Below are positions 1-64,000 of a stretch of 64,000 bases of DNA, one piece after another. The position numbers and the translations under genes were made by a program. Position 1 is the first letter of the stretch; every line of letters starts with the position of its first letter. The notes below the pieces were generated by a model. The model was not told the DNA's origin, searched no databases, and worked only from the letters and a program-made list of their open reading frames with translations. Source of the DNA: Akkermansia sp. RCC_12PD (GTDB lineage: Bacteria; Verrucomicrobiota; Verrucomicrobiia; Verrucomicrobiales; Akkermansiaceae); assembly GCF_036417355.1 (NCBI RefSeq), contig NZ_CP143889.1:2790001-2854000 (forward strand), read 5' to 3'.

Positions 1-101
1 CCACATCGGAAATCAAGATCGCCGTGATGGTGGACGAGTCCGACATCGACGAGGCGGCGCGCGTCGTCCACAAGGCATTCAACCTGGGCGGCCAGAATTA
101 A
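1..101 (+). CDS. Aspartate kinase, C-terminal end (partial)
   Basis: Only the last 32 codons and the TAA stop are inside the window. The readable tail contains TSEIKIAVMVDESDIDEAAR followed by VVHKAFNL, which matches the end of the second ACT domain of aspartokinase, where the final helix precedes the terminus. The family phosphorylates aspartate in the lysine, methionine and threonine pathway and its ACT domains bind end-product inhibitors. A terminator hairpin follows 25 bases later, so the gene ends its transcription unit. The call rests on a short stretch, and another ACT-domain protein is possible. Confidence 0.7.
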   Translation, partial: TSEIKIAVMVDESDIDEAARVVHKAFNLGGQN

Positions 102-125
102 CCAGTCCCCCCTTTCCCTGTTCCA

Positions 126-165
126 GGCCGGTTCGCTTGCGCGGCGGACCGGCCTTTTCTTTCTT
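126..165 (+). terminator. Intrinsic terminator after the aspartate kinase gene
   Basis: GGCCGGT (126-132) pairs with ACCGGCC (148-154), and a T-rich tract TTTTCTTTCTT follows directly. This is the form of a Rho-independent terminator for the preceding gene. Confidence 0.85.
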
Positions 166-515
166 GCCGTTTCATCCCTTTTCATCCCGTTCCCTGCGGA
201 TTCCCGCACACCTGATGAAGAAAGCGCCCCTTTTCAACGAATGGGGCAGGAGTGATGCCGTCAAGGGCGGAGTCTGCCGCCAACTGCAACACGGCTTGTG
301 CCTCATGTTGCGGCGGAAGAAGAGAATGAGCAGAGAAAAAAGGAGAGTTTCCAGCCTGATTTCCGGCGGCATCGTTCGTCTGACGGCCCTTCCGCAAGCA
401 CCGTCGCGCCATGCCGATGCGTTATATGGGTCTGCCGGAAATGTGCAAAAGGAGGGGAGGCGGGAAAGCGGATGACTTCCTCCCTGGTTTATGCGATCAT
501 TGGCACAAGAAAGAG
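166..515. other. Gene-poor interval
   Basis: I see no convincing gene here. Short open frames exist on both strands but have no recognisable domain. The open frame of the next gene extends upstream to 411, but that extra part (rich in Arg, Gly and Cys) does not resemble the family and is probably untranslated leader. Confidence 0.5.
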
Positions 516-1268
516 ATGAGTGCCGAATTTGTGAACCTGACGGCGGAAAACCTTCCCCATGAACATTTATGCTGCATTATCCGCAGCAAGAAGTTCCATC
601 CGGGCATTGACGCCAAGCGGCAATGGCTTTGCGGCCGGCTGAAGGAGGGCCATGTCTTTAGAAAGTTGAATGAGAAGGCTACAGTTTTTATTGAATATGC
701 TCCCCTGGAAACCGCCTGGGTTCCCATCATCGGCGACAATTATTATTATCTGTACTGCCTGTGGGTTTCCGGCAGCTGCAAAGGGAAAGGGTACGGGAAG
801 GCGCTGATGGAGTATTGTCTGGCGGATGCCGGAAAAAACGGCAAATCCGGCATTTGCATGCTTGGAGCAACAAAACAGAAAGCTTGGCTTTCCGACCAGT
901 CGTTTGCGAAGAAATTCGGTTTTAAAGTTGCCGATACTATCGGCAACGGGTATGAACTGCTGGCCCTTTCCCTGGACGGAACCCTGCCGAGCTTTTCCCA
1001 ACGAGCTAAAAAACTGGAAATTGAAAGCAGGGAGCTGACCATTTATTACGATATGCAATGTCCCTATGTTTATCAAAACATCGGGATCATCAGGCAGTAT
1101 TGTGAAACGAACGGGGTTCCCGTGTCTTTCATTCACGTGGATTCCCTGCAAAAAGCCAAGGAATTGCCCTGTGTTTTCAATAACTGGGCCGTGTTTTACA
1201 AGGGGAAGTTTGAGACGGTAAATTTGTTGCCGGATGTGGCCGCCTTAAAGAGAATACTGAAAAAGTAA
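516..1268 (+). CDS. YoaP-like GNAT N-acetyltransferase
   Basis: The 250-residue protein has an N-terminal GNAT acetyltransferase fold followed by the C-terminal extension of the YoaP family. ENLPHEHLCC at the start, FIEYAPLE, CLWVSG, and the acetyl-CoA loop GKGYGKAL (about residues 86-93) are typical. The C-terminal third (LTIYYDMQCPYVYQNI to VFNNWAVFYKGKF) corresponds to the YoaP-specific thioredoxin-like domain with a CPY motif. The ATG at 516 is chosen because family members begin just before this point; an in-frame ATG at 411 would add 35 unrelated residues. AAGAAAGAG lies directly upstream. The physiological substrate is unknown. It stands alone, in opposite orientation to the next gene. 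Confidence 0.75.
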   Translation: MSAEFVNLTAENLPHEHLCCIIRSKKFHPGIDAKRQWLCGRLKEGHVFRKLNEKATVFIEYAPLETAWVPIIGDNYYYLYCLWVSGSCKGKGYGKALMEYCLADAGKNGKSGICMLGATKQKAWLSDQSFAKKFGFKVADTIGNGYELLALSLDGTLPSFSQRAKKLEIESRELTIYYDMQCPYVYQNIGIIRQYCETNGVPVSFIHVDSLQKAKELPCVFNNWAVFYKGKFETVNLLPDVAALKRILKK

Positions 1269-1589
1269 TCCTGAAAAATGAACGTGCGGGTCCGTGTTTT
1301 TCCGGCGATTGCGGGATGATGCGGGCTTGTCGGAAATATCGGCCCCGGCCCCTTGCTCTCCCGGAATAACGGCCCGGAAGGGGAATGCGCAAACATCCGC
1401 CATGCCGGAATACGGATTTTCCCGAAGTTCTGCCGCAAGCGGCCGTTTCCTCCCCTTTCCCCTCCACTGACCTCCCCGGACAAGGTTTTTTCATCAGGGA
1501 AAGCAGAGGAAGAGGATGAACGGGACGGGCGGAAAAGGCGGCAGAATCCGGAAAATGAAACCGCGGCGCTCCGGGAAGGCCGTACCGGA
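1269..1589. other. Convergent intergenic region
   Basis: This roughly 320-base stretch separates two converging genes. I find no gene and no strong terminator in it. Overlapping open frames here are shadows of GC-rich sequence. Confidence 0.5.
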
Positions 1590-4500
1590 TTATCTTCTTC
1601 TCGCAGGCTGGGGCGCCGGGGGAGCGGGAGGAGCCGGGGCCTTCCCGCCGGAGAAGGGGGCGAAACTCCAATTCACGTTATCCAGGGGACCTCTGCCGCG
1701 CACCTGGAACAGGCCGCGCGCCAGCAGGAAGACGGGCGAGGTGAGAAGCTGCGGAATGCCGCGGAACCCCATCTGGAAATCGGAGTTGACCTGGAGGTCG
1801 GCCAGGCGTATCCATCCGCCGCCCTTCAGGGACAGGTTGCTGCCCGTGGCCACGAAGTTGTTCGTACGGATGTAGCCTTTTTCTATGGAAAAGTCGCAGT
1901 CGGCGCGGGTGAGCTTGTAGTTGATCAGGTGGCCCAGGCCGGGGATGTAATTGGCCAGGGCTTCCCCCAAAAAGCCGAAGATGGGGATTTCCACCAGGTT
2001 TCCGTGGACCAGCGCCGCTTCCCCCTTGGCCTGGATGCTGTTCATGTTGCCGCCCTTGGACGAGAATTCAATGGCTCCGTGCACGGTGGCCTTCTCCATT
2101 TTTTCCCCGTAGGATTTGCCGATGGCCGTCAGGTTCATGTCCTGGAGCACGAAGGAGCCGTTCAAGGCGTCCCCGCCGTCAATCTGCGCCAGCACGCGGC
2201 CGGTGAAGGAGCCTTCCCAGATGGTTCCCTGCAATTTGTCCACCACCACCCACTGCGGGGAGATGAGCACTTCCCCCTTCGTCCTGCCCAGGTCCAGCGT
2301 AGTTCCCAGGATTTTATAGCGGACGCGGCCCGCGGAGGCGTCAAAGCGGATGCGCCCCTTCATCAGCTTCAGGTCGTCCCCCATCGGGAACATGCCGCCG
2401 CCGGAAAGCGTCACGGGGCGCGTGAAGACGAATTCCCGGAGCACCTTCGCGGCGTCGTCCGAGAACATGCGCAGCGTATGGGCCGGATAGGCCTGCCCTT
2501 CCAGGCCCAGAACCTCCACGGTGTCCGGGACAAAACGGAAGTCGATGCTTTTGGCCTTCAGGGAACTGTCCGCCGGACCGCCGGACAATCCGGCGGAGGA
2601 AAGATAGTCGGAGTTGGAGACCGTCAGCGCCACGTTGGTCAGGACCAGCTGGTCCGTCACCAGGTGGGCGTCCGCGCGGGCGGATTTGATTTCCACCCCC
2701 TTGTATTTGGTGTTGGCGACGGATACGACGGCCTCAATATCGTAGGCCTTTTCCAGATTGTAAAGTCCCAGCGTTCCCTGGAAGGAGAGGTTGATCCCGG
2801 AGTTGCCGTGGAAGGCGAAGCGCTCCATGAAGAAGTCATCATCTTTCATTGCCATCAGCTTGTCGATCGTGTCCAGGGGAACCGTGGACTGTCCCATCAC
2901 GAACATCTGCCCGTCCAAGAAGCCGTTGGCAAAGAGTTCAAATTTCCCTTTTTCCAGTTCTATGCGGCAGTTCTGCACGAAGAGCTGGTTGGGCCTGTAT
3001 TCCACCTCCAGGTCCGCCGTTTTCACGGGCACCTTGTTCCAGGCCAGGTTTTCCGCCTTGATGCGTGCGCGCACCAGGGTGGGTTCCACGGGTTTTCCTT
3101 CCGGAATGTCCAGCCTGCCGTGCACGCGGAGAGTCGCTTTTTCCGGAATCTTCAGTTCCTCCGGCACGGGAACGGATTTGCCGCCCAGGGCCACGAGAAT
3201 TTCCGGCTTCAGGTCCGATTCCACCGTAAAGACAAGGTCCGTTCCCAGATAGCTGCCGTCCAGTTTCATCCGTCCGTCTTCACGCACCAGTTCCAGCAGC
3301 GTCACGTTGACGGATTTGCCGATCACTTCCACGTTGGCCGTGGCGGAATCAAATTCTACCCCCTGGTACGCCACGTCCCTGACGGCGGCGTTCATTTTCA
3401 GGCGGTCCACGCGGACCGGGCCGGACCAGTCCACGCCCATGCGTAGCGTGCCCGCGGCATTCAGTTCCGGGTCCCCGTTGATGACCAGGGTGGGCGGCAG
3501 TTCCACGTCTTCCGGGGCCATGGACCGGGCCATGTTCAGCATGGCGTTCACGGGTAGCGTGCTGTGGATGTCCACCTTGATTTCTCCATTCACGCCCATC
3601 ACCTTGCCGGAAAAGCTTCCTCCCTGGTGCCGTATGTCCAGATCCGTCACGTAGAAGTTGCCGTTTTCATAGTTGAAATCCCCGGACGCCTTTAAAAATT
3701 TCTCCCCGAACACGGAAAAGGCCCCCATGGAGCCGGACCCCAGCAGCTTGACCTGGTCCACGCCTTCCCATCCTTCCTTGAACAACAGCCTGCCGGATAT
3801 TTGAACGTGAGGCTCGCTCAGGAATTTCATTTCCCGCGGAACGAGGGATTCGTTGAGGAAGGACACCGTCCAGGACACGAGGGGGGCCGTGCTGGTGACG
3901 TCCCAGATCAGGGAGCGCTTTTTCAAATCCGCCTGAAGGGACAGCCTCACGAATCCCGCCGTTTCCGCATCTCTCATGGTGAAGCGCCTGGCCATGATGA
4001 CGGAGTCCGAGTAGTCGCCGCTGAAGATCAGGTTCTTGACACGAATTCTGCCGTATTGCAGTGAGGGAGCCTGAAAGTCCAGCCCCACGCGGATTCCGCC
4101 GCCCTTCATGTCGTCGCTCAGGTTGACCGCAAGCTGCGGCGGGGCGGATTCCGGCCACTTCACCCTGTCCAGGTATTCCAGCACGTGGTCAAGCTGCTTG
4201 CGGACGACCGCCACGTCTCCAGGCGTCAGCGCAAAGTCTCCGCCCTCCTCCTGCCCTGCGGGAAAGCTTCCCTGGGCGGTGACCCGTATTCCCTGCACCA
4301 CGGCTTCCGCCTTCGTGAGGTCCACCATGCCGGGGCGGTTCAGGTCTATCTCCGCATTCAGCCCGGTGACGGAAAAGACCCGTTCCGGCCTTTCCTTGTC
4401 CACCGGCATGCTGACGCTCAGCCCCGCCACGTTCACCCGCTCCGGGTCCACCTGGCCGTCCAGCAGCTTTTTCCAGTTCAGGGATATGTCCGCCTCATGA

Positions 4501-4781
4501 AGCCGGGCGATGGGGCGGCGGTTTTCCGGCGGCGCTTCCGGGTCCAGCATTTCCACGTCCTTCAGCGTGACGACGGCCCGGGGCCAGATGCTGACTTTCA
4601 GCGTGCCGATGTGCACGGGCACCCCTTTTTCCAGCAGGGCCTGTTCCACGCGCACCACCACAAAGGAGGGCACGCCCCAGATGGAAATATAGCAAATGAA
4701 GCCAAGCACCAGGGCGCACAGCAGAATAACCACGGTGGGGACCAATCCCCTGATCCATCTCATGAATGTCGAATGAGCCAT
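1590..4781 (-). CDS. AsmA-like envelope protein
   Basis: This 1063-residue protein has one N-terminal membrane helix (LVPTVVILLCALVLGFICY, about residues 13-31), followed by a long beta-rich region and an AsmA-type C-terminal module (GDDLKLMKGRIRFDASAG, then ALVHGNLVEIPIFGFLGEAL, about residues 770-960). The last 50 residues are rich in Pro and Ala and end in RRR. AsmA/YhdP/TamB-like proteins are anchored in the inner membrane and are thought to form hydrophobic grooves that carry phospholipids to the outer membrane. The length is between that of E. coli AsmA and YhdP. It is monocistronic. A long open frame on the other strand (1353-3446) is a codon-bias shadow. Confidence 0.75.
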   Translation of the reverse strand: MAHSTFMRWIRGLVPTVVILLCALVLGFICYISIWGVPSFVVVRVEQALLEKGVPVHIGTLKVSIWPRAVVTLKDVEMLDPEAPPENRRPIARLHEADISLNWKKLLDGQVDPERVNVAGLSVSMPVDKERPERVFSVTGLNAEIDLNRPGMVDLTKAEAVVQGIRVTAQGSFPAGQEEGGDFALTPGDVAVVRKQLDHVLEYLDRVKWPESAPPQLAVNLSDDMKGGGIRVGLDFQAPSLQYGRIRVKNLIFSGDYSDSVIMARRFTMRDAETAGFVRLSLQADLKKRSLIWDVTSTAPLVSWTVSFLNESLVPREMKFLSEPHVQISGRLLFKEGWEGVDQVKLLGSGSMGAFSVFGEKFLKASGDFNYENGNFYVTDLDIRHQGGSFSGKVMGVNGEIKVDIHSTLPVNAMLNMARSMAPEDVELPPTLVINGDPELNAAGTLRMGVDWSGPVRVDRLKMNAAVRDVAYQGVEFDSATANVEVIGKSVNVTLLELVREDGRMKLDGSYLGTDLVFTVESDLKPEILVALGGKSVPVPEELKIPEKATLRVHGRLDIPEGKPVEPTLVRARIKAENLAWNKVPVKTADLEVEYRPNQLFVQNCRIELEKGKFELFANGFLDGQMFVMGQSTVPLDTIDKLMAMKDDDFFMERFAFHGNSGINLSFQGTLGLYNLEKAYDIEAVVSVANTKYKGVEIKSARADAHLVTDQLVLTNVALTVSNSDYLSSAGLSGGPADSSLKAKSIDFRFVPDTVEVLGLEGQAYPAHTLRMFSDDAAKVLREFVFTRPVTLSGGGMFPMGDDLKLMKGRIRFDASAGRVRYKILGTTLDLGRTKGEVLISPQWVVVDKLQGTIWEGSFTGRVLAQIDGGDALNGSFVLQDMNLTAIGKSYGEKMEKATVHGAIEFSSKGGNMNSIQAKGEAALVHGNLVEIPIFGFLGEALANYIPGLGHLINYKLTRADCDFSIEKGYIRTNNFVATGSNLSLKGGGWIRLADLQVNSDFQMGFRGIPQLLTSPVFLLARGLFQVRGRGPLDNVNWSFAPFSGGKAPAPPAPPAPQPARRR

Positions 4782-5023
4782 ACGCCACTTACTTTACTTG
4801 CACAGGTACCTGCCCATGCTACCTTAAAAGGAGAGACATTGCACCATCATTTTACGTTGGCAATTTATTTCGTATTCCGGACATGCACGGGAATTTTCCA
4901 TTTAAACGGCACCCGCAGGAAGCCCCGGCCCCTGTCATCCGGCTTGAACAGGATGGAACGCCATTCAGTCAAACCATGTGCCAGGTCCGGCTAAAAGCCG
5001 GAAGAATCTCAATATTATTGATC

Positions 5024-5722
5024 ATGAATATTATTATCGACAGGGCATCGTCCAGGGGGCATGCCAACCACGGGTGGTTGAATACCTACCACACGTTCAG
5101 CTTTGCCAATTATTTCAATCCGGACCGCATGCAGTTCGGGGCCCTTCGCGTACTTAACGATGATACGGTGCTTCCGGACGAAGGTTTCGGAACCCATCCC
5201 CACAAGAACATGGAAGTGATTTCCATTCCCCTGAAAGGGAAGCTCCGCCACGGCGACAGCCTGAACAACAGCCACACCATCACGCGCGGGGAAATCCAGC
5301 TCATGAGCGCGGGAACGGGCATCCTGCACAGCGAGTACAACGACAGTTCCACGGATAATCTGGAATTCCTGCAAATATGGGTCATTCCGGACAGGATCAA
5401 CACGGAGCCCAAGTACAAGGATTACGACATCAAGCCCCTGCTGAAGCACAATGAGATTTCCACCTTCCTGGCTCCGGAAACGGATATTTCCATCATGCAG
5501 CAGGCGTGGTTTTCCTGGGCGGAACTGGACCGCGGCACATCACGGGAATACAAGTTCAAGGGCCAGAATACGGGCGTGTACGTCTTCGTGGTCGAAGGAG
5601 AAGTCAAGATCGGGGACATTGTGCTGAACCGCCGCGACGGAGCCGGAATTACGGATACGGAGGCCATCACCATTGAGGCCCTCCAGAATTCCACCGTCCT
5701 TCTGATGGAAGTGGCGCAGTAG
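5024..5722 (+). CDS. Pirin family protein
   Basis: This 232-residue bicupin starts MNIIIDRASSRGHANHGW, the usual pirin N-terminus with the HANHGWL motif. The N-terminal cupin has the expected metal ligands in GFGTHPHKNMEVISIPLKG and GTGILHSEYN. The C-terminal cupin (TGVYVFVVEGEVKIGD) lacks an obvious metal site, as is normal. YhaK-like pirins bind iron and some have quercetinase activity; others serve as redox sensors. The ATG at 5024 is preferred over the frame-open start at 4766 because homology begins exactly there. A terminator follows at 5768. Confidence 0.9.
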   Translation: MNIIIDRASSRGHANHGWLNTYHTFSFANYFNPDRMQFGALRVLNDDTVLPDEGFGTHPHKNMEVISIPLKGKLRHGDSLNNSHTITRGEIQLMSAGTGILHSEYNDSSTDNLEFLQIWVIPDRINTEPKYKDYDIKPLLKHNEISTFLAPETDISIMQQAWFSWAELDRGTSREYKFKGQNTGVYVFVVEGEVKIGDIVLNRRDGAGITDTEAITIEALQNSTVLLMEVAQ

Positions 5723-5767
5723 CGCAGCCGGAGTTTCTTCGGACGTGCTGCCGGATATTTTTATTCG

Positions 5768-5799
5768 GGCCTGCCCTTATGCGGGGGGCGGGCCTTTTT
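5768..5799 (+). terminator. Terminator after the pirin gene
   Basis: GGCCTGCCC (5768-5776) pairs with GGGCGGGCC (5786-5794), with one G-U pair, and TTTTTG follows. The hairpin overlaps the last codons of the converging gene that ends at 5777, so one sequence serves as terminator for one strand and coding sequence for the other. Confidence 0.75.
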
Positions 5800-6382
5800 G
5801 TCGTCCTTTCCCGTGCTTGCTCCGGCCCTTGATGAGCAGGCCCAGCCGCCACCCAAGCTGCACGAGTCCGTAGCACAGCATCCCCAGCACGACGCTGGAG
5901 ACGGCCCAGCCCGTCAGGAATTCCAGGGAAACCATGCCTATGCCCAAGCCGTTAAACGGAGCCCAGGACCATTGTTCCACTCCCGTTTTCAGCATGTTCC
6001 AGGTAGCGCCGGAAGTCGGCAGGCCAAGCCGGGAGAAAAGGAACCAGCCCAGCCACCACTGGGCGGGAATGGCAAAGAAGGTAAAGCCGGGAGGGGAAAG
6101 CCAGGCCATCAGGATGGCTACCGGAATGTTGCCCTTGCGCCACAGGCAGGCGAATACGCCCCACAGGCTCTGCATGGGCAGCGGGGCAATCGCGGCGGCG
6201 GCTCCCCAGGCTGCCCCGGTAGCCACGGATTCCCGTGTCCACGACCAGTAGACCGGGTCGAAGATTTTTGCGGAAAGAAAACGGCTGGTCCACGATTTTT
6301 TACGCACTTCCGTCAGCAGATAAAGCCTGACCTTGCGCATCAATTGCCTGTAGCGGTGTTCCATTCCGCGGCACAGTCTCAT
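5777..6382 (-). CDS. DUF2062 membrane protein
   Basis: The protein has 201 residues. The pattern of an amphipathic N-terminus, VYWSWTRESVATGAAWGAAA, then IAPLPMQSLWGVFACLWRKG, NIPVAILMAWLSPPG and two further hydrophobic segments matches DUF2062. In that family a conserved F/IxPxPxQ motif sits in the first membrane helix. Function is not established; DUF2062 proteins are small inner-membrane proteins often found near glycosyltransferases. The C-terminal tail is basic (KGRSKHGKGRQKG) and probably cytoplasmic. It converges on the pirin gene. An in-frame Met at residue 7 or 15 could also be the start. Confidence 0.7.
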   Translation of the reverse strand: MRLCRGMEHRYRQLMRKVRLYLLTEVRKKSWTSRFLSAKIFDPVYWSWTRESVATGAAWGAAAAIAPLPMQSLWGVFACLWRKGNIPVAILMAWLSPPGFTFFAIPAQWWLGWFLFSRLGLPTSGATWNMLKTGVEQWSWAPFNGLGIGMVSLEFLTGWAVSSVVLGMLCYGLVQLGWRLGLLIKGRSKHGKGRQKGPPPA

Positions 6383-6523
6383 ACAATCCCGCGCCTGATC
6401 AATTGTAAAATGCTCCAGCGCCTTTCATGCCGCATTTTATCCCAAATGCCGCCGCTGCGCGGTTTTGCTTGATTCTGCATGCGGTTTCATGAAATACCTG
6501 CGTGCGCACCTTCCTTCCGAATC

Positions 6524-7252
6524 ATGAGCAAGCAACGACTCGACGTCCTTCTGGTTTCCCGCAATCTCGTAGAATCCCGGGAACTGGCCCAGCGGCTCAT
6601 CATCGCCGGAGAGGTGAGCGTGGGAGGCCACCCCTCCACCAAGCCGGGCCTCAAGGTCAATGAAGACGCGGACATTGCCATCAGGAACCGCCCCCGCTAC
6701 GTCAGCCGCGGCGGCCTGAAAATGGAGGGCGCCCTGAACGCCTTCCCCGTCTCTGCGGAAGGCAAGGTCTGCCTGGACATCGGCGCGTCCACGGGTGGCT
6801 TTACGGACTGTCTGCTTCAGCACGGAGCTGCCAGGGTGCACGCGATCGACGTCGGCACCAACCAGCTCGTCTGGAAACTGCGGCAGGACCCCCGTGTCGT
6901 CGTGAAGGAGAAATTCAACGCCCGCTACATGACTCCGGAAGACATCGGGGAACAGGTGGACCTGATCGTCTCCGACGTCTCCTTCATCTCCCTGAAAAAA
7001 ATCCTGCCCGCGGCTTTCCCCCTGCTGAAGGAAGGGGGTGACGCCCTGGTGCTCATCAAGCCCCAGTTTGAACTCCAGCCGGGAGACATAGGCCCCGGCG
7101 GCATCGTCCGGGACCCGGCCCTGCACCAACGCGCAGTGGATTCCATACGCGCCTTTGTCACGGAGGAATTGAACCGCTGCTGGATGGGCTGCGAGCCTTC
7201 CCCCATCACAGGAACGGACGGCAACCATGAATTCCTGGCATGGCTCAAGTAG
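6524..7252 (+). CDS. TlyA-family S4-domain methyltransferase
   Basis: The 242-residue protein has an N-terminal S4 RNA-binding domain (MSKQRLDVLLVSRNLVESRE to KPGLKVNEDADI) and an FtsJ-like Rossmann methyltransferase domain with the SAM loop DIGASTGGFTDCLLQ (about residues 83-97), VSDVSFISL and the late motif LIKPQFE. TlyA proteins 2'-O-methylate 16S and/or 23S rRNA; family members are often annotated as haemolysin A. The start at 6524 is chosen because the S4 domain begins there; 15 upstream in-frame codons from 6479 are probably leader. It is a single gene on the plus strand. Confidence 0.88.
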   Translation: MSKQRLDVLLVSRNLVESRELAQRLIIAGEVSVGGHPSTKPGLKVNEDADIAIRNRPRYVSRGGLKMEGALNAFPVSAEGKVCLDIGASTGGFTDCLLQHGAARVHAIDVGTNQLVWKLRQDPRVVVKEKFNARYMTPEDIGEQVDLIVSDVSFISLKKILPAAFPLLKEGGDALVLIKPQFELQPGDIGPGGIVRDPALHQRAVDSIRAFVTEELNRCWMGCEPSPITGTDGNHEFLAWLK

Positions 7253-7350
7253 CCGGAGCCCCTTTCCCCGTGAGTCATGACATGCCCCGGAACGCCTCAA
7301 CAGGCGGTCCCCCCTCCCCACAATGGAGCGAACTTTCCTTTCCCGGCAGA

Positions 7351-8041
7351 TCAGATCCTATGGTACACCTCAGTGAACGGAATGCTGTACCGCTCGCCCC
7401 AGATGCCTTTCTCTCCGTCCCGTATTCCGCAGGGAACGACCATGTTGATCCCGACGCCATAAGGAAATTCCAGCAGCTTTTTCATACGCTTGCTGTCAAA
7501 TCCCTCCAGCGGGCAGGGATCGTATCCTTCTGCGACCGTGGAGATCATAAACGTCTGGGCTCAAGAGCGCATGGCTTGTTGACTGTAACGCGCATATCGC
7601 ACTCGGAAACTTCGCGCATCATGGGGCGGAAAAGGCCGATTCCCCAGGCCAGCAAGACCGGAAAGCGCCCAAAACGCCGCTACGGCGCGCGTAAAGGAAC
7701 GGCATCAACTTTCCATAGTATAACCTCCCGGTCCCTGATGCGTTCCGCCGGATGTTTCCACGCTCGAATGCGAAGACGGATTGCGCCCGCTGCCGGTACA
7801 AGTACTGCCGCGTCACGAAAACGACTATTTCCGAAGCCGTGGCGGCAGCCGACTGGCCGAGGCAGGCTCCGGCAATGCGGGCTATCAATTTAGGAAGGGT
7901 GATTTGGAAGAATTCCCATAACTGCATGTAGCCAGGGCGGCCAGTTCCAGGCAGCATTTTACCTTTTCAGGGGCAAGCTGTTTATTCTTAATAGAATACC
8001 CGCACGGCCCGCCGGTAATTCAAGGCTTCTTTCAAATTCAT
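7351..8041 (-). pseudogene. Decayed nitroreductase-family gene
   Basis: On the minus strand a readable but broken protein runs from MNLKEALNYRRAVRVFY (start at 8041) to PFTEVYHRI (stop at 7351). In between are ATASEIVVFVTRQ, ERGNIRRN, YYGKLMPFLYAR, FMISTVAEGYDPCPLEGFDS and INMVVPCGIR, the order expected for an FMN-dependent nitroreductase of about 230 residues. The pieces lie in different frames. One shift follows VRVFY near 7990, one lies near 7900 and one near 7640. The last is a single-base loss at about 7556-7560, where CAL should continue to AAQTFM. At least three lesions make a functional product very unlikely. Sequencing error cannot be excluded for a single shift but not for several. 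Confidence 0.85.
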
Positions 8042-8059
8042 ACCGTTCACCGCCACCTG

Positions 8060-8752
8060 CTATTGATTGAACCGGCCCATGACCGTTTCAGCCATCTTTT
8101 CCGAACTGAACGGGTCCTGGCCCGTGATCAGGTTTCCGTCGGCCACGACTTCCGGCATCATCGGGATCAGTGATTTCTTGTAATCCGCCCGCCGTTCCTT
8201 CAACGCGGATTCCAGATCGAAAGGCACGTCCTTTTTCTTTCCTGCCAGGCCTTCCTCAAACCAACTGAATCCCGTGACCTTTTTATCTTTTACCAGGTAT
8301 TGTCCGTCCGAGAGCTTTACGTTCAACAAACCGCATACGCCATGACAAATGGCAGCAACTATTTTATTGTGTTCATAGTGGTTTTTGATGAGTTCCTGCA
8401 GGACGGCGTTATCCGGAAAATCGAACATCGCGCCGTGGCCTCCGGCCAAATAAATGCAGTCGAACACCTCTCCGGAAACTTCATCCAGGCTTTTCGTGTG
8501 CCGCAGCACATCCCGGAATTCCGAATCGTCCCAGTAGCTTTTGGACAGTTTGTCCATGTACATCGTTTTCAGACTCGTGGGATCGACTGGAGTGTCGCCC
8601 CCCTTCGGGCTTGCGATGACAATGTCATATCCCCGCTTTTTCGCGCTGTCATACATGTGGGTAAGCTCGCTGAGCCATAATCCCGTTTCCTGTTTTCCGT
8701 CGGGAAACATCCCGGTTCCGGTTACTACCATTAATATTTTCATTTGTTTCAT
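8060..8752 (-). CDS. DJ-1/PfpI family protein, Hsp31-like
   Basis: This is a 230-residue class I glutamine-amidotransferase-fold protein. The nucleophile elbow AAICHGVCGLLN carries Cys136 followed by His137, and the conserved acid is Glu22 in GKQETGLWLSEL. Such proteins act as glyoxalases/deglycases, chaperones or cysteine peptidases; the sequence does not say which. The start is MKQMKIL, with an alternative Met three codons on. It lies directly downstream of the nitroreductase pseudogene on the same strand (18-base gap), so the dead gene may once have been co-transcribed ahead of or with this one. Confidence 0.85.
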   Translation of the reverse strand: MKQMKILMVVTGTGMFPDGKQETGLWLSELTHMYDSAKKRGYDIVIASPKGGDTPVDPTSLKTMYMDKLSKSYWDDSEFRDVLRHTKSLDEVSGEVFDCIYLAGGHGAMFDFPDNAVLQELIKNHYEHNKIVAAICHGVCGLLNVKLSDGQYLVKDKKVTGFSWFEEGLAGKKKDVPFDLESALKERRADYKKSLIPMMPEVVADGNLITGQDPFSSEKMAETVMGRFNQ

Positions 8753-9293
8753 ATCTCTGTTTTTCCTGTTCTATATAACTGCCGGTCATCATCTGTAATT
8801 CCTGATTGAAGTATGAATTACACACTGCCGGATATATTTTATTTTTCATCTATTGGCACCTTCAACCATGCACGGAAAATGAAACCCTTGTCAATGCGCC
8901 ACTTCATCCTAATAAAAAGACGCCGCCGCTTAAATGGCCAGTCTTCCATTCCTCTTTTAAAGGAAATCCTTAACAGGAATTCCGGGGGGCCTCCGGGCTT
9001 CAAAGCCGCCTTCCTCAAACAGAAAACACACTTTGCCTGTTATCAAATCTATTCATTTCCAGCACGATACACAAACACATCTTCCCTTCCATTCCGCCGG
9101 GCCGGACATGAAGAGGAAAAACAGGCTTTATCCTTTGCCTGCCGTCGTGCGCACACCGGAGCAGCTACGGCTGTTCCGCCCTTCCTCAATGACACAAAAT
9201 CTTCATTTGCGGAACCCGCCGCCCGAAGACTCGGCATTTTTCTCCGGCGGGATGTCGCCGGAAAAAGAAGATGCAGCCCTATCTCATTCCATC
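8753..9293. other. Gene-free interval upstream of the DJ-1 gene
   Basis: No gene is supported in these roughly 540 bases. The part next to 8753 is AT-richer and is the likely promoter region of the minus-strand gene. Open frames from 8813 onward lack any recognisable feature. Confidence 0.5.
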
Positions 9294-9331
9294 AAAAACG
9301 CCGCCTTTCCGTGAAACCGGGAAAGGCGGCG
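9294..9331 (-). terminator. Terminator of nagB
   Basis: CGCCGCCTTTCC (9299-9310) pairs perfectly with GGAAAGGCGGCG (9320-9331). On the minus strand the hairpin is followed by TTTTT, complementary to the A run at 9294-9298. It lies 22 bases beyond the nagB stop codon. Confidence 0.85.
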
Positions 9332-9353
9332 CGGCCGTTGTTGAAGCGGAAAA

Positions 9354-10097
9354 TTAAAGCTGGGAAGCGGCGCCCTTGTCCAGGAGGAACTTGGCGTTCG
9401 GGTGCTTCTGCAGGTAGGAGGCGGCCACGTCCACCGTCACAGGACCCTGAACGGCCTTTTTCACGATGGAAGCCTTCTTTTCCCCCCAGGCCATCAGGGC
9501 CACTTCACGGGCGCCCATGATGGTGGCCACGCCCATGGTGATGGCCGTGGTCGGAACGTTCTCAATGCCGCCGAACGCGGGAGCCGCGTCGGAGCGAGTG
9601 AGATCGTCCAGGTGCACCTGGCGGGTGATCGTGGTGTCGTCGGAGCCAGGTTCGTTGAAGCCGATGTGCCCGGTGCGGCCAATGCCCAGAATCTGGAGGT
9701 CAATACCGCCGCAATCCTTGATCTTCTGTTCGTAGGCGGCGCAGTGAGCGGCAATTTCGTCGCCCTTCACCGTGCCGGAGGGAAGATTGATGTTTTCCGG
9801 CTTCATGTCGATGTGGTTGAACAGATTGGTATGCATGAAATACCAGTAGGATTCCGGATGGTCGCGGTCCAGGCCGCTGTATTCGTCCAGGTTGAAGGAG
9901 ATGACGTTGGCAAAGGAGAGGCCTTCCTCCTTGTGCATGCGCACCAGCTCCGCATAAAAAGGCAGGGGTGTGGCTCCGGTGGCAAGGCCCAGCACCACGT
10001 TCCGGCCTTCGGCGGCGCGGGAACGGATCAGTTCCGCAACTTCTTTTGCCAAGGATTTGGCAGCATCCTGGGGAGTTTCAAAAGTTTCTACTTTCAT
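9354..10097 (-). CDS. nagB: Glucosamine-6-phosphate deaminase
   Basis: The 247-residue protein contains the GlcN6P deaminase signatures LGLATGATPLPFY, SFNLDEYSGLDRDHPESY (catalytic Asp in LDEY), and GIGRTGHIGFNEPGS. It converts glucosamine-6-phosphate to fructose-6-phosphate and ammonia, the last committed step in amino-sugar catabolism. This fits with the secreted GH20 hexosaminidase encoded at 18254-20449, which would release GlcNAc or GalNAc from glycans. The length suits the short NagB form without the allosteric C-terminal extension of E. coli NagB. The ATG at 10097 is chosen because homology begins with MKVETF; an upstream in-frame ATG at 10136 is less likely. Confidence 0.93.
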   Translation of the reverse strand: MKVETFETPQDAAKSLAKEVAELIRSRAAEGRNVVLGLATGATPLPFYAELVRMHKEEGLSFANVISFNLDEYSGLDRDHPESYWYFMHTNLFNHIDMKPENINLPSGTVKGDEIAAHCAAYEQKIKDCGGIDLQILGIGRTGHIGFNEPGSDDTTITRQVHLDDLTRSDAAPAFGGIENVPTTAITMGVATIMGAREVALMAWGEKKASIVKKAVQGPVTVDVAASYLQKHPNAKFLLDKGAASQL

Positions 10098-10429
10098 AAC
10101 GCGCCACATCCTACTCCGCTCCCCGGCATCATTCAATCAGAAATAGTCCCGGAAAGATGCACTAAAATGGAAAAGACCGCCAAGGCTCCCCCCGGCGAAC
10201 CGGGCGGGAAGGGATTTTCCCCTGCATTCGGGGGCGCCGTCCCATTCCCTCCTTCCCTCCACTTCCAGCCGCCGCTTTGCCAGCAGGGAGCGGAAAACCT
10301 CCGGACGCGTGGCGCGCCGGGAGAAGGGAACTGCCCGCAGGCGCACGAATCCGCCCTTCCGCTGGGGCGGCCGGGCCGCCGCATTCCCCTTGCACTTTCC
10401 CTTCCGATCATGTATTGCCTGTCCCTGAC
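10098..10429. other. Divergent promoter region
   Basis: This 330-base interval separates nagB (minus strand) from the methyltransferase gene (plus strand) and must hold both promoters. It is GC-rich, and I cannot point to a convincing -35/-10 pair. Open frames crossing it are not gene-like. Confidence 0.45.
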
Positions 10430-11614
10430 ATGGCAGGTTTAATCATTTCACCAAGGGCACGCATTTTTCAAGGACACGACTGGGTTTACGGAACGGAGGT
10501 CCGCAAGGTTTTCGGCAATCCCCAGCCCGGAGACGTGGTGGCGCTGAAGGATTTCAAGGACCGCTTTCTGGGGTCCGCCATGTTCAATCCCCATTCCCAG
10601 ATTGTCGCCAGGCGCTTTTCCCGCCGCAAACAGGAGCTGGACGGGGATTTTTTCAGCAGGCGCATCAGCCAGGCGCTGGAGTTGCGCAGCCGCTTCCTGC
10701 CGGGGGAAACGCTCACGCGCCTCGTCTGGAGCGAGTCGGACGGCCTGCCCGGCCTGATCGTGGACCGCTACGCGGATTACCTGGTGGTGCAGACACTGAC
10801 CCTGGCCATGGAACGCCGCCTCCACATCATTCTGAACGTGCTGGAGGACCTGCTCTCCCCCCGGGGAATCATCGTCAGGAACGATTCCCCCATGCTGGCG
10901 GCAGAAGGCATCGAACCTTCCGTCAGCGTGGCCCGTGGTACGGAGCCGGAGCCCTTTACCGCGCAAAGCGGGGATATCCAGTTCATGATCAATCTGCAAG
11001 CGGGCCAGAAGACCGGACTGTACCTGGACCAGCTGGACAATTACGCGGCCGTGGCGCGCCTGGCGCGCGGACGCCGCGTGCTGGACTGCTTCTGCAACCA
11101 GGGAGGCTTTGCCCTGGCCTGCGCCCGGGCCGGAGCGGCGGAAGTCACCGCCGTGGACGTTTCCCAGGAGGCGATGGACGCCGTGGAGCGCAACGCGCGC
11201 CTGAATGGGGTTTCCGTACGGGGTGTCACGGACAACGCATTCGATTTCCTGAAGAAGGAAGCGGCCCTCGTCCGGGACGGAGGGGAGCACAAGTGGGACC
11301 TGATCATTCTGGATCCGCCTTCCTTCACCAGAAACAAGAAATCCGTGCATGACGCCATGCGCGGGTACAAGGAAATCCACCTGCGCGCCATGAAGCTTCT
11401 GGCCCCTGGCGGCATTCTTTCCACCTTCTGCTGCTCCCACCATGCCGGCACGGGCCTGTTCCGGGAGAGCATTCTGGAAGCGGCCATAGACGCCCCAGCC
11501 ACCCTGCGTCTGATACAGCAACACGGACAGAGGCCGGACCATCCTGTCCTGCTGAACATTCCTGAAACGGAGTACCTTAAGGGTTTTACTTATGAGCTGC
11601 TTCCGGGACGATAA
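10430..11614 (+). CDS. RlmI-like rRNA large-subunit methyltransferase
   Basis: The protein has 394 residues. An N-terminal PUA-like part (IISPRARIFQGHDWVY, GDVVALKDFKDRFLGSAM) precedes the middle motif LPGLIVDRYADYLVVQ and a Rossmann methyltransferase domain with VLDCFCNQGGFALACARAG and the catalytic LDPPSFTRNK. Family members such as RlmI make m5C in 23S rRNA, with the SAM loop and DPPxF motif seen here. A paralogue of the same architecture lies at 14858-16177. The ATG at 10430 is used because the frame upstream to 10277 has no family similarity. The gene is followed by a candidate small RNA. Confidence 0.87.
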   Translation: MAGLIISPRARIFQGHDWVYGTEVRKVFGNPQPGDVVALKDFKDRFLGSAMFNPHSQIVARRFSRRKQELDGDFFSRRISQALELRSRFLPGETLTRLVWSESDGLPGLIVDRYADYLVVQTLTLAMERRLHIILNVLEDLLSPRGIIVRNDSPMLAAEGIEPSVSVARGTEPEPFTAQSGDIQFMINLQAGQKTGLYLDQLDNYAAVARLARGRRVLDCFCNQGGFALACARAGAAEVTAVDVSQEAMDAVERNARLNGVSVRGVTDNAFDFLKKEAALVRDGGEHKWDLIILDPPSFTRNKKSVHDAMRGYKEIHLRAMKLLAPGGILSTFCCSHHAGTGLFRESILEAAIDAPATLRLIQQHGQRPDHPVLLNIPETEYLKGFTYELLPGR

Positions 11615-11714
11615 TATTGTTATAATTACAACATCTATCCCTCTTCCCCTTGAAGGTAACCAACAACGTTGTTTTTTTCTCAAAAAAAACAATCGTTTAA
11701 ATGAAAAAAAAAGC

Positions 11715-11743
11715 TTGTAACTCCAGCACTCCTCACCTATATT
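11715..11743 (+). promoter_or_regulatory. Sigma-70-type promoter for the candidate small RNA
   Basis: TTGTAA (11715-11720) and TATATT (11738-11743) are separated by exactly 17 bases. Transcription would start near 11750. No coding start follows for about 190 bases, and a strong terminator lies at 11820-11857. Confidence 0.7.
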
Positions 11744-11749
11744 GCGTTT

Positions 11750-11857
11750 CGAGCAGGTGAGCGCTCGTTAAAAAAGCTCTCTGGGTTCGCAAGGACCCAG
11801 TTTCATAGGGTAGTTGGGGCGCCCCGGTCGTTTTACGACCGGGGCGACTTTCTTTTT
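11750..11857 (+). ncRNA. Candidate structured small RNA, about 105 nt
   Basis: Between the promoter and a perfect terminator the sequence folds into consecutive hairpins: CGAGC (11750-11754) with GCTCG (about 11763-11768), then CTGGGT with ACCCAG around the loop TCGCAAGG (about 11779-11800), a single-stranded TTTCATAGGGTAGTT, and the terminator stem. It contains no open frame of note. It lacks the conserved SRP-RNA apical motif and does not resemble 6S RNA, tmRNA or a tRNA. The downstream gene encodes an RNA-binding KH protein. An attenuating leader for that gene is the main alternative to an independent small RNA. Confidence 0.55.
11820..11857 (+). terminator. Strong intrinsic terminator of the small RNA
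   Basis: CGCCCCGGTCG (11820-11830) pairs perfectly with CGACCGGGGCG (11836-11846) around a five-base loop, followed by ACTTTCTTTTT. Confidence 0.9.
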
Positions 11858-11936
11858 CGGGGAATGCCGGGATTTGCATCTTTTCAAGCCGGCGGTTTTA
11901 TAGTAAAGTAAACATTGTAACAACCTTTTCCCTTCC

Positions 11937-12218
11937 ATGCACCCTGCCGTAGAACAAATCCGCCAATACCTGCAACTGATTGCCCTTCAATTTGTCCAAC
12001 ATCCGGAACAGGCGGAGTTGCGCGTTGCCGAATCCCCCCAGGGCGACGCCGTGCGCTTCCGGCTGATTTTGGAAAAGACGGATGTGGCCCGCATCATCGG
12101 GCGCAACGGCATGACCGCTTCCGCCATCCGCTCTCTGGCCAAGGCGGCAGGGGAGAAGAACGGCATCAAGGTCATCGTGCACATGCTTTCCCATGAGGAA
12201 GCCGCCGAACAGGCCTGA
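11937..12218 (+). CDS. KH-domain RNA-binding protein, KhpA-like
   Basis: This 93-residue protein has the length and layout of KhpA/YlqC. The single KH domain includes RLILEKTDVARIIGRNGMTA (GxxG loop IIGRNG) and the following helix AIRSLAKAAGEKNGIKVIV. KhpA binds RNA, usually as a heterodimer with KhpB/Jag, and affects cell-wall synthesis and small-RNA stability. The partner is not in this window. The gene follows a candidate small RNA by 80 bases and ends at a terminator. Confidence 0.8.
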   Translation: MHPAVEQIRQYLQLIALQFVQHPEQAELRVAESPQGDAVRFRLILEKTDVARIIGRNGMTASAIRSLAKAAGEKNGIKVIVHMLSHEEAAEQA

Positions 12219-12248
12219 ATGCCCTGCCCCGTACAGCAAAATTGACAA

Positions 12249-12286
12249 AGCCGGAGGGAACCCCGTTCCTCCCGGCTTTTTCTTTT
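12249..12286 (+). terminator. Terminator after the KH-domain gene
   Basis: AGCCGGAGGGAAC (12249-12261) pairs, with a small bulge, with GTTCCTCCCGGCT (12265-12277), followed by TTTTCTTTT. It also lies just beyond the stop codon of the converging gene. Confidence 0.8.
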
Positions 12287-12313
12287 GAGCGTATGTGTAC
12301 TTCCGCGCGATGG

Positions 12314-14782
12314 CTATAGCTCCACGTCCAGCACCAGGGCCAGCAGATTGAAGGGACCCGGTTTCTCCACACGGAGGGCGAACGCAGCCTGTTCATCCGT
12401 ACCGTAGTTGTGGGTGAGCCTGACATAACCGGAGTACGGAGCCTCCGCTCCATATCTGCCGGGCTGGAAGTGCCGCCACGCGCCGGGAGCCCCCGTGCCG
12501 TACAGGAATTGCAGGGAGCTTTCATGCAGAAGCGCCCTGGCGCCCAGTTGTTTTTTCAGCCTGCCGAGCGTCTCCAGACTTTCAAGGGGCATCGTTCTCA
12601 CCTCGGCCGGGGCGGCCATCCCTACCCTGACGGTTTCCCCTTCCCTGTTTTCCGGGCACAGCGCATTCCCTTCCCCGTCTATCAGGATGGAGGAGCAGGA
12701 GCCGTTCCCGTCCATCAGGACCGCTTCGCATCCGGCCAGATGCCGGAGCCCGCCAAGGCGGCCATCCCGGATGACTGCCTCCATGCAGGCGTCCAGATAT
12801 TCGTTGCCTTCCGCCATGCATTCCACCGTGATGCACGCATGTTCTCCCTCTCCCCGTGCCACGGTGAACCAGACTTCCTCATCCTGCGTGTTCCCGGAAC
12901 CCCGCAGGGAGGCCACGGACAGAATGCGGCCGTGCTCCAGGCGGTGGGCATGCCACGCCACGATGTTCTGTTCCCTGTTCAGGGTCATGCAGACCGCGCT
13001 GCCGTCCTTCAGCACGCACCAGACGTGAAATGCCGTGCTGCGCTGAATGGTCCAGTCCACAATGCCCTCCGTCAGAAGATGGTCGGAAAGAAGGCTCACG
13101 TCCCGCGTGAGAAAGCCGTCCGCCTCCAGGGAATAAAAAAACTCCCGCACCTTCCTGCCCCCCTGCTGGACGAACAGCAGGCTGTTTTCTACGGTCAGCG
13201 CGTCCAGCAGGGAGGAGCCCACGCCGGAATGGCGTTCGAATTCCGCATTATTTGCATTGATTCCCGTGGAGTCGGACGCCCGGAGCCGCCATTCCCCTTC
13301 GCTGGTGCCGATCATCAGGCCTCGAAGGGAGGATATCCACGCGATTCTGTTCTGCTGGGAGGCCGCCATGGTCAGAATCATGGGGGAGTCTGCCGGTATG
13401 CCGGGAATAAATGAGGAAAAGTCATCCACCCTGCTGGCCCACAGGGTCTGCGGCTGGCCCGGAGTGCTGCCGAACCAGAGGCGTCCCTGGGAAAATTCAA
13501 TGGTGCACGGGTAGCCGTTCCTGATCCCGAAGGCCCCAAAGGACCAGTCGCTGGTATCATAGTCGTACAGCATGCGGCCCGGCATGTGCAGGGCGTTGCG
13601 CACATGCACGCACCGCGGGGAAACATACTCCTCCACCACGAATTCATGGTCGTATGAACAGGATTCCGACCGCAGTTCCGGAATTCCCGTGGAAGAGCCG
13701 TTTTTATAGGACATCAGCCGGAGGGTGTAGAAGGAGAAACCTTCTTCATTACCGCTCAGGGCGAAGTTGTTCCTGAATCCCTCCTTCTGGTAGAAGCTCT
13801 TGACGGAGTGCCAGACGAGGGAGGGCTCATTGGGCAGGTAGTTGGAGCCGTCCAGGTACGCCCGGCGCACCTCCCATTCCGCGTCCCATGTTCCGGTGGT
13901 TTCCACCGTCCATGCTCCGCTGACGAACGTGTATGTGCAGGCATCCGCGCCTTTTTCAAAGAAGGAGGTGTACTGTTCCGGAGAATTCTTCCCCGCCACA
14001 TAGTCCACATCCTTCCTGAACGGGCGGATGCAGGTGTAGGCATTCCGCCATCCGTTTTTCCCGTCCATGGAAAAGGTGCCTCCCTTGTAGAAGTTCTGGT
14101 TCAGCGTCGCGGTATGGAACAGGGGCATCTGGTCGGCGCGGGCGAAACCTTCATCGTGCCTTCTGGTGATGCGAATGTGTTCCGTGCCCGCCATCTCCGG
14201 GGTGAATACGTCTTCATCCGCCGTCACCACCAGCTTGTTCCCGTCCGCGGAAGAGAACACCCGGTATTCGATCTTCACGGAGTTGAGCAGGGAGCTTTCG
14301 TAAGGAATGCCGGAAAATTCCAGAGGCTTCAGCCGCCAGTCGTCGTCGGCATGGCGGGAGAGCGTCATGGGGGGAGTCTCCGGCTCCACGCAGTAAATCA
14401 CGTCGTTCAACTGCTGCATCCGGAGGTTCCTGACCTGCACGTCGCTCTTCCAGGGAGAGACGGTTTCCAGGACATTTCCCTCCGTATCCAGCAAGGGCGC
14501 GCCGTCCTTGAAGTAGCGGACGTAGCCGCGGCCCAGCTCCAGCATGAACTGGACGCCCGTGGAGTATTTGAAGGAAACCAGCCTCACCATGCCTTCCGTG
14601 CCGCCGGCACGGGCGACCAGGCGCGTGCCGGGCCTGCGCCTGATGCCGCCGAAGGGAGTGACCAGAAAATTCGTCAGGCGGGAGGCTCCGCGCGCCACGG
14701 GGTCCAGGTCCGCGCGGCCGGAAAGCCACGGACTTAATTCTCCCGCCGTGAAACTGAGCCGTTGTAATACTTGCTTTGCCAT
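12314..14782 (-). CDS. Orphan phage tail / stabilisation-type protein
   Basis: The 822-residue protein begins MAKQVLQRLSFTAGELSPWL and continues with SGRADLDPVARGASRLTNF, FGGIRRRPGTRLVAR, FKYSTGVQFMLELGRGYVRY and FKDG. This is the N-terminal pattern of the head-tail stabilisation / tail-hub proteins of podovirus-like phages (FSxGELSP, GG..RRPGT, phenylalanine-rich strands). The middle contains a beta-propeller-like section (SQGRLWFGST, LWASRVDDFSSF, RGLMIGTSEGEWRL). No terminase, capsid, portal or integrase genes flank it; its neighbours are core genes. It is intact over 2.5 kb with normal base composition, which suggests selection. The ATG at 14782 is preferred to 14821 because homology begins there, with a purine run (GGGGGGA) upstream. 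The family assignment is by motif only. Confidence 0.65.
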   Translation of the reverse strand: MAKQVLQRLSFTAGELSPWLSGRADLDPVARGASRLTNFLVTPFGGIRRRPGTRLVARAGGTEGMVRLVSFKYSTGVQFMLELGRGYVRYFKDGAPLLDTEGNVLETVSPWKSDVQVRNLRMQQLNDVIYCVEPETPPMTLSRHADDDWRLKPLEFSGIPYESSLLNSVKIEYRVFSSADGNKLVVTADEDVFTPEMAGTEHIRITRRHDEGFARADQMPLFHTATLNQNFYKGGTFSMDGKNGWRNAYTCIRPFRKDVDYVAGKNSPEQYTSFFEKGADACTYTFVSGAWTVETTGTWDAEWEVRRAYLDGSNYLPNEPSLVWHSVKSFYQKEGFRNNFALSGNEEGFSFYTLRLMSYKNGSSTGIPELRSESCSYDHEFVVEEYVSPRCVHVRNALHMPGRMLYDYDTSDWSFGAFGIRNGYPCTIEFSQGRLWFGSTPGQPQTLWASRVDDFSSFIPGIPADSPMILTMAASQQNRIAWISSLRGLMIGTSEGEWRLRASDSTGINANNAEFERHSGVGSSLLDALTVENSLLFVQQGGRKVREFFYSLEADGFLTRDVSLLSDHLLTEGIVDWTIQRSTAFHVWCVLKDGSAVCMTLNREQNIVAWHAHRLEHGRILSVASLRGSGNTQDEEVWFTVARGEGEHACITVECMAEGNEYLDACMEAVIRDGRLGGLRHLAGCEAVLMDGNGSCSSILIDGEGNALCPENREGETVRVGMAAPAEVRTMPLESLETLGRLKKQLGARALLHESSLQFLYGTGAPGAWRHFQPGRYGAEAPYSGYVRLTHNYGTDEQAAFALRVEKPGPFNLLALVLDVEL

Positions 14783-14857
14783 ATTCCCCCCACGGAAACA
14801 GGGAGGAAGAGGCGCGGTCAAGACGCCGGAAAGGTGCTGCCCCTTCCGGCACCATTT

Positions 14858-16177
14858 CTACAGGGCGATGGCCCAGAGGACTTTCAGGTAGCGTCCTTCC
14901 GGGTAGGTGCTCAGATAGGGATGGTCCCAGCCGGGGCCGGTCATGCCCATGATCTGGAGTTTGCGCCCCTGCCGCTGGGCCGCCTTGACGACGGTCTGCT
15001 CAAATTCGGAGGGGGAAAGGAGTCCGGAACAGGAGCAGGTGACGAAGAGGCCGCCCGGCCTGACACACTGGAGCCCCAGCATGTTCAGATCATGGTATTT
15101 TTTGATTCCTTCCTCAAAGCCGTCACGGCCGATGATGAATTTGGGCGGGTCCAGCAGCACGGCATCAAACAGACGTCCGTTGCGCACCATCTGGCGCGCG
15201 TAGACAAAGGCGTCCGCATGTACGAAGTCGATTCGCTGCTGATTGATATTGCCATTCCTCTTCGCCATGGCGATGGCCTTTTCATCCAGGTCCACGCCCG
15301 TGACTTCCGCCGCTCCTCCCAGCATCTTGGCGGCAATGGAGAATCCGCCGCTGTAGCAGCACAGGTCCAGCACCGTAGCCCCCTTCACCAGGGAGGCGAA
15401 CTTGAGGCGGTTGTCCCGCTGGTCGCAGAAAAAGCCCGTCTTGTGCCCCTGGGCGAAGTCCACTTCATACGTGATGCCGTTTTCTACAATCTTCACCAGC
15501 TTGACGGGAGCGGAGGATTCCGGCGCGTCTTCCGGGCGGATGCCCTCCATGCGGGCGATTCCCTCGTCCGCCTGAATCACATGCCTTCCGGTGCCGCACA
15601 GGCGGTGCAGCAGAGGAAGCCAGCGCCCCAGCCGCTGCCAGACGGCCAGCGTGCTTACTTCCAGGCTCAGAACGTCCGCGTAGCGGTCCACGACCAGGCC
15701 GCCCACACCGTCGGAATCACCGTGCAGCACGCGGTACGCATTTGTCGTCTCATCCAGGCGCAGGATATCGCGGCGCAGTTTCACGGCGCGTTCCAGAGCG
15801 GCATCTAGCTCCAGTTCCCCGAAGACATCGCGGCCGTGGTACACCATGCGCAGGGGGGTGCGGCTCGTTTCGTTCCAGAAGCCGGAGCCGAACAATTCCC
15901 CGTTTTTGTCGTACACGTGCACCAGACTCCCCGGTGCTATTTCTCCGCTGACGGAGCCGAGCATGCGGGGGAACACGGCGGGGTTGTACGTAAAGTATTT
16001 CAGCTCCACCCACGGGGAAAGCCAACTTTCGCTGCCCTCCGGGGACTTGTTGACAAACAGGTTCTTTTTGGGCGCGGAGCGCGGACGTCCCGCCGGGGGG
16101 CGGCGGTCCCTGTAGGAAGGTTTGGAACGGGAGTCGCGCGGATTGCGGGGGCTGCGGGGAGAGTGGGAATCGTTCAT
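14858..16177 (-). CDS. RlmI-like rRNA methyltransferase with basic N-terminus
   Basis: The protein has 439 residues. After an arginine- and proline-rich, probably disordered tail (residues 1-40) come a PUA-like domain (PGSLVHVYDKNGELFGSGFW), GVGGLVVDRYADVLSLE, and a methyltransferase domain with VLDLCCYSGGFSIAAKMLG and LLDPPKFIIGRDG. The order matches the RlmI/RlmK type, acting on 23S rRNA cytosine. The basic tail is unusual and may add RNA affinity. Its start codon overlaps the stop of the upstream minus-strand gene (ATGA at 16174-16177), indicating translational coupling with the RmlD-like gene. Confidence 0.85.
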   Translation of the reverse strand: MNDSHSPRSPRNPRDSRSKPSYRDRRPPAGRPRSAPKKNLFVNKSPEGSESWLSPWVELKYFTYNPAVFPRMLGSVSGEIAPGSLVHVYDKNGELFGSGFWNETSRTPLRMVYHGRDVFGELELDAALERAVKLRRDILRLDETTNAYRVLHGDSDGVGGLVVDRYADVLSLEVSTLAVWQRLGRWLPLLHRLCGTGRHVIQADEGIARMEGIRPEDAPESSAPVKLVKIVENGITYEVDFAQGHKTGFFCDQRDNRLKFASLVKGATVLDLCCYSGGFSIAAKMLGGAAEVTGVDLDEKAIAMAKRNGNINQQRIDFVHADAFVYARQMVRNGRLFDAVLLDPPKFIIGRDGFEEGIKKYHDLNMLGLQCVRPGGLFVTCSCSGLLSPSEFEQTVVKAAQRQGRKLQIMGMTGPGWDHPYLSTYPEGRYLKVLWAIAL

Positions 16178-17085
16178 GAGATGCGGGAAAGAAATGTTGG
16201 ATCTGCGGCATAGCGGGCCACGGCCAGCTCAACGGCTTCCTGGTACGGCCTCACGGGACGGCCCAGCAGGGAAGCCAGCCGTCCGGAGGACATGGCGGTA
16301 TGCCTGGGCCGAGCATCCCTGAAACCCGCCTGTTCGTCGAGCTTTTGTTCCGCCACGGGCGGCAGCTCATGCAGAAGCCCGTGCTTCACCGCGCTTTCCA
16401 GGGCCGCCAGCGCGTACCCGTGCCATGAGACCGGCTCCCCGGACTGGCACAGGTGCAGGATTCCCGCCGCGTCGCTCTCATAGGCCAGAAAGCGGAGCCA
16501 TTCGCACAAATCCTCAATCCACGCGGGGAGGGACCATTTGTCCGCCACGGCGGCCAGGGCCTGCCCGTTCAGCGCGCGCCGGAGCATCATCTCCGGGAAG
16601 GAGGGGCGGGTGGGATTGCCGAACACCCAAGAAACGCGGGCCACCAGGGCTTCCGGCATTTCCTCCCGTACGCGGAGCTCCGCCTCCAGCTTGGATTCCC
16701 CATATACGTTCACGGGGCGGCATTTGTCCGCCTCCGTCTTCAGGCCGGGCCGGCGGCCGTCCAGAACGTAGTCCGTGCTCAGGTGGATGAAGCGCATGCC
16801 CTCCAGGCGGCACAGGCGCGCCATCAGCTCCGGCGCCATGGCATTCACCCGGTGCGCGGTTACCGGATCGTCCAGGCAGGCTTCCAGCCCGCTTACCGCC
16901 GCGCAGTTGATGACGTGCGTAGCTCCGGAAGAAAGAAGAAATTTTTTCAGCGCGGACAAGTCCTCCAAATCGCAGGTATTGCGCCCGCAGGCAACCACTT
17001 CCGCTCCTGCATCCCGCAGGTGTTCCACCAGGCGGCTCCCCACACGGCCTCCGGCCCCGAATACCAATGTTCTGGACATGCGCAC
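16174..17085 (-). CDS. RmlD-like NAD(P)-dependent sugar reductase
   Basis: This 303-residue SDR protein has the nucleotide-binding loop VFGAGGRVGSRL (about residues 7-18), the catalytic pair in HLSTDYVLDG and NVYGESKLEAEL (Thr/Asp and YxxxK), and the RVSWVFG motif of the RmlD substrate-binding family. RmlD reduces dTDP-4-keto-rhamnose, and relatives include a subunit of methionine adenosyltransferase. No other rhamnose genes are nearby, so the actual substrate is uncertain. It is the first gene of a two-gene unit with the methyltransferase at 14858-16177, joined by an ATGA overlap. Confidence 0.75.
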   Translation of the reverse strand: MRMSRTLVFGAGGRVGSRLVEHLRDAGAEVVACGRNTCDLEDLSALKKFLLSSGATHVINCAAVSGLEACLDDPVTAHRVNAMAPELMARLCRLEGMRFIHLSTDYVLDGRRPGLKTEADKCRPVNVYGESKLEAELRVREEMPEALVARVSWVFGNPTRPSFPEMMLRRALNGQALAAVADKWSLPAWIEDLCEWLRFLAYESDAAGILHLCQSGEPVSWHGYALAALESAVKHGLLHELPPVAEQKLDEQAGFRDARPRHTAMSSGRLASLLGRPVRPYQEAVELAVARYAADPTFLSRIS

Positions 17086-17158
17086 AGCCTACCCGCTGTC
17101 CCTCTAAAATCCAGTGAAAACCTCTTTTCATCGTGACAAAAAACCAAAAGCTGATTCA

Positions 17159-18118
17159 ATGAATATTGTGTTTTACTATGAATATTCTTTAACGGCTTGC
17201 GGCCCTCTCAATGCCAGGGCCGCGGAAGTATGCAGGAAAGGGGCTCTCATCAGGACGGAGGAAGGCGGCTACGGCTGCATCCAGCCCTGGCCGGAGCTGG
17301 GGGATCATTCCCTGCAGGAGGAACTGGACGCGCTCAGGAAAGGTAATCCGCTGCCCCTGGGCAAACGGGCCCTGGAATGCGCGCAGGTGGACGGGGAGGC
17401 GCGCGCCGCCGGCGTCAGCCTGTTCTCCGGCCTCCACATTCCGGCCAGCCATGCCACCCTTCCCAGCTGCGTCAGCCCGGCCACTATCAGAATCATGGAA
17501 ACGAAAGGCTTCAAGGCGGGAAAGATCAAGGCAAGCTCCAATCCGGCGGCAGCCCTGGAACGGCTGACCATGCTGGCCTCCATGGTTCCTTCCTGGCGCT
17601 GGCGGCTGGACTTCAACGGCTCCCTGGACGGAAACGAGGCGCTCCAGTTCTGGAAATCCCTGCCGCACCACCTCAAGAGCCGGATAGATTTCATTGAAGA
17701 CCCCTGCCCCTTCTCCGTTCCCGGCTGGGAACGCCTGGTGAATGCGGGCGTGCCGCTGGCCCTGGATATGGGAACAGACACAGAGCACCAGCCCTCCATC
17801 ACGGCGGACCTGCCTGTCACGCGTATCGTCAAGCCGGCGCGGGAGGCCACGCCCGGGGACCTTAATGATCCCCCCGTATTCACCACCGTCATGGACCACC
17901 CCGTGGGGCAGTTGTGGGCCGTTTATCAGGCGGCGGACTATTACCGCGACGCTCTTCCCACGGAGATTCCGCTCTGCGGCCTGTGCACCCACCTCCTGTT
18001 TGAACCGGATCCGTTCATCGACCAGATGGGAGGCATGAATCCGCAGGTAGCCGTTCCCGCCGGAACGGGGCTGGGTTTTGACGGCATGCTGGAAGCCCTG
18101 CCCTGGAAGAAGCTCTGA
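17159..18118 (+). CDS. menC: o-Succinylbenzoate synthase-like enolase-superfamily enzyme
   Basis: The 319-residue protein has a capping domain followed by a barrel with the enolase-superfamily ligands. GKIKAS carries the KxK acid/base pair, RLDFNGSL supplies the first metal Asp, FIEDPCP the Glu, and LALDMGTD the third acid. ITRIVKPARE-like sequence (TRIVKPAREA) holds the second-side Lys. MenC dehydrates SHCHC to o-succinylbenzoate in menaquinone synthesis. No other men genes flank it, so a related dipeptide epimerase or mandelate-racemase-like role is possible but less fitting. The ATG at 17159 replaces an upstream in-frame ATG at 17114 that adds an unrelated basic segment. Confidence 0.7.
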   Translation: MNIVFYYEYSLTACGPLNARAAEVCRKGALIRTEEGGYGCIQPWPELGDHSLQEELDALRKGNPLPLGKRALECAQVDGEARAAGVSLFSGLHIPASHATLPSCVSPATIRIMETKGFKAGKIKASSNPAAALERLTMLASMVPSWRWRLDFNGSLDGNEALQFWKSLPHHLKSRIDFIEDPCPFSVPGWERLVNAGVPLALDMGTDTEHQPSITADLPVTRIVKPAREATPGDLNDPPVFTTVMDHPVGQLWAVYQAADYYRDALPTEIPLCGLCTHLLFEPDPFIDQMGGMNPQVAVPAGTGLGFDGMLEALPWKKL

Positions 18119-18194
18119 ACGGAGGACGCCCGTTTCCCATCCTTCCCCCTGATCTTCTTTTTCCTTCCGCCTTCTCCCGGCGGACGCCGCATGC

Positions 18195-18234
18195 AAAAAG
18201 GCATGGAGCCGCAACGGTTCCATGCCTTTCTTTT
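18195..18234. terminator. Bidirectional terminator
   Basis: GGCATGGAGCCG (18200-18211) pairs with CGGTTCCATGCC (18215-18226), with one G-U pair, flanked by AAAAA on one side and TTTCTTTT on the other. It serves both converging genes. Confidence 0.85.
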
Positions 18235-18253
18235 CCGCCTCTGTTTCAGAATT

Positions 18254-20449
18254 TCACGGTTTCCGGCCTGGGTCCGTGGAAAATTTCAGACCGGGGAATT
18301 CCTTTACGTTGCAGCCGGGCGTTTTGGGATTCACCTGCACCGGGACGAAGGTGAACATCCAGCGGCGGGTGCTGTTGTTGTTCGGGCTTTTTACCAGAAC
18401 GTGGTTCCAGCCTTTCTTGAGGGTAATCATGGCAGGTTCACGGAAATGGTAGTTTTCATCCACCATCACGCCGCCATTGCGCGGCCTGGCCCACTTGGGA
18501 GGCTCAATTTCCTTTCCGTTGACGAAGAACCTGGGATTCGCATGGAACCACTTGCCCGGCACGCTGGCGGGGCCGTTGCGCCAGTCCGACGTGGCCCAGG
18601 TGTGGCCGCTCACCCAGAAGGGGACCGTCTGGGCCTTGGGGGAATAAATGTAGGTCTGCGCGTAATAGGTATGGTTCTTGTGCGGGAAGGCCCCCATTTT
18701 CGCTCCGTTGAACAGCGTCGGGAAATCGCAGTAATGCTTGAAGATGACAGTGGCGCCGGTGTAGTCGTCCTTGGACCATGTGTAGGTGACACCGCCAATT
18801 TCATAGGAATCCTTCATTTTTCCGCTCTTGACGTCTTCCTCCGGACCAAATTCCGTTTCCGTCTTCCCTCCGTGGGGAATGGGCCCCAACAGCTTCCACG
18901 GAATGTTCGCCTGGCGCACGTAGTTGAACTCCTTGTTTACGAAGAAGCGGTCCCGGATGGCGAGCACGCGGTTTTCATAGTCCGCAAAGCCTTTCAGGAG
19001 CGGATCCCCCTGCACGGGAAGGTTGGAGAAGTATTTCATGTACTCGTCCTGGTTGGGGTCCCTCTGAAACTTTTCATGCGGATTGTTCCACAGGGGTTCC
19101 GAAACGAAAGCCATGCCGGCGTAAACGGGCGTCTGGAGGACCTGGTTGCGCGGGTCCGTAATCTCCAGGTCCGGCCATGAGCAGAGGATCATGCCCAGCC
19201 CTTCAGCATTCTGGAACGGGCATGCCCGGCGGAAGTACATGGTCATGGCCGTTTCAAACGGATCAATGTGGTTCAGGTAGGTTTCCAGGGAATCGATATA
19301 CTTCGACCCGTCGGTAGGCCATGCCCGGCGGTTCTGGCGTCCGGACCACAGGTGCTGGATGGAGCCGTTATAGCCCTTCGGATTCAGGCCGGGCTGCCAC
19401 CTCATGGGCGTGCGCCCGCAGGACTCCACCGCATGGATGTATTCTTTCAGAATGTCATCGTTCACCTGCTCGTCCTTGCCGTGGGCCTCGTCCGTGCCGA
19501 TGTGGATGATGGGCATCTTTTCCTTGGGAACCAGGGAGCACATCTCCTTGATCAGGGCCACCAGGGCCTTGGTGGCCTTTTCATCGCTCATCTTCACGTT
19601 GAGCGCCTTCCGGAAGGCCTGGCTGTGCCCCGGCATGTCCATCTCCGGAATCAGCAGAATATTGCGCAGGCGGCAGTATTCCACCAGCTGCTTGAACTCC
19701 TTCTGCGTATAAAACTTGCCGGGCATGCGCGTGAAGTTCTTCGGATCGTTCAGTTCCGGATAAATTTTGGATTCCAGCCGCCAGCCTGGATGCTCCGTGA
19801 AATGAAAATGGTACACGTTCAGCTTGAGCTGGCCCATGGAGTCCAGTTCCTGGGCGATCAGGGGCAGCGGCATGTAATTACGGCCCACGTCGTTCATGAA
19901 TCCGCGGACCTCAAAATCCGGCCAGTCCACGATGTCGCAGGCGGCAATCGTCGTTTTCCCGTCCCGGCGCAGAAGAAGCTGTTCCAGGGTTTTCAGTCCG
20001 TAATAAAAACCTTTGGTGTCCCTGGCCGTGATCAGGGCCCCGCCGGGAGTCACCCGCAGGGAATAGGCCTCTTCCTTCAATTTGGGATTTTCCGTGCCGG
20101 CCTTCACGTCTCCCTGCACGAATTTGACGGCAAACGCCCCCTCCTGGGAAACCTGCACCCCGTGGCCGGCCAGGAAGGACTTCAGCTCGGACACGATAAA
20201 CTTCATTTGTTCCGGATAGGAAGTACGGGCTGGCGCCGGGGCCTGGATGCGCACGGACTGGACGGGGACCGCCCTGCCGCTCCACTTCACCTGCTGGGGC
20301 ATGGGGACCAGCGGCGGCCGGTCCGCCGGGAACATCCGGTAATTGGGGCCGTTGGCGGGGAAGGCGGGAGCCGTGTCCTGCCCCAGAACGCCGCCGACCG
20401 CCAGACAAAGGCAGATAACTGGCAATATAAAGGATTTCATACGACGCAT
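18254..20449 (-). CDS. Secreted GH20 beta-N-acetylhexosaminidase
   Basis: The protein has 731 residues. A signal peptide (SFILPVICLCLAVGGVLG) ends near residue 23. It is followed by a GH20b domain (about 45-175), the GH20 barrel (about 176-500) with RGFMNDVGRNYMP, NVYHFHFTEHPGWRLES, PEMDMPGHSQAF and the catalytic Asp320-Glu321 in HIGTDEAHGKD, and a C-terminal beta domain (about 600-725). Such enzymes use substrate-assisted catalysis to cut terminal GlcNAc or GalNAc from glycoproteins, a central step in mucin use. The usual HIGGDE reads HIGTDE here, a tolerated variant. It is probably exported to the periplasm or cell surface. Confidence 0.92.
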   Translation of the reverse strand: MRRMKSFILPVICLCLAVGGVLGQDTAPAFPANGPNYRMFPADRPPLVPMPQQVKWSGRAVPVQSVRIQAPAPARTSYPEQMKFIVSELKSFLAGHGVQVSQEGAFAVKFVQGDVKAGTENPKLKEEAYSLRVTPGGALITARDTKGFYYGLKTLEQLLLRRDGKTTIAACDIVDWPDFEVRGFMNDVGRNYMPLPLIAQELDSMGQLKLNVYHFHFTEHPGWRLESKIYPELNDPKNFTRMPGKFYTQKEFKQLVEYCRLRNILLIPEMDMPGHSQAFRKALNVKMSDEKATKALVALIKEMCSLVPKEKMPIIHIGTDEAHGKDEQVNDDILKEYIHAVESCGRTPMRWQPGLNPKGYNGSIQHLWSGRQNRRAWPTDGSKYIDSLETYLNHIDPFETAMTMYFRRACPFQNAEGLGMILCSWPDLEITDPRNQVLQTPVYAGMAFVSEPLWNNPHEKFQRDPNQDEYMKYFSNLPVQGDPLLKGFADYENRVLAIRDRFFVNKEFNYVRQANIPWKLLGPIPHGGKTETEFGPEEDVKSGKMKDSYEIGGVTYTWSKDDYTGATVIFKHYCDFPTLFNGAKMGAFPHKNHTYYAQTYIYSPKAQTVPFWVSGHTWATSDWRNGPASVPGKWFHANPRFFVNGKEIEPPKWARPRNGGVMVDENYHFREPAMITLKKGWNHVLVKSPNNNSTRRWMFTFVPVQVNPKTPGCNVKEFPGLKFSTDPGRKP

Positions 20450-20525
20450 GATACATATCCGGGAAAAACGTTCCTGTCAAACTTCAGCGTCATTCCGGCC
20501 CGGTTTTGCAAAAAGACCAGAGCTT

Positions 20526-20963
20526 TTATTCCGAAACGGGAGTGGCCGCCGCTGGCAGGCTGTCTTCCACTTCCCCGGTCACGCCGTCAATGGCCACGCC
20601 GCGGCGCACGGCATAAAGCCCGGCCTCATCCCCGCTTTTTCCGGATACGAACGCCCAGTAATAGGACTTCCGGTCATGGTAGCACGCCCATTCCCCGCCA
20701 ACGCCGGGGCGGACCTCCATCAGGAGGGAATAGGAGTCCGCTGGAGAAACCGTGAATCCGCGCGGGGTCTCCAGGCCGGCAGACGGGAAGGAGCAGATTT
20801 TTCCCCTCCAGACCAGTTCCAGAGGCGAGGACGACAACAGGCCGTCCGCCAGATGGCTGGCCGCCAGCATCTGGTGCGCTCCGAACATGGGAAGGCAGGA
20901 CACACAAAGGGACAGGGAGCAACAGGCACCGGCGCTCAGAAAAAAACGAAGGGGAAAAGACAT
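20526..20963 (-). CDS. Small exported protein of unknown function
   Basis: The predicted 145-residue product starts with a hydrophobic segment (FFLSAGACCSLSLCVSCLP) that may be a signal peptide. The cysteines near its end could form a poor lipobox. The remainder (AHQMLAASHLADGLLSSSP, GRHDRKSYYWAF-like core, EVEDSLPAAATPVSE end) matches nothing I recognise. It sits 76 bases upstream of the GH20 gene on the same strand and could be co-transcribed with it. The coding call rests on frame length, signal-like start and position. Confidence 0.5.
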   Translation of the reverse strand: MSFPLRFFLSAGACCSLSLCVSCLPMFGAHQMLAASHLADGLLSSSPLELVWRGKICSFPSAGLETPRGFTVSPADSYSLLMEVRPGVGGEWACYHDRKSYYWAFVSGKSGDEAGLYAVRRGVAIDGVTGEVEDSLPAAATPVSE

Positions 20964-21139
20964 GGGCGTGCTTCGAGAAATTGCGGAAAGGAATCAACTC
21001 CCAAACGCTTCCCCAGTCAATTAAAAAGCCGCCGATTTCCGGGAAAGAAGGAAGAATGCCTGCACGGCGCGGAAGACGGGCCTTTCATGCGGCGGCTGGA
21101 AATGAAGCGGAGCCTTCCCGGCCCGGACAGGGGGGCCGC

Positions 21140-21168
21140 TTGACATCCCTTTTTTACACTCCTATAGT
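21140..21168 (+). promoter_or_regulatory. Near-consensus sigma-70 promoter of the MATE gene
   Basis: TTGACA (21140-21145) and TATAGT (21163-21168) are spaced by 17 bases. Transcription would begin at about 21175, which excludes the possible TTG start at 21169 and supports translation from the ATG at 21199. Confidence 0.85.
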
Positions 21169-21198
21169 TTGCACTCCGTTGAAAGAAAAGCCGGAGTC

Positions 21199-22584
21199 AT
21201 GACAGCCCAGTCACGCAACATCTCGGAATTGGAAAACGCATCCGTCTGGCGTCTTCTGGTCCAGTATTCCCTGCCCTCCATCGCAGGCATGGTGGTGTAC
21301 TCCCTGTACAACATTATTGACAGCGTGTTCATCGGCCACGGCGTGGGGCCGCTTGCCCTTTCCGGCCTGGCGGTCACCTTCCCCATCATGAACCTGACTT
21401 TCGCCCTGGGAACGCTGGTGGGCATAGGCGGTGCGGCCATCAGCTCCATCAGACTGGGAAAGAAGGACCCGGAGGGGACGGAACATACGCTGGGGAACGT
21501 CCTGGTCCTGAGCCTGATCGCCTCCGTGGTGCTCGCTGTTCCCACACTGATCTTCCTCAAGGAAATTCTGGCCGCCTTCGGAGCCAGCGGGCAAACCCTG
21601 GCCTACGGGTATGACTTCATGCTGGTCACCCTGCTGGGGCTCCCCGTCACATACGTCTTTTTCAATCTCAATCACGTGATGAGGGCCACGGGCTATCCGA
21701 AAAAGGCCATGGGCTCCACCCTGCTTTCCGTAGGCATCAACATTGTTCTGGCGCCAATCTTTATCTTCTGGTTCAAGTGGGGCATCACCGGAGCGGCGTT
21801 CGCCACATTGATCGCCCAGATTGCCGGCATGGCGCGCGTGCTCATCCATTTTTCAGACAAATCCAGCGCCGTCCATTTCCGCCGCGGCATCTGGAACCTG
21901 AAAAGAGCCATCGTTACCGGCATTCTGTCCATTGGGCTGGCTCCGTGTCTGGTGAATGTGTGCGGCAGTGCGGTGGCCATTGCCATCAACAGGCAGCTTG
22001 CGGACCACGGCGGGGACCTGGCCATAGGCGCCTTCGGCATCATCAACCGGATTCTCATCCTGTTTGCCATGCTCGTCATCGGCCTCACGCAGGGCATGCA
22101 GCCCATCATCGGCTACAATCACGGAGCCATGAAGCCGGACCGGGTGTTGCTCACGCTGAAATACGGGATCATTACGGGCACGGCGTTCACTACGGCGGGC
22201 TTCCTGGCCTGCATGTTTTTTTCCCACGGCATTGCCGCCCTCTTTACGGATGACGCACAACTGATCAGCCTGGCCGCGGGCGGGCTCAAGATCGTCATTC
22301 TGGCCTTTCCGCTCATCGGCAGCCAGATCGTCATCGGGAACTTTTTCCAGGCCATCGGCAAGGCAAGGCTGGCCATTTTCCTCTCCCTCACCCGCCAGAT
22401 GCTGTTCCTGCTGCCGTTCCTGCTGATTTTACCGGGGTTCTGGGGACAGACGGGCGTATGGGCGTCCATGCCGCTGGCGGACGTTCTTTCCTCCATCGTC
22501 ACCCTGTGGTTCATCCGCAGGTTCTTGAAATATTACCGCGGGAAAAACCGGGAATACCTGGCGCAGCCTGCCGGGCAGGTCTAA
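21199..22584 (+). CDS. MATE-family efflux transporter
   Basis: This 461-residue inner-membrane protein has about twelve hydrophobic helices in two similar halves. The N-terminal pattern (LVQYSLPSIAGMVVYSLYNI then IDSVFIGHGVGPLALSGLAV) and its echo in the second half (QPIIGYNHGAMKPDRV) are characteristic of MATE exporters of the NorM/MepA branch. These expel cationic drugs or metabolites using Na+ or H+. The start at 21199 is set by the promoter just upstream; GGAG lies close before it. A palindrome GTCCTTTTTAAAGGAC at 22606-22621, after the stop, may be a weak terminator or an operator for the next gene. Confidence 0.9.
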   Translation: MTAQSRNISELENASVWRLLVQYSLPSIAGMVVYSLYNIIDSVFIGHGVGPLALSGLAVTFPIMNLTFALGTLVGIGGAAISSIRLGKKDPEGTEHTLGNVLVLSLIASVVLAVPTLIFLKEILAAFGASGQTLAYGYDFMLVTLLGLPVTYVFFNLNHVMRATGYPKKAMGSTLLSVGINIVLAPIFIFWFKWGITGAAFATLIAQIAGMARVLIHFSDKSSAVHFRRGIWNLKRAIVTGILSIGLAPCLVNVCGSAVAIAINRQLADHGGDLAIGAFGIINRILILFAMLVIGLTQGMQPIIGYNHGAMKPDRVLLTLKYGIITGTAFTTAGFLACMFFSHGIAALFTDDAQLISLAAGGLKIVILAFPLIGSQIVIGNFFQAIGKARLAIFLSLTRQMLFLLPFLLILPGFWGQTGVWASMPLADVLSSIVTLWFIRRFLKYYRGKNREYLAQPAGQV

Positions 22585-22799
22585 CATTTCCGGCGCTCCT
22601 TTTGAGTCCTTTTTAAAGGACATGATACTGGCAGTATGCCTAACGCGCCGCGTTTTACGGACTCTATTTCGATGAGGGCCCCCTAGGAATGAGGCGGAAA
22701 GCCCGGACCTTTTCATGGCGTCCTCACAACCGCCTCCGCTCCACCGCGGCGGAAAAAGACAAATGCGGAAAAATTATTCTGCCCAAACTCACAGAGACG

Positions 22800-24299
22800 A
22801 TGAAAAACGGAATCATGATGCAATACTTTGAGTGGAACCTGCCCAACGACGGACAGTTCTGGAACAAACTGAAGGAAGACGCCCCCCATCTGGAGGAAAT
22901 AGGGGTGACGGCCGTCTGGATTCCGCCGGCCTACAAGGGCAAGGAACAGAACGACGTGGGATACGGCACCTACGACTTGTTTGACCTGGGGGAATTCGAC
23001 CAGAAAAACACCGTGCGCACCAAGTATGGCACCAAGCAGGAGCTCCAGGACGCCATCAAGGCCCTGCACGACCACCATGTGGATGTTTACCTGGACGCCG
23101 TGATGAACCACAAGGCCGGAGCAGACTATACGGAAAAGTTCATGGCCAAGGAAGTGGACGAGAACAACCGGGAGGAGGAAACCACGGACGCCTACGAAAT
23201 TGAAGGCTGGACCGGATTTAATTTCCCCGGCCGCGGAGACAAGTATTCCGACTTCAAATGGCACTGGTACCACTTTACCGGCACGGATTACGACAATAAA
23301 ACGGGCAAAACCACCGTGTTCAAGATCATGGGGGACGGGAAGGACTGGAGCAGCGGCGTGGATGACGAAAATGGAAATTACGACTACCTCATGTTCGCCA
23401 ACCTGGACTTCGACCACCCGGAAGTGGTGAAGGAAATGGAAAAATGGGGCGTATGGGTCTCCCGCGAACTTGACCTGGACGGCATGAGGCTGGACGCCAT
23501 CAAGCATATCAACGACGAATTTATCAAGAAGTTCCTGGCCGCCGTCCGCAAGGAACGGGGAGAGGACTTCTACGCCGTGGGGGAATACTGGAAGCAGGAC
23601 CTGGATTCCCTGGACGAATACCTGAAGGAGGAACGCTACAAGGTGGACCTTTTCGACGTGCCCCTGCACTACAACATGTACCAGGCTTCCGAACACGGCC
23701 GGGATTACGACCTGACCAAGATTCTGGACGGCACGCTGGTCCAGAACCACCCCACCTTGGCCGTCACCTTTGTGGACAACCATGACTCCCAGTGGGGCAG
23801 TTCCCTGCAATCAGCCGTCAAGGACTGGTTCAAGCCTTCCGCCTACGCGCTGATCCTGCTCATGAAGGACGGCTACCCCTGCATCTTTTACGGGGATTAC
23901 TACGGTGTCAGCGGCAATCCGCCCGTACACCGCGGCATCATCGACAACCTGCTGGAAATCCGCAAGAACCACGCCTACGGGGAGCAGAATTACTACTTCG
24001 ACCATCCGAACACCATCGGCTTTACCCGAGTGGGGGACGAACAGCATCCGAAGTCCGGCGTGGCCGTACTCATCTCCAACGGGGAAAACGGGGACAAGGT
24101 CATGAACGTGGGCAAGCAGCACGCGGGAGAAACCTGGAAGGAAGCCACCGGAAACGTGGAGGAAACCGTCACCATTGACGACGAAGGCAACGGCCGGTTC
24201 ATCGTCCACGGCGGCAACGTGGCCGTCTGGATTCCGGAGGATGCTCCCCAGGACCCCAAGCAGGACGCCCGGAAGGACGATGCCGGGGAAGAAAGCTGA
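22800..24299 (+). CDS. Cytoplasmic GH13 alpha-amylase
   Basis: The 499-residue protein starts MKNGIMMQYFEWNLPND, the usual start of cytoplasmic alpha-amylases, with no signal peptide. The GH13 regions are in order: LDAVMNHKAGAD (region I), GMRLDAIKHI (nucleophile Asp), AVGEYWKQDLD (acid/base Glu) and FVDNHDSQWG (third Asp). It would hydrolyse internal alpha-1,4-glucans, probably stored glycogen or imported maltodextrin. A short acidic tail (PEDAPQDPKQDARKDD) extends beyond the C-terminal beta domain and is unusual. The upstream in-frame ATG at 22689 gives a basic leader without family similarity, so the ATG at 22800 is used. Confidence 0.92.
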   Translation: MKNGIMMQYFEWNLPNDGQFWNKLKEDAPHLEEIGVTAVWIPPAYKGKEQNDVGYGTYDLFDLGEFDQKNTVRTKYGTKQELQDAIKALHDHHVDVYLDAVMNHKAGADYTEKFMAKEVDENNREEETTDAYEIEGWTGFNFPGRGDKYSDFKWHWYHFTGTDYDNKTGKTTVFKIMGDGKDWSSGVDDENGNYDYLMFANLDFDHPEVVKEMEKWGVWVSRELDLDGMRLDAIKHINDEFIKKFLAAVRKERGEDFYAVGEYWKQDLDSLDEYLKEERYKVDLFDVPLHYNMYQASEHGRDYDLTKILDGTLVQNHPTLAVTFVDNHDSQWGSSLQSAVKDWFKPSAYALILLMKDGYPCIFYGDYYGVSGNPPVHRGIIDNLLEIRKNHAYGEQNYYFDHPNTIGFTRVGDEQHPKSGVAVLISNGENGDKVMNVGKQHAGETWKEATGNVEETVTIDDEGNGRFIVHGGNVAVWIPEDAPQDPKQDARKDDAGEES

Positions 24300-24382
24300 T
24301 CCATTTGCCGCAGGCGGATGAACACCGCCTGACGGGACTTTTTATCGGCGGTCTGGCCCTTCCGGAATTTTCCGGAACGCGG

Positions 24383-24832
24383 TCAGGCCGTTTTTACTTT
24401 AATTACCAGCTTGCGGATGACGCCTTCCCCAATGCACCCGGCATGGGCGTCTTCCGGGAAAAACACGGCGAACTGGCCGGGCCTGACGGTGAAGGAAGTT
24501 TCTTCCGCGTCGTCGTAATGCTGCGCATCCTTCTCCTCCTGGAAGGGTTCGGACGGTTTTTCCAGCACGGCGCGCTCCTTCCAGGTAAAGCGTTCTTCCC
24601 GTGAAAGAGGTACGTGGATGTCGATGAACTTGTTATGGACCTCCATCCTGGCCTTTTCCAGGGTCTTCATCGCCGTTTCGTTCACCATCACGATCAGGGC
24701 ATCTTCCGCAAGAACATGAGGCCCCGGCTCCAGAACGGCCGGATCTGCAGCGCGTACGAAGTCGAAAGCCTGCTTGAACAGGGGATTTAATTTTTCATAA
24801 CGAGCGGAATCGGAAAGAGAGGCAATAATCAT
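24383..24832 (-). CDS. YhcH/YjgK/YiaL family protein
   Basis: This 149-residue protein has the cupin-like DUF386 fold, with the motif KARMEVHNKFIDIHVPLSRE (His ligands) and FAVFFPEDAHAGCIGEG. Members include NanQ, which speeds anomerisation of sialic acid, and the beta subunit of some beta-galactosidases. Such a role would suit a mucin-glycan degrader, but the substrate cannot be told from sequence. A TTG at 24841 is in frame, but the ATG at 24832 is the natural start. It converges on the amylase gene and stands alone. Confidence 0.85.
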   Translation of the reverse strand: MIIASLSDSARYEKLNPLFKQAFDFVRAADPAVLEPGPHVLAEDALIVMVNETAMKTLEKARMEVHNKFIDIHVPLSREERFTWKERAVLEKPSEPFQEEKDAQHYDDAEETSFTVRPGQFAVFFPEDAHAGCIGEGVIRKLVIKVKTA

Positions 24833-24979
24833 GACAAACAATTCTGTTTAAAGGAAACGCCATTCTAATGTACCAGCAGGCCCCGTCAAATCCTTTGGTA
24901 AAATCCATTCAATCCCTGTCCTTCAAACATTATTTGAAACAAACAGTCAATATCTTGGAAAGATAAAAGAACGCTCATC

Positions 24980-25166
24980 GGATTACGAATCCGTGCAAAT
25001 CCGCAAAAAGGGGGGAATGAAAAGATAACGCCCGTATGGAGAAGCACGATTGTAAAAGACCTGGGCATCGTTAAACTGCATCTCCTTAACTTTTCCCGGA
25101 AATAGAGCTTGGTAGTAAGGGACAAAGTGTAAAAATATTTTCTTGACGCCGGATTCGTAATCCGGC
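24980..25166. promoter_or_regulatory. Inverted-repeat pair in the leader of the PEP-CTERM gene
   Basis: GGATTACGAATCC (24980-24992) and its exact reverse complement GGATTCGTAATCC (25151-25163) frame the upstream region. The second copy sits in a perfect 8-bp-arm palindrome, GCCGGATT-CGT-AATCCGGC (25148-25166), 17 bases before the start codon. It could be an operator for a dimeric regulator or an RNA stem in the 5' leader. Confidence 0.5.
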
Positions 25167-25183
25167 ATGTTGAGGCAACAGTC

Positions 25184-25888
25184 ATGAAAAAGATACTCTG
25201 CACCCTCTGTTTGGGCCTGGTCTCCCTGGCAGCCTCCGTTTCCGCCGCAACCATTGAGCTGATGCCGGAAATCACCGCCATCACCGGCCAGGGCTACAAT
25301 TCCGCAGGACGTCTTGCCAACAACAATATCACAGCCGCCGACGTCAAGGCATGGCTGGGACCCGCCGGACGCGCGGACGGATGGTACACCACTACCGGAA
25401 ACGGTGACATGGGCTGGGGCAGCGCTTCCGTCAATACAGCCAACCAGGCTATCAGCCTTCCCAACATGCCCGGTACGGCCGGGGTCTGCGCCGGCCTGAA
25501 AATGACCATTGAAAACATCCAGGCTTATTCCGGACTCACTTTCAGCTTCAGCCTGACTCCTCCCGGAACGGGCCCCACGTACACTTATTCCGTCTGGTAT
25601 GAAACCACGGACGGAGACCTGGTGGAACTTTGCAGGGGAAGCAGGGGCAACAACGCCTCCCAGTGGAACGTTTCCTACGATGTGACCGATGAACAGCTCG
25701 CGGCCATGAAGGAAAACGGCAACGGCAAGGTTTACACTGTCATCGGAAGTTCAGGGGGCACCAACGGCAACAGCGGAACCATCCGCGATATTTCGCTGGA
25801 AGGCACACTGGCCGTTCCGGAACCAGCAACGGCTTCCCTGAGCCTTTTGGGGCTGGTCGCGCTGATGCTGCGCCGCCGCAGGGTGTAA
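25184..25888 (+). CDS. PEP-CTERM-anchored exported protein
   Basis: The 234-residue protein has an N-terminal signal peptide (ILCTLCLGLVSLAASVSA, cleavage near residue 22). The mature part is rich in Gly, Thr and Asn and probably beta-structured. The sorting signal is VPEPATASLSLLGLVALMLR plus a final RRRV. The VPEP motif, membrane helix and basic end are the textbook PEP-CTERM signal recognised by exosortase, after which the protein is released or linked to the surface matrix. The function of the mature part is not recognised. An inverted-repeat leader lies upstream and a terminator follows. Confidence 0.85.
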   Translation: MKKILCTLCLGLVSLAASVSAATIELMPEITAITGQGYNSAGRLANNNITAADVKAWLGPAGRADGWYTTTGNGDMGWGSASVNTANQAISLPNMPGTAGVCAGLKMTIENIQAYSGLTFSFSLTPPGTGPTYTYSVWYETTDGDLVELCRGSRGNNASQWNVSYDVTDEQLAAMKENGNGKVYTVIGSSGGTNGNSGTIRDISLEGTLAVPEPATASLSLLGLVALMLRRRRV

Positions 25889-25915
25889 CGGAAATATTCC
25901 TCCCGTTTTTCACGG

Positions 25916-25951
25916 AAAAGGCTGTCCCCCGCGCGGGAGACAGCCTTTTTT
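25916..25951 (+). terminator. Terminator of the PEP-CTERM gene
   Basis: GGCTGTC (25920-25926) pairs with GACAGCC (25939-25945), extended by flanking A and T runs, followed by TTTTTTG. Confidence 0.85.
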
Positions 25952-26097
25952 GTCGGAGGACCATTCTGGAAAGACGCCCTTCCCCCATGGTCCGCCATCC
26001 CCGCAATTTACCTCCTTTCCTCCCCCCTTCGTGTTCCGGGAATCCCCTTTCGTCATGCGCCATGGTAAATGCTTGCCTTTCCATCTTCCCCGGAATA

Positions 26098-26112
26098 TTA
26101 GAGTAACTGTAA
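26098..26112 (+). promoter_or_regulatory. MerR operator-like palindrome upstream of its own gene
   Basis: TTAGAGTAACTGTAA differs at one base from the perfect palindrome found at 29187-29201 and is likewise followed by CC. It ends 15 bases before the ATG of the MerR gene, which suggests autoregulation. Confidence 0.6.
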
Positions 26113-26127
26113 CCATTCCTCAAAACG

Positions 26128-26613
26128 ATGATCAAGCAAAAGCCCAAACTGGGCACTTACAAAGCCTCCCACGACCGCACCCCCAAATATACGGTCAAGC
26201 AGGTGGCGGACATGATGGAAATGTCCGCCTACACCATCCGTTATTATGAGAACGTGGGGCTGATTCCCGACGTGGACCGCAGCGGCGGAAACGCCCGCAT
26301 GTTTTCTGAATACACCCTGGGCTGGCTCCGCCTGGTTCACTGCCTCCGCATGACGGGGCTTCCCATTGAGGAGGTCAAACACTACATCGACCTGTGCCAG
26401 GAAGGGGATTCCACCATTCCGGAACGGGCGGAACTCATCTTCAAGCAGGAAAAAAGCCTCAGGAACCAGCTCCGCGTGCTGAAAAAGCAGATGGAAGTGC
26501 TGAAATACAAGAAGAAATTCTACCAGGACCTGCTGGAAAACCGCAGGCCGGACAGCTGCAATCCCCTGAACCACGCCCCCGCAAACGAACCGAACATCAC
26601 GCCGGAGGACTGA
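26128..26613 (+). CDS. MerR-family regulator, AdhR/NmlR-like
   Basis: This 161-residue regulator has the MerR helix-turn-helix YTVKQVADMMEMSAYTIRYY followed by ENVGLIP (about residues 20-47). A second wing helix follows (FSEYTLGWLRLVHCLRMTGL), then a dimerisation coiled coil (LIFKQEKSLRNQLRVLKKQM, about 105-140). There is no large effector domain, as in the AdhR/NmlR subgroup that responds to aldehydes and electrophiles. It converges with the flavodoxin/cupin operon, and shared palindromes at 26098, 29187 and 42137 point to it as their regulator. Cysteines near the centre (HCLRM, LCQEG) and at the C-terminus (DSCNP) could sense thiol-reactive compounds. Confidence 0.85.
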   Translation: MIKQKPKLGTYKASHDRTPKYTVKQVADMMEMSAYTIRYYENVGLIPDVDRSGGNARMFSEYTLGWLRLVHCLRMTGLPIEEVKHYIDLCQEGDSTIPERAELIFKQEKSLRNQLRVLKKQMEVLKYKKKFYQDLLENRRPDSCNPLNHAPANEPNITPED

Positions 26614-26619
26614 ACGCGG

Positions 26620-27372
26620 TTACCGGATGAAATTGGTTCCCACGCGCGGTTCTTCCTCCGGAAGGGGCACTCCCGCCAGCTTTCCCGCTTCAATGCTTTT
26701 CAGCAGCCAGGCCATGTTCCGGCCCAGCGTCCTCATGATTTGCAGGCCTTCCAGGTCCTTGAGGACTTCGTCCGGCGTGTTCCCGTGAACCATGTTCCAG
26801 TACTGGGAGGAGACGATGGGCATGGAGCTGAACAGCAGGTATTTATTCAACTGGTCAAGCGTGGCGGTGCTCCCCGCCCTGCGGCAGCTGGTGACCGCCG
26901 CGCCGGGCTTGCCCCTGAACCGGGCCGATGCGGCATAAAATATCCGGTCCAGGAAGGAGCTCATGTCTCCCGCCGCTGAAGCGAAATGAACGGGGGAACC
27001 AAACACGAAGCCGTCGCAGCCCGGGACTTTTTCAAGGAACAGGTTCACGCAGTCATTCCGGAAGCACTTGCCCGTTTTCCGGCATTCCCCGCAGGCGATG
27101 CACCCGGCTACCGGATGGCTGCCTATCCAGAAAATTTCCGTTTCCACGCCGCAGCCCTCCAGCGCCCCTGCAACTTCCTTCAGCGCCGTATAGGTACACC
27201 CGTGTTCATGGGGGCTTCCATTGACGAGCGCCACTTTCAGCTTTTTTCCGGAGGCGGCGGGAACGGTTTCCGCGGCGGACGCAAAGCCCAGCCCCAGCCC
27301 GGCTCCGGCGGCGGCCATGCCCATCTGTTTCAGGCTCGCTCTGCGCGAGATGCTGCTTGAATTATTCATCAT
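26620..27372 (-). CDS. Tat-exported NADPH-dependent FMN reductase-like flavodoxin
   Basis: The 250-residue protein begins with a Tat-type signal (SISRRASLKQMGMAAAGAG, twin Arg at about residues 10-11) and continues with an iron-sulphur-flavoprotein-like flavodoxin fold: KVALVNGSPHEHGCTYTAL (FMN phosphate loop), CIACGECRKTGKC (cysteine cluster) and FGSPVHFASAAGDMSSFLDR. The fold binds FMN and the twin-arginine signal indicates export already folded with cofactor. It is the last gene of the minus-strand operon 29081-26620 and lies just after a hairpin at 27391-27417 that may lower its expression. Confidence 0.83.
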   Translation of the reverse strand: MMNNSSSISRRASLKQMGMAAAGAGLGLGFASAAETVPAASGKKLKVALVNGSPHEHGCTYTALKEVAGALEGCGVETEIFWIGSHPVAGCIACGECRKTGKCFRNDCVNLFLEKVPGCDGFVFGSPVHFASAAGDMSSFLDRIFYAASARFRGKPGAAVTSCRRAGSTATLDQLNKYLLFSSMPIVSSQYWNMVHGNTPDEVLKDLEGLQIMRTLGRNMAWLLKSIEAGKLAGVPLPEEEPRVGTNFIR

Positions 27373-27387
27373 GGATGGTCCTATTAC

Positions 27388-27420
27388 AAAAAAGAGGGGG
27401 AAAACATCCCCCTCTTTGTC
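27388..27420 (-). terminator. Intra-operon hairpin, possible partial terminator
   Basis: AAAGAGGGGG (27391-27400) pairs perfectly with CCCCCTCTTT (27408-27417). It lies between the cupin gene and the Tat-flavodoxin gene. On the minus strand it is followed by TTTGTAATAGG, only a short T run, so partial termination or mRNA stabilisation is more likely than a full stop. Confidence 0.6.
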
Positions 27421-27447
27421 ATGATCCGTTTTCTGTTCCGGACGATG

Positions 27448-28503
27448 CTATTTCCCTCCGGCGGCCTCCGCGTATTCCTTATCCGTCACGGGGCCGCCCC
27501 AGATGGTTTTGTTGGAAGCGGCTTTAGGAGTAATGCCGATGTGGACGAATTCGCTGTCCGGAGCCGCTCCGTGCCAGTGCTCCGTATTTGCCGGGATTTC
27601 CACCACGCTGCCGGGCTCCAGGCGGCGCGCCTTCCTGCCGCGTTCCTGGTAATAGCCCGAGCCCTCCGTGCAGAACAGCACCTGCCCCACGGAATGGCTG
27701 TGCCAGTTGTTGCGCGTGCCGGGGGCAAAGGTGACGTTGTAGGCGGACATGTCGTAGTCCCTGTTGTCCACCATCATGGCCACCCAGGCCTTCCCGGTGA
27801 AATTGGCGGGGGCGGGATTGCCCTTCGGGAAAGGGTCGTCCCTTCCGGCGGAGCCGGAAATATTCAGGATGGCGTCCACCTGTTCGTCCGTCAGGCCGTT
27901 GTATTTGCCGATGCGGATGTGGGAGTTCAACTGGCTTTCCGTGCCCTTCATGGAGGCCAGAGCCGCAATGGTGGCAAGCTCCCGGGTTTTCCAGTCAAGA
28001 TTGTCGCGCCCGAAGATGTCGCCGAAGAGGTGGGCTTTCAGGAACTCGTCAATGGCCGGGGCAAACTGGAAAAGCTCGCCCTTGACCGGAGCGCCGCAGA
28101 GTTTTGTCTGGTTCTCCGTGCCGAATTCGATGCTCCTGCCAGCCGGAGGGGCTCCGGCTTCCGCACCCTCCCTGTCGTTGATGCCGCGCGCGGCGCGCTC
28201 CTTGGACAGCTCCATCAGGGAGCTCAAAGCGTTCAGGCTGCGGGGGAAACCGCAATAGGCATACATCTGGACGAGAACTTCCCTGATCTCGTTCAGGCTG
28301 AGTCCGGCGTCCAGCCCCGCGGCCAGGGCGGTTTTGAGTCCGTCCATGTCGCCGCGGGCGGTATGGGCGCTGATGGCGGCAATCTGCCGTTCCTTTGGCG
28401 ACAGGGCTTCCGTGCTGTTGTTCATGGTCTGTGCTTCCGTGTGGTTCATCAGGAAAAGGAGGGAACAGGCCGTTCCCAGAAGGATTCGTTTCATCAGGCG
28501 CAT
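27448..28503 (-). CDS. Exported carboxymuconolactone decarboxylase-cupin fusion
   Basis: This 351-residue protein has a signal peptide (ILLGTACSLLFLMNHTEA). It is followed by two carboxymuconolactone decarboxylase-like alpha-helical modules (about 35-115, with LSLNEIREVLVQMYAYCGFP; and about 135-220, with KTRELATIAALASMKGT) and a C-terminal cupin (about 255-330) with NNWHSHSVGQVLFCTEGSG and EIPANTEHWHGA. The first module has the CGFP cysteine but no CxxC pair, so a peroxidase of AhpD type is not assured. Its start overlaps the flavodoxin stop (TAATG), so the two are translationally coupled. Confidence 0.85.
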   Translation of the reverse strand: MRLMKRILLGTACSLLFLMNHTEAQTMNNSTEALSPKERQIAAISAHTARGDMDGLKTALAAGLDAGLSLNEIREVLVQMYAYCGFPRSLNALSSLMELSKERAARGINDREGAEAGAPPAGRSIEFGTENQTKLCGAPVKGELFQFAPAIDEFLKAHLFGDIFGRDNLDWKTRELATIAALASMKGTESQLNSHIRIGKYNGLTDEQVDAILNISGSAGRDDPFPKGNPAPANFTGKAWVAMMVDNRDYDMSAYNVTFAPGTRNNWHSHSVGQVLFCTEGSGYYQERGRKARRLEPGSVVEIPANTEHWHGAAPDSEFVHIGITPKAASNKTIWGGPVTDKEYAEAAGGK

Positions 28504-29081
28504 TATTTGTTGATGGTGATTGTGTCATTGACCCACTTGGCCAGGGCGGCCCGGGACGTTCTGATTCCGTCGCCGGCAAAGGCGCCGCCCTTGAGAACGG
28601 AGGACTTAGGGCACAGCTTGCGGACCGCGTCCGCGCAGCGCGCCATGCCGCCGCCCCCATGCGTCACAAAGGGAATCACCGTCTTTCCGGAGAGATCATG
28701 CCCCGCCAAAAAGGAGGAAACGGGAGGGGCGATCGTGCTCCACCAGTTGGGACTCCCGATGAACACGACGTCGTACTTCCCGAGGTCCTCCACCCGGGCG
28801 CTCAATTTCGGCCTGGCTCCTTCCTGAATCTCTTTCTTGGCCTGCACGGTGCATTCCCGGTAATCGGCGGGATAAGGCTTGACAGGCTTGATTTCAAACA
28901 AGGTTCCTCCCGTTTCCTTCTGGATCTGGGCGGCCGCGTACTTCGTGTTGCCGCCCCAGGAATAATAGGCGATGAGAATCCTGGACGGTTCCGTGGAAAC
29001 TTTGGGCTGTTCCTGGGCTGAACATCCCAGCCCGGTCAGGAGTGACGCCGCCACGGCGGCTATGATTGATTTGCTCTTCAT
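28503..29081 (-). CDS. Flavodoxin lipoprotein
   Basis: The 192-residue protein starts with a lipoprotein signal (SIIAAVAASLLTGLGC, lipobox LGC at about residue 20) and carries a long-chain-type flavodoxin domain: ILIAYYSWGGNTKYAAAQIQ (FMN phosphate loop), DVVFIGSPNWWSTIAPP and FVTHGGGGM. It is the first gene of the operon that also encodes the decarboxylase-cupin and Tat-flavodoxin proteins, making an envelope redox set. The ATG at 29081 is chosen because it begins the signal peptide. The promoter upstream holds a 15-bp palindrome adjoining a -35-like TTGACT. Confidence 0.87.
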   Translation of the reverse strand: MKSKSIIAAVAASLLTGLGCSAQEQPKVSTEPSRILIAYYSWGGNTKYAAAQIQKETGGTLFEIKPVKPYPADYRECTVQAKKEIQEGARPKLSARVEDLGKYDVVFIGSPNWWSTIAPPVSSFLAGHDLSGKTVIPFVTHGGGGMARCADAVRKLCPKSSVLKGGAFAGDGIRTSRAALAKWVNDTITINK

Positions 29082-29186
29082 GTCTGGTGTTCCGGTGAAT
29101 GGTTGACCTGTGCACCGGTCCGTACCGGGCCGGTTCATCCGGGGAAAGCCGTACTCCGGCGCTTCCCCTTGTCTCCTGTTTAAAGG

Positions 29187-29206
29187 TTACAGTTACTGTA
29201 AGTCAA
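29187..29206 (-). promoter_or_regulatory. MerR-type operator and -35 element of the flavodoxin operon
   Basis: On the minus strand TTGACT (29206-29201) is followed at once by the remainder of TTACAGTAACTGTAA (29201-29187), a perfect palindrome around a central A. The AdhR/NmlR class of MerR proteins binds palindromes in exactly this position. The expected -10 region (TTTAAA or AAACAG) is weak, which suits an activated promoter. Confidence 0.7.
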
Positions 29207-29540
29207 CAGGATTTCATGAAAAACTTTTTCTCCAGCTTTTCCGGCAAAGATGGAATATTGCCCCATCAAAGGAAAATCCCCATGCTCCTCATTCCGGCAT
29301 GAGCCGCCCACATTCGTGAAGATCAACGGCTTTCTGCCGGGCAGAAAAAAATTCCACGCCCCGCATGACGCGACGGAACCGCGACCGCATGCTATTTGCC
29401 ATCAGTACACATCCGGTACGTTATTTTGATCCGTTCATGACCTCCGGCCATTTGGGAAGGCAAGCGGCTTCAGTACCTTTCACTTATCTCCAATTTTGGA
29501 AAAGGAAAGGCGGGAGAATAGAGAGAATCCGGGCGGGGAC
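29207..29540. other. Gene-free interval
   Basis: Apart from the promoter side of the flavodoxin operon, I see no gene or strong structure in these 330 bases. Three short plus-strand open frames lack any gene-like feature. Confidence 0.45.
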
Positions 29541-30218
29541 CTATTCCTTTATCCGATCAATATAAACTATTTCCGGTGTGTCCCCGTTGAACTTGAGTCC
29601 GTAAAAATTCGTGATTATTTGCGTCCTCACCTGTCCCGCTCTTTTTTTAAGGGTGAGACGGATTTTTGCCACCGCCTCATAATCAAATAAATTGTTGTCT
29701 TCCGCCTTGTTTGCCTTCACATCCAACAAATCCGTGGCAAAAATTTCATAAGGGCGGGTATGGTTTTTTATATCTTTCCTGATAAAAGACTTTTCCACCT
29801 GCCCTTTATCAAAATATTTAAAAATGCGGTCCCCGAAACATGCCATCTGTCCCTCTACATCTCCGATGTTCGTGAAACGGCAATGATTTTCAACCAGTTC
29901 ACGTACTTTCTTTTCCTTGTTTTGGGAAAGGTCCACAACAGAAAGAACGGTTTCAGCCGGTTGTTGAGGCTCTGCCGAGCCTGCCACAGAAGTCCGGGAT
30001 GGAGGAGGAGAAACTGAAGTCCCGTTATAGTTCAAATGTTCTATATGAAGAAGATGATCTACATGTAAAAAAGGAAAACTTATCACTCCGCCAATAATGG
30101 ACAACCATCCCAGGCCTTTTGCACTTATAAAATCCATAAATCGTATTTGTCTTTTGGGATTGAGCTGAAATTTCGCATGATGGAACCATATTTTAAACAA
30201 TAAGTCAAACTTCAACAC
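29541..30218 (-). CDS. Membrane-anchored protein of unknown function
   Basis: The predicted 225-residue product has a hydrophobic segment (LGWLSIIGGVISFPFLHV, about residues 36-53), a Pro/Ser linker, and a C-terminal domain (about 95-225: VENHCRFTNIGDVEGQMACF to TNFYGLKFNGDTPEIVYIDR). That domain has the alternation of helix and curved sheet seen in NTF2/SnoaL-like folds. I do not recognise a family. The codon use is AT-richer than that of its neighbours, which may point to transfer. The N-terminal Met is uncertain, with alternatives at residue 28. It stands alone. Confidence 0.5.
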   Translation of the reverse strand: MLKFDLLFKIWFHHAKFQLNPKRQIRFMDFISAKGLGWLSIIGGVISFPFLHVDHLLHIEHLNYNGTSVSPPPSRTSVAGSAEPQQPAETVLSVVDLSQNKEKKVRELVENHCRFTNIGDVEGQMACFGDRIFKYFDKGQVEKSFIRKDIKNHTRPYEIFATDLLDVKANKAEDNNLFDYEAVAKIRLTLKKRAGQVRTQIITNFYGLKFNGDTPEIVYIDRIKE

Positions 30219-30451
30219 TCAACAGGGTCGGCAGGATTCCGTTTCCAGCACGTTCCCGCAACTCCCATTTCTTTATCAACTTCCAATGTTGACCATTCCG
30301 CGCAGGCAGGGAAAAATCCGGCATTCAATTTTTTCCCAGCCCCGGAAATCATGAAGAATGACCGGACCCTGTAAAATCCGGGATAGGGAATATTCAACGG
30401 GGTTGCCCCGCTAGCGGAACAGCCCCGTTTCCCAGGGAATTTTCCGGAGCA

Positions 30452-33400
30452 TCATACCTTCTTTCTCTTCCCAGCCGTCAGGCGGAAGAAGAGGGGAACC
30501 AGGAAAACGGCCAGCACCGTGGCGGTGATGATGCCGCCCAGCACGCCCGTGCCCACGGCCTGCTGCGCTCCGGCGCCCGCGCCGCGCGCAAAGGCAAGCG
30601 GAATGACGCCCGCGCCGAATGCCAGGGAGGTCATCAGGATGGGGCGCAGGCGCAGCTTGGCCGCCGTTACCGTGGCCTCCATTATTCCCATGCCGTCGCG
30701 GTACAGTTCCTTGGCCACTTCCACGATCAGAATGGCATTCTTGGCGGAAAGGCCGATGGTGGTGATGAGGCCCACCTTGAAGTAGATGTCATTGGGCATG
30801 TCCCGCAGGAAGACGGCGAGCAGCGCCCCGATGAGCCCCAGCGGAACCACCAGGATGACGGCGAAGGGGATGGACCAGCTTTCATACAGCGCGGCCAGCA
30901 CTAGGAACACGATGAGGATGGAAAGCCCGAACAGGAGGGAGGCTTGGGAGCCGGCCTGCTGTTCCTCATACGACTGCCCCGTCCATTCAAAGCCGATCCC
31001 CGGAGGCAGGGAGGAGGCAATCCGCTCCATGGTCTTCATGGCGTCCCCACTGCTTTTGCCGGGAGCGGCGGAGCCGTTGATGGTGAAGGAGGGATAGTTA
31101 TTGTACCGGGTGAGCTGTGGCGGTCCGGCCGTCCATTCCAGATCGACGAAGGAGGAGAGCGGCAGGAGGCTGCCCGCTTCATTGCGCACGTGCAGGTCTT
31201 CAATGTCGTCCCCGCTCAGGCGGCTCTTCCCGTCCGCCTGGATGATGATGCGGCGCACCTGGCTGCCGTGCATGAAGTCCCCCACATAACTGGAGCCGAA
31301 CATGACCGCCAGGGAGTTGCTGATTTCCGTCATGGGCACGCCCATGGAAAAGGCCTTGTCCCTGTCAATGGAGACGTCCAGGCGCGGCGTGTCCGCCTGG
31401 CCCATGAAGTGGACGTCCGCCAGGCTGGGGTCCGCAGCGGCCCGGCTGAGCAACTCCTCGCGGGCTTCCACCAGGCGTTCGTAGCCGATGGCGCCGTGGT
31501 CCTGGAGCCGGAAGTCGAACCCGGAGGAGTTCCCCAGTTCCGGCAGGGCCGGCACGTTCATGGCCAGGACAAACATCTGGGGGTCGCTCATGAAGCGGCC
31601 ATTGATCCGGTTGACGATTTCACCGACGCCCAGGGCCGGGTCCGTGCGCTCGCTCCAGTCCTTCAGGCCGACGAAGAGCATGGCCATGTTCGTCCCGCTG
31701 CCGAAGAAGCTGAAGCCGCCCACGGAATAGACGTGCTTCACCGGTTCGTTCTTCATCAGGTAGTCTTCCACGTCGCGCAGGCGGGCGCTCGTTTCTTCCT
31801 GAAGGGTGCCGGGCGGCAGAGAGACAAGCACCATGCAGCTCCCCTGGTCCTCTTCCGGAAGGAAGGAGGAAGGCAGCGTGAGGTACAGGTATCCGGCCCC
31901 GGCAATGACGAGGACGTACACGAAGAGGGAACGGACGGGCCGCCGGATGATGCCGGAGACGGTTTTTCCATAGCGTTCCGTGGAGCGGTTGATCGTTCTG
32001 TTGAACCAGCCGAAGAAGCCCCTCTTGTCCTGATGCTCCACGGAAGAGGGTTTCAGCATGGCGGCGCAGAGCGCGGGCGTCAGGGAAAGGGCCAGGAACG
32101 CGGAGAAGGAGATGGAAACGATCAGGGTTACGGAGAACTGCCGGTAGATATTGCCCACGGCCCCGCTGAAGAAGGCCATCGGGATGAACACGGACACCAG
32201 CACCGCGGTAATGCCCACGATGGCGCCCCCGATCTGCTTCATGGCCTTGATGGTGGCCTGCCGGGCGTCCAGACCCTCCTCCTGCATGATGCGCTCCACG
32301 TTTTCCACGACGACAATGGCGTCGTCCACCAGGATGCCGATGCTGAGCACCATGCCGAACATGGTGAGCATGTTGACGGAGAATCCGGAAATCCACATGA
32401 CGGCGAAGGTTCCCAGCAGGGCTACGGGAACGACGAGCGTCGGAATCAGCGTGGCCCGGAAGTTCTGGAGGAACAGGAACATGACCAGGAACACCAGGCC
32501 GATGGCTTCCAGCAGCGTGGAGACCACCTTCTGGATGGAAATTTCCACAAAGTGGGTGGTCTCATACGGGATTTGGTAGGAAACGCCGGGAGGAAAATCC
32601 TTGGACAGTTCGTCCATCTTGTCCCTCAGCAGCCCCATGGTTTCCACGGCGTTGGAGCCGGGGGCCATCTTGATGGCCATGCCGGTGGCGGCCAGTCCGT
32701 TGCACCGGGAGAAGAAGGAGTAATTGTTGGCGCCCAGTTCTACGCGCGCCACGTCCCCCAGCTTGACGGAGGAGCCGTCCGGGAGCGTTCTCAGCGCAAT
32801 GGCTTCGAAGTCTTCCGGCGTGTGCAATTCCTCGCTGGCCACCACGCTGGCGTTGATCGGCGCGTTTTTGGAGACCGCCGCGCCGCCGATGTCCCCGATG
32901 ATGATGCGCTCGCTCTGGGAAGCTACGGCGCTGACGATGTCCGTAGGCGTAAGCCGGAGGGCTTCCAGCTTTTCCGGATCAGGCCAGATGCGCATGGACA
33001 TTTCCGCCCCGAACAGCTCCACGCGGCCCACGCCCTTCACGCGCTTCAATTCAGGAATGAGGCGGGCGGAGGCAAGTTCCCCCAGCTCCGTGCCGTCCAG
33101 CGCCCCGTCGGAGGACAGGGAAATGACGGCCTGAATGTTGTTGGAGGATTTTTCCACGAACACCCCTTCCCGGCGTACGGATTCCGGCAGGCGGGATTCC
33201 ACGATTTTCAGGCGGTTCTGCACTTCCACGGCGGCAATGTCAGGGTCCGTCCCCTGCTGGAAGGTGACGGCTATTTCCACCATGCCGTTGGAGTCGCTGG
33301 TGGCGGACATGTACAGCAAGTCCGGCGCGCCGTTGATTTCCTTCTCAATGACGGCGGTAACGGCCTCCTCCGTAATTTGGGCGGAGGCCCCCGGATAAGT

Positions 33401-33541
33401 GGTGCGGATGGTGATGACGGGCGGTGCGATGTCCGGGTACTGCGCCACGGGCAGCATGGGAAGGGCCAGCAGGCCGACCAGGGAGATCAGCAGGGCCACC
33501 ACCCACGCGAAAATGGGACGGTTAATGAAAAAGTCAGGCAT
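30452..33541 (-). CDS. RND efflux pump inner-membrane subunit, AcrB-like
   Basis: The 1029-residue protein has full length for the HAE1 family and starts MPDFFINRPIFAWVVALLIS. Proton-relay residues are present: the Asp pair in GILVDDAIVVVENVER (TM4) and Lys in GLSAKNAILIVEVAKE (TM10). Two large periplasmic loops and twelve membrane helices can be traced. AcrB-type pumps export drugs, bile salts and detergents through a trimeric complex with an adaptor and a TolC-type channel. It follows the adaptor gene by 10 bases. No TolC gene is in the operon, so the channel must be encoded elsewhere. Confidence 0.95.
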   Translation of the reverse strand: MPDFFINRPIFAWVVALLISLVGLLALPMLPVAQYPDIAPPVITIRTTYPGASAQITEEAVTAVIEKEINGAPDLLYMSATSDSNGMVEIAVTFQQGTDPDIAAVEVQNRLKIVESRLPESVRREGVFVEKSSNNIQAVISLSSDGALDGTELGELASARLIPELKRVKGVGRVELFGAEMSMRIWPDPEKLEALRLTPTDIVSAVASQSERIIIGDIGGAAVSKNAPINASVVASEELHTPEDFEAIALRTLPDGSSVKLGDVARVELGANNYSFFSRCNGLAATGMAIKMAPGSNAVETMGLLRDKMDELSKDFPPGVSYQIPYETTHFVEISIQKVVSTLLEAIGLVFLVMFLFLQNFRATLIPTLVVPVALLGTFAVMWISGFSVNMLTMFGMVLSIGILVDDAIVVVENVERIMQEEGLDARQATIKAMKQIGGAIVGITAVLVSVFIPMAFFSGAVGNIYRQFSVTLIVSISFSAFLALSLTPALCAAMLKPSSVEHQDKRGFFGWFNRTINRSTERYGKTVSGIIRRPVRSLFVYVLVIAGAGYLYLTLPSSFLPEEDQGSCMVLVSLPPGTLQEETSARLRDVEDYLMKNEPVKHVYSVGGFSFFGSGTNMAMLFVGLKDWSERTDPALGVGEIVNRINGRFMSDPQMFVLAMNVPALPELGNSSGFDFRLQDHGAIGYERLVEAREELLSRAAADPSLADVHFMGQADTPRLDVSIDRDKAFSMGVPMTEISNSLAVMFGSSYVGDFMHGSQVRRIIIQADGKSRLSGDDIEDLHVRNEAGSLLPLSSFVDLEWTAGPPQLTRYNNYPSFTINGSAAPGKSSGDAMKTMERIASSLPPGIGFEWTGQSYEEQQAGSQASLLFGLSILIVFLVLAALYESWSIPFAVILVVPLGLIGALLAVFLRDMPNDIYFKVGLITTIGLSAKNAILIVEVAKELYRDGMGIMEATVTAAKLRLRPILMTSLAFGAGVIPLAFARGAGAGAQQAVGTGVLGGIITATVLAVFLVPLFFRLTAGKRKKV

Positions 33542-33551
33542 GGTCTGGCGG

Positions 33552-34703
33552 TCAGTTGGAGTTTTCCAGAGGAGCGGCCTCTTCCTTCACGCTCACTTTC
33601 ATTCCGGGCCGGAGGAACATTGTCTTGCTGGTGACCACCCTGTCCCCGTCCTTCAGGCCGGAGGTGACCAGCCATCTCTTTTCATTCATGGTTTCCGTTG
33701 TCACCGGGCGGCTTTCCAGAATGCCGTCCTTCCCGACGACCAGGACGGAGGCGCCCTGCGCCGTGCGCATCACGGAATCCCGCGGCACGGAAAAGACATG
33801 GTTGCGGACGGCCTTGTCAAAGACCAAGCGCACGTAGCTTCCGGGAAGCAGTTCGTGGTCCGGGTTGGGGAACTGCGCCCTCATTTCAATGGTGTCCGTG
33901 CCGGGGTCCACCGCCATGTCCGAGAAGAAGAAATGGCCCTTATGCGGGTATTCCTCTCCGTTGGGGAGCAGCAGCCGGACCTTGATTTCTTCCAGCGGTA
34001 TTTCCTTCCACAGGCCGGAAAGAATGGCCCTGCGGAGCCTGCTGCGCTGGGAGGCGGGGGAACTGAAACGGACGTAGATGGGGTCTATCTGTTCCACCGT
34101 GGTCAGGTGGGTGAACCCGTTCTGGTCCACCAGCGCCCCCTTGGTGACCAGGGCGCGGCGCACGCGCCCGGAAATGGGGGCCGTCACATTGGTGTATTCC
34201 AGGTCCAGCCGGGCCCGTTCCAGGGCGGCCTTCGCCGCGGCGTATTCCGCACGGGCGCGGGCTTCCTCCGCCACGGACTGCGTGTGCTCCCGGCCGCTCA
34301 CGGCCCCCTTGGAAACCAGGGCGGAATACCTTTTGGCCTTGTCCTGCGCGTCCGTCAGTACGGCCTGCGCGCGGTCAAGGGCGGCCTTGCACTCGTCCAG
34401 CGCCGCCTGAAGCGGCTCCGGTTCAATCTTGAACAGCAGGTCGCCCTGTTTGACGTTCTGCCCTTCCTGGTAAAAGCGTTCCTGAATGATGCCGGTGACG
34501 CGTGCGCGCACCTCCGCCTGAAGGAAGGCCTCCATGCGGCCGGGCAGATTGGAGGTGACGGGGATTTCCTCCCCGCGCACCGTCATCACCGTCACTTCGG
34601 GTTCCGGCATCATCATGGGGTCCTGCACGCTTCCGTCGTCCCGGCAGGAAGAGAGGAGAGGCCCCGCGGCAAGAAATAAAGAGAAAATAAATTGGGATTT
34701 CAT
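33552..34703 (-). CDS. RND efflux adaptor (membrane-fusion) lipoprotein, AcrA-like
   Basis: The 383-residue protein starts with a lipoprotein signal (SQFIFSLFLAAGPLLSSC, Cys near residue 19). Next come the barrel-sandwich halves (VRARVTGIIQERFYQEGQNV, VKQGDLLFKIEPEPLQAAL, TNVTAPISGRVRRALVTKGA) with a helical hairpin between them (about 85-140), then beta-barrel and membrane-proximal domains. It links the AcrB-like pump to an outer-membrane channel. The ATG at 34703 is chosen because it begins the signal; the frame is open to 34769, upstream of which lies the -10 element. Expression is probably controlled by the divergent MerR gene. Confidence 0.93.
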   Translation of the reverse strand: MKSQFIFSLFLAAGPLLSSCRDDGSVQDPMMMPEPEVTVMTVRGEEIPVTSNLPGRMEAFLQAEVRARVTGIIQERFYQEGQNVKQGDLLFKIEPEPLQAALDECKAALDRAQAVLTDAQDKAKRYSALVSKGAVSGREHTQSVAEEARARAEYAAAKAALERARLDLEYTNVTAPISGRVRRALVTKGALVDQNGFTHLTTVEQIDPIYVRFSSPASQRSRLRRAILSGLWKEIPLEEIKVRLLLPNGEEYPHKGHFFFSDMAVDPGTDTIEMRAQFPNPDHELLPGSYVRLVFDKAVRNHVFSVPRDSVMRTAQGASVLVVGKDGILESRPVTTETMNEKRWLVTSGLKDGDRVVTSKTMFLRPGMKVSVKEEAAPLENSN

Positions 34704-34783
34704 TTGGCAAACAAGGTTGAACATGCCGGGAAAAGGATACTTGTCATGCACTCTTTTTCCATGGATCATGCAGTGAGGTCTAT

Positions 34784-34814
34784 GCTATAAACCCTCCCAT
34801 AATAGGAGGGTCAA
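34784..34814 (-). promoter_or_regulatory. MerR-type promoter of the RND pump operon (19-bp spacer)
   Basis: On the minus strand TTGACC (34814-34809) and TATAGC (34789-34784) are separated by 19 bases, and the spacer holds a near-perfect dyad, ACCCTCC...GGGAGGGT. An over-long spacer with a central palindrome is the hallmark of promoters activated by MerR proteins such as BmrR, which untwist the DNA on binding drug. Confidence 0.85.
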
Positions 34815-34989
34815 CACGAAATTCCGCAATGCAAAATTTTCCCTTTGCGCAGGAAGGTATTTTGAAGCCTAATCTTTATAAAAACGGTAACTAAGGAATT
34901 ATATAAACTACTGTTTAATAATTTATTATATTTCTCCATAAAATTCATGCCGGGTACTTTCTCCCCCTTTTAAACTATTTCTGCCATAC

Positions 34990-35802
34990 ATGGACAAAAA
35001 ACATTTGCTGACCATCGGAAACATCTCCAAACAGACCGGGGTCCACATCAAATCCCTCCGTTACTACGACAAAATAGGTATTCTGCCGCCGGCCCATGTG
35101 GACAGGGAAACAGGGTACCGCTATTACGATTTCTCCCAAATCCAGCTCGTGGAGGCCATCCAGTTATGCGTGGAGCTGGATATTCCGCTGAACCGGTTTA
35201 CGGAATTCCTGACGGAAGACAAGAAGAGCATCCGCTACGGCAAGCTCATCGCGTACGGGTCCATGCTGGCGGATGAAAAGATCCGCGCCATCAATACCAA
35301 GCTGCACATCCTGGACGAGATGCAGAAACACATCCGCCACGCGGAGAACTACCGGTTCCACAACGGCCCCATCAAGCTGGCAATCCCGGAAAAATACTGC
35401 TGGGCCCTTCCCTACCGCGGAAGGCAGCGCAGCACGGAATACCATCTGAAATTCAACCGCGCGCTGGAGGACATCAGCCGCCGCGGACTGAAAACAGGAT
35501 CGGAAGCGGGCATCCTGATGATGTGCCGTAGCGGCGTCACGGAACGCTTCCTTTACATTGAGGTGGACATGGAGCAGTTCCGCGAGCCGCTTCCGGAGGA
35601 AATCATTCATCTGCCGGAACTCTCCTGCGTCTGCATGAAAACGGACCACAGCGACATTGAACAGGCCGCCTTCCTGTTCCCGGACCTGTTCAGCCGGGAA
35701 TACGACCGGATTGTGATGGAAACGGAGCTGTTCCCGGACCATTACTATTTTTCACACCCGCATTATGAAATCAGATGCTCCGTGCCGGACGGCGGGGCAT
35801 AA
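34990..35802 (+). CDS. BmrR-like MerR regulator with effector-binding domain
   Basis: The 270-residue protein has an N-terminal MerR helix-turn-helix (LTIGNISKQTGVHIKSLRYY, DKIGILPPAHVDRETGYRYY), a coiled-coil linker (about 80-120) and a C-terminal GyrI/BmrR-type effector-binding domain (about 125-268) with EKYCWALPYRGRQRS and EVDMEQFREPLPEEI. Such regulators bind lipophilic cations and activate efflux genes. The divergent RND operon has the matching 19-bp-spacer promoter between the two genes. It is a strong candidate for a local drug-inducible circuit. Confidence 0.9.
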   Translation: MDKKHLLTIGNISKQTGVHIKSLRYYDKIGILPPAHVDRETGYRYYDFSQIQLVEAIQLCVELDIPLNRFTEFLTEDKKSIRYGKLIAYGSMLADEKIRAINTKLHILDEMQKHIRHAENYRFHNGPIKLAIPEKYCWALPYRGRQRSTEYHLKFNRALEDISRRGLKTGSEAGILMMCRSGVTERFLYIEVDMEQFREPLPEEIIHLPELSCVCMKTDHSDIEQAAFLFPDLFSREYDRIVMETELFPDHYYFSHPHYEIRCSVPDGGA

Positions 35803-35842
35803 GCCCCGGCACTCCTGAACAGGCTGTTCCGGGGGCTTTCAC
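35800..35842 (+). terminator. Possible terminator of the MerR gene
   Basis: AAGCCCCGG (35801-35809) pairs with CCGGGGGCTT (35829-35838), with one bulged base and an inner AACAG/CTGTT stem. The following T run is very short, so the call is weak. Confidence 0.4.
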
Positions 35843-35893
35843 CGCCCTCCCGGAATAAAAAACTCCCGGCTTGCACGTAGCCGTGGCTGCCTT

Positions 35894-37030
35894 TCATTCC
35901 CTCTTCAGGCGGATCAGGACGATTTCCGCGGGAACGCCGATGCGGACCGGAAAACCGTTCCATATCCCCGCTCCGTTGGAAACGTACAGCTTCATGGAGC
36001 CCACCTGGTACGGCCCGGAAACGAAGCCGTCATTGAAACGCGCCACCAGCCGGTCAATTCCGGTGATCATGCCGCCGTGCGTATGGCCGGAGAGCTGGAG
36101 GTCCACCCCGTGCCGCGCCGCCTCACGGGCAAGGCGCGGCTGGTGGGAGGCGAGAATCCGGACCTTCCCCGGCGGAGCTCCTTCCAGCGCCTTGTTGATG
36201 TCCGGCTCTTCCCTGCCCGTCATCCCGGCCACGGGGTCCGTCACTCCCGCCAGAATGACGTTTCCGCCGCCCGTCAGGACATGTTCGTTGGGAAGCATCC
36301 GGATACCGAGCGTCGGAAAAAATTCCATCCATTCCTCATAGCCGGAGTAATATTCGTGATTGCCCGGAACGCCGAACACGCCGTATCTGGCTTTCAGGTC
36401 CGCAAGAGGCCGCAGGTCCTCTCCGTGCACAGGAACCGTGCCGTCCACGAAGTCCCCGGCAATCACGATAAGGTCGGGATTCAGCGAGTTCGTGCGCTGC
36501 ACGATCCTGCGGATGCGGTCGGCGCGCGTGATGCCGTCCGCGTGCAGGTCCGCCAGCAGCGCAATCGTCATGCCGTCCACCTCTTCCGGCAGATGGCCGA
36601 CTGTAATCGTTTCTACCCGCACTCCCGGCACGCTGGTCCCGCCGATGACGCCCACGGTTGCGAGTACGGCGGAAAGAACCAGCAGGGCCAGGTTTACCCT
36701 GTTGACGATGATGCGGCGGCGCGCCGTCCTTTTCTTCCGGAGGAAGAACAGCATCAGGCGGTACAGTCCGACCACGATGTCGGCGGCCAACAGCAGGAAG
36801 AAGAACAGGAACAGGACGGAAAACAGCCACGCGGCGGCGAGCAGCAGCCACTCCGGCAGAACCGGGGAAAAAAACATGGGGCCGCCGAAAAGGTGCAGAA
36901 GGTGGAATTTGAACGCCGCCACGGCCAGCAACGCCGAAAGCGCCGCCTTCCATCCCCAATGCAGGCGCAGCGGCAGAATGGCCCGCCAGAAAATGTAGCC
37001 CGCAAGCAATGCTTCAAAAATCAAGATCAT
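35894..37030 (-). CDS. Membrane-anchored metallophosphoesterase, YkuE-like
   Basis: The 378-residue protein has about four N-terminal membrane helices (residues 1-135) and a calcineurin-like phosphoesterase domain with all five motifs: LLADLHADG (DxH), VIAGDFVDGT (GDxxD), GVPGNHEYYSG (GNHE), ILASHQPRL and LSGHTHGGM. The layout matches YkuE/YaeI-type phosphodiesterases, which may act on lipid-linked phosphates in the envelope. The usual D/N in the first motif is intact (Asp, His), so the enzyme should be active. It is separated from the MerR gene by convergent orientation and is single. Confidence 0.87.
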   Translation of the reverse strand: MILIFEALLAGYIFWRAILPLRLHWGWKAALSALLAVAAFKFHLLHLFGGPMFFSPVLPEWLLLAAAWLFSVLFLFFFLLLAADIVVGLYRLMLFFLRKKRTARRRIIVNRVNLALLVLSAVLATVGVIGGTSVPGVRVETITVGHLPEEVDGMTIALLADLHADGITRADRIRRIVQRTNSLNPDLIVIAGDFVDGTVPVHGEDLRPLADLKARYGVFGVPGNHEYYSGYEEWMEFFPTLGIRMLPNEHVLTGGGNVILAGVTDPVAGMTGREEPDINKALEGAPPGKVRILASHQPRLAREAARHGVDLQLSGHTHGGMITGIDRLVARFNDGFVSGPYQVGSMKLYVSNGAGIWNGFPVRIGVPAEIVLIRLKRE

Positions 37031-37215
37031 GCGTTTGTTCCATTCATGTTACTGCATTCCGCCGCACCTCGCAAGAACGGGAAGCGGCACAGGGACTCGT
37101 GAAGGTTTCTGCGCCTTCAGGTGCGGGAATTCCCGGAGAGCTTTTCATGCCTCCCACGTGGATGGGCCTTTTTGTCCGGACCGTTCCTCTTCCCTGCCGG
37201 AATGCCCTCATTCTT

Positions 37216-38061
37216 TTATTTCCCGTAATTGATCAGGAATTCCACCGTTGCGGGGTCTTCATGGGAAAAGAAGAGGCTTTCCCCGCCGTCCAGCCCGGCG
37301 ATGGCTTCCATATCCTGCGGGGAGAGTTCAAAGTCAAAGATGTTGAAATTCTCCACCATTCTCTCCCGGTGGGTGGATTTGGGAATGGCAATGATGCCTT
37401 GCTGGACCAGGAAGCGGAGGGCGACCTGGGCCGCCGTCCTGCCATACTGCGCGCCGACGGCTTTCAGCACTTCATTGCTGAAAAAGCCGTTGCGTCCTTC
37501 GGCAAAAGGCCCCCAGGATTCCAGGCGGGTGCCGTACTTCTTCATAACCTCCCGGGTGTTGGCCTGCTGATGGAAGACATGTGTCTCCATCTGATTGACG
37601 GCTGGCTTGACTTCGCAGAATTCCGCCAGGTCGATAAAGCGGGCCGGATAGAAGTTGCTCACGCCGAGGGCGCGGATTTTCCCGGCGCGATATGCCTCCT
37701 CCATGGCCCGGTAGGTTCCGTAATAGTCATTGAAGGGCTGGTGGATGAGCAGCAGATCCAGGTAATCCGTGCGAAGCTTGTTCAGGGATTCCTCAATGGA
37801 AGCCTTCGCCTTCTCATAACCGCCATTGGAAATCCATATCTTGGTGGTGATGAACAGTTCTCCGCGGGGTATGCCGCTCTTTTCCGCCGCGCGGCCTACC
37901 GCTTCCTCATTGCGGTAGGCCTGCGCCGTGTCAATGGAGCGGTAGCCGACCTCAATCGCGTCCAGCACGCAGCGTTCGCATTCGGCGGCGTCCGGTATCT
38001 GATAAACGCCAAAGCCCAGAACGGGCATGGCTACTCCGTTATTTAATGTAACTTCTTCCAT
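37216..38061 (-). CDS. Aldo/keto reductase
   Basis: The 281-residue protein has the AKR tetrad in place: Asp in SIDTAQAYRNEE with its Tyr, Lys in FITTKIWIS and His in LLLIHQP. LNNGVAMPVLGFGVYQIPD is the standard N-terminus, and the NADPH-binding end IPKSTHRERMVENFNIFDF is present. AKR5-type enzymes reduce carbonyls such as methylglyoxal or 2,5-diketo-gluconate. It closes a minus-strand series of redox genes (42009 to 37216). The ATG at 38061 replaces an upstream open-frame Met. An inverted repeat GTTGCA/TGCAAC lies about 60 bases upstream and may be an operator. Confidence 0.92.
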   Translation of the reverse strand: MEEVTLNNGVAMPVLGFGVYQIPDAAECERCVLDAIEVGYRSIDTAQAYRNEEAVGRAAEKSGIPRGELFITTKIWISNGGYEKAKASIEESLNKLRTDYLDLLLIHQPFNDYYGTYRAMEEAYRAGKIRALGVSNFYPARFIDLAEFCEVKPAVNQMETHVFHQQANTREVMKKYGTRLESWGPFAEGRNGFFSNEVLKAVGAQYGRTAAQVALRFLVQQGIIAIPKSTHRERMVENFNIFDFELSPQDMEAIAGLDGGESLFFSHEDPATVEFLINYGK

Positions 38062-38190
38062 AACTATTTTTTTTGCATTGTTTTGATAAATCAAAATAAA
38101 TCCTTGTGTTGCAATCTCTGCAACGCGGGTTCATGAGTGGCGTCGTCCATCATATGGGGAAATTCTCCACGATTCTTTTCCATATTCTTC

Positions 38191-38613
38191 TTATTTGTTC
38201 GTGTTCATTTTCAGAAATATCTCAGGCATGCCTGCCGGATCAACGGCATGCATATCCACTAAGTCGAGCCTCTTCACCATGTGTAGCGTTTCCGTCTTAT
38301 ACTTCTGGAAGTGGGCTGTCTGAATATGATGTCGGTAGGCTTCGGGCGAAGCATAGATTTCGAGGATGCGGATTTGTGTTGAATCCCGCTTCATCTGCAT
38401 CGGATAAATGCAAATAACTCCCGATTCCTCTTTGACCGATGCAGCCCCTACCGTAGAGGCGTATTCCAGATATTCCTTCAAATACTGGGGATGTACTTCG
38501 ATTTCAGAAATTCGAATTAACATGCCGTCTGCCGAGACTGCCGGCTTCGTTTGGGCTGATAATTGGAATGATGTAATCAACATCAATAAAGGGATAAAAA
38601 GATATCTTTTCAT
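38191..38613 (-). CDS. Exported antibiotic-biosynthesis-monooxygenase-like protein
   Basis: The 140-residue protein has a signal peptide (YLFIPLLMLITSFQLSAQ) and one ABM/YgiN-like ferredoxin-fold domain: RISEIEVHPQYLKEYLEYAS, SVKEESGVICIYPMQMK, IRILEIYASPEAYRHHIQTA, HFQKYKTETLHMVKRLDLVD. Relatives such as YgiN oxidise quinols; the exported form is common in Bacteroidetes and linked to redox-stress operons. It lies between the DUF362 gene and the aldo/keto reductase gene on the same strand. Its base composition is AT-richer than that of its neighbours, which suggests recent acquisition. Confidence 0.8.
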   Translation of the reverse strand: MKRYLFIPLLMLITSFQLSAQTKPAVSADGMLIRISEIEVHPQYLKEYLEYASTVGAASVKEESGVICIYPMQMKRDSTQIRILEIYASPEAYRHHIQTAHFQKYKTETLHMVKRLDLVDMHAVDPAGMPEIFLKMNTNK

Positions 38614-38889
38614 ATTTTTGTAAAACGATGACTTGTCAATTTTACCTTCTATGGCAGCTTTTGCACGAGTCTTGGCAAAGCTGGTTTCAGAATATCAGAT
38701 AATGTGCATTCCCATGCAGAATTCGCTCCGCACATCCGCGATATTCAGCCCCATGCCTGCGGCTACCGTGCCCATCTTCTTGAATGCCTTCGTCGTGTTA
38801 TGTTATTTTCAATGTTCATTCCCTATGATTAACCTCCTGTCGACTATTTTAATGATAAGGATATCCGTCTTTAAAAGGAACATCTCCCG

Positions 38890-39906
38890 TTAAACGGTCT
38901 GCTGTGGTTCCAGCTCCTTCAGCTCGTACTTCCTGGTGCCCAGGCCTATCCTCTCGGCATGGTCCACCGTATGCTGGCCGTTGCGGCTTTTAATGCGCTC
39001 AATCAGGGGTTTGCTGTTGTTGCCTTCCGACGGCTGGACGGCATGCACCAGATCCAGGCACGCCTGGTCCAGGGCAACCGGATCAAGCGACGCCAGAATG
39101 CCAATGTCCTTCATTTCCGGGTCATGGGGGTGGGCGTCGCAGTCACAGTCGATGGACAGATTGTTCATGACATTGATGTAAAGTATCCTGTCCCCGAAGT
39201 AGTCCGCGACCGCCTGGGCGGACGCGGCCATGGATTCCAGAAAGGCGTCCTGTTCACCCAGATTGTCCCATACTTTGGAGACATCCTGCGTTTTCCCGGC
39301 CGAATGGATGTACGCCTTGCCGGCGGCGGAAGCCACGCCAATGGACTGGTTTTTCAGAACGCCGCCGAAGCCGCCCATCGCATGCCCCTTGAAATGGGCC
39401 AGGTTGATCATGAAATCATAGTTTTTCAGATGATCCCCTACAATGTCGTACTGGAGGTGCTTCCTGTCTTTTACCGGAATATGGAATTCTCCTTCGGCAT
39501 CCATGATGTCCACCCTGGCAATGTCAAGGAATCCGTGGTCTTTGGCGGCCTGCATGTGGGCCTCCGTGCTGGAGCGTTTGCCGCCGTAGGCCGTGTTGCA
39601 CTCCACGATGGTGCCGTTTACCTTGCGCACCAGGTCCCCGATGAGGGAGGGCTGGAGAAAGTTGTGCCCTCCGGGTTCTCCCGTGCTGATTTTGACGGCT
39701 ACCTTTCCGGAAGCCGGACGTCCCAGGGCCTCGTAAATCTTCACGAGGCTTTCCGGGGTGATCTTTTTGGTCATCAGGACTTTTGACGCCTTGCCCGGCG
39801 TGGAGCTTCCGTGGGCGTATTCCGGCAGAATGCCGGCCGCCGCCAGGGAGGCCAGCGCCGCGCCGGAGGATTTGAGCCATGACCTTCTCGTTACCGTATC
39901 TTTCAT
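38890..39906 (-). CDS. Tat-exported DUF362 protein
   Basis: The 338-residue protein has a twin-arginine signal (TVTRRSWLKSSGAALASLAA) and a DUF362 domain: KVAVKISTGEPGGHNFLQPS, GTIVECNTAYGGKRSS, INLAHFKGHAMGGFGGVLKN, and a C-terminal segment DIGILASLDPVALDQACLDL. Cysteines DCDCDAH may bind metal. The domain's activity is not known; it occurs in redox and ferredoxin-like contexts. It lies 43 bases downstream of the MalY-like gene on the same strand and is likely part of that operon, under the palindrome at 42137. Confidence 0.83.
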   Translation of the reverse strand: MKDTVTRRSWLKSSGAALASLAAAGILPEYAHGSSTPGKASKVLMTKKITPESLVKIYEALGRPASGKVAVKISTGEPGGHNFLQPSLIGDLVRKVNGTIVECNTAYGGKRSSTEAHMQAAKDHGFLDIARVDIMDAEGEFHIPVKDRKHLQYDIVGDHLKNYDFMINLAHFKGHAMGGFGGVLKNQSIGVASAAGKAYIHSAGKTQDVSKVWDNLGEQDAFLESMAASAQAVADYFGDRILYINVMNNLSIDCDCDAHPHDPEMKDIGILASLDPVALDQACLDLVHAVQPSEGNNSKPLIERIKSRNGQHTVDHAERIGLGTRKYELKELEPQQTV

Positions 39907-39949
39907 GATGAATTTCTAATGGTTGTTGATGATTTTTCCCTTCCTGTCT

Positions 39950-41140
39950 TTAGGAGCGCATGGCGCCGCCTCCGCGTTCAGCATCTCCGAAGATTTTGAA
40001 AATTCCTTCCAGTCCCCGGAGCAGCAATTCCCTGGGGCAGGCAATGTTGAGGCGGATGAAGCATCCCTCCGTTTCTCCGTACATTTCCCCTCCGTTGACC
40101 ATGACACGGCCTTCTTCCATCAGCCTTCCGACAACTTCTTCGGAAGGGATGCCCAGCACGGAACAATCTATCCAGACCAGGTACGTCCCTTCCAGCGGCA
40201 GGACATGGAACTGCGGCAGGCGCTCCCGGAAAAACTCCCGGACCGCCTCGTAATTTCCGTACAGGTAACGCTTCAATTCATCCAGCCACTCCTCCCCCTC
40301 CCCGTATGCCGCGACCAGGGCATCCACGGCGAAGGAGTTGACGTCGCACACTTCATTGACGTTGATGGCCCTGTCTATCTTTTTCCGCACTTCTTCATCC
40401 GCCGCGACGATGTTGGCTATCTGAATCCCGGCCAGGTTGAACGCCTTGCTGGGAGAAATGCAGGTGACGGAATGGAGAAGGGCCTCCTCCGAAAGGGAGG
40501 CGAAAGGCGTGTAGCGGTGGCCCGGATAAACCAGCTCGCAGTGGATTTCATCCGCCACGACAAAAACACCGTTTCTCAGGCAAATGTCCGCGATCTTCTC
40601 CAGTTCCTCCCGCGACCATACGCGCCCCGCCGGATTGTGGGGATTGCACAGGAGCATGAGCTTCACGGAAGGATCGGCCGCCTTGCGCTCCAGGTCTTCA
40701 AAGTCAACCGTGTAAACTCCGTCCGCGTACCGCAGATGATTGTATTCCGCCGCGCATCCGTCATTGCGGATGGAGGAGAAGAAGCAATTGTACACCGGCG
40801 TCTGGACGAGCACCTTGTCCCCCAGATCCGCCAGAGCCTTGATGATGGCGGAAAGGGCGGGAACCACCCCGGTCGTGTAGATAATCCAGTCCGGATTGAT
40901 CTTCCAGCCGTGGCGGCGTTCAAACCAGTTCGTGACCGCCTCGTAATAGGCGGAGGGAACCCGTGTGTAGCCGAAAATTCCGTGGGCGGCCCTTCTCTGC
41001 AGCGCCTCCGTGACGGGGGGAGCCGTGCGGAAGTCCATATCCGCCACCCACATGGGCAGGATATCCGCCTGAGGAACGGAATCCCACTTGTAGGAATTTG
41101 TGCCCCGGCGCGGTATGACGGTATCAAAATCGTACTTCAT
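39950..41140 (-). CDS. MalY/PatB-type PLP aminotransferase (C-S lyase)
   Basis: The 396-residue fold-type I PLP enzyme has the MalY/PatB N-terminus WDSVPQADILPMWVADMDFR, the cofactor-site motif LLCNPHNPAGRVWS, VVADEIHCELVY and the Schiff-base lysine in ISPSKAFNLAGIQIAN (about residue 228). Family members cleave cystathionine or cysteine to H2S, pyruvate and ammonia. Its start overlaps the stop of the DUF3737 gene (ATGA at 41137-41140), so the two are coupled. Confidence 0.9.
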   Translation of the reverse strand: MKYDFDTVIPRRGTNSYKWDSVPQADILPMWVADMDFRTAPPVTEALQRRAAHGIFGYTRVPSAYYEAVTNWFERRHGWKINPDWIIYTTGVVPALSAIIKALADLGDKVLVQTPVYNCFFSSIRNDGCAAEYNHLRYADGVYTVDFEDLERKAADPSVKLMLLCNPHNPAGRVWSREELEKIADICLRNGVFVVADEIHCELVYPGHRYTPFASLSEEALLHSVTCISPSKAFNLAGIQIANIVAADEEVRKKIDRAINVNEVCDVNSFAVDALVAAYGEGEEWLDELKRYLYGNYEAVREFFRERLPQFHVLPLEGTYLVWIDCSVLGIPSEEVVGRLMEEGRVMVNGGEMYGETEGCFIRLNIACPRELLLRGLEGIFKIFGDAERGGGAMRS

Positions 41141-42009
41141 GCGGCCTCCCCCGGCTGGACGTTTCTCGTTTCAATGGAGCAGTTCCCCGGAGCCTTGCAG
41201 TGGGCGTCCAGGAGTATTTCCCCGTATCCGTCCGCCACAATGCGGCCGCTGCGCGGGTTCCTGACGCTGGTGACCACGCCCCTGATGCCGGCCTGGACGG
41301 AGGAATATTCAAAGCACAAGTCCGCGTCCTCCGCAAACGTGCAGTTCTCCAGAACCAGGTTTTCCGCATAACAGAGGGGCTGGGTCCCGGAAATCCGGCA
41401 GTTGACCAGCCGCAGGTTTTTGGAGTGCCAGCCCAGGTACTCCCCGTCCAGCACGGAATCATACATGATAACGTTTTCCGTATTCCAGAAGGCGTCCTTG
41501 GAATGAATCTCCGCATGGCGGATGACCACGTTCCTGCAATACTGGAAGGAGTAATTCCCATTCAGCCGGAAGCCGTCTATGCGGATGTCCGCCCCGTGCA
41601 TGAAGAAGTAGTCCCCCCTGTCCACCTCCACGTGCCGCAGATCCGCGTTCCGGCAATGCCAGCAGCATTCCTGCGCATCCGTCAGGACCACGTTTCCCAA
41701 TACCATTCCTTCCATGTCGCGGAACATCTTGGGGGCTTCCACACGGGTATCCTTCATGTGCAGGTTGCGGGAATACCAGATGGCGGCGCGGGCCCCTTCC
41801 CTGAACAGGCAGTGTTCAATCAGGAAACCGTCGTTATGCCAGAAAGGGTACTTTCCGTTGAACTCGCACTGCACGGCTTCCACGCCGGAACATTCTTTCA
41901 GGGCGGACTCTCCGGGAAGAATCGTGACGTTTTCAAGCCTCAAATGGCGGGAGGAGAAGAGGGGGCGCTCCCCCTCGTAGGAAGTGTTTCTAATCGTTCT
42001 TTTACTCAT
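41137..42009 (-). CDS. DUF3737 family protein
   Basis: The 290-residue protein is a regular right-handed beta-helix-type repeat (VTILPGESALKECSG, NLHMKDTRVEAPKMFRD, ADLRHVEVDRGDYFFMHGAD, NVIMYDSVLDGEYLGWHSKN), which fits DUF3737. The family is found beside MerR regulators, cupins and flavodoxins in many gut bacteria, but has no assigned function. It is the first gene of the operon that continues to the MalY-like and DUF362 genes, and carries the palindrome at 42137-42151 upstream. Confidence 0.8.
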   Translation of the reverse strand: MSKRTIRNTSYEGERPLFSSRHLRLENVTILPGESALKECSGVEAVQCEFNGKYPFWHNDGFLIEHCLFREGARAAIWYSRNLHMKDTRVEAPKMFRDMEGMVLGNVVLTDAQECCWHCRNADLRHVEVDRGDYFFMHGADIRIDGFRLNGNYSFQYCRNVVIRHAEIHSKDAFWNTENVIMYDSVLDGEYLGWHSKNLRLVNCRISGTQPLCYAENLVLENCTFAEDADLCFEYSSVQAGIRGVVTSVRNPRSGRIVADGYGEILLDAHCKAPGNCSIETRNVQPGEAA

Positions 42010-42136
42010 GGCGATAAGGTTTTATGAAATGTTTTCCTCGGCGGGATGAAATCCCGTTCCTTCCCTTTTCCGTGGAAAGGAAAAATGTCTCAAGACATCT
42101 TTTGCGTCTTCTGTTTCCTTTATTCCACGTTAATGG

Positions 42137-42151
42137 TTACAGTAACTATCA
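42137..42151 (-). promoter_or_regulatory. Third operator-like site, upstream of the DUF3737 operon
   Basis: On the minus strand TGATAGTTACTGTAA followed by CC matches 12 of 15 positions of the palindrome at 29187-29201. The right half ACTGTAACC is identical. TTGCAT ends just before it, where the -35 element lies in the flavodoxin-operon promoter. Confidence 0.5.
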
Positions 42152-42468
42152 TGCAAAATATTTTTTCATTCTTCTTAAGAAAAGTCATAAAAAAATTATA
42201 TTCAGTTTATTATACTGTCATGAAATAAATGGAGAACAAGGAGAACCATCAAAATCACCCTTCATTTTTCCGCTTCATGAATTCTTCCGGCCCGGGAAAA
42301 GCATGACACGCGGACAAAAGTGCACCGGAACCTCCGGCACGGCAGGCATACGGAGGTGCCGTAAAATTCGCGCTAACTTCCACCTCAAGGTTTTCATGTC
42401 AATGACATGCCGGATTTCGGCCCCGTTCCGGTAAGCTTCATCCACGGCCCTGGCTTCCGCCCGAATGT

Positions 42469-42960
42469 TCAGGTAGATATTATTTCTTCACGGAATAAAT
42501 CCAGCATCTCTGCGTTTCTTTCATGTCGTCCCGCGGGAAAACCGTTATGGTCAATGAACGCCTTCATCTGGACGCACAGCAAAATACACGGGGTGGCCAA
42601 AACGGCGATGCCCGCGTCAAGTGCCTTGTCCATCAATTCCGCCATTGTCGTCCTTCTGGCGGCAGAGATGAGTATCATTGCAGGGAGGCAGTAATGGATG
42701 GTTTTGTCCGCAAGCGCACCTTCTACCAGGCGGCCGACGCTGCGGGTTCGCCGCCCAGAAGATCGGAATTGCCGCTCTTGCGGAAGTCTGAAAGAGGTAA
42801 TGAAAATATTCTTATCCGGCTTTTTGGGGAATTGCTTTCATTTAAAGGAATCGCGGTAGTCGGACATCTTCTCCTTCATGCCTTGGAAAGCATGGCAATC
42901 TTCCTCTCCATTTCCGCATACCTCTCACCCACCATTCCTGCCAACAGCTAATCCCCTGAT
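42469..42960 (-). pseudogene. Probable remnant of a coding region
   Basis: On the minus strand protein-like pieces occur in different frames: MVGERYAEMERKIAML (about 42935), EKMSDYRDSFK and then EGALADKTIHYCLP running into MILISAARRTTMAELMDKAL and FPAGRHERNAEMLDLFREEI (stop at 42469). The fragments read like a small regulator or enzyme broken by frameshifts and stops. I cannot name the family. Its position upstream of the DUF3737 operon suggests a lost regulator. Confidence 0.35.
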
Positions 42961-42972
42961 TTACAAAGAAAA

Positions 42973-43003
42973 AAGAGCCTGCACCGTTGAAGTGCAGGCT
43001 CTT
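42973..43003. terminator. Bidirectional terminator next to tRNA-Ser
   Basis: AAGAGCCTGCAC (42973-42984) pairs perfectly with GTGCAGGCTCTT (42992-43003), flanked by A and T runs. On the minus strand it ends the tRNA-Ser transcript. Confidence 0.85.
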
Positions 43004-43022
43004 AAAAAATGAAAGGTTTTGG

Positions 43023-43112
43023 CGGAGCGGGAGGGATTCGAACCCTCGGTACCGGTTTTGCCAGTACGTTCCTTTAGCAAAGGAGTGCTTTCAGCCTCTC
43101 AGCCACCGCTCC
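43023..43112 (-). tRNA. tRNA-Ser (GCU)
   Basis: The minus-strand sequence folds into a class II tRNA of 90 bases with acceptor GGAGCGG/CCGCTCC, D-arm TGGCTGAGAGGCTGAAAGC, anticodon loop TTGCTAA (anticodon GCU), a long variable arm, and TpsiC arm GGGTTCGAATCCC. CCA is not encoded. Confidence 0.95.
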
Positions 43113-43185
43113 GTCTGGGTAATGTGTGGGGGAGAAGGTACACACTACTCCAAATGATGTCAATACATAAATATACGGGCAGGAA

Positions 43186-44901
43186 TTAATCAAGATAAGT
43201 ATATTGATACTCCAGTTCCTTTTTCTCATCCGGCTTCAGCGTGAGTTTCCACTGGAATTTTCCGTTAGGATTCAGGGAACGGTTCCAGTTGGGAAGGCTG
43301 GACATTTCTCCTTCTCTCAAAACAGTTTCCGGAGTCCCGATAATGTCCTTGTTTACCTGGAATTCCATGTTCCTGCCGGAAACATTCTTCATGGTCAGAG
43401 TTCCCTTTATGGTGTATTTCCGGTAGCTGGAGCCTCTCACCTGCACTGGCTCGGAAGAAAGCGTTTCTTCCGAAACATGAACCATGGTTTCCATGGATTT
43501 ATTCAGCCTGACCAGGACACGTTCTCCCGGATTGGTGAAGGTGAGCGTGCTCTGCCCGGCAAGCCTGCCCTGGGAAACGAATTCCACCATTCCCGTGGAC
43601 CAGGGCAGATTCAGGGCATTCGTCAACTGGATGCAGTGCCAGACGTCCAGCGGGGAAGCCGCCGCCCCGCGGTCTCGGTTCTGGTCCCATTCCGACAGGT
43701 CCTTCTGGTTGGGAATGTCCCACGTATAAATGTGGCGGTAGGGAACATCGCCGCCAAACAGGTTCCTGGTCACCGTCTCCCGGTAGTTGCAGGAAAAATC
43801 CGGGATGGAGTAGAAGAACAAATCCTCCGCCTGTTTGACGGTTCCCGGATCAATGGCCGTGGCCTTCTCCATGGTGAATATGGGCTGCGGAGTACGGGCC
43901 TGGCTCATGTAGTTGCCCATGAGGGACCGGGCGTATTCCGTTCCAGGTTTTTCGGACCCCAGGGCGGCAAACAAGGCGCTCATGTTCTGCTTCATGGAGA
44001 TGGGAGAAGGCAGCCCGGGCATTGCCAGGCGAGGGAAGCCGGAAATAAGCTCCATATCCACCTTCTCCAAATCCATCAGTTCATTCATGATCGTCGCCTT
44101 ACACTGCAATTGTGCATGTCCTTCCGCACCCAGCTCTACCCGGTAGGTGGGCAGCCAGCTGATCCCGGAAGACAGGCTGCTCACGGTTACCGTTTTTCCC
44201 GGAGCCGGTTTTTCAAGGTTCATCACCAACCGCGTTCTGTCCGTCGTCCAAGAGGGAAAGGAAATATCCTTTTCCAGAAACTCGACCTGTTGAACCGCGG
44301 CTTCCTGAAGCATCACATGTCCAGTCTCCGTCTGCATCAGGAGGCTTCCCGCCATCGCAAAGGAAGACCTGTTCATGTCCCGGCCGTCTTCCACAGGAGA
44401 AGAAAGGGAGCCCATCAAATTGGGACGATTGGATTCCCGGACCTTGTTGTTCACTGGCTTCACCATTCTTCCTACAATCATTCCTCCTTCTGTGGTTGTG
44501 ATCTTGATCAGCTTTCCGGCATTGGCGGCAAGCAATTCATTCCTGCCGTATTCCGGCTTGGGGATGATTTCCTTCACCTTGCTGCTGATCAATTCCCGGA
44601 CGGAAACGCCCTGCTCTGTGGAAAGCCAGAATGAGCCGTAGGAAGGAGTGGGAAGCCCGGCCAACTCCATGGAGGAGCCTTCCGCCGTCTTCCCTTCCAG
44701 CGTCACCGTGCCGTACCCGTTTTTGAACAGGGCCAGCTTTTTAGGAACCATCTTTACACTTGGCAGGGAAGGTTCTCCAGAGGTAGCGTCAAGCATGGAA
44801 GCCCATCCGCAAGTTCCAAACAGGAAGAATGGAAGCAGTCCGGCCCCGGCGGCCAGAACCAGACGCCCCGCATCAGTCATGGTATCATTGTCTGTTTTCA
44901 T
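43186..44901 (-). CDS. Large exported DUF4139-like protein
   Basis: The predicted 571-residue product has a hydrophobic N-terminal segment (LVLAAGAGLLPFFLFGTCGW). It continues with a beta-rich domain that begins KLALFKNGYGTVTLEGKTAE and ends YTIKGTLTMKNVSGRNMEFQ and KPDEKKELEYQYTYLD. This layout, in which a lead strand carries a G-x-A/G-x-V motif and the last domain resembles mucoidy-inhibitor-type DUF4139, suggests a periplasmic or surface protein of that group. The similarity is weak and the function unknown. MTDAGRLV at residue 8 is an alternative start. It is single, between tRNA-Ser and recQ. Confidence 0.6.
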   Translation of the reverse strand: MKTDNDTMTDAGRLVLAAGAGLLPFFLFGTCGWASMLDATSGEPSLPSVKMVPKKLALFKNGYGTVTLEGKTAEGSSMELAGLPTPSYGSFWLSTEQGVSVRELISSKVKEIIPKPEYGRNELLAANAGKLIKITTTEGGMIVGRMVKPVNNKVRESNRPNLMGSLSSPVEDGRDMNRSSFAMAGSLLMQTETGHVMLQEAAVQQVEFLEKDISFPSWTTDRTRLVMNLEKPAPGKTVTVSSLSSGISWLPTYRVELGAEGHAQLQCKATIMNELMDLEKVDMELISGFPRLAMPGLPSPISMKQNMSALFAALGSEKPGTEYARSLMGNYMSQARTPQPIFTMEKATAIDPGTVKQAEDLFFYSIPDFSCNYRETVTRNLFGGDVPYRHIYTWDIPNQKDLSEWDQNRDRGAAASPLDVWHCIQLTNALNLPWSTGMVEFVSQGRLAGQSTLTFTNPGERVLVRLNKSMETMVHVSEETLSSEPVQVRGSSYRKYTIKGTLTMKNVSGRNMEFQVNKDIIGTPETVLREGEMSSLPNWNRSLNPNGKFQWKLTLKPDEKKELEYQYTYLD

Positions 44902-45066
44902 GAATACAGACTAAACAGCCCGTTTTCAGAAAATCAACCTTCAACCACCCTCCGCAGGCAAATGTAACTCCGTTGTAACATTCAGTTGCTATACAATGGA
45001 TGAAAATGGAAGTATTTCCTTTTCTGAGAGATCGGGAGGAGAGCGCAAGACGGAAAGACCGGCCTC

Positions 45067-47238
45067 CTACACGCCGCAATGTTCGGCGATCATCTCCAGA
45101 AAATCATCCAGATAACGTGCGGCCTTCCGCTCCCCGATGCCGTGTATGTTCATGGCCCCCCGGCGCGTAGTCGGTTTCAGCCGGGCCATGGCTTCCAGCG
45201 TGGAATTGTGGAAAACCGCATAAGCGGGCACCCCTGCTTCCCGGGCCAGCTCATTCCGCAGTTCTTTCAATTTCATGAATAAATCTTCGTCAAACTCTCC
45301 CAGGGCAGCCAAATCCCCGGTGGCACGGACTCTGGTCTGCCCCCGGCGGTCCGGGACCGCACTTTTGCGGGCGAAAGGCCAGATCATGGAAACCGCCTGC
45401 CTGCCCATCATTACCTCGTTCCCCTTCGGGCTCAGGGCAATCAGGGGACGGTCCGCTTCCCCGCTCATTTTAGTGAGGCCCGCCATCTGCATGGCACGGA
45501 ACAATTGGCGTATATCGTCCTCACTCCAGGATGAAAGAATGCCGTACGTACTCAACCGGACCAGAGATGTCTTCAATAAATCCTGGGACTTGGACCCCTT
45601 GAGCATCTGGATGACTTTCGTTCTGCCCCAGCGGCCCTGCCAGGAACCGTCCGCCAAGCGGACGGAAGCGCGTGCGATGCCGCTTAATGCCTGCCGCACA
45701 ATTCTGGTTTCCTCCTCCCCTATCACCTGGCCTTCCTCCACACCCAGCGCCATGCACTGGTCACAGCGGCCGCACGGAACGGCCCCTTCCTCGCCGAAGT
45801 AATTCAGAATCCACTGTTGGCGGCATCCGGACGAATAGGCAAACTCCGTCATGGCCTTCAGCTTCTCGCGGTCGCGCACCTCCTTCTCCCGGATGGCCCG
45901 TTCATCCAGAGGAATTTTCAAGCCGCTCATGGACGGATCCGCCACCCTGGTCAGCTTCACCCGCTGTCCCGGAACATCATGGCGGCTGATCGCTCCGTTG
46001 CGCATCAGGACGGACAGGGCCGCTCCCACCTGCATGGCATTCCGGCATTTGAGGCGTTCCGCCATTTCCTCCAAAGTCCAGGACACGTCGTGGGATTCCG
46101 CGCCGCAATGCTTCCGCAGCAATTCATACAGCTCCACAATAAGAGGCACACCGGGATTGACTCCCTCAATGAAAAACTCCTGCGTCCTCAAATCAGCATG
46201 GTTGAATAAAAGCTCGCAATATGCGTCCTGTCCGTCTCGCCCGGCGCGCCCGGCTTCCTGGTAAAAAGCTTCCACACTGCCGGGAATCTCAAAATGGGCC
46301 ACAAACCTGACATCCGCACGGTCGATCCCCATGCCGAAGGCATTCGTGGCAATGACAATGTCCGCCTGACGGTTCATGAAGGCGTTCTGGGCCTCCTCCC
46401 GCTGGGCGTCCGTCATGCCGGCATGGTAAGCCGTGACGCTCAGGCCCAGATCGGAAAGCGCCTCGTACACCTGTTCCACCTTCTTGCGGGTGGAACAATA
46501 AATAATGCCCGTCTTGTTGCGTTTTACAAGATCGTACAGCCTCTTGTACTTCTCCTTGTGCGTATCGCACGCAGTAATCCGGAAATGCAGATTCTCCCTG
46601 GCAAAACCGCGTACAATGGTTACAGGATCATCCAGATGCAGATGCTCCAGAATATCGTCCCGCACTCTGGGCGTAGCCGTGGCCGTCAGGGCTGCAACCT
46701 GTGGACGCCCCATGGCCTCAATAGCGCGGCCAAGCTTCAAATAATCCGGACGGAAATCATGCCCCCACTGGCTCAGGCAATGAGCCTCATCCACGGCAAC
46801 CATGTTCACGTCCACTCCCGCCAGGGCTCTCATGAATCCCTCGTGGCCAAAGCGTTCCGGAGCTACGTACACCAGCTTGTAGCTTCCTTCCTTCATGCCG
46901 GACAGGCGTTCCTTCTGCTCCGGAAAACTCAGGGAACTGTTGATCATGGTCGCGGGAATGCCTTTGACAACAAGGGCATCCACCTGGTCCTTCATCAGGG
47001 CAATCAGCGGACTAACCACCAGGCACACGCCTTCCCGGCACAAAGCGGGAAGTTGGTAGCACAGGGACTTGCCGCCCCCGGTAGGCATTACCACCAGAAC
47101 GTTGCGGCCCTCCATGATGGCAGCCACCACGCGGTCCTGCCCTTCCCTCAGCCCGGAAAACCCGAAGTGTTCCTTCAATGCCTCCATGGGCGATCTGATC
47201 AGCTTGAACCCACTCATCTTCTCCACATAGTGTGCCAC
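45067..47238 (-). CDS. recQ: ATP-dependent DNA helicase RecQ
   Basis: The 723-residue protein has SF2 helicase motifs: LVVMPTGGGKSLCYQLPA (Walker A), AVDEAHCLSQWGHDFRPDY (DEAH plus the RecQ aromatic loop) and TNAFGMGIDRADVRFV with QEAGRAGRDGQ. These are followed by the RecQ-C zinc site (CRQQWILNYFGEEG, CGRCDQC), a winged helix and an HRDC domain (about 655-720, MKLKELRNELAREAGVPAY). It unwinds 3'-tailed DNA in recombination and fork repair. The protein is about 100 residues longer than E. coli RecQ, mostly between the winged helix and HRDC. The start may be the Met at residue 9 (47214). Confidence 0.95.
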   Translation of the reverse strand: MAHYVEKMSGFKLIRSPMEALKEHFGFSGLREGQDRVVAAIMEGRNVLVVMPTGGGKSLCYQLPALCREGVCLVVSPLIALMKDQVDALVVKGIPATMINSSLSFPEQKERLSGMKEGSYKLVYVAPERFGHEGFMRALAGVDVNMVAVDEAHCLSQWGHDFRPDYLKLGRAIEAMGRPQVAALTATATPRVRDDILEHLHLDDPVTIVRGFARENLHFRITACDTHKEKYKRLYDLVKRNKTGIIYCSTRKKVEQVYEALSDLGLSVTAYHAGMTDAQREEAQNAFMNRQADIVIATNAFGMGIDRADVRFVAHFEIPGSVEAFYQEAGRAGRDGQDAYCELLFNHADLRTQEFFIEGVNPGVPLIVELYELLRKHCGAESHDVSWTLEEMAERLKCRNAMQVGAALSVLMRNGAISRHDVPGQRVKLTRVADPSMSGLKIPLDERAIREKEVRDREKLKAMTEFAYSSGCRQQWILNYFGEEGAVPCGRCDQCMALGVEEGQVIGEEETRIVRQALSGIARASVRLADGSWQGRWGRTKVIQMLKGSKSQDLLKTSLVRLSTYGILSSWSEDDIRQLFRAMQMAGLTKMSGEADRPLIALSPKGNEVMMGRQAVSMIWPFARKSAVPDRRGQTRVRATGDLAALGEFDEDLFMKLKELRNELAREAGVPAYAVFHNSTLEAMARLKPTTRRGAMNIHGIGERKAARYLDDFLEMIAEHCGV

Positions 47239-47430
47239 AGGACACGCTGCCGCGCAACGCCTTTCCCCATGATCAGGACGGAATGCCAGCCGCTCGGTAC
47301 GAGAAGATTCCGTCCATCGGAAAAAGAAAATGCTGATTATTTTATCAAATTACATCACAAACATCTTGACTTTCCCGAAGAAAAATCTATATTTTCTTCA
47401 CCGCTTATGCGGTACACGACGCAAGTCAAA

Positions 47431-47507
<77 letters not shown>

Positions 47508-47534
47508 CTTGCATCACATCCGGTAAAGCATGAT

Positions 47535-47565
47535 TCCTGCCTGAACATTACGGCAGGATTTTTTG
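47535..47565 (+). terminator. Terminator of tRNA-Arg
   Basis: TCCTGCC (47535-47541) pairs with GGCAGGA (47552-47558), followed by TTTTTTG. Confidence 0.8.
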
Positions 47566-47585
47566 TCTATACCGGTAATACATAT

Positions 47586-47945
47586 GGGGGCGCCATGGTT
47601 TCGACTGGAAGTCTGCGGTGCTGGCTGCATGTGAAGGTTAATCGGCTGGCCTTCTAAAAAGCCGATTAGAAAAATAAATGCAGAGTCTAACGACCTTGCT
47701 CTGGCTGCCTAATTAGTTCAGCCGCGTCAGAACCTCAACGCCTGCTAGAGGGAACGACGAAGATTTAGCAGGCTGGTGCAATGCGGGGTTGCCGCGCAAC
47801 GCACGAGACTTCCACAGGCAACTAGCGAGCCTGCCTAGTTGGCGCATGACGAAGCAGCCGTGAAAGCAGCAACATGCGTCTGAACATGGAGATGCCGGTA
47901 TCAACGGCCTTCAGGACACGGGTTCGACTCCCGTCGCCTCCACCA
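47586..47945 (+). ncRNA. ssrA: Transfer-messenger RNA
   Basis: The 360-base gene begins GGGGGCG and ends CGCCTCCACCA, which form the tRNA-like acceptor, with the alanyl G-U pair and GGTTCGACTCCC arm near the 3' end. The 5' part has the conserved CATGGTTTCGACTGG. The tag reading frame is 47680-47712: GCA resume codon, then peptide AESNDLALAA and TAA. The ALAA end marks it for ClpXP-type proteases. tmRNA frees stalled ribosomes and tags their products. Its 3' end is a classic integration site, and accessory genes follow directly. Confidence 0.96.
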
Positions 47946-47952
47946 TTTCAAA

Positions 47953-47994
47953 ACAACCGCAAGCGTTTGAAAAATAACGCTTGCGGTTTTTGTT
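47953..47994 (+). terminator. Terminator of ssrA
   Basis: AACCGCAAGCGTT (47955-47967) pairs perfectly with AACGCTTGCGGTT (47976-47988), followed by TTTGTTTTT. Confidence 0.92.
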
Positions 47995-48003
47995 TTTATA
48001 AAA

Positions 48004-48076
48004 CTGCAAGACAAACTGCAAGACATTGAAATTCGTTTTGGAAACAATGTCTTGCAGTCGGAGGTGTGTCTTGCAG
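48004..48076. repeat. Four inverted 10-mers beside ssrA, possible attachment-arm sites
   Basis: CTGCAAGACA occurs at 48004-48013 and 48016-48025, and its reverse complement TGTCTTGCAG at 48048-48057 and 48067-48076. The inner pair extends to 13 bp (CTGCAAGACATTG / CAATGTCTTGCAG). Paired arm repeats next to a tmRNA 3' end resemble integrase arm-binding sites of an element that used ssrA as its target. No integrase gene is visible. A cruciform or RNA hairpin is the alternative. Confidence 0.5.
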
Positions 48077-48120
48077 ACATGAAGAAGCCCTCCCTCCCCT
48101 GTGATGGGCGGGAGAGGACT

Positions 48121-48286
48121 TCAGTGGGCTGTTTCCTGAACTGGGGCGTTATTAGCTGGTATCTCCGCCGCCATGTAGAGGTAGGCAAGCATGTAGCCGT
48201 GCGCATCCTCAATAGATGGCCGCCAGGGTGAATTGCTCCTATTCGCCGGGCCGTGGAAACTGAATCTGTATCTCTGAACTATTCAT
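48121..48286 (-). pseudogene. Small broken open frame after tail-fibre gene A
   Basis: An ATG overlapping the last codons of the tail-fibre gene opens MNSSEIQIQFPRPGE, which meets TAG. The same frame then reads EQFTLAAIY before TGA. After a shift, the sequence continues as EDAHGYMLAYLYMAAEIPAN and ends NAPVQETAH at 48121. The pieces have protein-like composition, so a protein of about 55 residues may have decayed through a stop and a frameshift. Such small genes often follow tail-fibre genes as assembly chaperones, but nothing here identifies one. Confidence 0.35.
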
Positions 48287-49499
48287 AAGGCGTAAAATCA
48301 TAAGTGGAAGTTGACTGAATTAAGCGGGTTTCCAACGACGTAAAGGCATGATAAGCTCCGTTTTGCTGATTGTATCCCGGAGCCGTCATCTGGTGCATGG
48401 CTCCGACATAACTATGCGAATTGTAACCCTCACAATCCCAATACAGAGAGTTAACGCCCATCCAGTTAAATGAATCTGTCACGGCATGCAAATCGGCAAT
48501 TCTCAACAACCTTCGCGCATCATAGCCATTACTGCCTATCCACAGCCCCGCAGGAATGGACAATGATGTATCTGCTTGCTGGTAAGCCAAAAACATATTA
48601 CAGGACGGAGCGGTATTGAAAGACGGGATGACCGAATTTGTTTCATACACGACCCACTTCGCCTCTGACTTATTGTACAGCAACTCACGCACCCGGACAG
48701 GATAACCCGCAGGAGTAGTGGTGCTGTCATTGATCTGGTAAAACGTCACGTCGATGAAACGCACAAAAGTACCGGTATTCCCAGCCGCCGGAGACAAAGT
48801 AAACATATCCAGATCCTCTGCCGTCTTTTTTGTCAGATTGTCCGTAGTACCGACAAAAAAGGTCAATTTGCGGGCATTCCTGCTGCCGTTATTGCCCAAA
48901 GCAATGGGCAACACAAATCCCCGCCAACCGGAATAATTACACACTCCCAGGAAAGGACTTATCAAATTGACTTGAATTGTACCATTCGCAGCGGCCGTTT
49001 TTCGCAGCATCCAACACCACCCCGGCACCGTCTGTTCAACGGCAACGGAATTGCCGTAAAGCGTGAACGCAGAAAGAAAGCTCTGCGTGGAAAACGCATC
49101 AGTCACAGCGGCCATCCCCAGCGAGCACAGGCGGTTGACGGCACTTGCCGGAGTATTAGGTGATGCGGCCAGCGGAATATTAATGCCTCCGTTGGCGTTG
49201 ATGGTACTGGCCACCGACAAATCGCCATCCAGCGTCATGTTGCCCGCTTCATCTGTCAGTTTGTCCTGCTTGCCGTTCCACGTTTCACGTTCTTTAGCCG
49301 TTATGTGGGCTGCTGCATCTTCTTTGTGTGCATTAAAGGAAGACGCGTCTGCTTTTGCAGAAAGAGCGGAAGCATCCACCTTCGCGTTCCACGTACTGCG
49401 CTCTTCCTCTGTAACATGTGCTATTTCATTCTCCACATGCTCACTCCATTCATCCAGAGGAGTCAGGAGAATTCCATTGATAGAAGTAATTTTATTCAT
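48279..49499 (-). CDS. Phage tail-fibre-like protein A
   Basis: The 406-residue protein begins MNKITSINGILLTPLDEWSE and carries two copies of a helical unit (HVTEEERSTWNAK, HITAKERETWNGKQ) separated by a coiled-coil-like stretch, followed by a beta-rich segment (GNMTLDGDLSVASTINANGG, INIPLAA). Repeats of the form HxxxxERxxWNxK are common in phage tail fibres. The C-terminal half (about 130-406) is Asn/Ser/Tyr-rich and unlike that of the paralogue at 52420-53853, as expected of a variable receptor-binding tip. The N-terminal module is shared with that paralogue. No phage structural genes are adjacent. Confidence 0.7.
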   Translation of the reverse strand: MNKITSINGILLTPLDEWSEHVENEIAHVTEEERSTWNAKVDASALSAKADASSFNAHKEDAAAHITAKERETWNGKQDKLTDEAGNMTLDGDLSVASTINANGGINIPLAASPNTPASAVNRLCSLGMAAVTDAFSTQSFLSAFTLYGNSVAVEQTVPGWCWMLRKTAAANGTIQVNLISPFLGVCNYSGWRGFVLPIALGNNGSRNARKLTFFVGTTDNLTKKTAEDLDMFTLSPAAGNTGTFVRFIDVTFYQINDSTTTPAGYPVRVRELLYNKSEAKWVVYETNSVIPSFNTAPSCNMFLAYQQADTSLSIPAGLWIGSNGYDARRLLRIADLHAVTDSFNWMGVNSLYWDCEGYNSHSYVGAMHQMTAPGYNQQNGAYHAFTSLETRLIQSTSTYDFTPYE

Positions 49500-49931
49500 G
49501 CTTGTTATTCTTTGTTATTGCTTGTCGTGAAGCGGTTGAAAAACGCCACTGCCATCCCGTCCACCATCGTGAACTCCAAAAATTCTGGCTGGTGAAAAAC
49601 CCGCGCCCTTCCGGACGGTGCTGCTTCCACGGTCAGCAATCGCATCCCTGGATTCCAGGAATGATTTCCCTCCCTCTACAGGTGAGCTGATGGCTTGGTC
49701 CAGCCGCCCCCATCTTTCCGTTCATCGAATAAGACGGCAACGCGTGTTGCCCACTTCGTTGAAAGTTTCTACCCGTTCCTGAAAAATATCATCCTGCGTG
49801 AAACGTCGGGACTGGATGAAACCGTTGTTGCCCAGAAATATGGCCGCCAAGAAAGGCTTTGTCCGTAGAAGAATGGATATTGAGAGCGGTGGAGGAGAAA
49901 TTGGAAAAGGAGCATCAGCAGAGGCTCAGGC
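49500..49931. other. Interval with possible gene remnants
   Basis: No intact gene is seen in these 430 bases. On the plus strand a readable piece (SSNKTATRVAHFVESFYPFL, then RETSGLDETVVAQKYGRQE) breaks off and continues in another frame as EEWILRAVEEKLEKEHQQ at about 49868-49935. It may be the remains of an unidentified gene. Confidence 0.35.
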
Positions 49932-50564
49932 TCATCTGAAAAGATGATGTCTCTCAAGCATGCAGGTTCCCATTTTCCCGATCAGAAGGCACAGAAAAAA
50001 TAGAATCCCACTAAAGACGGAATTCATTAATGGAGGCGGAGCGGAGGGTGCCGGCGGCAAATTTCTCCTTTTCCTTCCCGTGACCGCCGGATTTTTCCGC
50101 TTTTGGGCAAAGATCAGGTATTCCCAGCCGGGGTAATGCCGGACCACCCATTGATGAAGAAAGAATGCTCCTGCAAATATCAGAACCGTCGCAACCATGG
50201 CAGAAGGGATTCCCCCAGGAAGGATTTTTAACAGGAGCGGCATCAAGTAGGGCAGGATCAGGCAATGAATGGCATAAATGAAGAAGAAGAGGGGAGCGCA
50301 TGCCTGAGCGATTTTACGAAAGAACGTATTTTCCGTCAGCAGAACACACAGGGAGCCCAGTCCCAGAATACCGGGAATCCAGCAAGGCAGGGTGTGCGGG
50401 ATTTCCGTGGAGATGGCGCCGCCATGGTTCATCCACGCTATTGCCGCCCACGCGCGGGGGGGAGGAAAGGCAACTTATTTTTTTCAGGAGGCCAGCAGCA
50501 GGATACAGACAGCCAGAGAAGTCAGCCGGAAAATTCCGGAAGAAAAAAGTGTGCGAATATTCAT
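49932..50564 (-). pseudogene. Truncated acyltransferase-3 family gene
   Basis: The open frame 49932-50432 encodes only the last membrane helices of an OafA/YrhL-type O-acyltransferase (LTENTFFRKIAQACAPLFFF, IYAIHCLILPYLMPLLLKIL, VATVLIFAGAFFLHQWVVRH). The conserved N-terminal RxxH helix and most of the ten-helix core are missing. A separate start at 50564 (MNIRTLFSSGIFRLTSLAVC) stops after 26 codons. A full member has about 350 residues. Such enzymes acetylate surface sugars, so this and the next gene may be debris of a polysaccharide locus. Confidence 0.6.
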
Positions 50565-50618
50565 GGTCGCTAGGTAGGTATGATGGTGTGTGATTTCATA
50601 CAACTGGATAAGAACAAG

Positions 50619-51281
50619 TCAGGACTCCTCCTGCCCGAACGGAAACACCACCGGCACGGAAAGATCGTTTTTGATCAGAATACTGCCCGTGGTATTCCGG
50701 AAAGCGTCCCTGCACTGCTGGACATCCTTGCGGGTTATGATCCGGACAATGGTTTGGAAAACGATCCTGATATCCGTGAACAGAAATACATTCCGGGTAT
50801 AAACAAGGTCGCAGCACAACCGCCTGTAGAACGGAATACCGTTTCTCCCGTACACTTGGGCCATTCCGGTCAATCCGGGGCGGACGGAGCAGCGTTCCGT
50901 GCGGTAGCGTTCGGGGAAAACAGCCAACTGCTCCGGAATCCATGGCCGGGGACCTACAAGGGACATGTCACCCTTGATGATATTGATCAACTGGGGCAGT
51001 TCATCCAGGGAATAGTGACGTAAAAAAGTCCCCAACGGAAAAGACCTCCGATCATCCGGAAGCAAGTGCCCTTCCGAATTGCGGGCATCTGTCATTGTTT
51101 TGAATTTAAAAATCCTGAATAATTTTCCACGATATCCTACACGCACTTGTAAAAAAAACGGAGACCTTCCTGTATTAATCACAAGCATTATGGAAATAAT
51201 CGCCAGAACAGGAAAAATAAGTATAAATGCACATAATGAAATAACTACATCCAATACGCGTTTTCCAAAAAACTTATACAT
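50619..51281 (-). CDS. Phosphoglycosyl transferase (sugar transferase, WcaJ/PglC-like)
   Basis: The 220-residue monotopic protein begins MYKFFGKRVLDVVISLCAFI, with a re-entrant membrane helix, and has the family's catalytic elements: FKFKTMTDARNSEG, YSLDELPQLINIIKGDMSLV (Asp-Glu pair), GPRPWIP and RPGLTGMAQV. It moves a sugar-1-phosphate to undecaprenyl phosphate and so starts a surface glycan. The rest of a glycan cluster is absent. The start at 51281 is chosen because the family begins there; the frame is open to 51320. The gene is followed by the truncated acyltransferase and preceded by very AT-rich DNA. Confidence 0.88.
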   Translation of the reverse strand: MYKFFGKRVLDVVISLCAFILIFPVLAIISIMLVINTGRSPFFLQVRVGYRGKLFRIFKFKTMTDARNSEGHLLPDDRRSFPLGTFLRHYSLDELPQLINIIKGDMSLVGPRPWIPEQLAVFPERYRTERCSVRPGLTGMAQVYGRNGIPFYRRLCCDLVYTRNVFLFTDIRIVFQTIVRIITRKDVQQCRDAFRNTTGSILIKNDLSVPVVFPFGQEES

Positions 51282-51853
51282 AGGCAAACCAATTTCTGGG
51301 CCTAGATTACCGGATTTCAAATTCGTCCTTTACATGACAGCTTAAAAATTCACAAAAAATATTTTATTATAAATATTTTATATATTCTTCATCATACTGC
51401 CTTCTGCAAATTTTACTCATCCAAATTTTTCTATATCAAGTACAAGTAGCTGAACTGGAGTAAAAATTATATAATTTGTATTGCCTGCGAATTTGAAATC
51501 CGCGCAGATTTTGCAATCTCTTTGCAAAAAATACTTTATATGAATAATCTCCGTTCAGCAGGGAGTACTTTTTTTGTCTTTCTCTGTAGAATAAGAAAAT
51601 TAAAGTTTACTGGTTTTCAGGACTTCTTTCTGACATTTGATTGCCGGACCGCCTGTGAAAATCAGATTAATCAAAAACATTAATAATCAAATTACTATAT
51701 ACTGATAAAACCAAATCCGGCGTTTTCATGAAATTCACAGTTTCAAATCAAGAAAAGAAGGGAAAGGCTGCTGAGAACGACAAGAAATCATATTCGAAAA
51801 TAGAAAAAATCAATTTATATATAATATATTTATTTTAATATAGTTATGCATGA
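51282..51853. other. Very AT-rich gene-free interval
   Basis: This stretch is markedly more AT-rich than the rest of the window, with runs such as ATAAATATTTTATATATTC (near 51370) and TATATATAATATATTTATTT (near 51820). No gene is visible. It may hold the promoter of the sugar transferase gene and may be foreign DNA bound by nucleoid proteins. Confidence 0.55.
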
Positions 51854-52015
51854 TTAATATTTATTCTTGCAGGCAAAGAGAAAAGCCGGAGAAGCGGGAC
51901 ATCTCCAGCTTTGGTACAATTCCATGTTCTTTCCAGGCATATCCGCTTCAACCGCTTGAAAAAGGCCGCTAATGCAAAAACAGAAAACCAGGGGAAGCGG
52001 AATACGGTTTTTCAT
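51854..52015 (-). CDS. Possible small exported peptide
   Basis: A 53-codon frame starting at 52015 encodes MKNRIPLPLVFCFCISGLFQ followed by AVEADMPGKNMELYQSW and a cysteine-containing end. The first 24 residues look like a signal peptide. The start has no clear ribosome-binding site, and the open frame extends to 52234 without similarity. The signal-like start is the only support, so the call is weak. I see nothing else in 52016-52304. Confidence 0.25.
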   Translation of the reverse strand: MKNRIPLPLVFCFCISGLFQAVEADMPGKNMELYQSWRCPASPAFLFACKNKY

Positions 52016-52304
52016 GAACAGGGAAATATTCCGGAGTGGACAACAATCTGATGAAAAATAAGATAATGTGTCGGGCATCTCAACTTCTCCTGACAGCAAC
52101 AGCTGTTTCTCGTCAAGCGCACTCTTTTCCATCATTTCCGCTCCTTCATCAACGAATGACACGGCCATGATTTGTACCGGCCATATATTGATTTGAAGCG
52201 TTTTCCATTTACTGCTGAAGCGGCACTTCATCACAAGCTTTCAAATCTTCTGCTTCACGATCACCCCTCTGGAACGTCCGGGCATGCCCTTCTTTCATCC
52301 AGGA

Positions 52305-52350
52305 ACAGAAAAGTCCATCCCGAACGTGTTTTCTACGTCCGGGATGGACT
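52305..52350 (-). terminator. Terminator downstream of tail-fibre gene B
   Basis: AGTCCATCCCG (52312-52322) pairs perfectly with CGGGATGGACT (52340-52350), with an inner ACGT/ACGT pairing. On the minus strand it is followed by TTTTCTG. It lies 70 bases beyond the stop at 52420. Confidence 0.8.
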
Positions 52351-52419
52351 GTAATATCATTGCCGCCTTTTAATCATGAATACGGAAAATATCCTATCCG
52401 TATGGGCGTTCCTCATCTT

Positions 52420-53853
52420 TCAGGCCTGTTGGTAAACTACAATGGAATAGGTTACTCCATTGCTCATCCTGAGATCAATCAAGCCAAGGCGTTCAGCGCC
52501 TGTATCATTAGCTGTCAAGGCCAATTTCAAAGTACCGCCATCCTGGGCAGATACGGTAATCCACTCCGGTTTGTCCACTACCTCATAGGAAGTATCTTTT
52601 AAAGAAATGGACACGGACAGTACTTGTGCCGTACGATCCGGCTTGAACAGGCTCTGACTGATGGGATAACGTCCCGTCGTCCTAATATCTGATCCCGCAT
52701 GGATGCAAACGGACCGATTCCTCAATCCGTAGACGTCTCCCGAGTATATGGCCATTTTCAACACGCCGTCTCTCCCGTGGTTGCTCATGGCAAGCGCGTA
52801 ATCCGACCAGCCGGCATTAATGGAATAACCAATATAATAACTCTCACCCCGGCAGTCCTGGGCAAATAAATAGATATTATTATGCCACTGCTTGTTAACC
52901 AGATCGCCTTGATTATCTACATAACCGGGCGAATACAGAACAAGCCTTACCCAGTCCGAAGGCAGAACAGCAAATAAATAATCCAGATTGCGCCCGTTGA
53001 GCAGGTTATTCCGGAATCCGGCCACAAATCCGAATCTCTGCTTGCCGTCTCCGCCAGTGGAAATCGGCCACACCATCGGGCTTCCGCCTGTATAATCCCT
53101 CCAGCCATCAGCTATCGCAAGAGCGGTATCATACCTGTTGGCCGGTCTGGCCGTGGGAGATACAGGATTTGCGTTATATAGCCTTCCCCACTGGCAATGC
53201 ACTCCCTGGGGTCTCGTATTGCGGCTGGAACCATTGGCATCATCAATTCTGTAACCGCACAAATCCAGAGTGTAAGTATACTCTCCCCGCAGGTGTCCTG
53301 AAAAATTGTCTCCCTGCTGAACACAGTTCTGCAGAATCAATACAGGGTCATCCAGGTTCACCAAATGCCCGAAATAGGTTGTCGGACGTCCGTTCCGGAC
53401 AAACAGATTCCAGCCCAACGTACCCTTATTGTTGCCATCCGGCAAAAACAGGGGACGGGACAAATCCAGTTTGCGGGCCGCATCCGTATCGGCCACAGGA
53501 CTGACAGGAATATTCACTCCTCCCACGGCATTGACGGGTTCCGTAAACATACCACCCGCGGCGGTCAGACTACCCGCTAGAATCATATTCCCGGCTCCGT
53601 CGCTTTCCGGCGCCCTGTTCCATCTTTCTCTCTCTTTTGCTGAAACATGCTTTACATTATTGGATTCATGAGCAGTGAAAACATCAGCATCCAGTTTGGA
53701 GTCCAGTTCCCGGGCATCAGCTTTAGCATTCCATGCCGTACGTTCTTCTTCCATGATATGAATGTTCGTATTTTCGACGTGCTCGGTAAAATCATTCTGA
53801 GTCGCCATAAAAACACCGTTGATGGTAATAATTTTATCCATATTTATCTTCAT
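52420..53853 (-). CDS. Phage tail-fibre-like protein B with BACON-like C-terminus
   Basis: The 477-residue protein begins MDKIITINGVFMATQNDFTE and shares with protein A the two helical repeats (HIMEEERTAWNAKADA, HVSAKERERWNRA) and the segment GNMILAGSLTAAGG then VGGVNIPVSP. The middle (about 130-385) is a novel Tyr/Asn-rich beta region. The last 90 residues (VSISLKDTSYEVVDKPEWIT, LKLALTANDTGAERLGLIDL, SNGVTYSIVVYQQA) match the pattern of BACON domains, which bind carbohydrate or mucin and occur in gut bacterial enzymes and phage tail proteins. A terminator follows. BACON assignment is by pattern only. Confidence 0.68.
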   Translation of the reverse strand: MKINMDKIITINGVFMATQNDFTEHVENTNIHIMEEERTAWNAKADARELDSKLDADVFTAHESNNVKHVSAKERERWNRAPESDGAGNMILAGSLTAAGGMFTEPVNAVGGVNIPVSPVADTDAARKLDLSRPLFLPDGNNKGTLGWNLFVRNGRPTTYFGHLVNLDDPVLILQNCVQQGDNFSGHLRGEYTYTLDLCGYRIDDANGSSRNTRPQGVHCQWGRLYNANPVSPTARPANRYDTALAIADGWRDYTGGSPMVWPISTGGDGKQRFGFVAGFRNNLLNGRNLDYLFAVLPSDWVRLVLYSPGYVDNQGDLVNKQWHNNIYLFAQDCRGESYYIGYSINAGWSDYALAMSNHGRDGVLKMAIYSGDVYGLRNRSVCIHAGSDIRTTGRYPISQSLFKPDRTAQVLSVSISLKDTSYEVVDKPEWITVSAQDGGTLKLALTANDTGAERLGLIDLRMSNGVTYSIVVYQQA

Positions 53854-54257
53854 TTATTTATGAAAAGGTTCAGATCCATCCTTATCCATAACTGAATAAC
53901 TTTCAATTTACAGAATAAAAAACAATAGAAATGAACGCTTTATTATAATTCTCATACTTTCCCGCAACACCTGCATCCAACGCATCACGTTCAAAAGGAA
54001 TACCGCGCCCTCAGGAAAATAAAGCAGTGTTCCTCATCTGTTTAAAAACAGCATTGAAAGGCCTTGAAGGAGATCATGCTGTGGAAGCCTGCCGTCCCCC
54101 AAATTTTTGCCATGGTGAAACTCGCAATGAAGGACATGGCACTCTCCTCTACACAAATTAGGGCGGCCCGGCGTTCCATGCCGAAAAAATCAACGCAGGT
54201 TCACACTCCGCGGCCTGAGCGGGATTTTCCGTTCGTTACTACTCCGCCGTTTCTCTT
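53854..54257. other. Gene-free interval
   Basis: This region holds the promoter side of tail-fibre gene B and nothing else I can support. A plus-strand frame at 54064-54261 is Pro/Ser-rich without similarity. Confidence 0.45.
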
Positions 54258-54908
54258 TTAATCAAAAACGGGATTCCAGAGTGGATCCGACGCGGCGTCA
54301 AAACATAGCCGCACCTGTTCAGGCGTATTTTTCTCCAGAACCATGGGAGGCAGTTCCTCCCTGCCGAACCATCCGCTTTCAGACGTTTCCACATTAGGGC
54401 GGAAGCTTCCACCCCGTTCTTCACAGAGAACGAAGATTTTGCAGACTCCGTAGGCATAGGGGGGAGGATTATGCCTGTTGCGGTCATGAAGCGCTATCAA
54501 CCGGACGGGTTCCACTTTCAGGCCGGCTTCCTCCCACACTTCCTTGGCCGTATTTTCCCGTACGGTCTGGTTCACATCCACCCAGCCGCCCGGCAGAGAC
54601 CACAGGCCGGACTCCGTTTCCCTGACCAGAAGAATGTTGCCGTCCCTGAAAATGGCCGCCCGCGTATCCATCTTGGGCGTTTGAAATCCCGTTTCATTGC
54701 AAAACAGGCCGCGGACCGTATTCATATCCACCCCGGACTTGGCACTCATGATTTCAGCGGCAATATCCCTCAGTCGCTCGAAACGCTCCAAATCATAAGG
54801 GTCTTTGGCGTAAGTGATTCCCGCCTGGGCCAGAAACTGGATTTCCACGGCCCACTCCAGCCAGCGCGGAGGCAGCGCTTCCCGGACCAGATCATCTTCT
54901 CCGTTCAT
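54258..54908 (-). CDS. Nudix hydrolase with N-terminal helical domain
   Basis: The 216-residue protein has an N-terminal hydrolase-associated domain (PPRWLEWAVEIQFLAQAGIT, YAKDPYDLERFERLRDIAAE), as in YjhB-type ADP-ribose pyrophosphatases, then a Nudix domain with LWSLPGGWVDVNQTVRENTA and KEVWEEAGLKVEP. The Nudix box is nearly complete, but the early Glu of Gx5E reads Gln and the Arg of REUXEE reads Lys; the metal-binding EE pair is kept. Relatives cleave ADP-ribose or other nucleoside diphosphates. The ATG at 54908 is chosen because the domain begins there; 54944 is possible. Confidence 0.87.
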   Translation of the reverse strand: MNGEDDLVREALPPRWLEWAVEIQFLAQAGITYAKDPYDLERFERLRDIAAEIMSAKSGVDMNTVRGLFCNETGFQTPKMDTRAAIFRDGNILLVRETESGLWSLPGGWVDVNQTVRENTAKEVWEEAGLKVEPVRLIALHDRNRHNPPPYAYGVCKIFVLCEERGGSFRPNVETSESGWFGREELPPMVLEKNTPEQVRLCFDAASDPLWNPVFD

Positions 54909-55127
54909 GTGGCCCACGCTAGCATTGCCCGCAGATGCTGCCAATCTTTATATTCCTTTTCATACACATGACGGATTGTTCACACAGGAACGCTGGACCA
55001 TTCCATGCGTCTGCCGCAGACTGGTCCGCGTAACCGGGATTATTGATTAAACATCATTCCTGCTGGAAGAAGGTCCGTTCATTCCTGCCGGTCTGACGGA
55101 CCGCCCGAAAAAACGCCTCATGACATT

Positions 55128-55859
55128 TCAAGAGTTATGGGGCGTTTGGATTGTTCCCCCATCCTCTTCCGGCAGTGCGACCGGATCTCCCAAAAACCGG
55201 GGTTCCCTGCCCCACAGCCACAAATCCATCATCATCCACACGCGGGCGCCGCGTTCCCTGATCCAGCTTTTAACCCGGGAACGACGATTGGGCACGTCCG
55301 GAGCATTCACGGCATAGGCGTCCATCCCGTTGTACCGGGCAATCGCCAGGGCGCGTCTGTTATGAAAGGTCTGGGAAACGACGATCATTTGAGAGACTCC
55401 GAACACCTCCTTCATCCGCACCACGGAATCCAGAGTCCTCAATCCGGCAAAATCGCAGACAATCCGGTCTTCCGGAACTCCCCGCTCCACCAAGGCCTGT
55501 TTCATTGCTTCCGGTTCATTATAGGCGTGGGAGGAATTGTCTCCGGATACGACAAACACAGTAACCTTTCCCTCCCTCCAAAGTTCCGCGGCCGTGTCCA
55601 TCCTGTTGTCAAAATAGCCGTTGGGACCGCCCATGAAGGTAGGGGAACACCCCAGCACCAGGGCTGCGGCCCTGACAGGGACATCACGGGGATGGTCAAA
55701 CAGCCGGTCTCGGGAAGAGAAATCCGCATACCATTCAGAGACGGCTACCAGCATGCCCACGGCAATCACCGCCGCCAATCCTGTCTTCAGCGCCAAAATC
55801 AGGATCTTTTTCTTCCTGCACCAAAGGTCCCGGACTATCTTTCCCAATTTGCTGATCAT
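55128..55859 (-). CDS. SanA/YdcF-family (DUF218) membrane protein
   Basis: The 243-residue protein has one N-terminal helix (LILALKTGLAAVIAVGMLVA) and a DUF218 domain: AAALVLGCSPTFMGGPNGYF, VFVVSGDNSSHAYNEPEAMK, GVPEDRIVCDFAGLRTLDSV and IVVSQTFHNRRALAIAR. E. coli SanA and ElyC of this family act in envelope barrier function and in recycling of lipid-linked intermediates. The start at 55859 overlaps the stop of a small upstream frame (ATGA at 55856-55859), supporting the shorter of two possible starts. Confidence 0.86.
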   Translation of the reverse strand: MISKLGKIVRDLWCRKKKILILALKTGLAAVIAVGMLVAVSEWYADFSSRDRLFDHPRDVPVRAAALVLGCSPTFMGGPNGYFDNRMDTAAELWREGKVTVFVVSGDNSSHAYNEPEAMKQALVERGVPEDRIVCDFAGLRTLDSVVRMKEVFGVSQMIVVSQTFHNRRALAIARYNGMDAYAVNAPDVPNRRSRVKSWIRERGARVWMMMDLWLWGREPRFLGDPVALPEEDGGTIQTPHNS

Positions 55860-56053
55860 CTTGGCAAACAATGGTTTCTACTTTGCTTCCAGCTTGGAAC
55901 GCATCTTGTGGGACCACAATTGCATTCCTCCATCAGATACTTGACGATGTTCATATTACCACAGGAATCAACGGCCGCCGCCGCCAAGTGAGAGAACAAC
56001 GGCAGCACCAGACAGGCCATTCCCCATGCAGGGAAAATATTCTTTTTCATCAT
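55856..56053 (-). CDS. Small exported protein with ankyrin-like stretch
   Basis: The 65-codon frame starts MMKKNIFPAWGMACLVLPLF, a plausible signal peptide, followed by LAAAAVDSCGNMNIVKYLME and a cysteine-rich end (CNCGPTRCVPSW). The stretch AAVDSCGNMNIVKYLMEE has the spacing of half an ankyrin repeat. Its TGA overlaps the start of the SanA-like gene, which supports translation. It may be a real small protein or the first part of a truncated ankyrin protein. Confidence 0.45.
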   Translation of the reverse strand: MMKKNIFPAWGMACLVLPLFSHLAAAAVDSCGNMNIVKYLMEECNCGPTRCVPSWKQSRNHCLPR

Positions 56054-56665
56054 AGAGGGTTGATATTGGAAATCCGGAGCACCTGGAAACGGCATTTCCA
56101 AAGCACCTCTGAATTATAGAAAATCGTAGGGCAACATGCTACCGGGGTCAATTCCATAAACGGTCCCGCATATATCACAATGGAAGCTATGTAGGGCTGG
56201 AGAAACAGCTTCCAGGGACCAACTCTTCCAAAATACCATCTCAAATACAACTCTCATTCCCCATCATCTCCAGAGAAAGAAAACGGTTCCCACTCAACAG
56301 GCCAATCTTTTATGAAGCATGCTTGCGATTGCCTGAAATGGGAGCCTCGCAAAATTAACCAGGAAAACATTGCTACCTGCAAATAGAGGCACAACCGGTC
56401 ATTTGGCTCAACGTCAAAATCGGTGAATGATCTGCCAAAAAAGCCATCATCAACACCAGACTATTCAGACGCCAACAGTGCCGCCCAGCTCTTCAGAAAA
56501 CCCATCGCCAGCCTGTTCCCTGAAAAGCTTCCCAGTAAATCGCATCGCCGCTCCAGTACCCGGGAATAACATCAAAAACGTTGACAACAAAATCATGGAC
56601 AAGGACTTCGGTGTCCGTCAAGCACGAGGAAACGCATCATCCACGAGCAGTTTCATCACCCCTCC
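56054..56665. other. Gene-free interval
   Basis: No gene is supported here. The plus-strand frame at 56427-56669 is Ser/Pro-rich and has no recognisable features. Together with the transposase remnant that follows, the region looks like decayed accessory DNA. Confidence 0.45.
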
Positions 56666-57049
56666 TTGAGAAAGAGGGGCTGCAAGCTGATGGTCCGGGA
56701 AAGCAAAACCTGGATTCGCTCCTTTAAGATCAACCCGGCCATCTGGGTATGCCATGAGTTCAGGGAGAAGTTGGGCAACTTATTACAGACGGTTAAACAA
56801 TACAGAAGCGACATCGGCCAACTCAAGGAAATGGTGAGAATGCCGCTCCATGAGGCTCCGATGGAACTTGACAAAATAGCGGTGACCATCAGGAAGTGGT
56901 TTGCCCCGCTCATCCGTATGTGGAGGTACAGGAAGAACGAGGCAATCACGGAAGGATTCACCGGAAGATGAAGTTCGTCCAAGGGAGGGCCTGCGGGTAT
57001 CGTAATTTTGAGAATTACCGCCTCCGGGTGCTGGTAGAATACGGAGGGT
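56666..57049 (+). pseudogene. Transposase remnant, ISL3-type C-terminus
   Basis: Residues LLQTVKQYRSDIGQLKEMVR, MELDKIAVTIRKWFAPLIR, MWRYRKNEAITEGF and, after a one-base frameshift near 56964, HRKMKFVQGRACGYRNFENY then RLRVL match the end of transposases of the ISL3 type (NxxTEGFHRKMKLIQRRAYG...FRNFENYR). The catalytic N-terminal half is missing and no terminal inverted repeats are evident. It is the debris of an insertion sequence next to tRNA-Ala. The family name rests on pattern memory. Confidence 0.6.
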
Positions 57050-57174
57050 TCAATCCTGATTTTCTCTTCAAATTCTCTCTCTCCACACGTGTAAGCGTTG
57101 ATTCATCTGTCGCCCGGCTGAAGGGCTGTTTTTCCACAAGGCGTTTACAGCAATCCTGAACAGCGCATCAATGG

Positions 57175-57205
57175 AAAAGGCTTGCAAGATTCTTTCTTGC
57201 AAGCC
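57175..57205 (-). terminator. Terminator of tRNA-Ala
   Basis: GGCTTGCAAG (57179-57188) pairs perfectly with CTTGCAAGCC (57196-57205). On the minus strand TTTT follows. Confidence 0.85.
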
Positions 57206-57211
57206 TTTATT

Positions 57212-57287
57212 TGGTGGAGCATAGCGGGTTCGAACCGCTGACCTCTTCAATGCCATTGAAGCGCTCTACCAACTGAGCTAATACCCC
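57212..57287 (-). tRNA. tRNA-Ala (GGC)
   Basis: The minus strand folds into a tRNA with acceptor GGGGTAT/ATGCTCC (with one G-U pair), D-arm AGCTCAGTTGGTAGAGC, anticodon loop ATGGCAT (anticodon GGC), TpsiC GCGGTTCGAACCCGC and an encoded CCA. Confidence 0.96.
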
Positions 57288-57507
57288 TTTGACTTTCGTC
57301 TTGGTGTGTCCTGTAGAGGACGGAGAGAAATTAGCATGACCATGGTGCCACCGCAAGTTTTTTCTGCAAAAAAAACGTTCGCGTCCACATTTTTCCCGGA
57401 AATGACGGCCCTTCTGCGGCGGCAGGCCGCAGGACTTGCGGAAAATCGGGACAGCCGGGGAAATATGGTTGAATGGGGTTCCGGCCTGCTTTAACCTTTC
57501 ACAAAAG

Positions 57508-57783
57508 ATGAAACGGCCTATTTCTCTCCACCGCACTCTTGCCGCCACGGCGCTGGCGGCCTTTTTCCTTGCAGGTTCCCTCCAGGCCCAGGAGCCGGGC
57601 GGGATGGAAAAGGAACCCTCCGGGACGGAAGAGTCCGGCATTTCCACACCGCGCCGGGTTGCCGGGCTGGGCGTACTTGCCTTCCTGATCGGCTGGATGG
57701 TTTGGCGGAACGGTTCCCGCCGCCACCGGGACGCCGGACAGGATACGGAGACCGGCAATGATGACACCAGCCCCAAAGAATGA
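57508..57783 (+). CDS. Small membrane protein of unknown function
   Basis: The 91-residue product has a signal peptide (TLAATALAAFFLAGSLQAQ), a short acidic linker (PGGMEKEPSGTEESG), one membrane helix (VAGLGVLAFLIGWMVW) and a charged tail (RRHRDAGQDTETGNDD). The layout, an exported N-terminus, a second helix and a cytoplasmic tail, is clear, but I recognise no family. It is followed after 72 bases by a PA14-domain gene on the same strand. Confidence 0.6.
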   Translation: MKRPISLHRTLAATALAAFFLAGSLQAQEPGGMEKEPSGTEESGISTPRRVAGLGVLAFLIGWMVWRNGSRRHRDAGQDTETGNDDTSPKE

Positions 57784-57855
57784 CGCCGTTTCTGAAAGAA
57801 TGCTTCCATGCCGCCCGTAGTCGTTGCAGAGAGCATCCCCTCCACCCGACACTGC

Positions 57856-58479
57856 ATGAATGTTTTTCTTACCGTTCTGAGCCTTCTTTTCTGCACAGCC
57901 CTGGCAGGAACAGCCGCCGACTCCCCCGCGGAGGAGTTTCCCTCCGGCGTGGTTCAGGAGCTGTGGTTCGGCATTCCGGGAGGTTCGGTAAAGGATTTGA
58001 CGCACCGGAAGGTCTTTGAAAAGCCTTCTTCCGACATCCGGAAGATCGTCCGGCTGGACGCAGAAAATCTGGGCGACCAGTACGGAGCCCGTTATTCCGC
58101 CCTGCTCCGCGTCCCGGCTACCGGAGAATACCGCCTTTATCTGTCTTCCGACGATTCCGCCGAACTGTGGCTGGGCAAGGACGCCACCCAGAAGGACATG
58201 AGCTGCATTGCCACCGTGAAGGGATATTCCGACCGCCATAACTGGACCAACCAGCCCAACCAGTCATCCGAACCCGTTCACCTGGAAGCGGGCAAGTTTT
58301 ATTTTCTCCAGGTGATTCACAAGGAGGACGGCGGCCCGGACCACATGTCCGTAGCCTGGTCAGGCCCCGGCATTCCCCAGCCCGTGCTGGTTCCCGCGTC
58401 CGCCCTGTTCCTTCCTCCCGGCATGTTGCCGGAGGAGAAGCCGCAACCCCAGAATCTGAATCCGAGTCTGGCCGAATGA
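57856..58479 (+). CDS. Exported PA14-domain protein
   Basis: The 207-residue protein has a signal peptide (VFLTVLSLLFCTALAGTAA) and a PA14 domain: VVQELWFGIPGGSVKDLTHR, RYSALLRVPATGEYRLYLSS, DDSAELWLGK, HLEAGKFYFLQVIHKEDGG and HMSVAWSGPGIP. PA14 domains are beta-barrels that bind carbohydrate, often through the DD in the DDSAxLW motif seen here. The protein would act outside the inner membrane, perhaps in glycan adhesion. The ATG at 57856 starts the signal; 57808 would add 16 unrelated residues. Confidence 0.83.
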   Translation: MNVFLTVLSLLFCTALAGTAADSPAEEFPSGVVQELWFGIPGGSVKDLTHRKVFEKPSSDIRKIVRLDAENLGDQYGARYSALLRVPATGEYRLYLSSDDSAELWLGKDATQKDMSCIATVKGYSDRHNWTNQPNQSSEPVHLEAGKFYFLQVIHKEDGGPDHMSVAWSGPGIPQPVLVPASALFLPPGMLPEEKPQPQNLNPSLAE

Positions 58480-58965
58480 TTTCGTCAGGCGGAGGCCGTC
58501 CCCGGTTTCTCCTGCGTCCCATGCATTCCGTCTGCCGGAAGATGGCAGGAATTCTCCATTTTTCCTGATAAAAGAGATGAGTAGGTGCAGTCGCATTTAC
58601 TCATTTAGAGAGGAAAGCTTCCCTGCCCCTTTCCTTCTTTCCGGTGTGGTTCCGGTGCGCCCGTCCCGAAGTTTCCAGCGCCTTTTCCAAGATTCCCGGT
58701 GATTAGTTATTCACATATTATACACATTCTATTAACATTTCTCTTTTTCCGCACGTCATCCTTCCCAATAAAAACTTGCAGACAATCAAAGCTATACGTC
58801 CTGAATCACGTTAAAATCCTTTCCCGGCTTTCCGCATCCCCGTGCTGAAACAAGAATACGTTTTCCCGATCACTTTCCGCCCGCCTACCGGCTCATGCAC
58901 GCTTTTCCGTCGCCGGACTTTATAGTGATAGTGCGGCGGCTTTCCGTCCCCTGGCGAGGTTCGGG
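58480..58965. other. Long gene-free interval upstream of metH
   Basis: About 490 bases hold no gene. The middle is AT-rich (58700-58760) with two DnaA-box-like sequences, and TATAGT at 58921-58926 could be a -10 element, though no good -35 partner is seen. I looked for cobalamin, SAM and SAH riboswitch cores, as expected near metH, and found none. Confidence 0.5.
58707..58726 (+). promoter_or_regulatory. Two adjacent DnaA-box-like sites
   Basis: TTATTCACA (58707-58715) and TTATACACA (58718-58726) both fit TTATNCACA and lie two bases apart in an AT-rich stretch. No further boxes are seen nearby, so an origin is not claimed; DnaA-dependent regulation or chance is possible. Confidence 0.35.
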
Positions 58966-59106
58966 ATGCACGGCGAGTCCGGACATGCCTTTCTCCAGTA
59001 CCTCTACCCCGGGAAATTCACCCGCAAGGGCATTTTCCCGATACGCGCCCGTCCCGGAAAAGGGGTGACGTCAATTATCCTTGTTCACGGAGGGTACGGG
59101 CTGTAG
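58966..59106 (+). CDS. Possible leader peptide upstream of metH
   Basis: A 46-codon frame begins [20 protein letters not shown], with GAGG six bases before its ATG, and stops 17 bases before metH. Composition is protein-like but no family is recognised. It could be a translated leader that affects metH, or chance. Confidence 0.25.
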
Positions 59107-59123
59107 ATTTTCCGCGCCCGCTT

Positions 59124-62100
59124 ATGACCAAAGCATCCCGACTCAAACGTCTTGATTATCTCAAAGATCAACTGCGCAAAAGGATTGTGATCCTGGACGG
59201 CGCCATGGGCACCAATATCCAGAAGTTCAAGCTGAAGGAGGAGGATTACCGGGGAGAGCGCTTCGCGGATACGGAATTGTATCCCAACGACCTGAAGAAC
59301 AACAACGACCTTCTCGTGCTGACCAGGCCGGAGGTGATTCTGGACGTGCACCGCCGCTTTCTGGATACGGGCCGTGCGGATATCATTGAAACCTGTTCCT
59401 TTGGCGCAACCAGCATCGGGCAGCACGACTATTTCTGGCATCATCCGGAAGAGGGGAAGCGCAAGGACCAGTCCTACTTCCAGCAAGTGGTGGATTCCCC
59501 CGTTTTAAAGTCCCTGGTGCGGGACATGAACCTGGCTGCCGTTTCCCTGGCCCGCCGGGCCTGCGACGAGGCGGAGGCGCACGACGGCAGGCCCCGCTTC
59601 GTGGCCGGGTCCATCGGCCCCATGCCCGTCACCTGCTCCCTGTCTCCTGACGTGAATGATCCGGGCTTCCGGTCCGTGAATTTCAACCAGCTCAGGCAGG
59701 CCTACCGGGAACAGGTGCTGGCCATGCTGAAAGGCGGGGTGGACCTGATTCTGCTGGAAACGGTTTTCGATACGCTGAACGCCAAGGCGGCCCTGTTCGC
59801 CATGGAAGAGGTGTTCGACGAACAGCCGAACGCCGCCGTTCCGGTGATGGTGTCCGTAACGCTGACGGACAAGGCGGGGCGCACCCTGTCCGGCCAGACG
59901 ATTGAGGCGTTCTGGAATTCCATCCGCCACGTCCGGCCCTTCTCCGTGGGCATCAACTGCGCCCTGGGTGCGGATTTGATGCGCCCCTTTGCCGAGGAAA
60001 TCGCCGGGCTTGCGGACTGCTACGTTTCCATTTACGCCAACGCGGGGCTTCCCAACCCGCTCAGCCCCACGGGCTACGACCAGCTTCCGGAAGACATGGC
60101 GGCATTCATGAAGGAGTATGCCTCCCTGGGCATCCTGAATATTGTGGGCGGCTGCTGCGGCACCACTCCTGAACACATCGGCGCCATCGCCCGGGCCGTG
60201 GAGGAGCTTCCCCCCCGCATTCCTGCCGCCCAATCCCCCGCCCTGCGCCTGTCCGGGTATGAGGCCTATAACCATACCCGTGAAAAAAACACCCTTTTTG
60301 TCGGGGAGCGCTGCAACGTGGCGGGTTCCCCCAAATTCGCCCGCCTGATCCGGGAGGGGAACTATGAGGAGGCGGTTTCCATCGCGCGCCAGCAGGTGGA
60401 AAACGGCGCGCTGGTGCTGGATTTCTGCTTTGACGACGGTCTGATTGAAGGCCGGGAGGCCATGGTCCGTTTCCTGAACCTGGTTTCCGCGGAGCCGGAC
60501 ATCGCCAAAGTTCCCTTCATGGTGGATTCCTCCAAATGGGAGGTGCTGGAAGCCGGGCTGCAATGCATGCAGGGCAAGGGCATCGTCAACTCCATTTCCC
60601 TGAAGGAAGGGGAGGAGGAATTCCTCAGGAAGGCCGCCCTGATCAAGAGGTATGGGGCGGCGGTCGTCGTGATGGCCTTTGACGAGGAAGGACAGGCCGC
60701 CAACTACGAGGACCGCATCCGCATCGCGCAGCGGGCCTATGACCTGCTGGTGAACCGGGTGCAGTTCCCGGAGGAGGACATCATCTTTGACCCCAACGTG
60801 CTGACCGTCGGCACGGGCATTCCGGAACACGCCAACTACGCCCTGGATTTCTTCAAGGCGGCGGGCTGGATTTCCACCCACCTGCCCCATACCCACATTT
60901 CCGGCGGCATTTCCAACGTCTCCTTTGCGTTCCGGGGCAACAACCCGGTACGGGAGGCCATGCATTCCGCCTTCCTGTACCATGCCACCCGGCAGGGGCT
61001 GGACATGAGCATCGTGAACGCCGGCATGCTGGAGGTGTACGACAACATTCCCGGGGAAAGGCTGGAGCTGATCGAAGACGTTCTGCTGAACAGGAGGCCG
61101 GACGCCACGGAACGCCTGACAGATTACGCGGAGAAGCTGGCCGCGGAAAAAGCGCAGGCGGGCGCGGAAAGGAAACCCGTGCTGGCCTGGCGGGAACAAC
61201 CCGTGACCGGGAGGCTGGAACACGCCCTGGTCAAGGGGATCACCGAGTTTGTGGACGCGGATACGGAAGAGGCGTTCAAGGAACTGGGTTCCCCCCTGAA
61301 AGTGATTGAAGGCCCGCTGATGGACGGCATGAAGGTGGTGGGGGAACTGTTCGGCGACGGAAAGATGTTCCTGCCCCAGGTGGTGAAGAGCGCCCGTGTG
61401 ATGAAGCAGGCCGTGGCATGGCTGACCCCGTACATTGAGGCGGACAAAAAAGGATCTTCCAAAACGGGCAAGGCCCTGATCGCCACCGTGAAGGGGGACG
61501 TGCATGACATCGGCAAGAACATCGTCGGAGTGGTTCTGGGCTGCAACGGCTTTGAAGTAGTGGACTTGGGCGTGATGGTCCATTGCGACACGATTCTGGA
61601 CCGCGCGGAGCAGGAAAATGCGGACCTGGTGATGCTTTCCGGCCTCATCACCCCTTCCCTGGAGGAAATGTCCCACGTGGCGGCGGAAATGCAGCGCCGC
61701 GGCATGACCATTCCCCTGATGGTGGGGGGCGCCACCACGTCCGCCCTGCACACGGCGCTGAAGATCGCCCCCCATTACGAGGGGCCCGTGGTCCATACCG
61801 TGGACGCCTCCCAGGTGGTGCCCGCCGCCGCGGCCCTGGTGGGAGAAAAGAAGGATTCCTACATTTCCGCCGTCAAGGAACGGCAGGAGGAACTGCGCAC
61901 CAGCCATGAAAACAAGCCTTCGAAGGACTTCCTCTCCCTGGAGGAAGCACGGGAACTGCGCTGGCGGGGCGCGGACGGCGGCTATGCCCCGCCCGTGCCG
62001 GGGCGTCTGGGACCCGTTTCCATCGGCAGCCTGCACAGTCCAGTCAGCTGCGGCTGCTGCAGCGACGATCCCCGGTATTACGTGACCATTCAGGAACTGG

Positions 62101-62885
62101 TCGGCCGCATCGACTGGACACCCTTCTTCCATGCCTGGGAACTGCACGGCGTCTGGAGCGACTCCCGGCAGGAATTCCGCACCAAGGACCCGGCCAAGGC
62201 GGACGCTGCCGCGGCCCTGTACAAGGACGCCCGCGACCTGCTGGAACAGGCCGTCAAGGAAAACCGCTACCAGGCCCGCGGCGTCATCGGCATCTTCCCG
62301 GCCAATTCCGCTCCCAACCATGACGACATCACCGTCTGGACGGATGAATCCAGAACCATGCCGCAGGCCACCCTGCTGACCCAGCGGCAGCAATTGAACG
62401 CCCAGGGAAGGAAGCGTCTGGCCCTGGCGGACTTCATTGCCCCGGAAGGGGTGAAGGACTACATCGGGGCCATGGCCGTCAGCATCCACGGAGCCAGGCG
62501 ATGGGCGCAGGAATGGGAAGCCAGGAATGATTCCTACCGCGCCCTTCTGGTCAGTTCCCTGGCGGACCGGCTGGTGGAAGCCTTTGCCGGGGCCGCCCAT
62601 GAAAAACTGCGCGTGCTGTGGGGCATACCCGCCGGAACGGGAGTGCGCCCGGCCTGCGGCTACCCCAGCCAGCCGGACCATCAGGAAAAGGAAACCGTGT
62701 TCCGCCTGCTCCATGCCGGAGAAGAGGCGGGCATGAGCCTGACGGAAACATGGATGATGCAGCCCGTTTCCGCCGTCTGTGCGCTGGTATTCTCCCACCC
62801 GGAAAGCTCCTACTTCTCCGTAGGGGCCACGGACGGGGACCAGCAGCGGGACTACGCCACCAGAAAACAGCAGGCCCATTCCTGA
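59124..62885 (+). CDS. metH: Cobalamin-dependent methionine synthase
   Basis: The 1253-residue protein has all MetH modules. The homocysteine domain (1-345) has zinc ligands in GINCALGA and [11 protein letters not shown]. The pterin domain (about 375-630) has [20 protein letters not shown] and [11 protein letters not shown]. The cap and B12 domain (about 680-930) has [20 protein letters not shown], with the axial His of DxHxxG. The AdoMet reactivation domain (about 960-1250) has [16 protein letters not shown]. It transfers methyl from 5-methyl-THF to homocysteine and needs B12, which Akkermansia is known largely to import. Length is close to that of E. coli MetH (1227). Confidence 0.97.
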
Positions 62886-62917
62886 CCCGCCCCTTTCTTT
62901 CCTTGCTCCTCCAGCCA

Positions 62918-63694
62918 ATGCCCCATACAGACCAGATTCAGGCCCTGTCCGAGTTCCTGCTGGAATACGCCACCACGCTCATGGGCGCCGGGGTGCACAC
63001 CAACCGGGCCGTGCGCAACATCTCCCGCATTGCCGCCGCCTACGGGTACGCGGCGGACATGACCATCTTCCAGCGCAACATCACCATGAGCCTCATCAGC
63101 ACGGATGACGAGAATCTGCGCCGGACTTCCGTCAGGAAACTGAAACCCCTGGCCTTCAACCTGAACCTAATCCAGCAGCTCAGTGAACTGAGCTGGCTTC
63201 CCGTGGACAACAACGTCAGCATTGAAGAAATGGAGAGGGCCTTCCGGTCCATTGCGGCGACAAAACGCTTTTCCCCCTGGACGGATCTTCTCCTGGTCAG
63301 CGTGGGCAATGCCGCCTTCTGCCGCCTGTTCAACGGGGACATCTGGGCCATGCTGACCGTCTTCGGCGCCACCCTGCTGGGCTTTCTGGCAAAGCAGCAA
63401 TTCTCCCGGCTGAAATTCAATCCCCTGGGCGTCGTCATCCTGTCCGCGTTCACGGCCTCCATGGCGGCGGCCTGCGCCGTCATCTTCCAGTTCGGGGAGA
63501 CGCCCCAGATCGCGCTGGCCACGAGCGTCCTGTTCCTGGTTCCCGGCGTGCAAATGATCAACTCCATCATGGACCTGATGCACGGCCACATCCTGATGGG
63601 GATTTCCCGGGGCGTCCATTCCATCATGATGATCACCTGCATCACCATCGGCCTTTCCGCAACCATGCTTATTCTGGGGGTGAACAGCTTATGA
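62918..63694 (+). CDS. ThrE-type threonine/serine exporter, large subunit
   Basis: The 258-residue protein has a cytoplasmic N-terminal segment (LSEFLLEYATTLMGAGVHTN, AVRNISRIAAAYGYAADMTI) typical of DUF1212/ThrE, and five membrane helices (TDLLLVSVGNAAFCRLFNGD, AMLTVFGATLLGF, VILSAFTASMAAACAVIF, LATSVLFLVPGVQMIN, ISRGVHSIMMITCITIGLSA). ThrE-like proteins export threonine, serine or related metabolites, in some bacteria as two half proteins. The ATG at 62918 begins the homologous part. Its stop overlaps the next start (ATGA at 63691-63694), so the two halves are coupled. Confidence 0.88.
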   Translation: MPHTDQIQALSEFLLEYATTLMGAGVHTNRAVRNISRIAAAYGYAADMTIFQRNITMSLISTDDENLRRTSVRKLKPLAFNLNLIQQLSELSWLPVDNNVSIEEMERAFRSIAATKRFSPWTDLLLVSVGNAAFCRLFNGDIWAMLTVFGATLLGFLAKQQFSRLKFNPLGVVILSAFTASMAAACAVIFQFGETPQIALATSVLFLVPGVQMINSIMDLMHGHILMGISRGVHSIMMITCITIGLSATMLILGVNSL

Positions 63695-64000
63695 ATCCGG
63701 ACTTCTTCTCCTCCATCCTCTGGGACGGCCTGATGGCCGCCATAGCGGCTACGGGCTTTGCCGTCATTTCCAATCCCCCCAAGCGGGCGATCGCCGTCTC
63801 CGCCCTGCTTGCGGCCGTCGGCCACGCCTTCCGCTTCTACATGATGCACTCCTGGTCCATCGACATTTCCAGCGCCACCTTCATAGCCGCTTTCACCATA
63901 GGCATGCTGGGCGTGCTGACGGCCAAGCTGGTGAAATGCCCCGCGGAAATCTTCGCCTTCCCCTCCCTCCTGCCGATGATTCCCGGCGTGTATGCCTACA
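63691..64000 (+). CDS. ThrE-type exporter, small subunit (partial)
   Basis: The frame begins MNPDFFSSILWDGLMAAIAA and continues with TGFAVISNPPKRAIAVSALL, AVGHAFRFYMM, FIAAFTIGMLGVLTAKL and FPSLLPMIPGVYAY, then leaves the window. This is the start of the DUF3815/ThrE_2 half protein, with PxxxPG in a membrane-entry loop. Its overlap with the preceding gene confirms a two-gene exporter. Confidence 0.87.
   Translation, partial: MNPDFFSSILWDGLMAAIAATGFAVISNPPKRAIAVSALLAAVGHAFRFYMMHSWSIDISSATFIAAFTIGMLGVLTAKLVKCPAEIFAFPSLLPMIPGVYAY

Follow-up and report, generated by a model that had tools for sequence, protein, structure and literature searches.

A conserved family of structured RNA genes in Akkermansia with its own promoter and terminator signals

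The F1 gene and its fold

The DNA analysed here, referred to as the window, is a stretch of 64,000 nucleotides from Akkermansia sp. RCC_12PD (contig NZ_CP143889.1, positions 2,790,001 to 2,854,000). Its positions 11744-11857 hold a free-standing structured RNA gene, F1, which matches no Rfam family. The gene upstream encodes a PUA/SAM methyltransferase and the gene downstream is khpA, which starts about 80 nt past the F1 tail on the same strand. The preliminary description had proposed a small RNA gene directly before a KhpA-like gene, and this position is correct. The features of the locus and of a second RNA type, F2, are listed in Table 1.

Table 1. Features of the F1 locus in the window and positions of F2 loci
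Feature	Position	Strand	Details
Sigma70-type promoter	11715-11743	+	-35 TTGTAA 11715-11720, 17 nt, -10 TATATT 11738-11743; 9/12 matches
Hairpin P1	11750-11767	+	CGAGC 11750-11754, 8-nt loop, GCUCG 11763-11767
Pseudoknot helix P2	11756-11782	+	P1 loop bases 11756-11762 pair with 11776-11782
A-rich linker UUAAAAAA	11768-11775	+	between the P2 strands
Hairpin P3	11781-11800	+	GCAA loop (11789-11792; GNRA cap); from folding and alignment
Near-invariant stretch UUCAUAGGGUAGUUGGG, proposed seed	11802-11818	+	17 nt, between 5′ fold and terminator
Terminator hairpin P4 and tail	11820-11857	+	P4 11820-11846, 12-bp stem; tail ACUUUCUUUUU 11847-11857
khpA	11937-12218	+	KH domain, 93 aa; PF13083, E=1.3e-14; neighbour outside the RNA gene
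F2 loci, own genome	C1:2767495-2767617, 144468-144594, 3074651-3074780, 646699-646823		R2 search
F2 loci elsewhere	L116, L117, L118, L119, L120, L122, L124		

The promoter claimed at the outset is present, with the boxes and spacing described. Five promoter-like sites were found within 8 kb vs. 2.2 ± 1.6 in shuffles, and terminator-like sites in the same 8 kb were not commoner than in shuffles (9 vs. 9.6); taken alone, TTGTAA-17-TATATT is weak evidence for an F1 gene and no more than suggestive. Across 50 F1 loci, the best promoter-like box pair lay at a near-identical position in 49, the exception being the phage copy L068, and scored at least 9/12 in 43, with a mean of 9.8 vs. 7.5 in base shuffles (single-base shuffles were the control both for these boxes and for the TGAAC motif of F2 described below). 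The terminator had been called perfect: its 12-bp stem was recovered, whereas the adjective is overstated, because the tail reads ACTTTCTTTTT.

Inspection of 49 F1 loci revealed no conserved reading frame, in line with the earlier claim that the gene lacks one. A frame starting from the UUG of the constant stretch recurs because the letters of that stretch are constant, and it continues differently in different groups of neighbours. Own promoter and terminator signals, absence of a frame and lack of a conserved cis neighbour, all marks of trans-acting sRNAs, are found in F1, as befits the free-standing sRNA gene that had been proposed. Since conservation across relatives excludes chance, the candidate RNA gene of the window is real and is hereby confirmed; at the level of sequence comparison, these data show F1 to be a family of structured RNA genes that is conserved and carries promoter and terminator signals of its own.

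At -50.7 kcal/mol, the 113-nt F1 strand folds more stably than any of 200 shuffles (z = -4.5). Its parts are, in order, an H-type pseudoknot, an optional capped hairpin, the near-invariant 17-nt stretch and the terminator. Of the two hairpins described previously, P3 was recovered as a GNRA-capped hairpin, while the rest is an H-type pseudoknot in which the P1 loop pairs downstream. Pair counts and covariation were determined from a MAFFT alignment (A3) of 40 F1 sequences, from which the phage copies L067 and L068, misaligned by MAFFT, were excluded. P1 was present in all 46 distinct F1 RNAs under a permissive rule applied without control; 93.0% of its cells were paired, with UA to AU and CG to GC swaps. 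For P2, 95.8% of cells were paired, both-side changes occurred at 5 of 6 pairs, and CG, GC, UA and GU were all represented at one pair. At least five contiguous P2 pairs could be formed in 36 of the 46 distinct RNAs, compared to a shuffle rate of 0.16. A. muciniphila-like RNAs form four pairs, a U-U mismatch and two more pairs (GAGC/GCUC and GG/CU in the window), the UBA7331 RNA forms three contiguous pairs, and no P2 was evident in L067 in this pairing check. The outer two P2 pairs use bases that also belong to P3.

The proportion of paired cells was 90.4% for P3 and 87.7% for P4, where both-side changes were seen at 9 of 11 pairs; one-base register shifts in the A. muciniphila-like rows lower the counts of both helices. 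P3 is absent from the short forms L068, L084 and L085, and therefore the core of F1 consists of P1-P2, the constant stretch and the terminator. Taken over all four helices, covariation amounted to 0.490 vs. 0.235 ± 0.012 in shuffled alignments (0 of 500 as high), a control that ignores relatedness, and vs. a maximum of 0.172 in slid alignments, a control that takes it in. Hence, the stems are conserved in related genomes, and the P2 pseudoknot helix is backed by compensatory changes in the alignment.

The 17-nt stretch UUCAUAGGGUAGUUGGG was exact in 57 of the 60 loci found without demanding the 17-mer, namely in all 15 loci recovered by BLAST and in 42 of the 45 that the covariance model detected, some genomes being counted twice. 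L084 and L085 differ by one base each and L086 by five. In loci found through the exact 17-mer, phage copies included, exactness is given by construction, because the search used it. Bases 11808-11814 may pair partly with the 3′ tail in a partial extra helix, GGGUAGU/ACUUCC, which the GACU 3′ of the stem, constant in A3, permits; as the bases of this helix hardly vary, covariation is no test of it.

The preliminary description matched the RNA to none of the common structural RNAs, and no Rfam 15 family reached its gathering score on F1 in the window. The highest score at E<=10 was that of Spot_42 (RF00021), where a likeness mostly through the terminator gave 22.3 bits vs. a gathering score of 80, and membership in this family was rejected. 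Scans of seven F1 loci, short forms and phage copies included, and of F2 returned no gathering-level match on the RNAs; the tRNA and RNase P matches that reached this level lie beside them. A tmRNA-like or pistol-like identity, suggested by an H-type topology and A-rich linker that we take to be similar, was dropped because cmscan gave no such match, and the genome's own tmRNA is a separate gene at 47586-47945. Identity with a known RNA family is thus ruled out by the Rfam scans for both F1 and F2.

Distribution, neighbours and phage copies of F1

A covariance model built from 40 distinct F1 sequences (R1) detected a single F1 copy in each of 55 of the 76 Akkermansia genomes, and F1 was present in 42 of the 55 better assemblies; no R1 match was obtained in the other 21 genomes of the genus, 13 of them better assemblies. 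Two of the 55 matches were weak (G224, 33.6 bits; G740, 25.5 bits). The former (L086) is a strongly changed F1 in a genome with four matches to the F2 model, and is perhaps a decaying F1. Under stricter filters, 17 of 387 genomes in a sample of the phylum carried F1, all of them Akkermansia, and none was found in the other 196 Verrucomicrobiota genera sampled, so that conservation elsewhere in the phylum, proposed as a check of the candidate, was not observed. BLAST recovered F1 in 15 of 39 genomes, own genome included.

A search of a one-genome-per-species collection with the 17-mer gave 52 loci. The remainder of the RNA was present in 44, including one cut at a contig end (L027); 43 lie on Akkermansia, Akkermansiaceae or uncultured-bacterium contigs, and the other is L067, described below. 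Eight loci (L018, L026, L033, L039, L044, L056, L059 and L061) were rejected as chance occurrences, the structure being absent and R1 scoring only 10-20 bits.

No constant neighbour of F1 was found among 50 loci. These fell into 23 groups of immediate neighbours, 9 with at least two loci and 14 with one, an upper estimate because the longest-frame rule used for grouping and contig ends that hide some neighbours inflate the number. The neighbours include what we take, by reading their sequences, to be dnaE, asparaginyl- and glutaminyl-tRNA synthetase genes, trpB and birA. In 10 of 47 loci, all from one neighbour group (A. muciniphila-like genomes plus UBA7331), khpA is found no more than 1 kb downstream, and elsewhere the neighbours are unrelated genes; the suggested link with khpA is not upheld. 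In the window, an 835-aa phage tail protein (phrog_376, E=4.5e-129) is encoded on the minus strand at 12314-14821, between khpA and a methyltransferase gene. The tail gene also adjoins khpA in related genomes and has perhaps been domesticated.

Copies of F1 were also found on phage contigs through the exact 17-mer. Two IMG/VR entries of one phage (L068 and L069) carry an identical short F1; next to it lie a terminase, for which Verrucomicrobia phage P8625 gave the best database match (24% identity), and a gene with ParB-like families among its matches. L067 (JAGBVI010000001.1) is a contig of 375,692 bases filed as a Paludibacteraceae MAG whose gene content points to a jumbo phage of T4-like type. 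A major head protein of gp23 type is encoded about 14 kb from F1; genes for a T4-like portal protein and a family B DNA polymerase lie close to one end of the contig, and that for an SbcC-like nuclease subunit close to the opposite end. Its F1 promoter reads TTGACA-17-TATAAT. The other 294 genomes of the order under which it is filed yielded no F1, and Akkermansia is a possible host of both phages. Beside L068 and L069, a search of IMG/VR for further F1 copies (15-mer plus gapped pattern) gave chance sites only; F2 was not found in IMG/VR, and phage and plasmid collections gave no real match.

TAG appears to be a sense codon in part of L067, which was examined in six pieces (L108-L113). Frames of 1263, 1364, 922 and 683 aa span 11, 8, 8 and 9 TAG codons, the dihydrofolate reductase lengthens from 115 to 191 aa when TAG is read through, and two pieces gain coding cover if TAG is taken as glutamine (0.69 to 0.92 and 0.78 to 0.90). 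Against this recoding, one end piece showed no gain, and reading TAA as glutamine lifted cover equally or more in 4 of the 6 pieces, with shorter frames in L108, L111, L112 and L113. No tRNA gene was found in the six pieces or in L069, and hence no suppressor tRNA was seen.

F2 RNAs and the shared 3′ module

Weak R1 matches in genomes without F1 belong to a different RNA type, F2, which folds differently at the 5′ end but has a very similar 3′ stretch ahead of the terminator. A model built from seven F2 sequences and no F1 sequence (R2) matched 72 of the 76 genus genomes, with at least two matches in 48, some of the extra ones possibly being F1 loci, which R2 matches weakly. Six matches were obtained in the own genome, one being the F1 locus and two being weak. 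An order-wide R2 search matched 64 of 336 genomes, 61 of them in Akkermansia; the other three matches were weak (29-32 bits), looked like chance by eye and were discarded as F2 outside the genus. Covariation in F2 was strong, 0.814 vs. 0.237, for an alignment fitted to its own model. Of 54 F2 copies, the loop GGAGAGAGC was exact in 40, TTTCATAGGTAGTAAGTTG in 32, and the 5′ loop GAGAGAG was found in 48.

Upstream of F2, TGAAC precedes the model start by 27-31 nt in 40 of 53 copies vs. 3.1 in shuffles, and in 27 copies G-N-C follows 13-19 nt after it in a loose test without control. Together, these elements resemble what we take to be the consensus of ECF-sigma promoters.

R2 matched the F1 of the window (33.6 bits; E=1.5e-6 in 209 kb), a match that rests on AGUUUCAUAGG, AGUU and the terminator. 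As R2 was built without F1 sequences, F1 and F2 share a 3′ module on different scaffolds and behind different promoters. No other F2 match was found in the window, save one of 14.7 bits at 27923-27990 (E=0.1). A pairing of the F1 P2 strand with the F2 loop (GCUCUCU/AGAGAGC), noted by eye in the clade of the window, is not kept in most species and was rejected. One F2 copy (L120:1003-1378) has the RNase P RNA gene some 100 bases away. Further, two weak F2-model matches in one genome (L223 on C126 and L231 on C6 of G043) combine a short hairpin with GUUUCAUUU and a similar terminator, and may represent a third RNA type.

Candidate functions and comparison with known systems

The step from the sequence of F1 to its function is inference throughout, and the near-unchanging stretch probably controls other RNAs. 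We lean, with somewhat more confidence than doubt, towards F1 and F2 being trans-acting base-pairing sRNAs with one common seed, comparable to Yfr1/Yfr10. F1 would then be a single-copy trans-acting regulatory RNA of about 105 nt with a housekeeping-type promoter and its own terminator, in which the 5′ pseudoknot guards the 5′ end and keeps the shape of the molecule. Flanked by the folded 5′ half on one side and the terminator on the other, the near-invariant UUUCAUAGGGUAGUUGGG would serve as the mRNA-pairing seed, probably in the vicinity of start codons (UUUCAU is complementary to AUGAAA), and pairing would alter the translation or decay of mRNAs. F2, with a very similar stretch on another scaffold and ECF-type promoters, would control the same targets as F1, or an overlapping set, under stress, and the phage copies of F1 may use the host's own circuit.

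Target searches were performed with both seeds. In 98 genes, the pairing value of the start region minus that of the gene interior was 0.55 vs. 1.29 ± 0.51 kcal/mol in shuffles for the F1 seed, 0.12 vs. 1.01 ± 0.29 for the F2 seed and -0.42 vs. 0.16 ± 0.32 for UUUCAUAGG. This signal weakly favours pairing and is partly explained by the match of CAU to AUG, since any seed with CAU would lean likewise. Among the own-genome mRNA complements listed, the best covers 14 motif bases with 2 mismatches; matches to the complement were fewer than those to the reversed pattern (119 vs. 202), from a list that may be incomplete because the RNA's own locus, where the complement exists, is missing from it. 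Complementarity to the rRNA operon and tmRNA was not above that of shuffled seeds (shuffles at least as good, of 40: 27 and 22 for F1; 40 and 11 for F2). The complement searches and the weakness of the start-region signal count against the pairing reading, as do the 21 genus genomes with no R1 match, the lack of an evident P2 in L067, the possible pairing of part of the motif with the tail, and a constant stretch longer than most seeds need.

The strongest rival to a pairing seed is a docking site: the shared 3′ stretch would bind a common RNA-binding protein, be it an sRNA chaperone, possibly KhpA/KhpB, or another, while the differing 5′ parts do the specific work. In two scaffolds that are unrelated in other respects, a very similar stretch immediately precedes the terminator, just where sRNA chaperones bind in other bacteria; its 17 constant bases exceed what most sRNA seeds need, and no complementary target emerged from the complements listed for the own genome. 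However, khpA is not a linked gene, and little is left as a specific part, because the F2 5′ loop is near-constant and the F1 5′ part is mostly structure; we consider docking rather doubtful. Less probable still is a structural or decoy RNA that, like 6S RNA, binds or mimics a conserved machine such as polymerase, ribosome or nuclease without pairing. The constancy of the 17-nt stretch, the housekeeping-type promoter, the single copy and the presence on phage contigs would suit such an RNA, but it finds no structural RNA match in Rfam and no complementarity to rRNA or tmRNA, and it is missing from 21 of the 76 genus genomes and from the rest of the phylum sample.

Two further readings carry very little weight. 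That F1 is a mobile or phage element acquired by the genus and passively kept would agree with its presence on a jumbo-phage contig and on another phage and with its several chromosomal positions; one copy per genome among chromosomal housekeeping neighbours, with a covarying structure and a conserved promoter that passive passengers would not retain, makes this highly improbable. The least credible is a role as cis-acting leader or riboswitch for the gene that follows, which in the window would be khpA, on the same strand; riboswitches, too, can contain H-type pseudoknots with A-rich linkers. Being only the leader of the KH gene had been named as an outcome that would undo the candidate, and it is already contradicted: no same-strand downstream gene is conserved (khpA in just 10 of 47 loci, with varying neighbours), and in several loci the nearest long downstream frame is on the other strand.

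Known systems share single features with the base-pairing sRNAs that we favour. MicA and RybB are sigma-E dependent stress sRNAs of enterobacteria with an ECF-type promoter, a trait found in F2 only; F1 differs from them in its housekeeping-type promoter and in lacking an Rfam match. According to the RydC study, the pseudoknot of this enterobacterial sRNA is required for its stability, which depends on Hfq, its 3′ end is U-rich and its seed lies at the 5′ end (PMC4337610). F1 is likewise a small RNA with a pseudoknot, here supported by covariation, and a U-rich 3′ end, whereas its candidate seed is located 3′ of the pseudoknot and it matches no Rfam family. In cyanobacteria, Yfr10, whose levels go up in darkness, is described as carrying the Yfr1 motif, with its UCCU core, on a scaffold whose structure and synteny are less well conserved (PMC6778093). 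One conserved motif on two different scaffolds is likewise seen in F1 and F2. In contrast to that pair, the motif is UUCAUAGGGUAGUUGGG and not the UCCU core, phylum and fold are different, F1 adds a covarying pseudoknot, and F2 has an ECF-type promoter and, in many genomes, several copies.

Titles and abstract openings in the literature searched contain no description of F1 or of sRNAs made by Akkermansia. The Akkermansia passages of PMC10138442 and PMC11232669 do not have its own sRNA genes as their subject, and PMC4782308 names PRJEB9717, a public set of Cappable-seq reads from mouse caecum.

On a wider and tentative reading, which we regard as possible though not probable, Akkermansia would possess a genus-specific sRNA system unlike Hfq-type networks, in which a constitutive pseudoknotted F1 and several stress-sigma F2 RNAs carry one constant 3′ module before the terminator, read by a new RNA chaperone or by common start-codon targets; phages, including a TAG-recoded jumbo phage, would have captured a copy to steer or titrate the system during infection. 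In a widely studied gut commensal, two families of structured RNAs are described here that show covariation and promoter signals and have a module in common. With them, post-transcriptional control in Akkermansia becomes directly testable, and the phage-borne copies of F1 suggest that the module may be of importance in infection.
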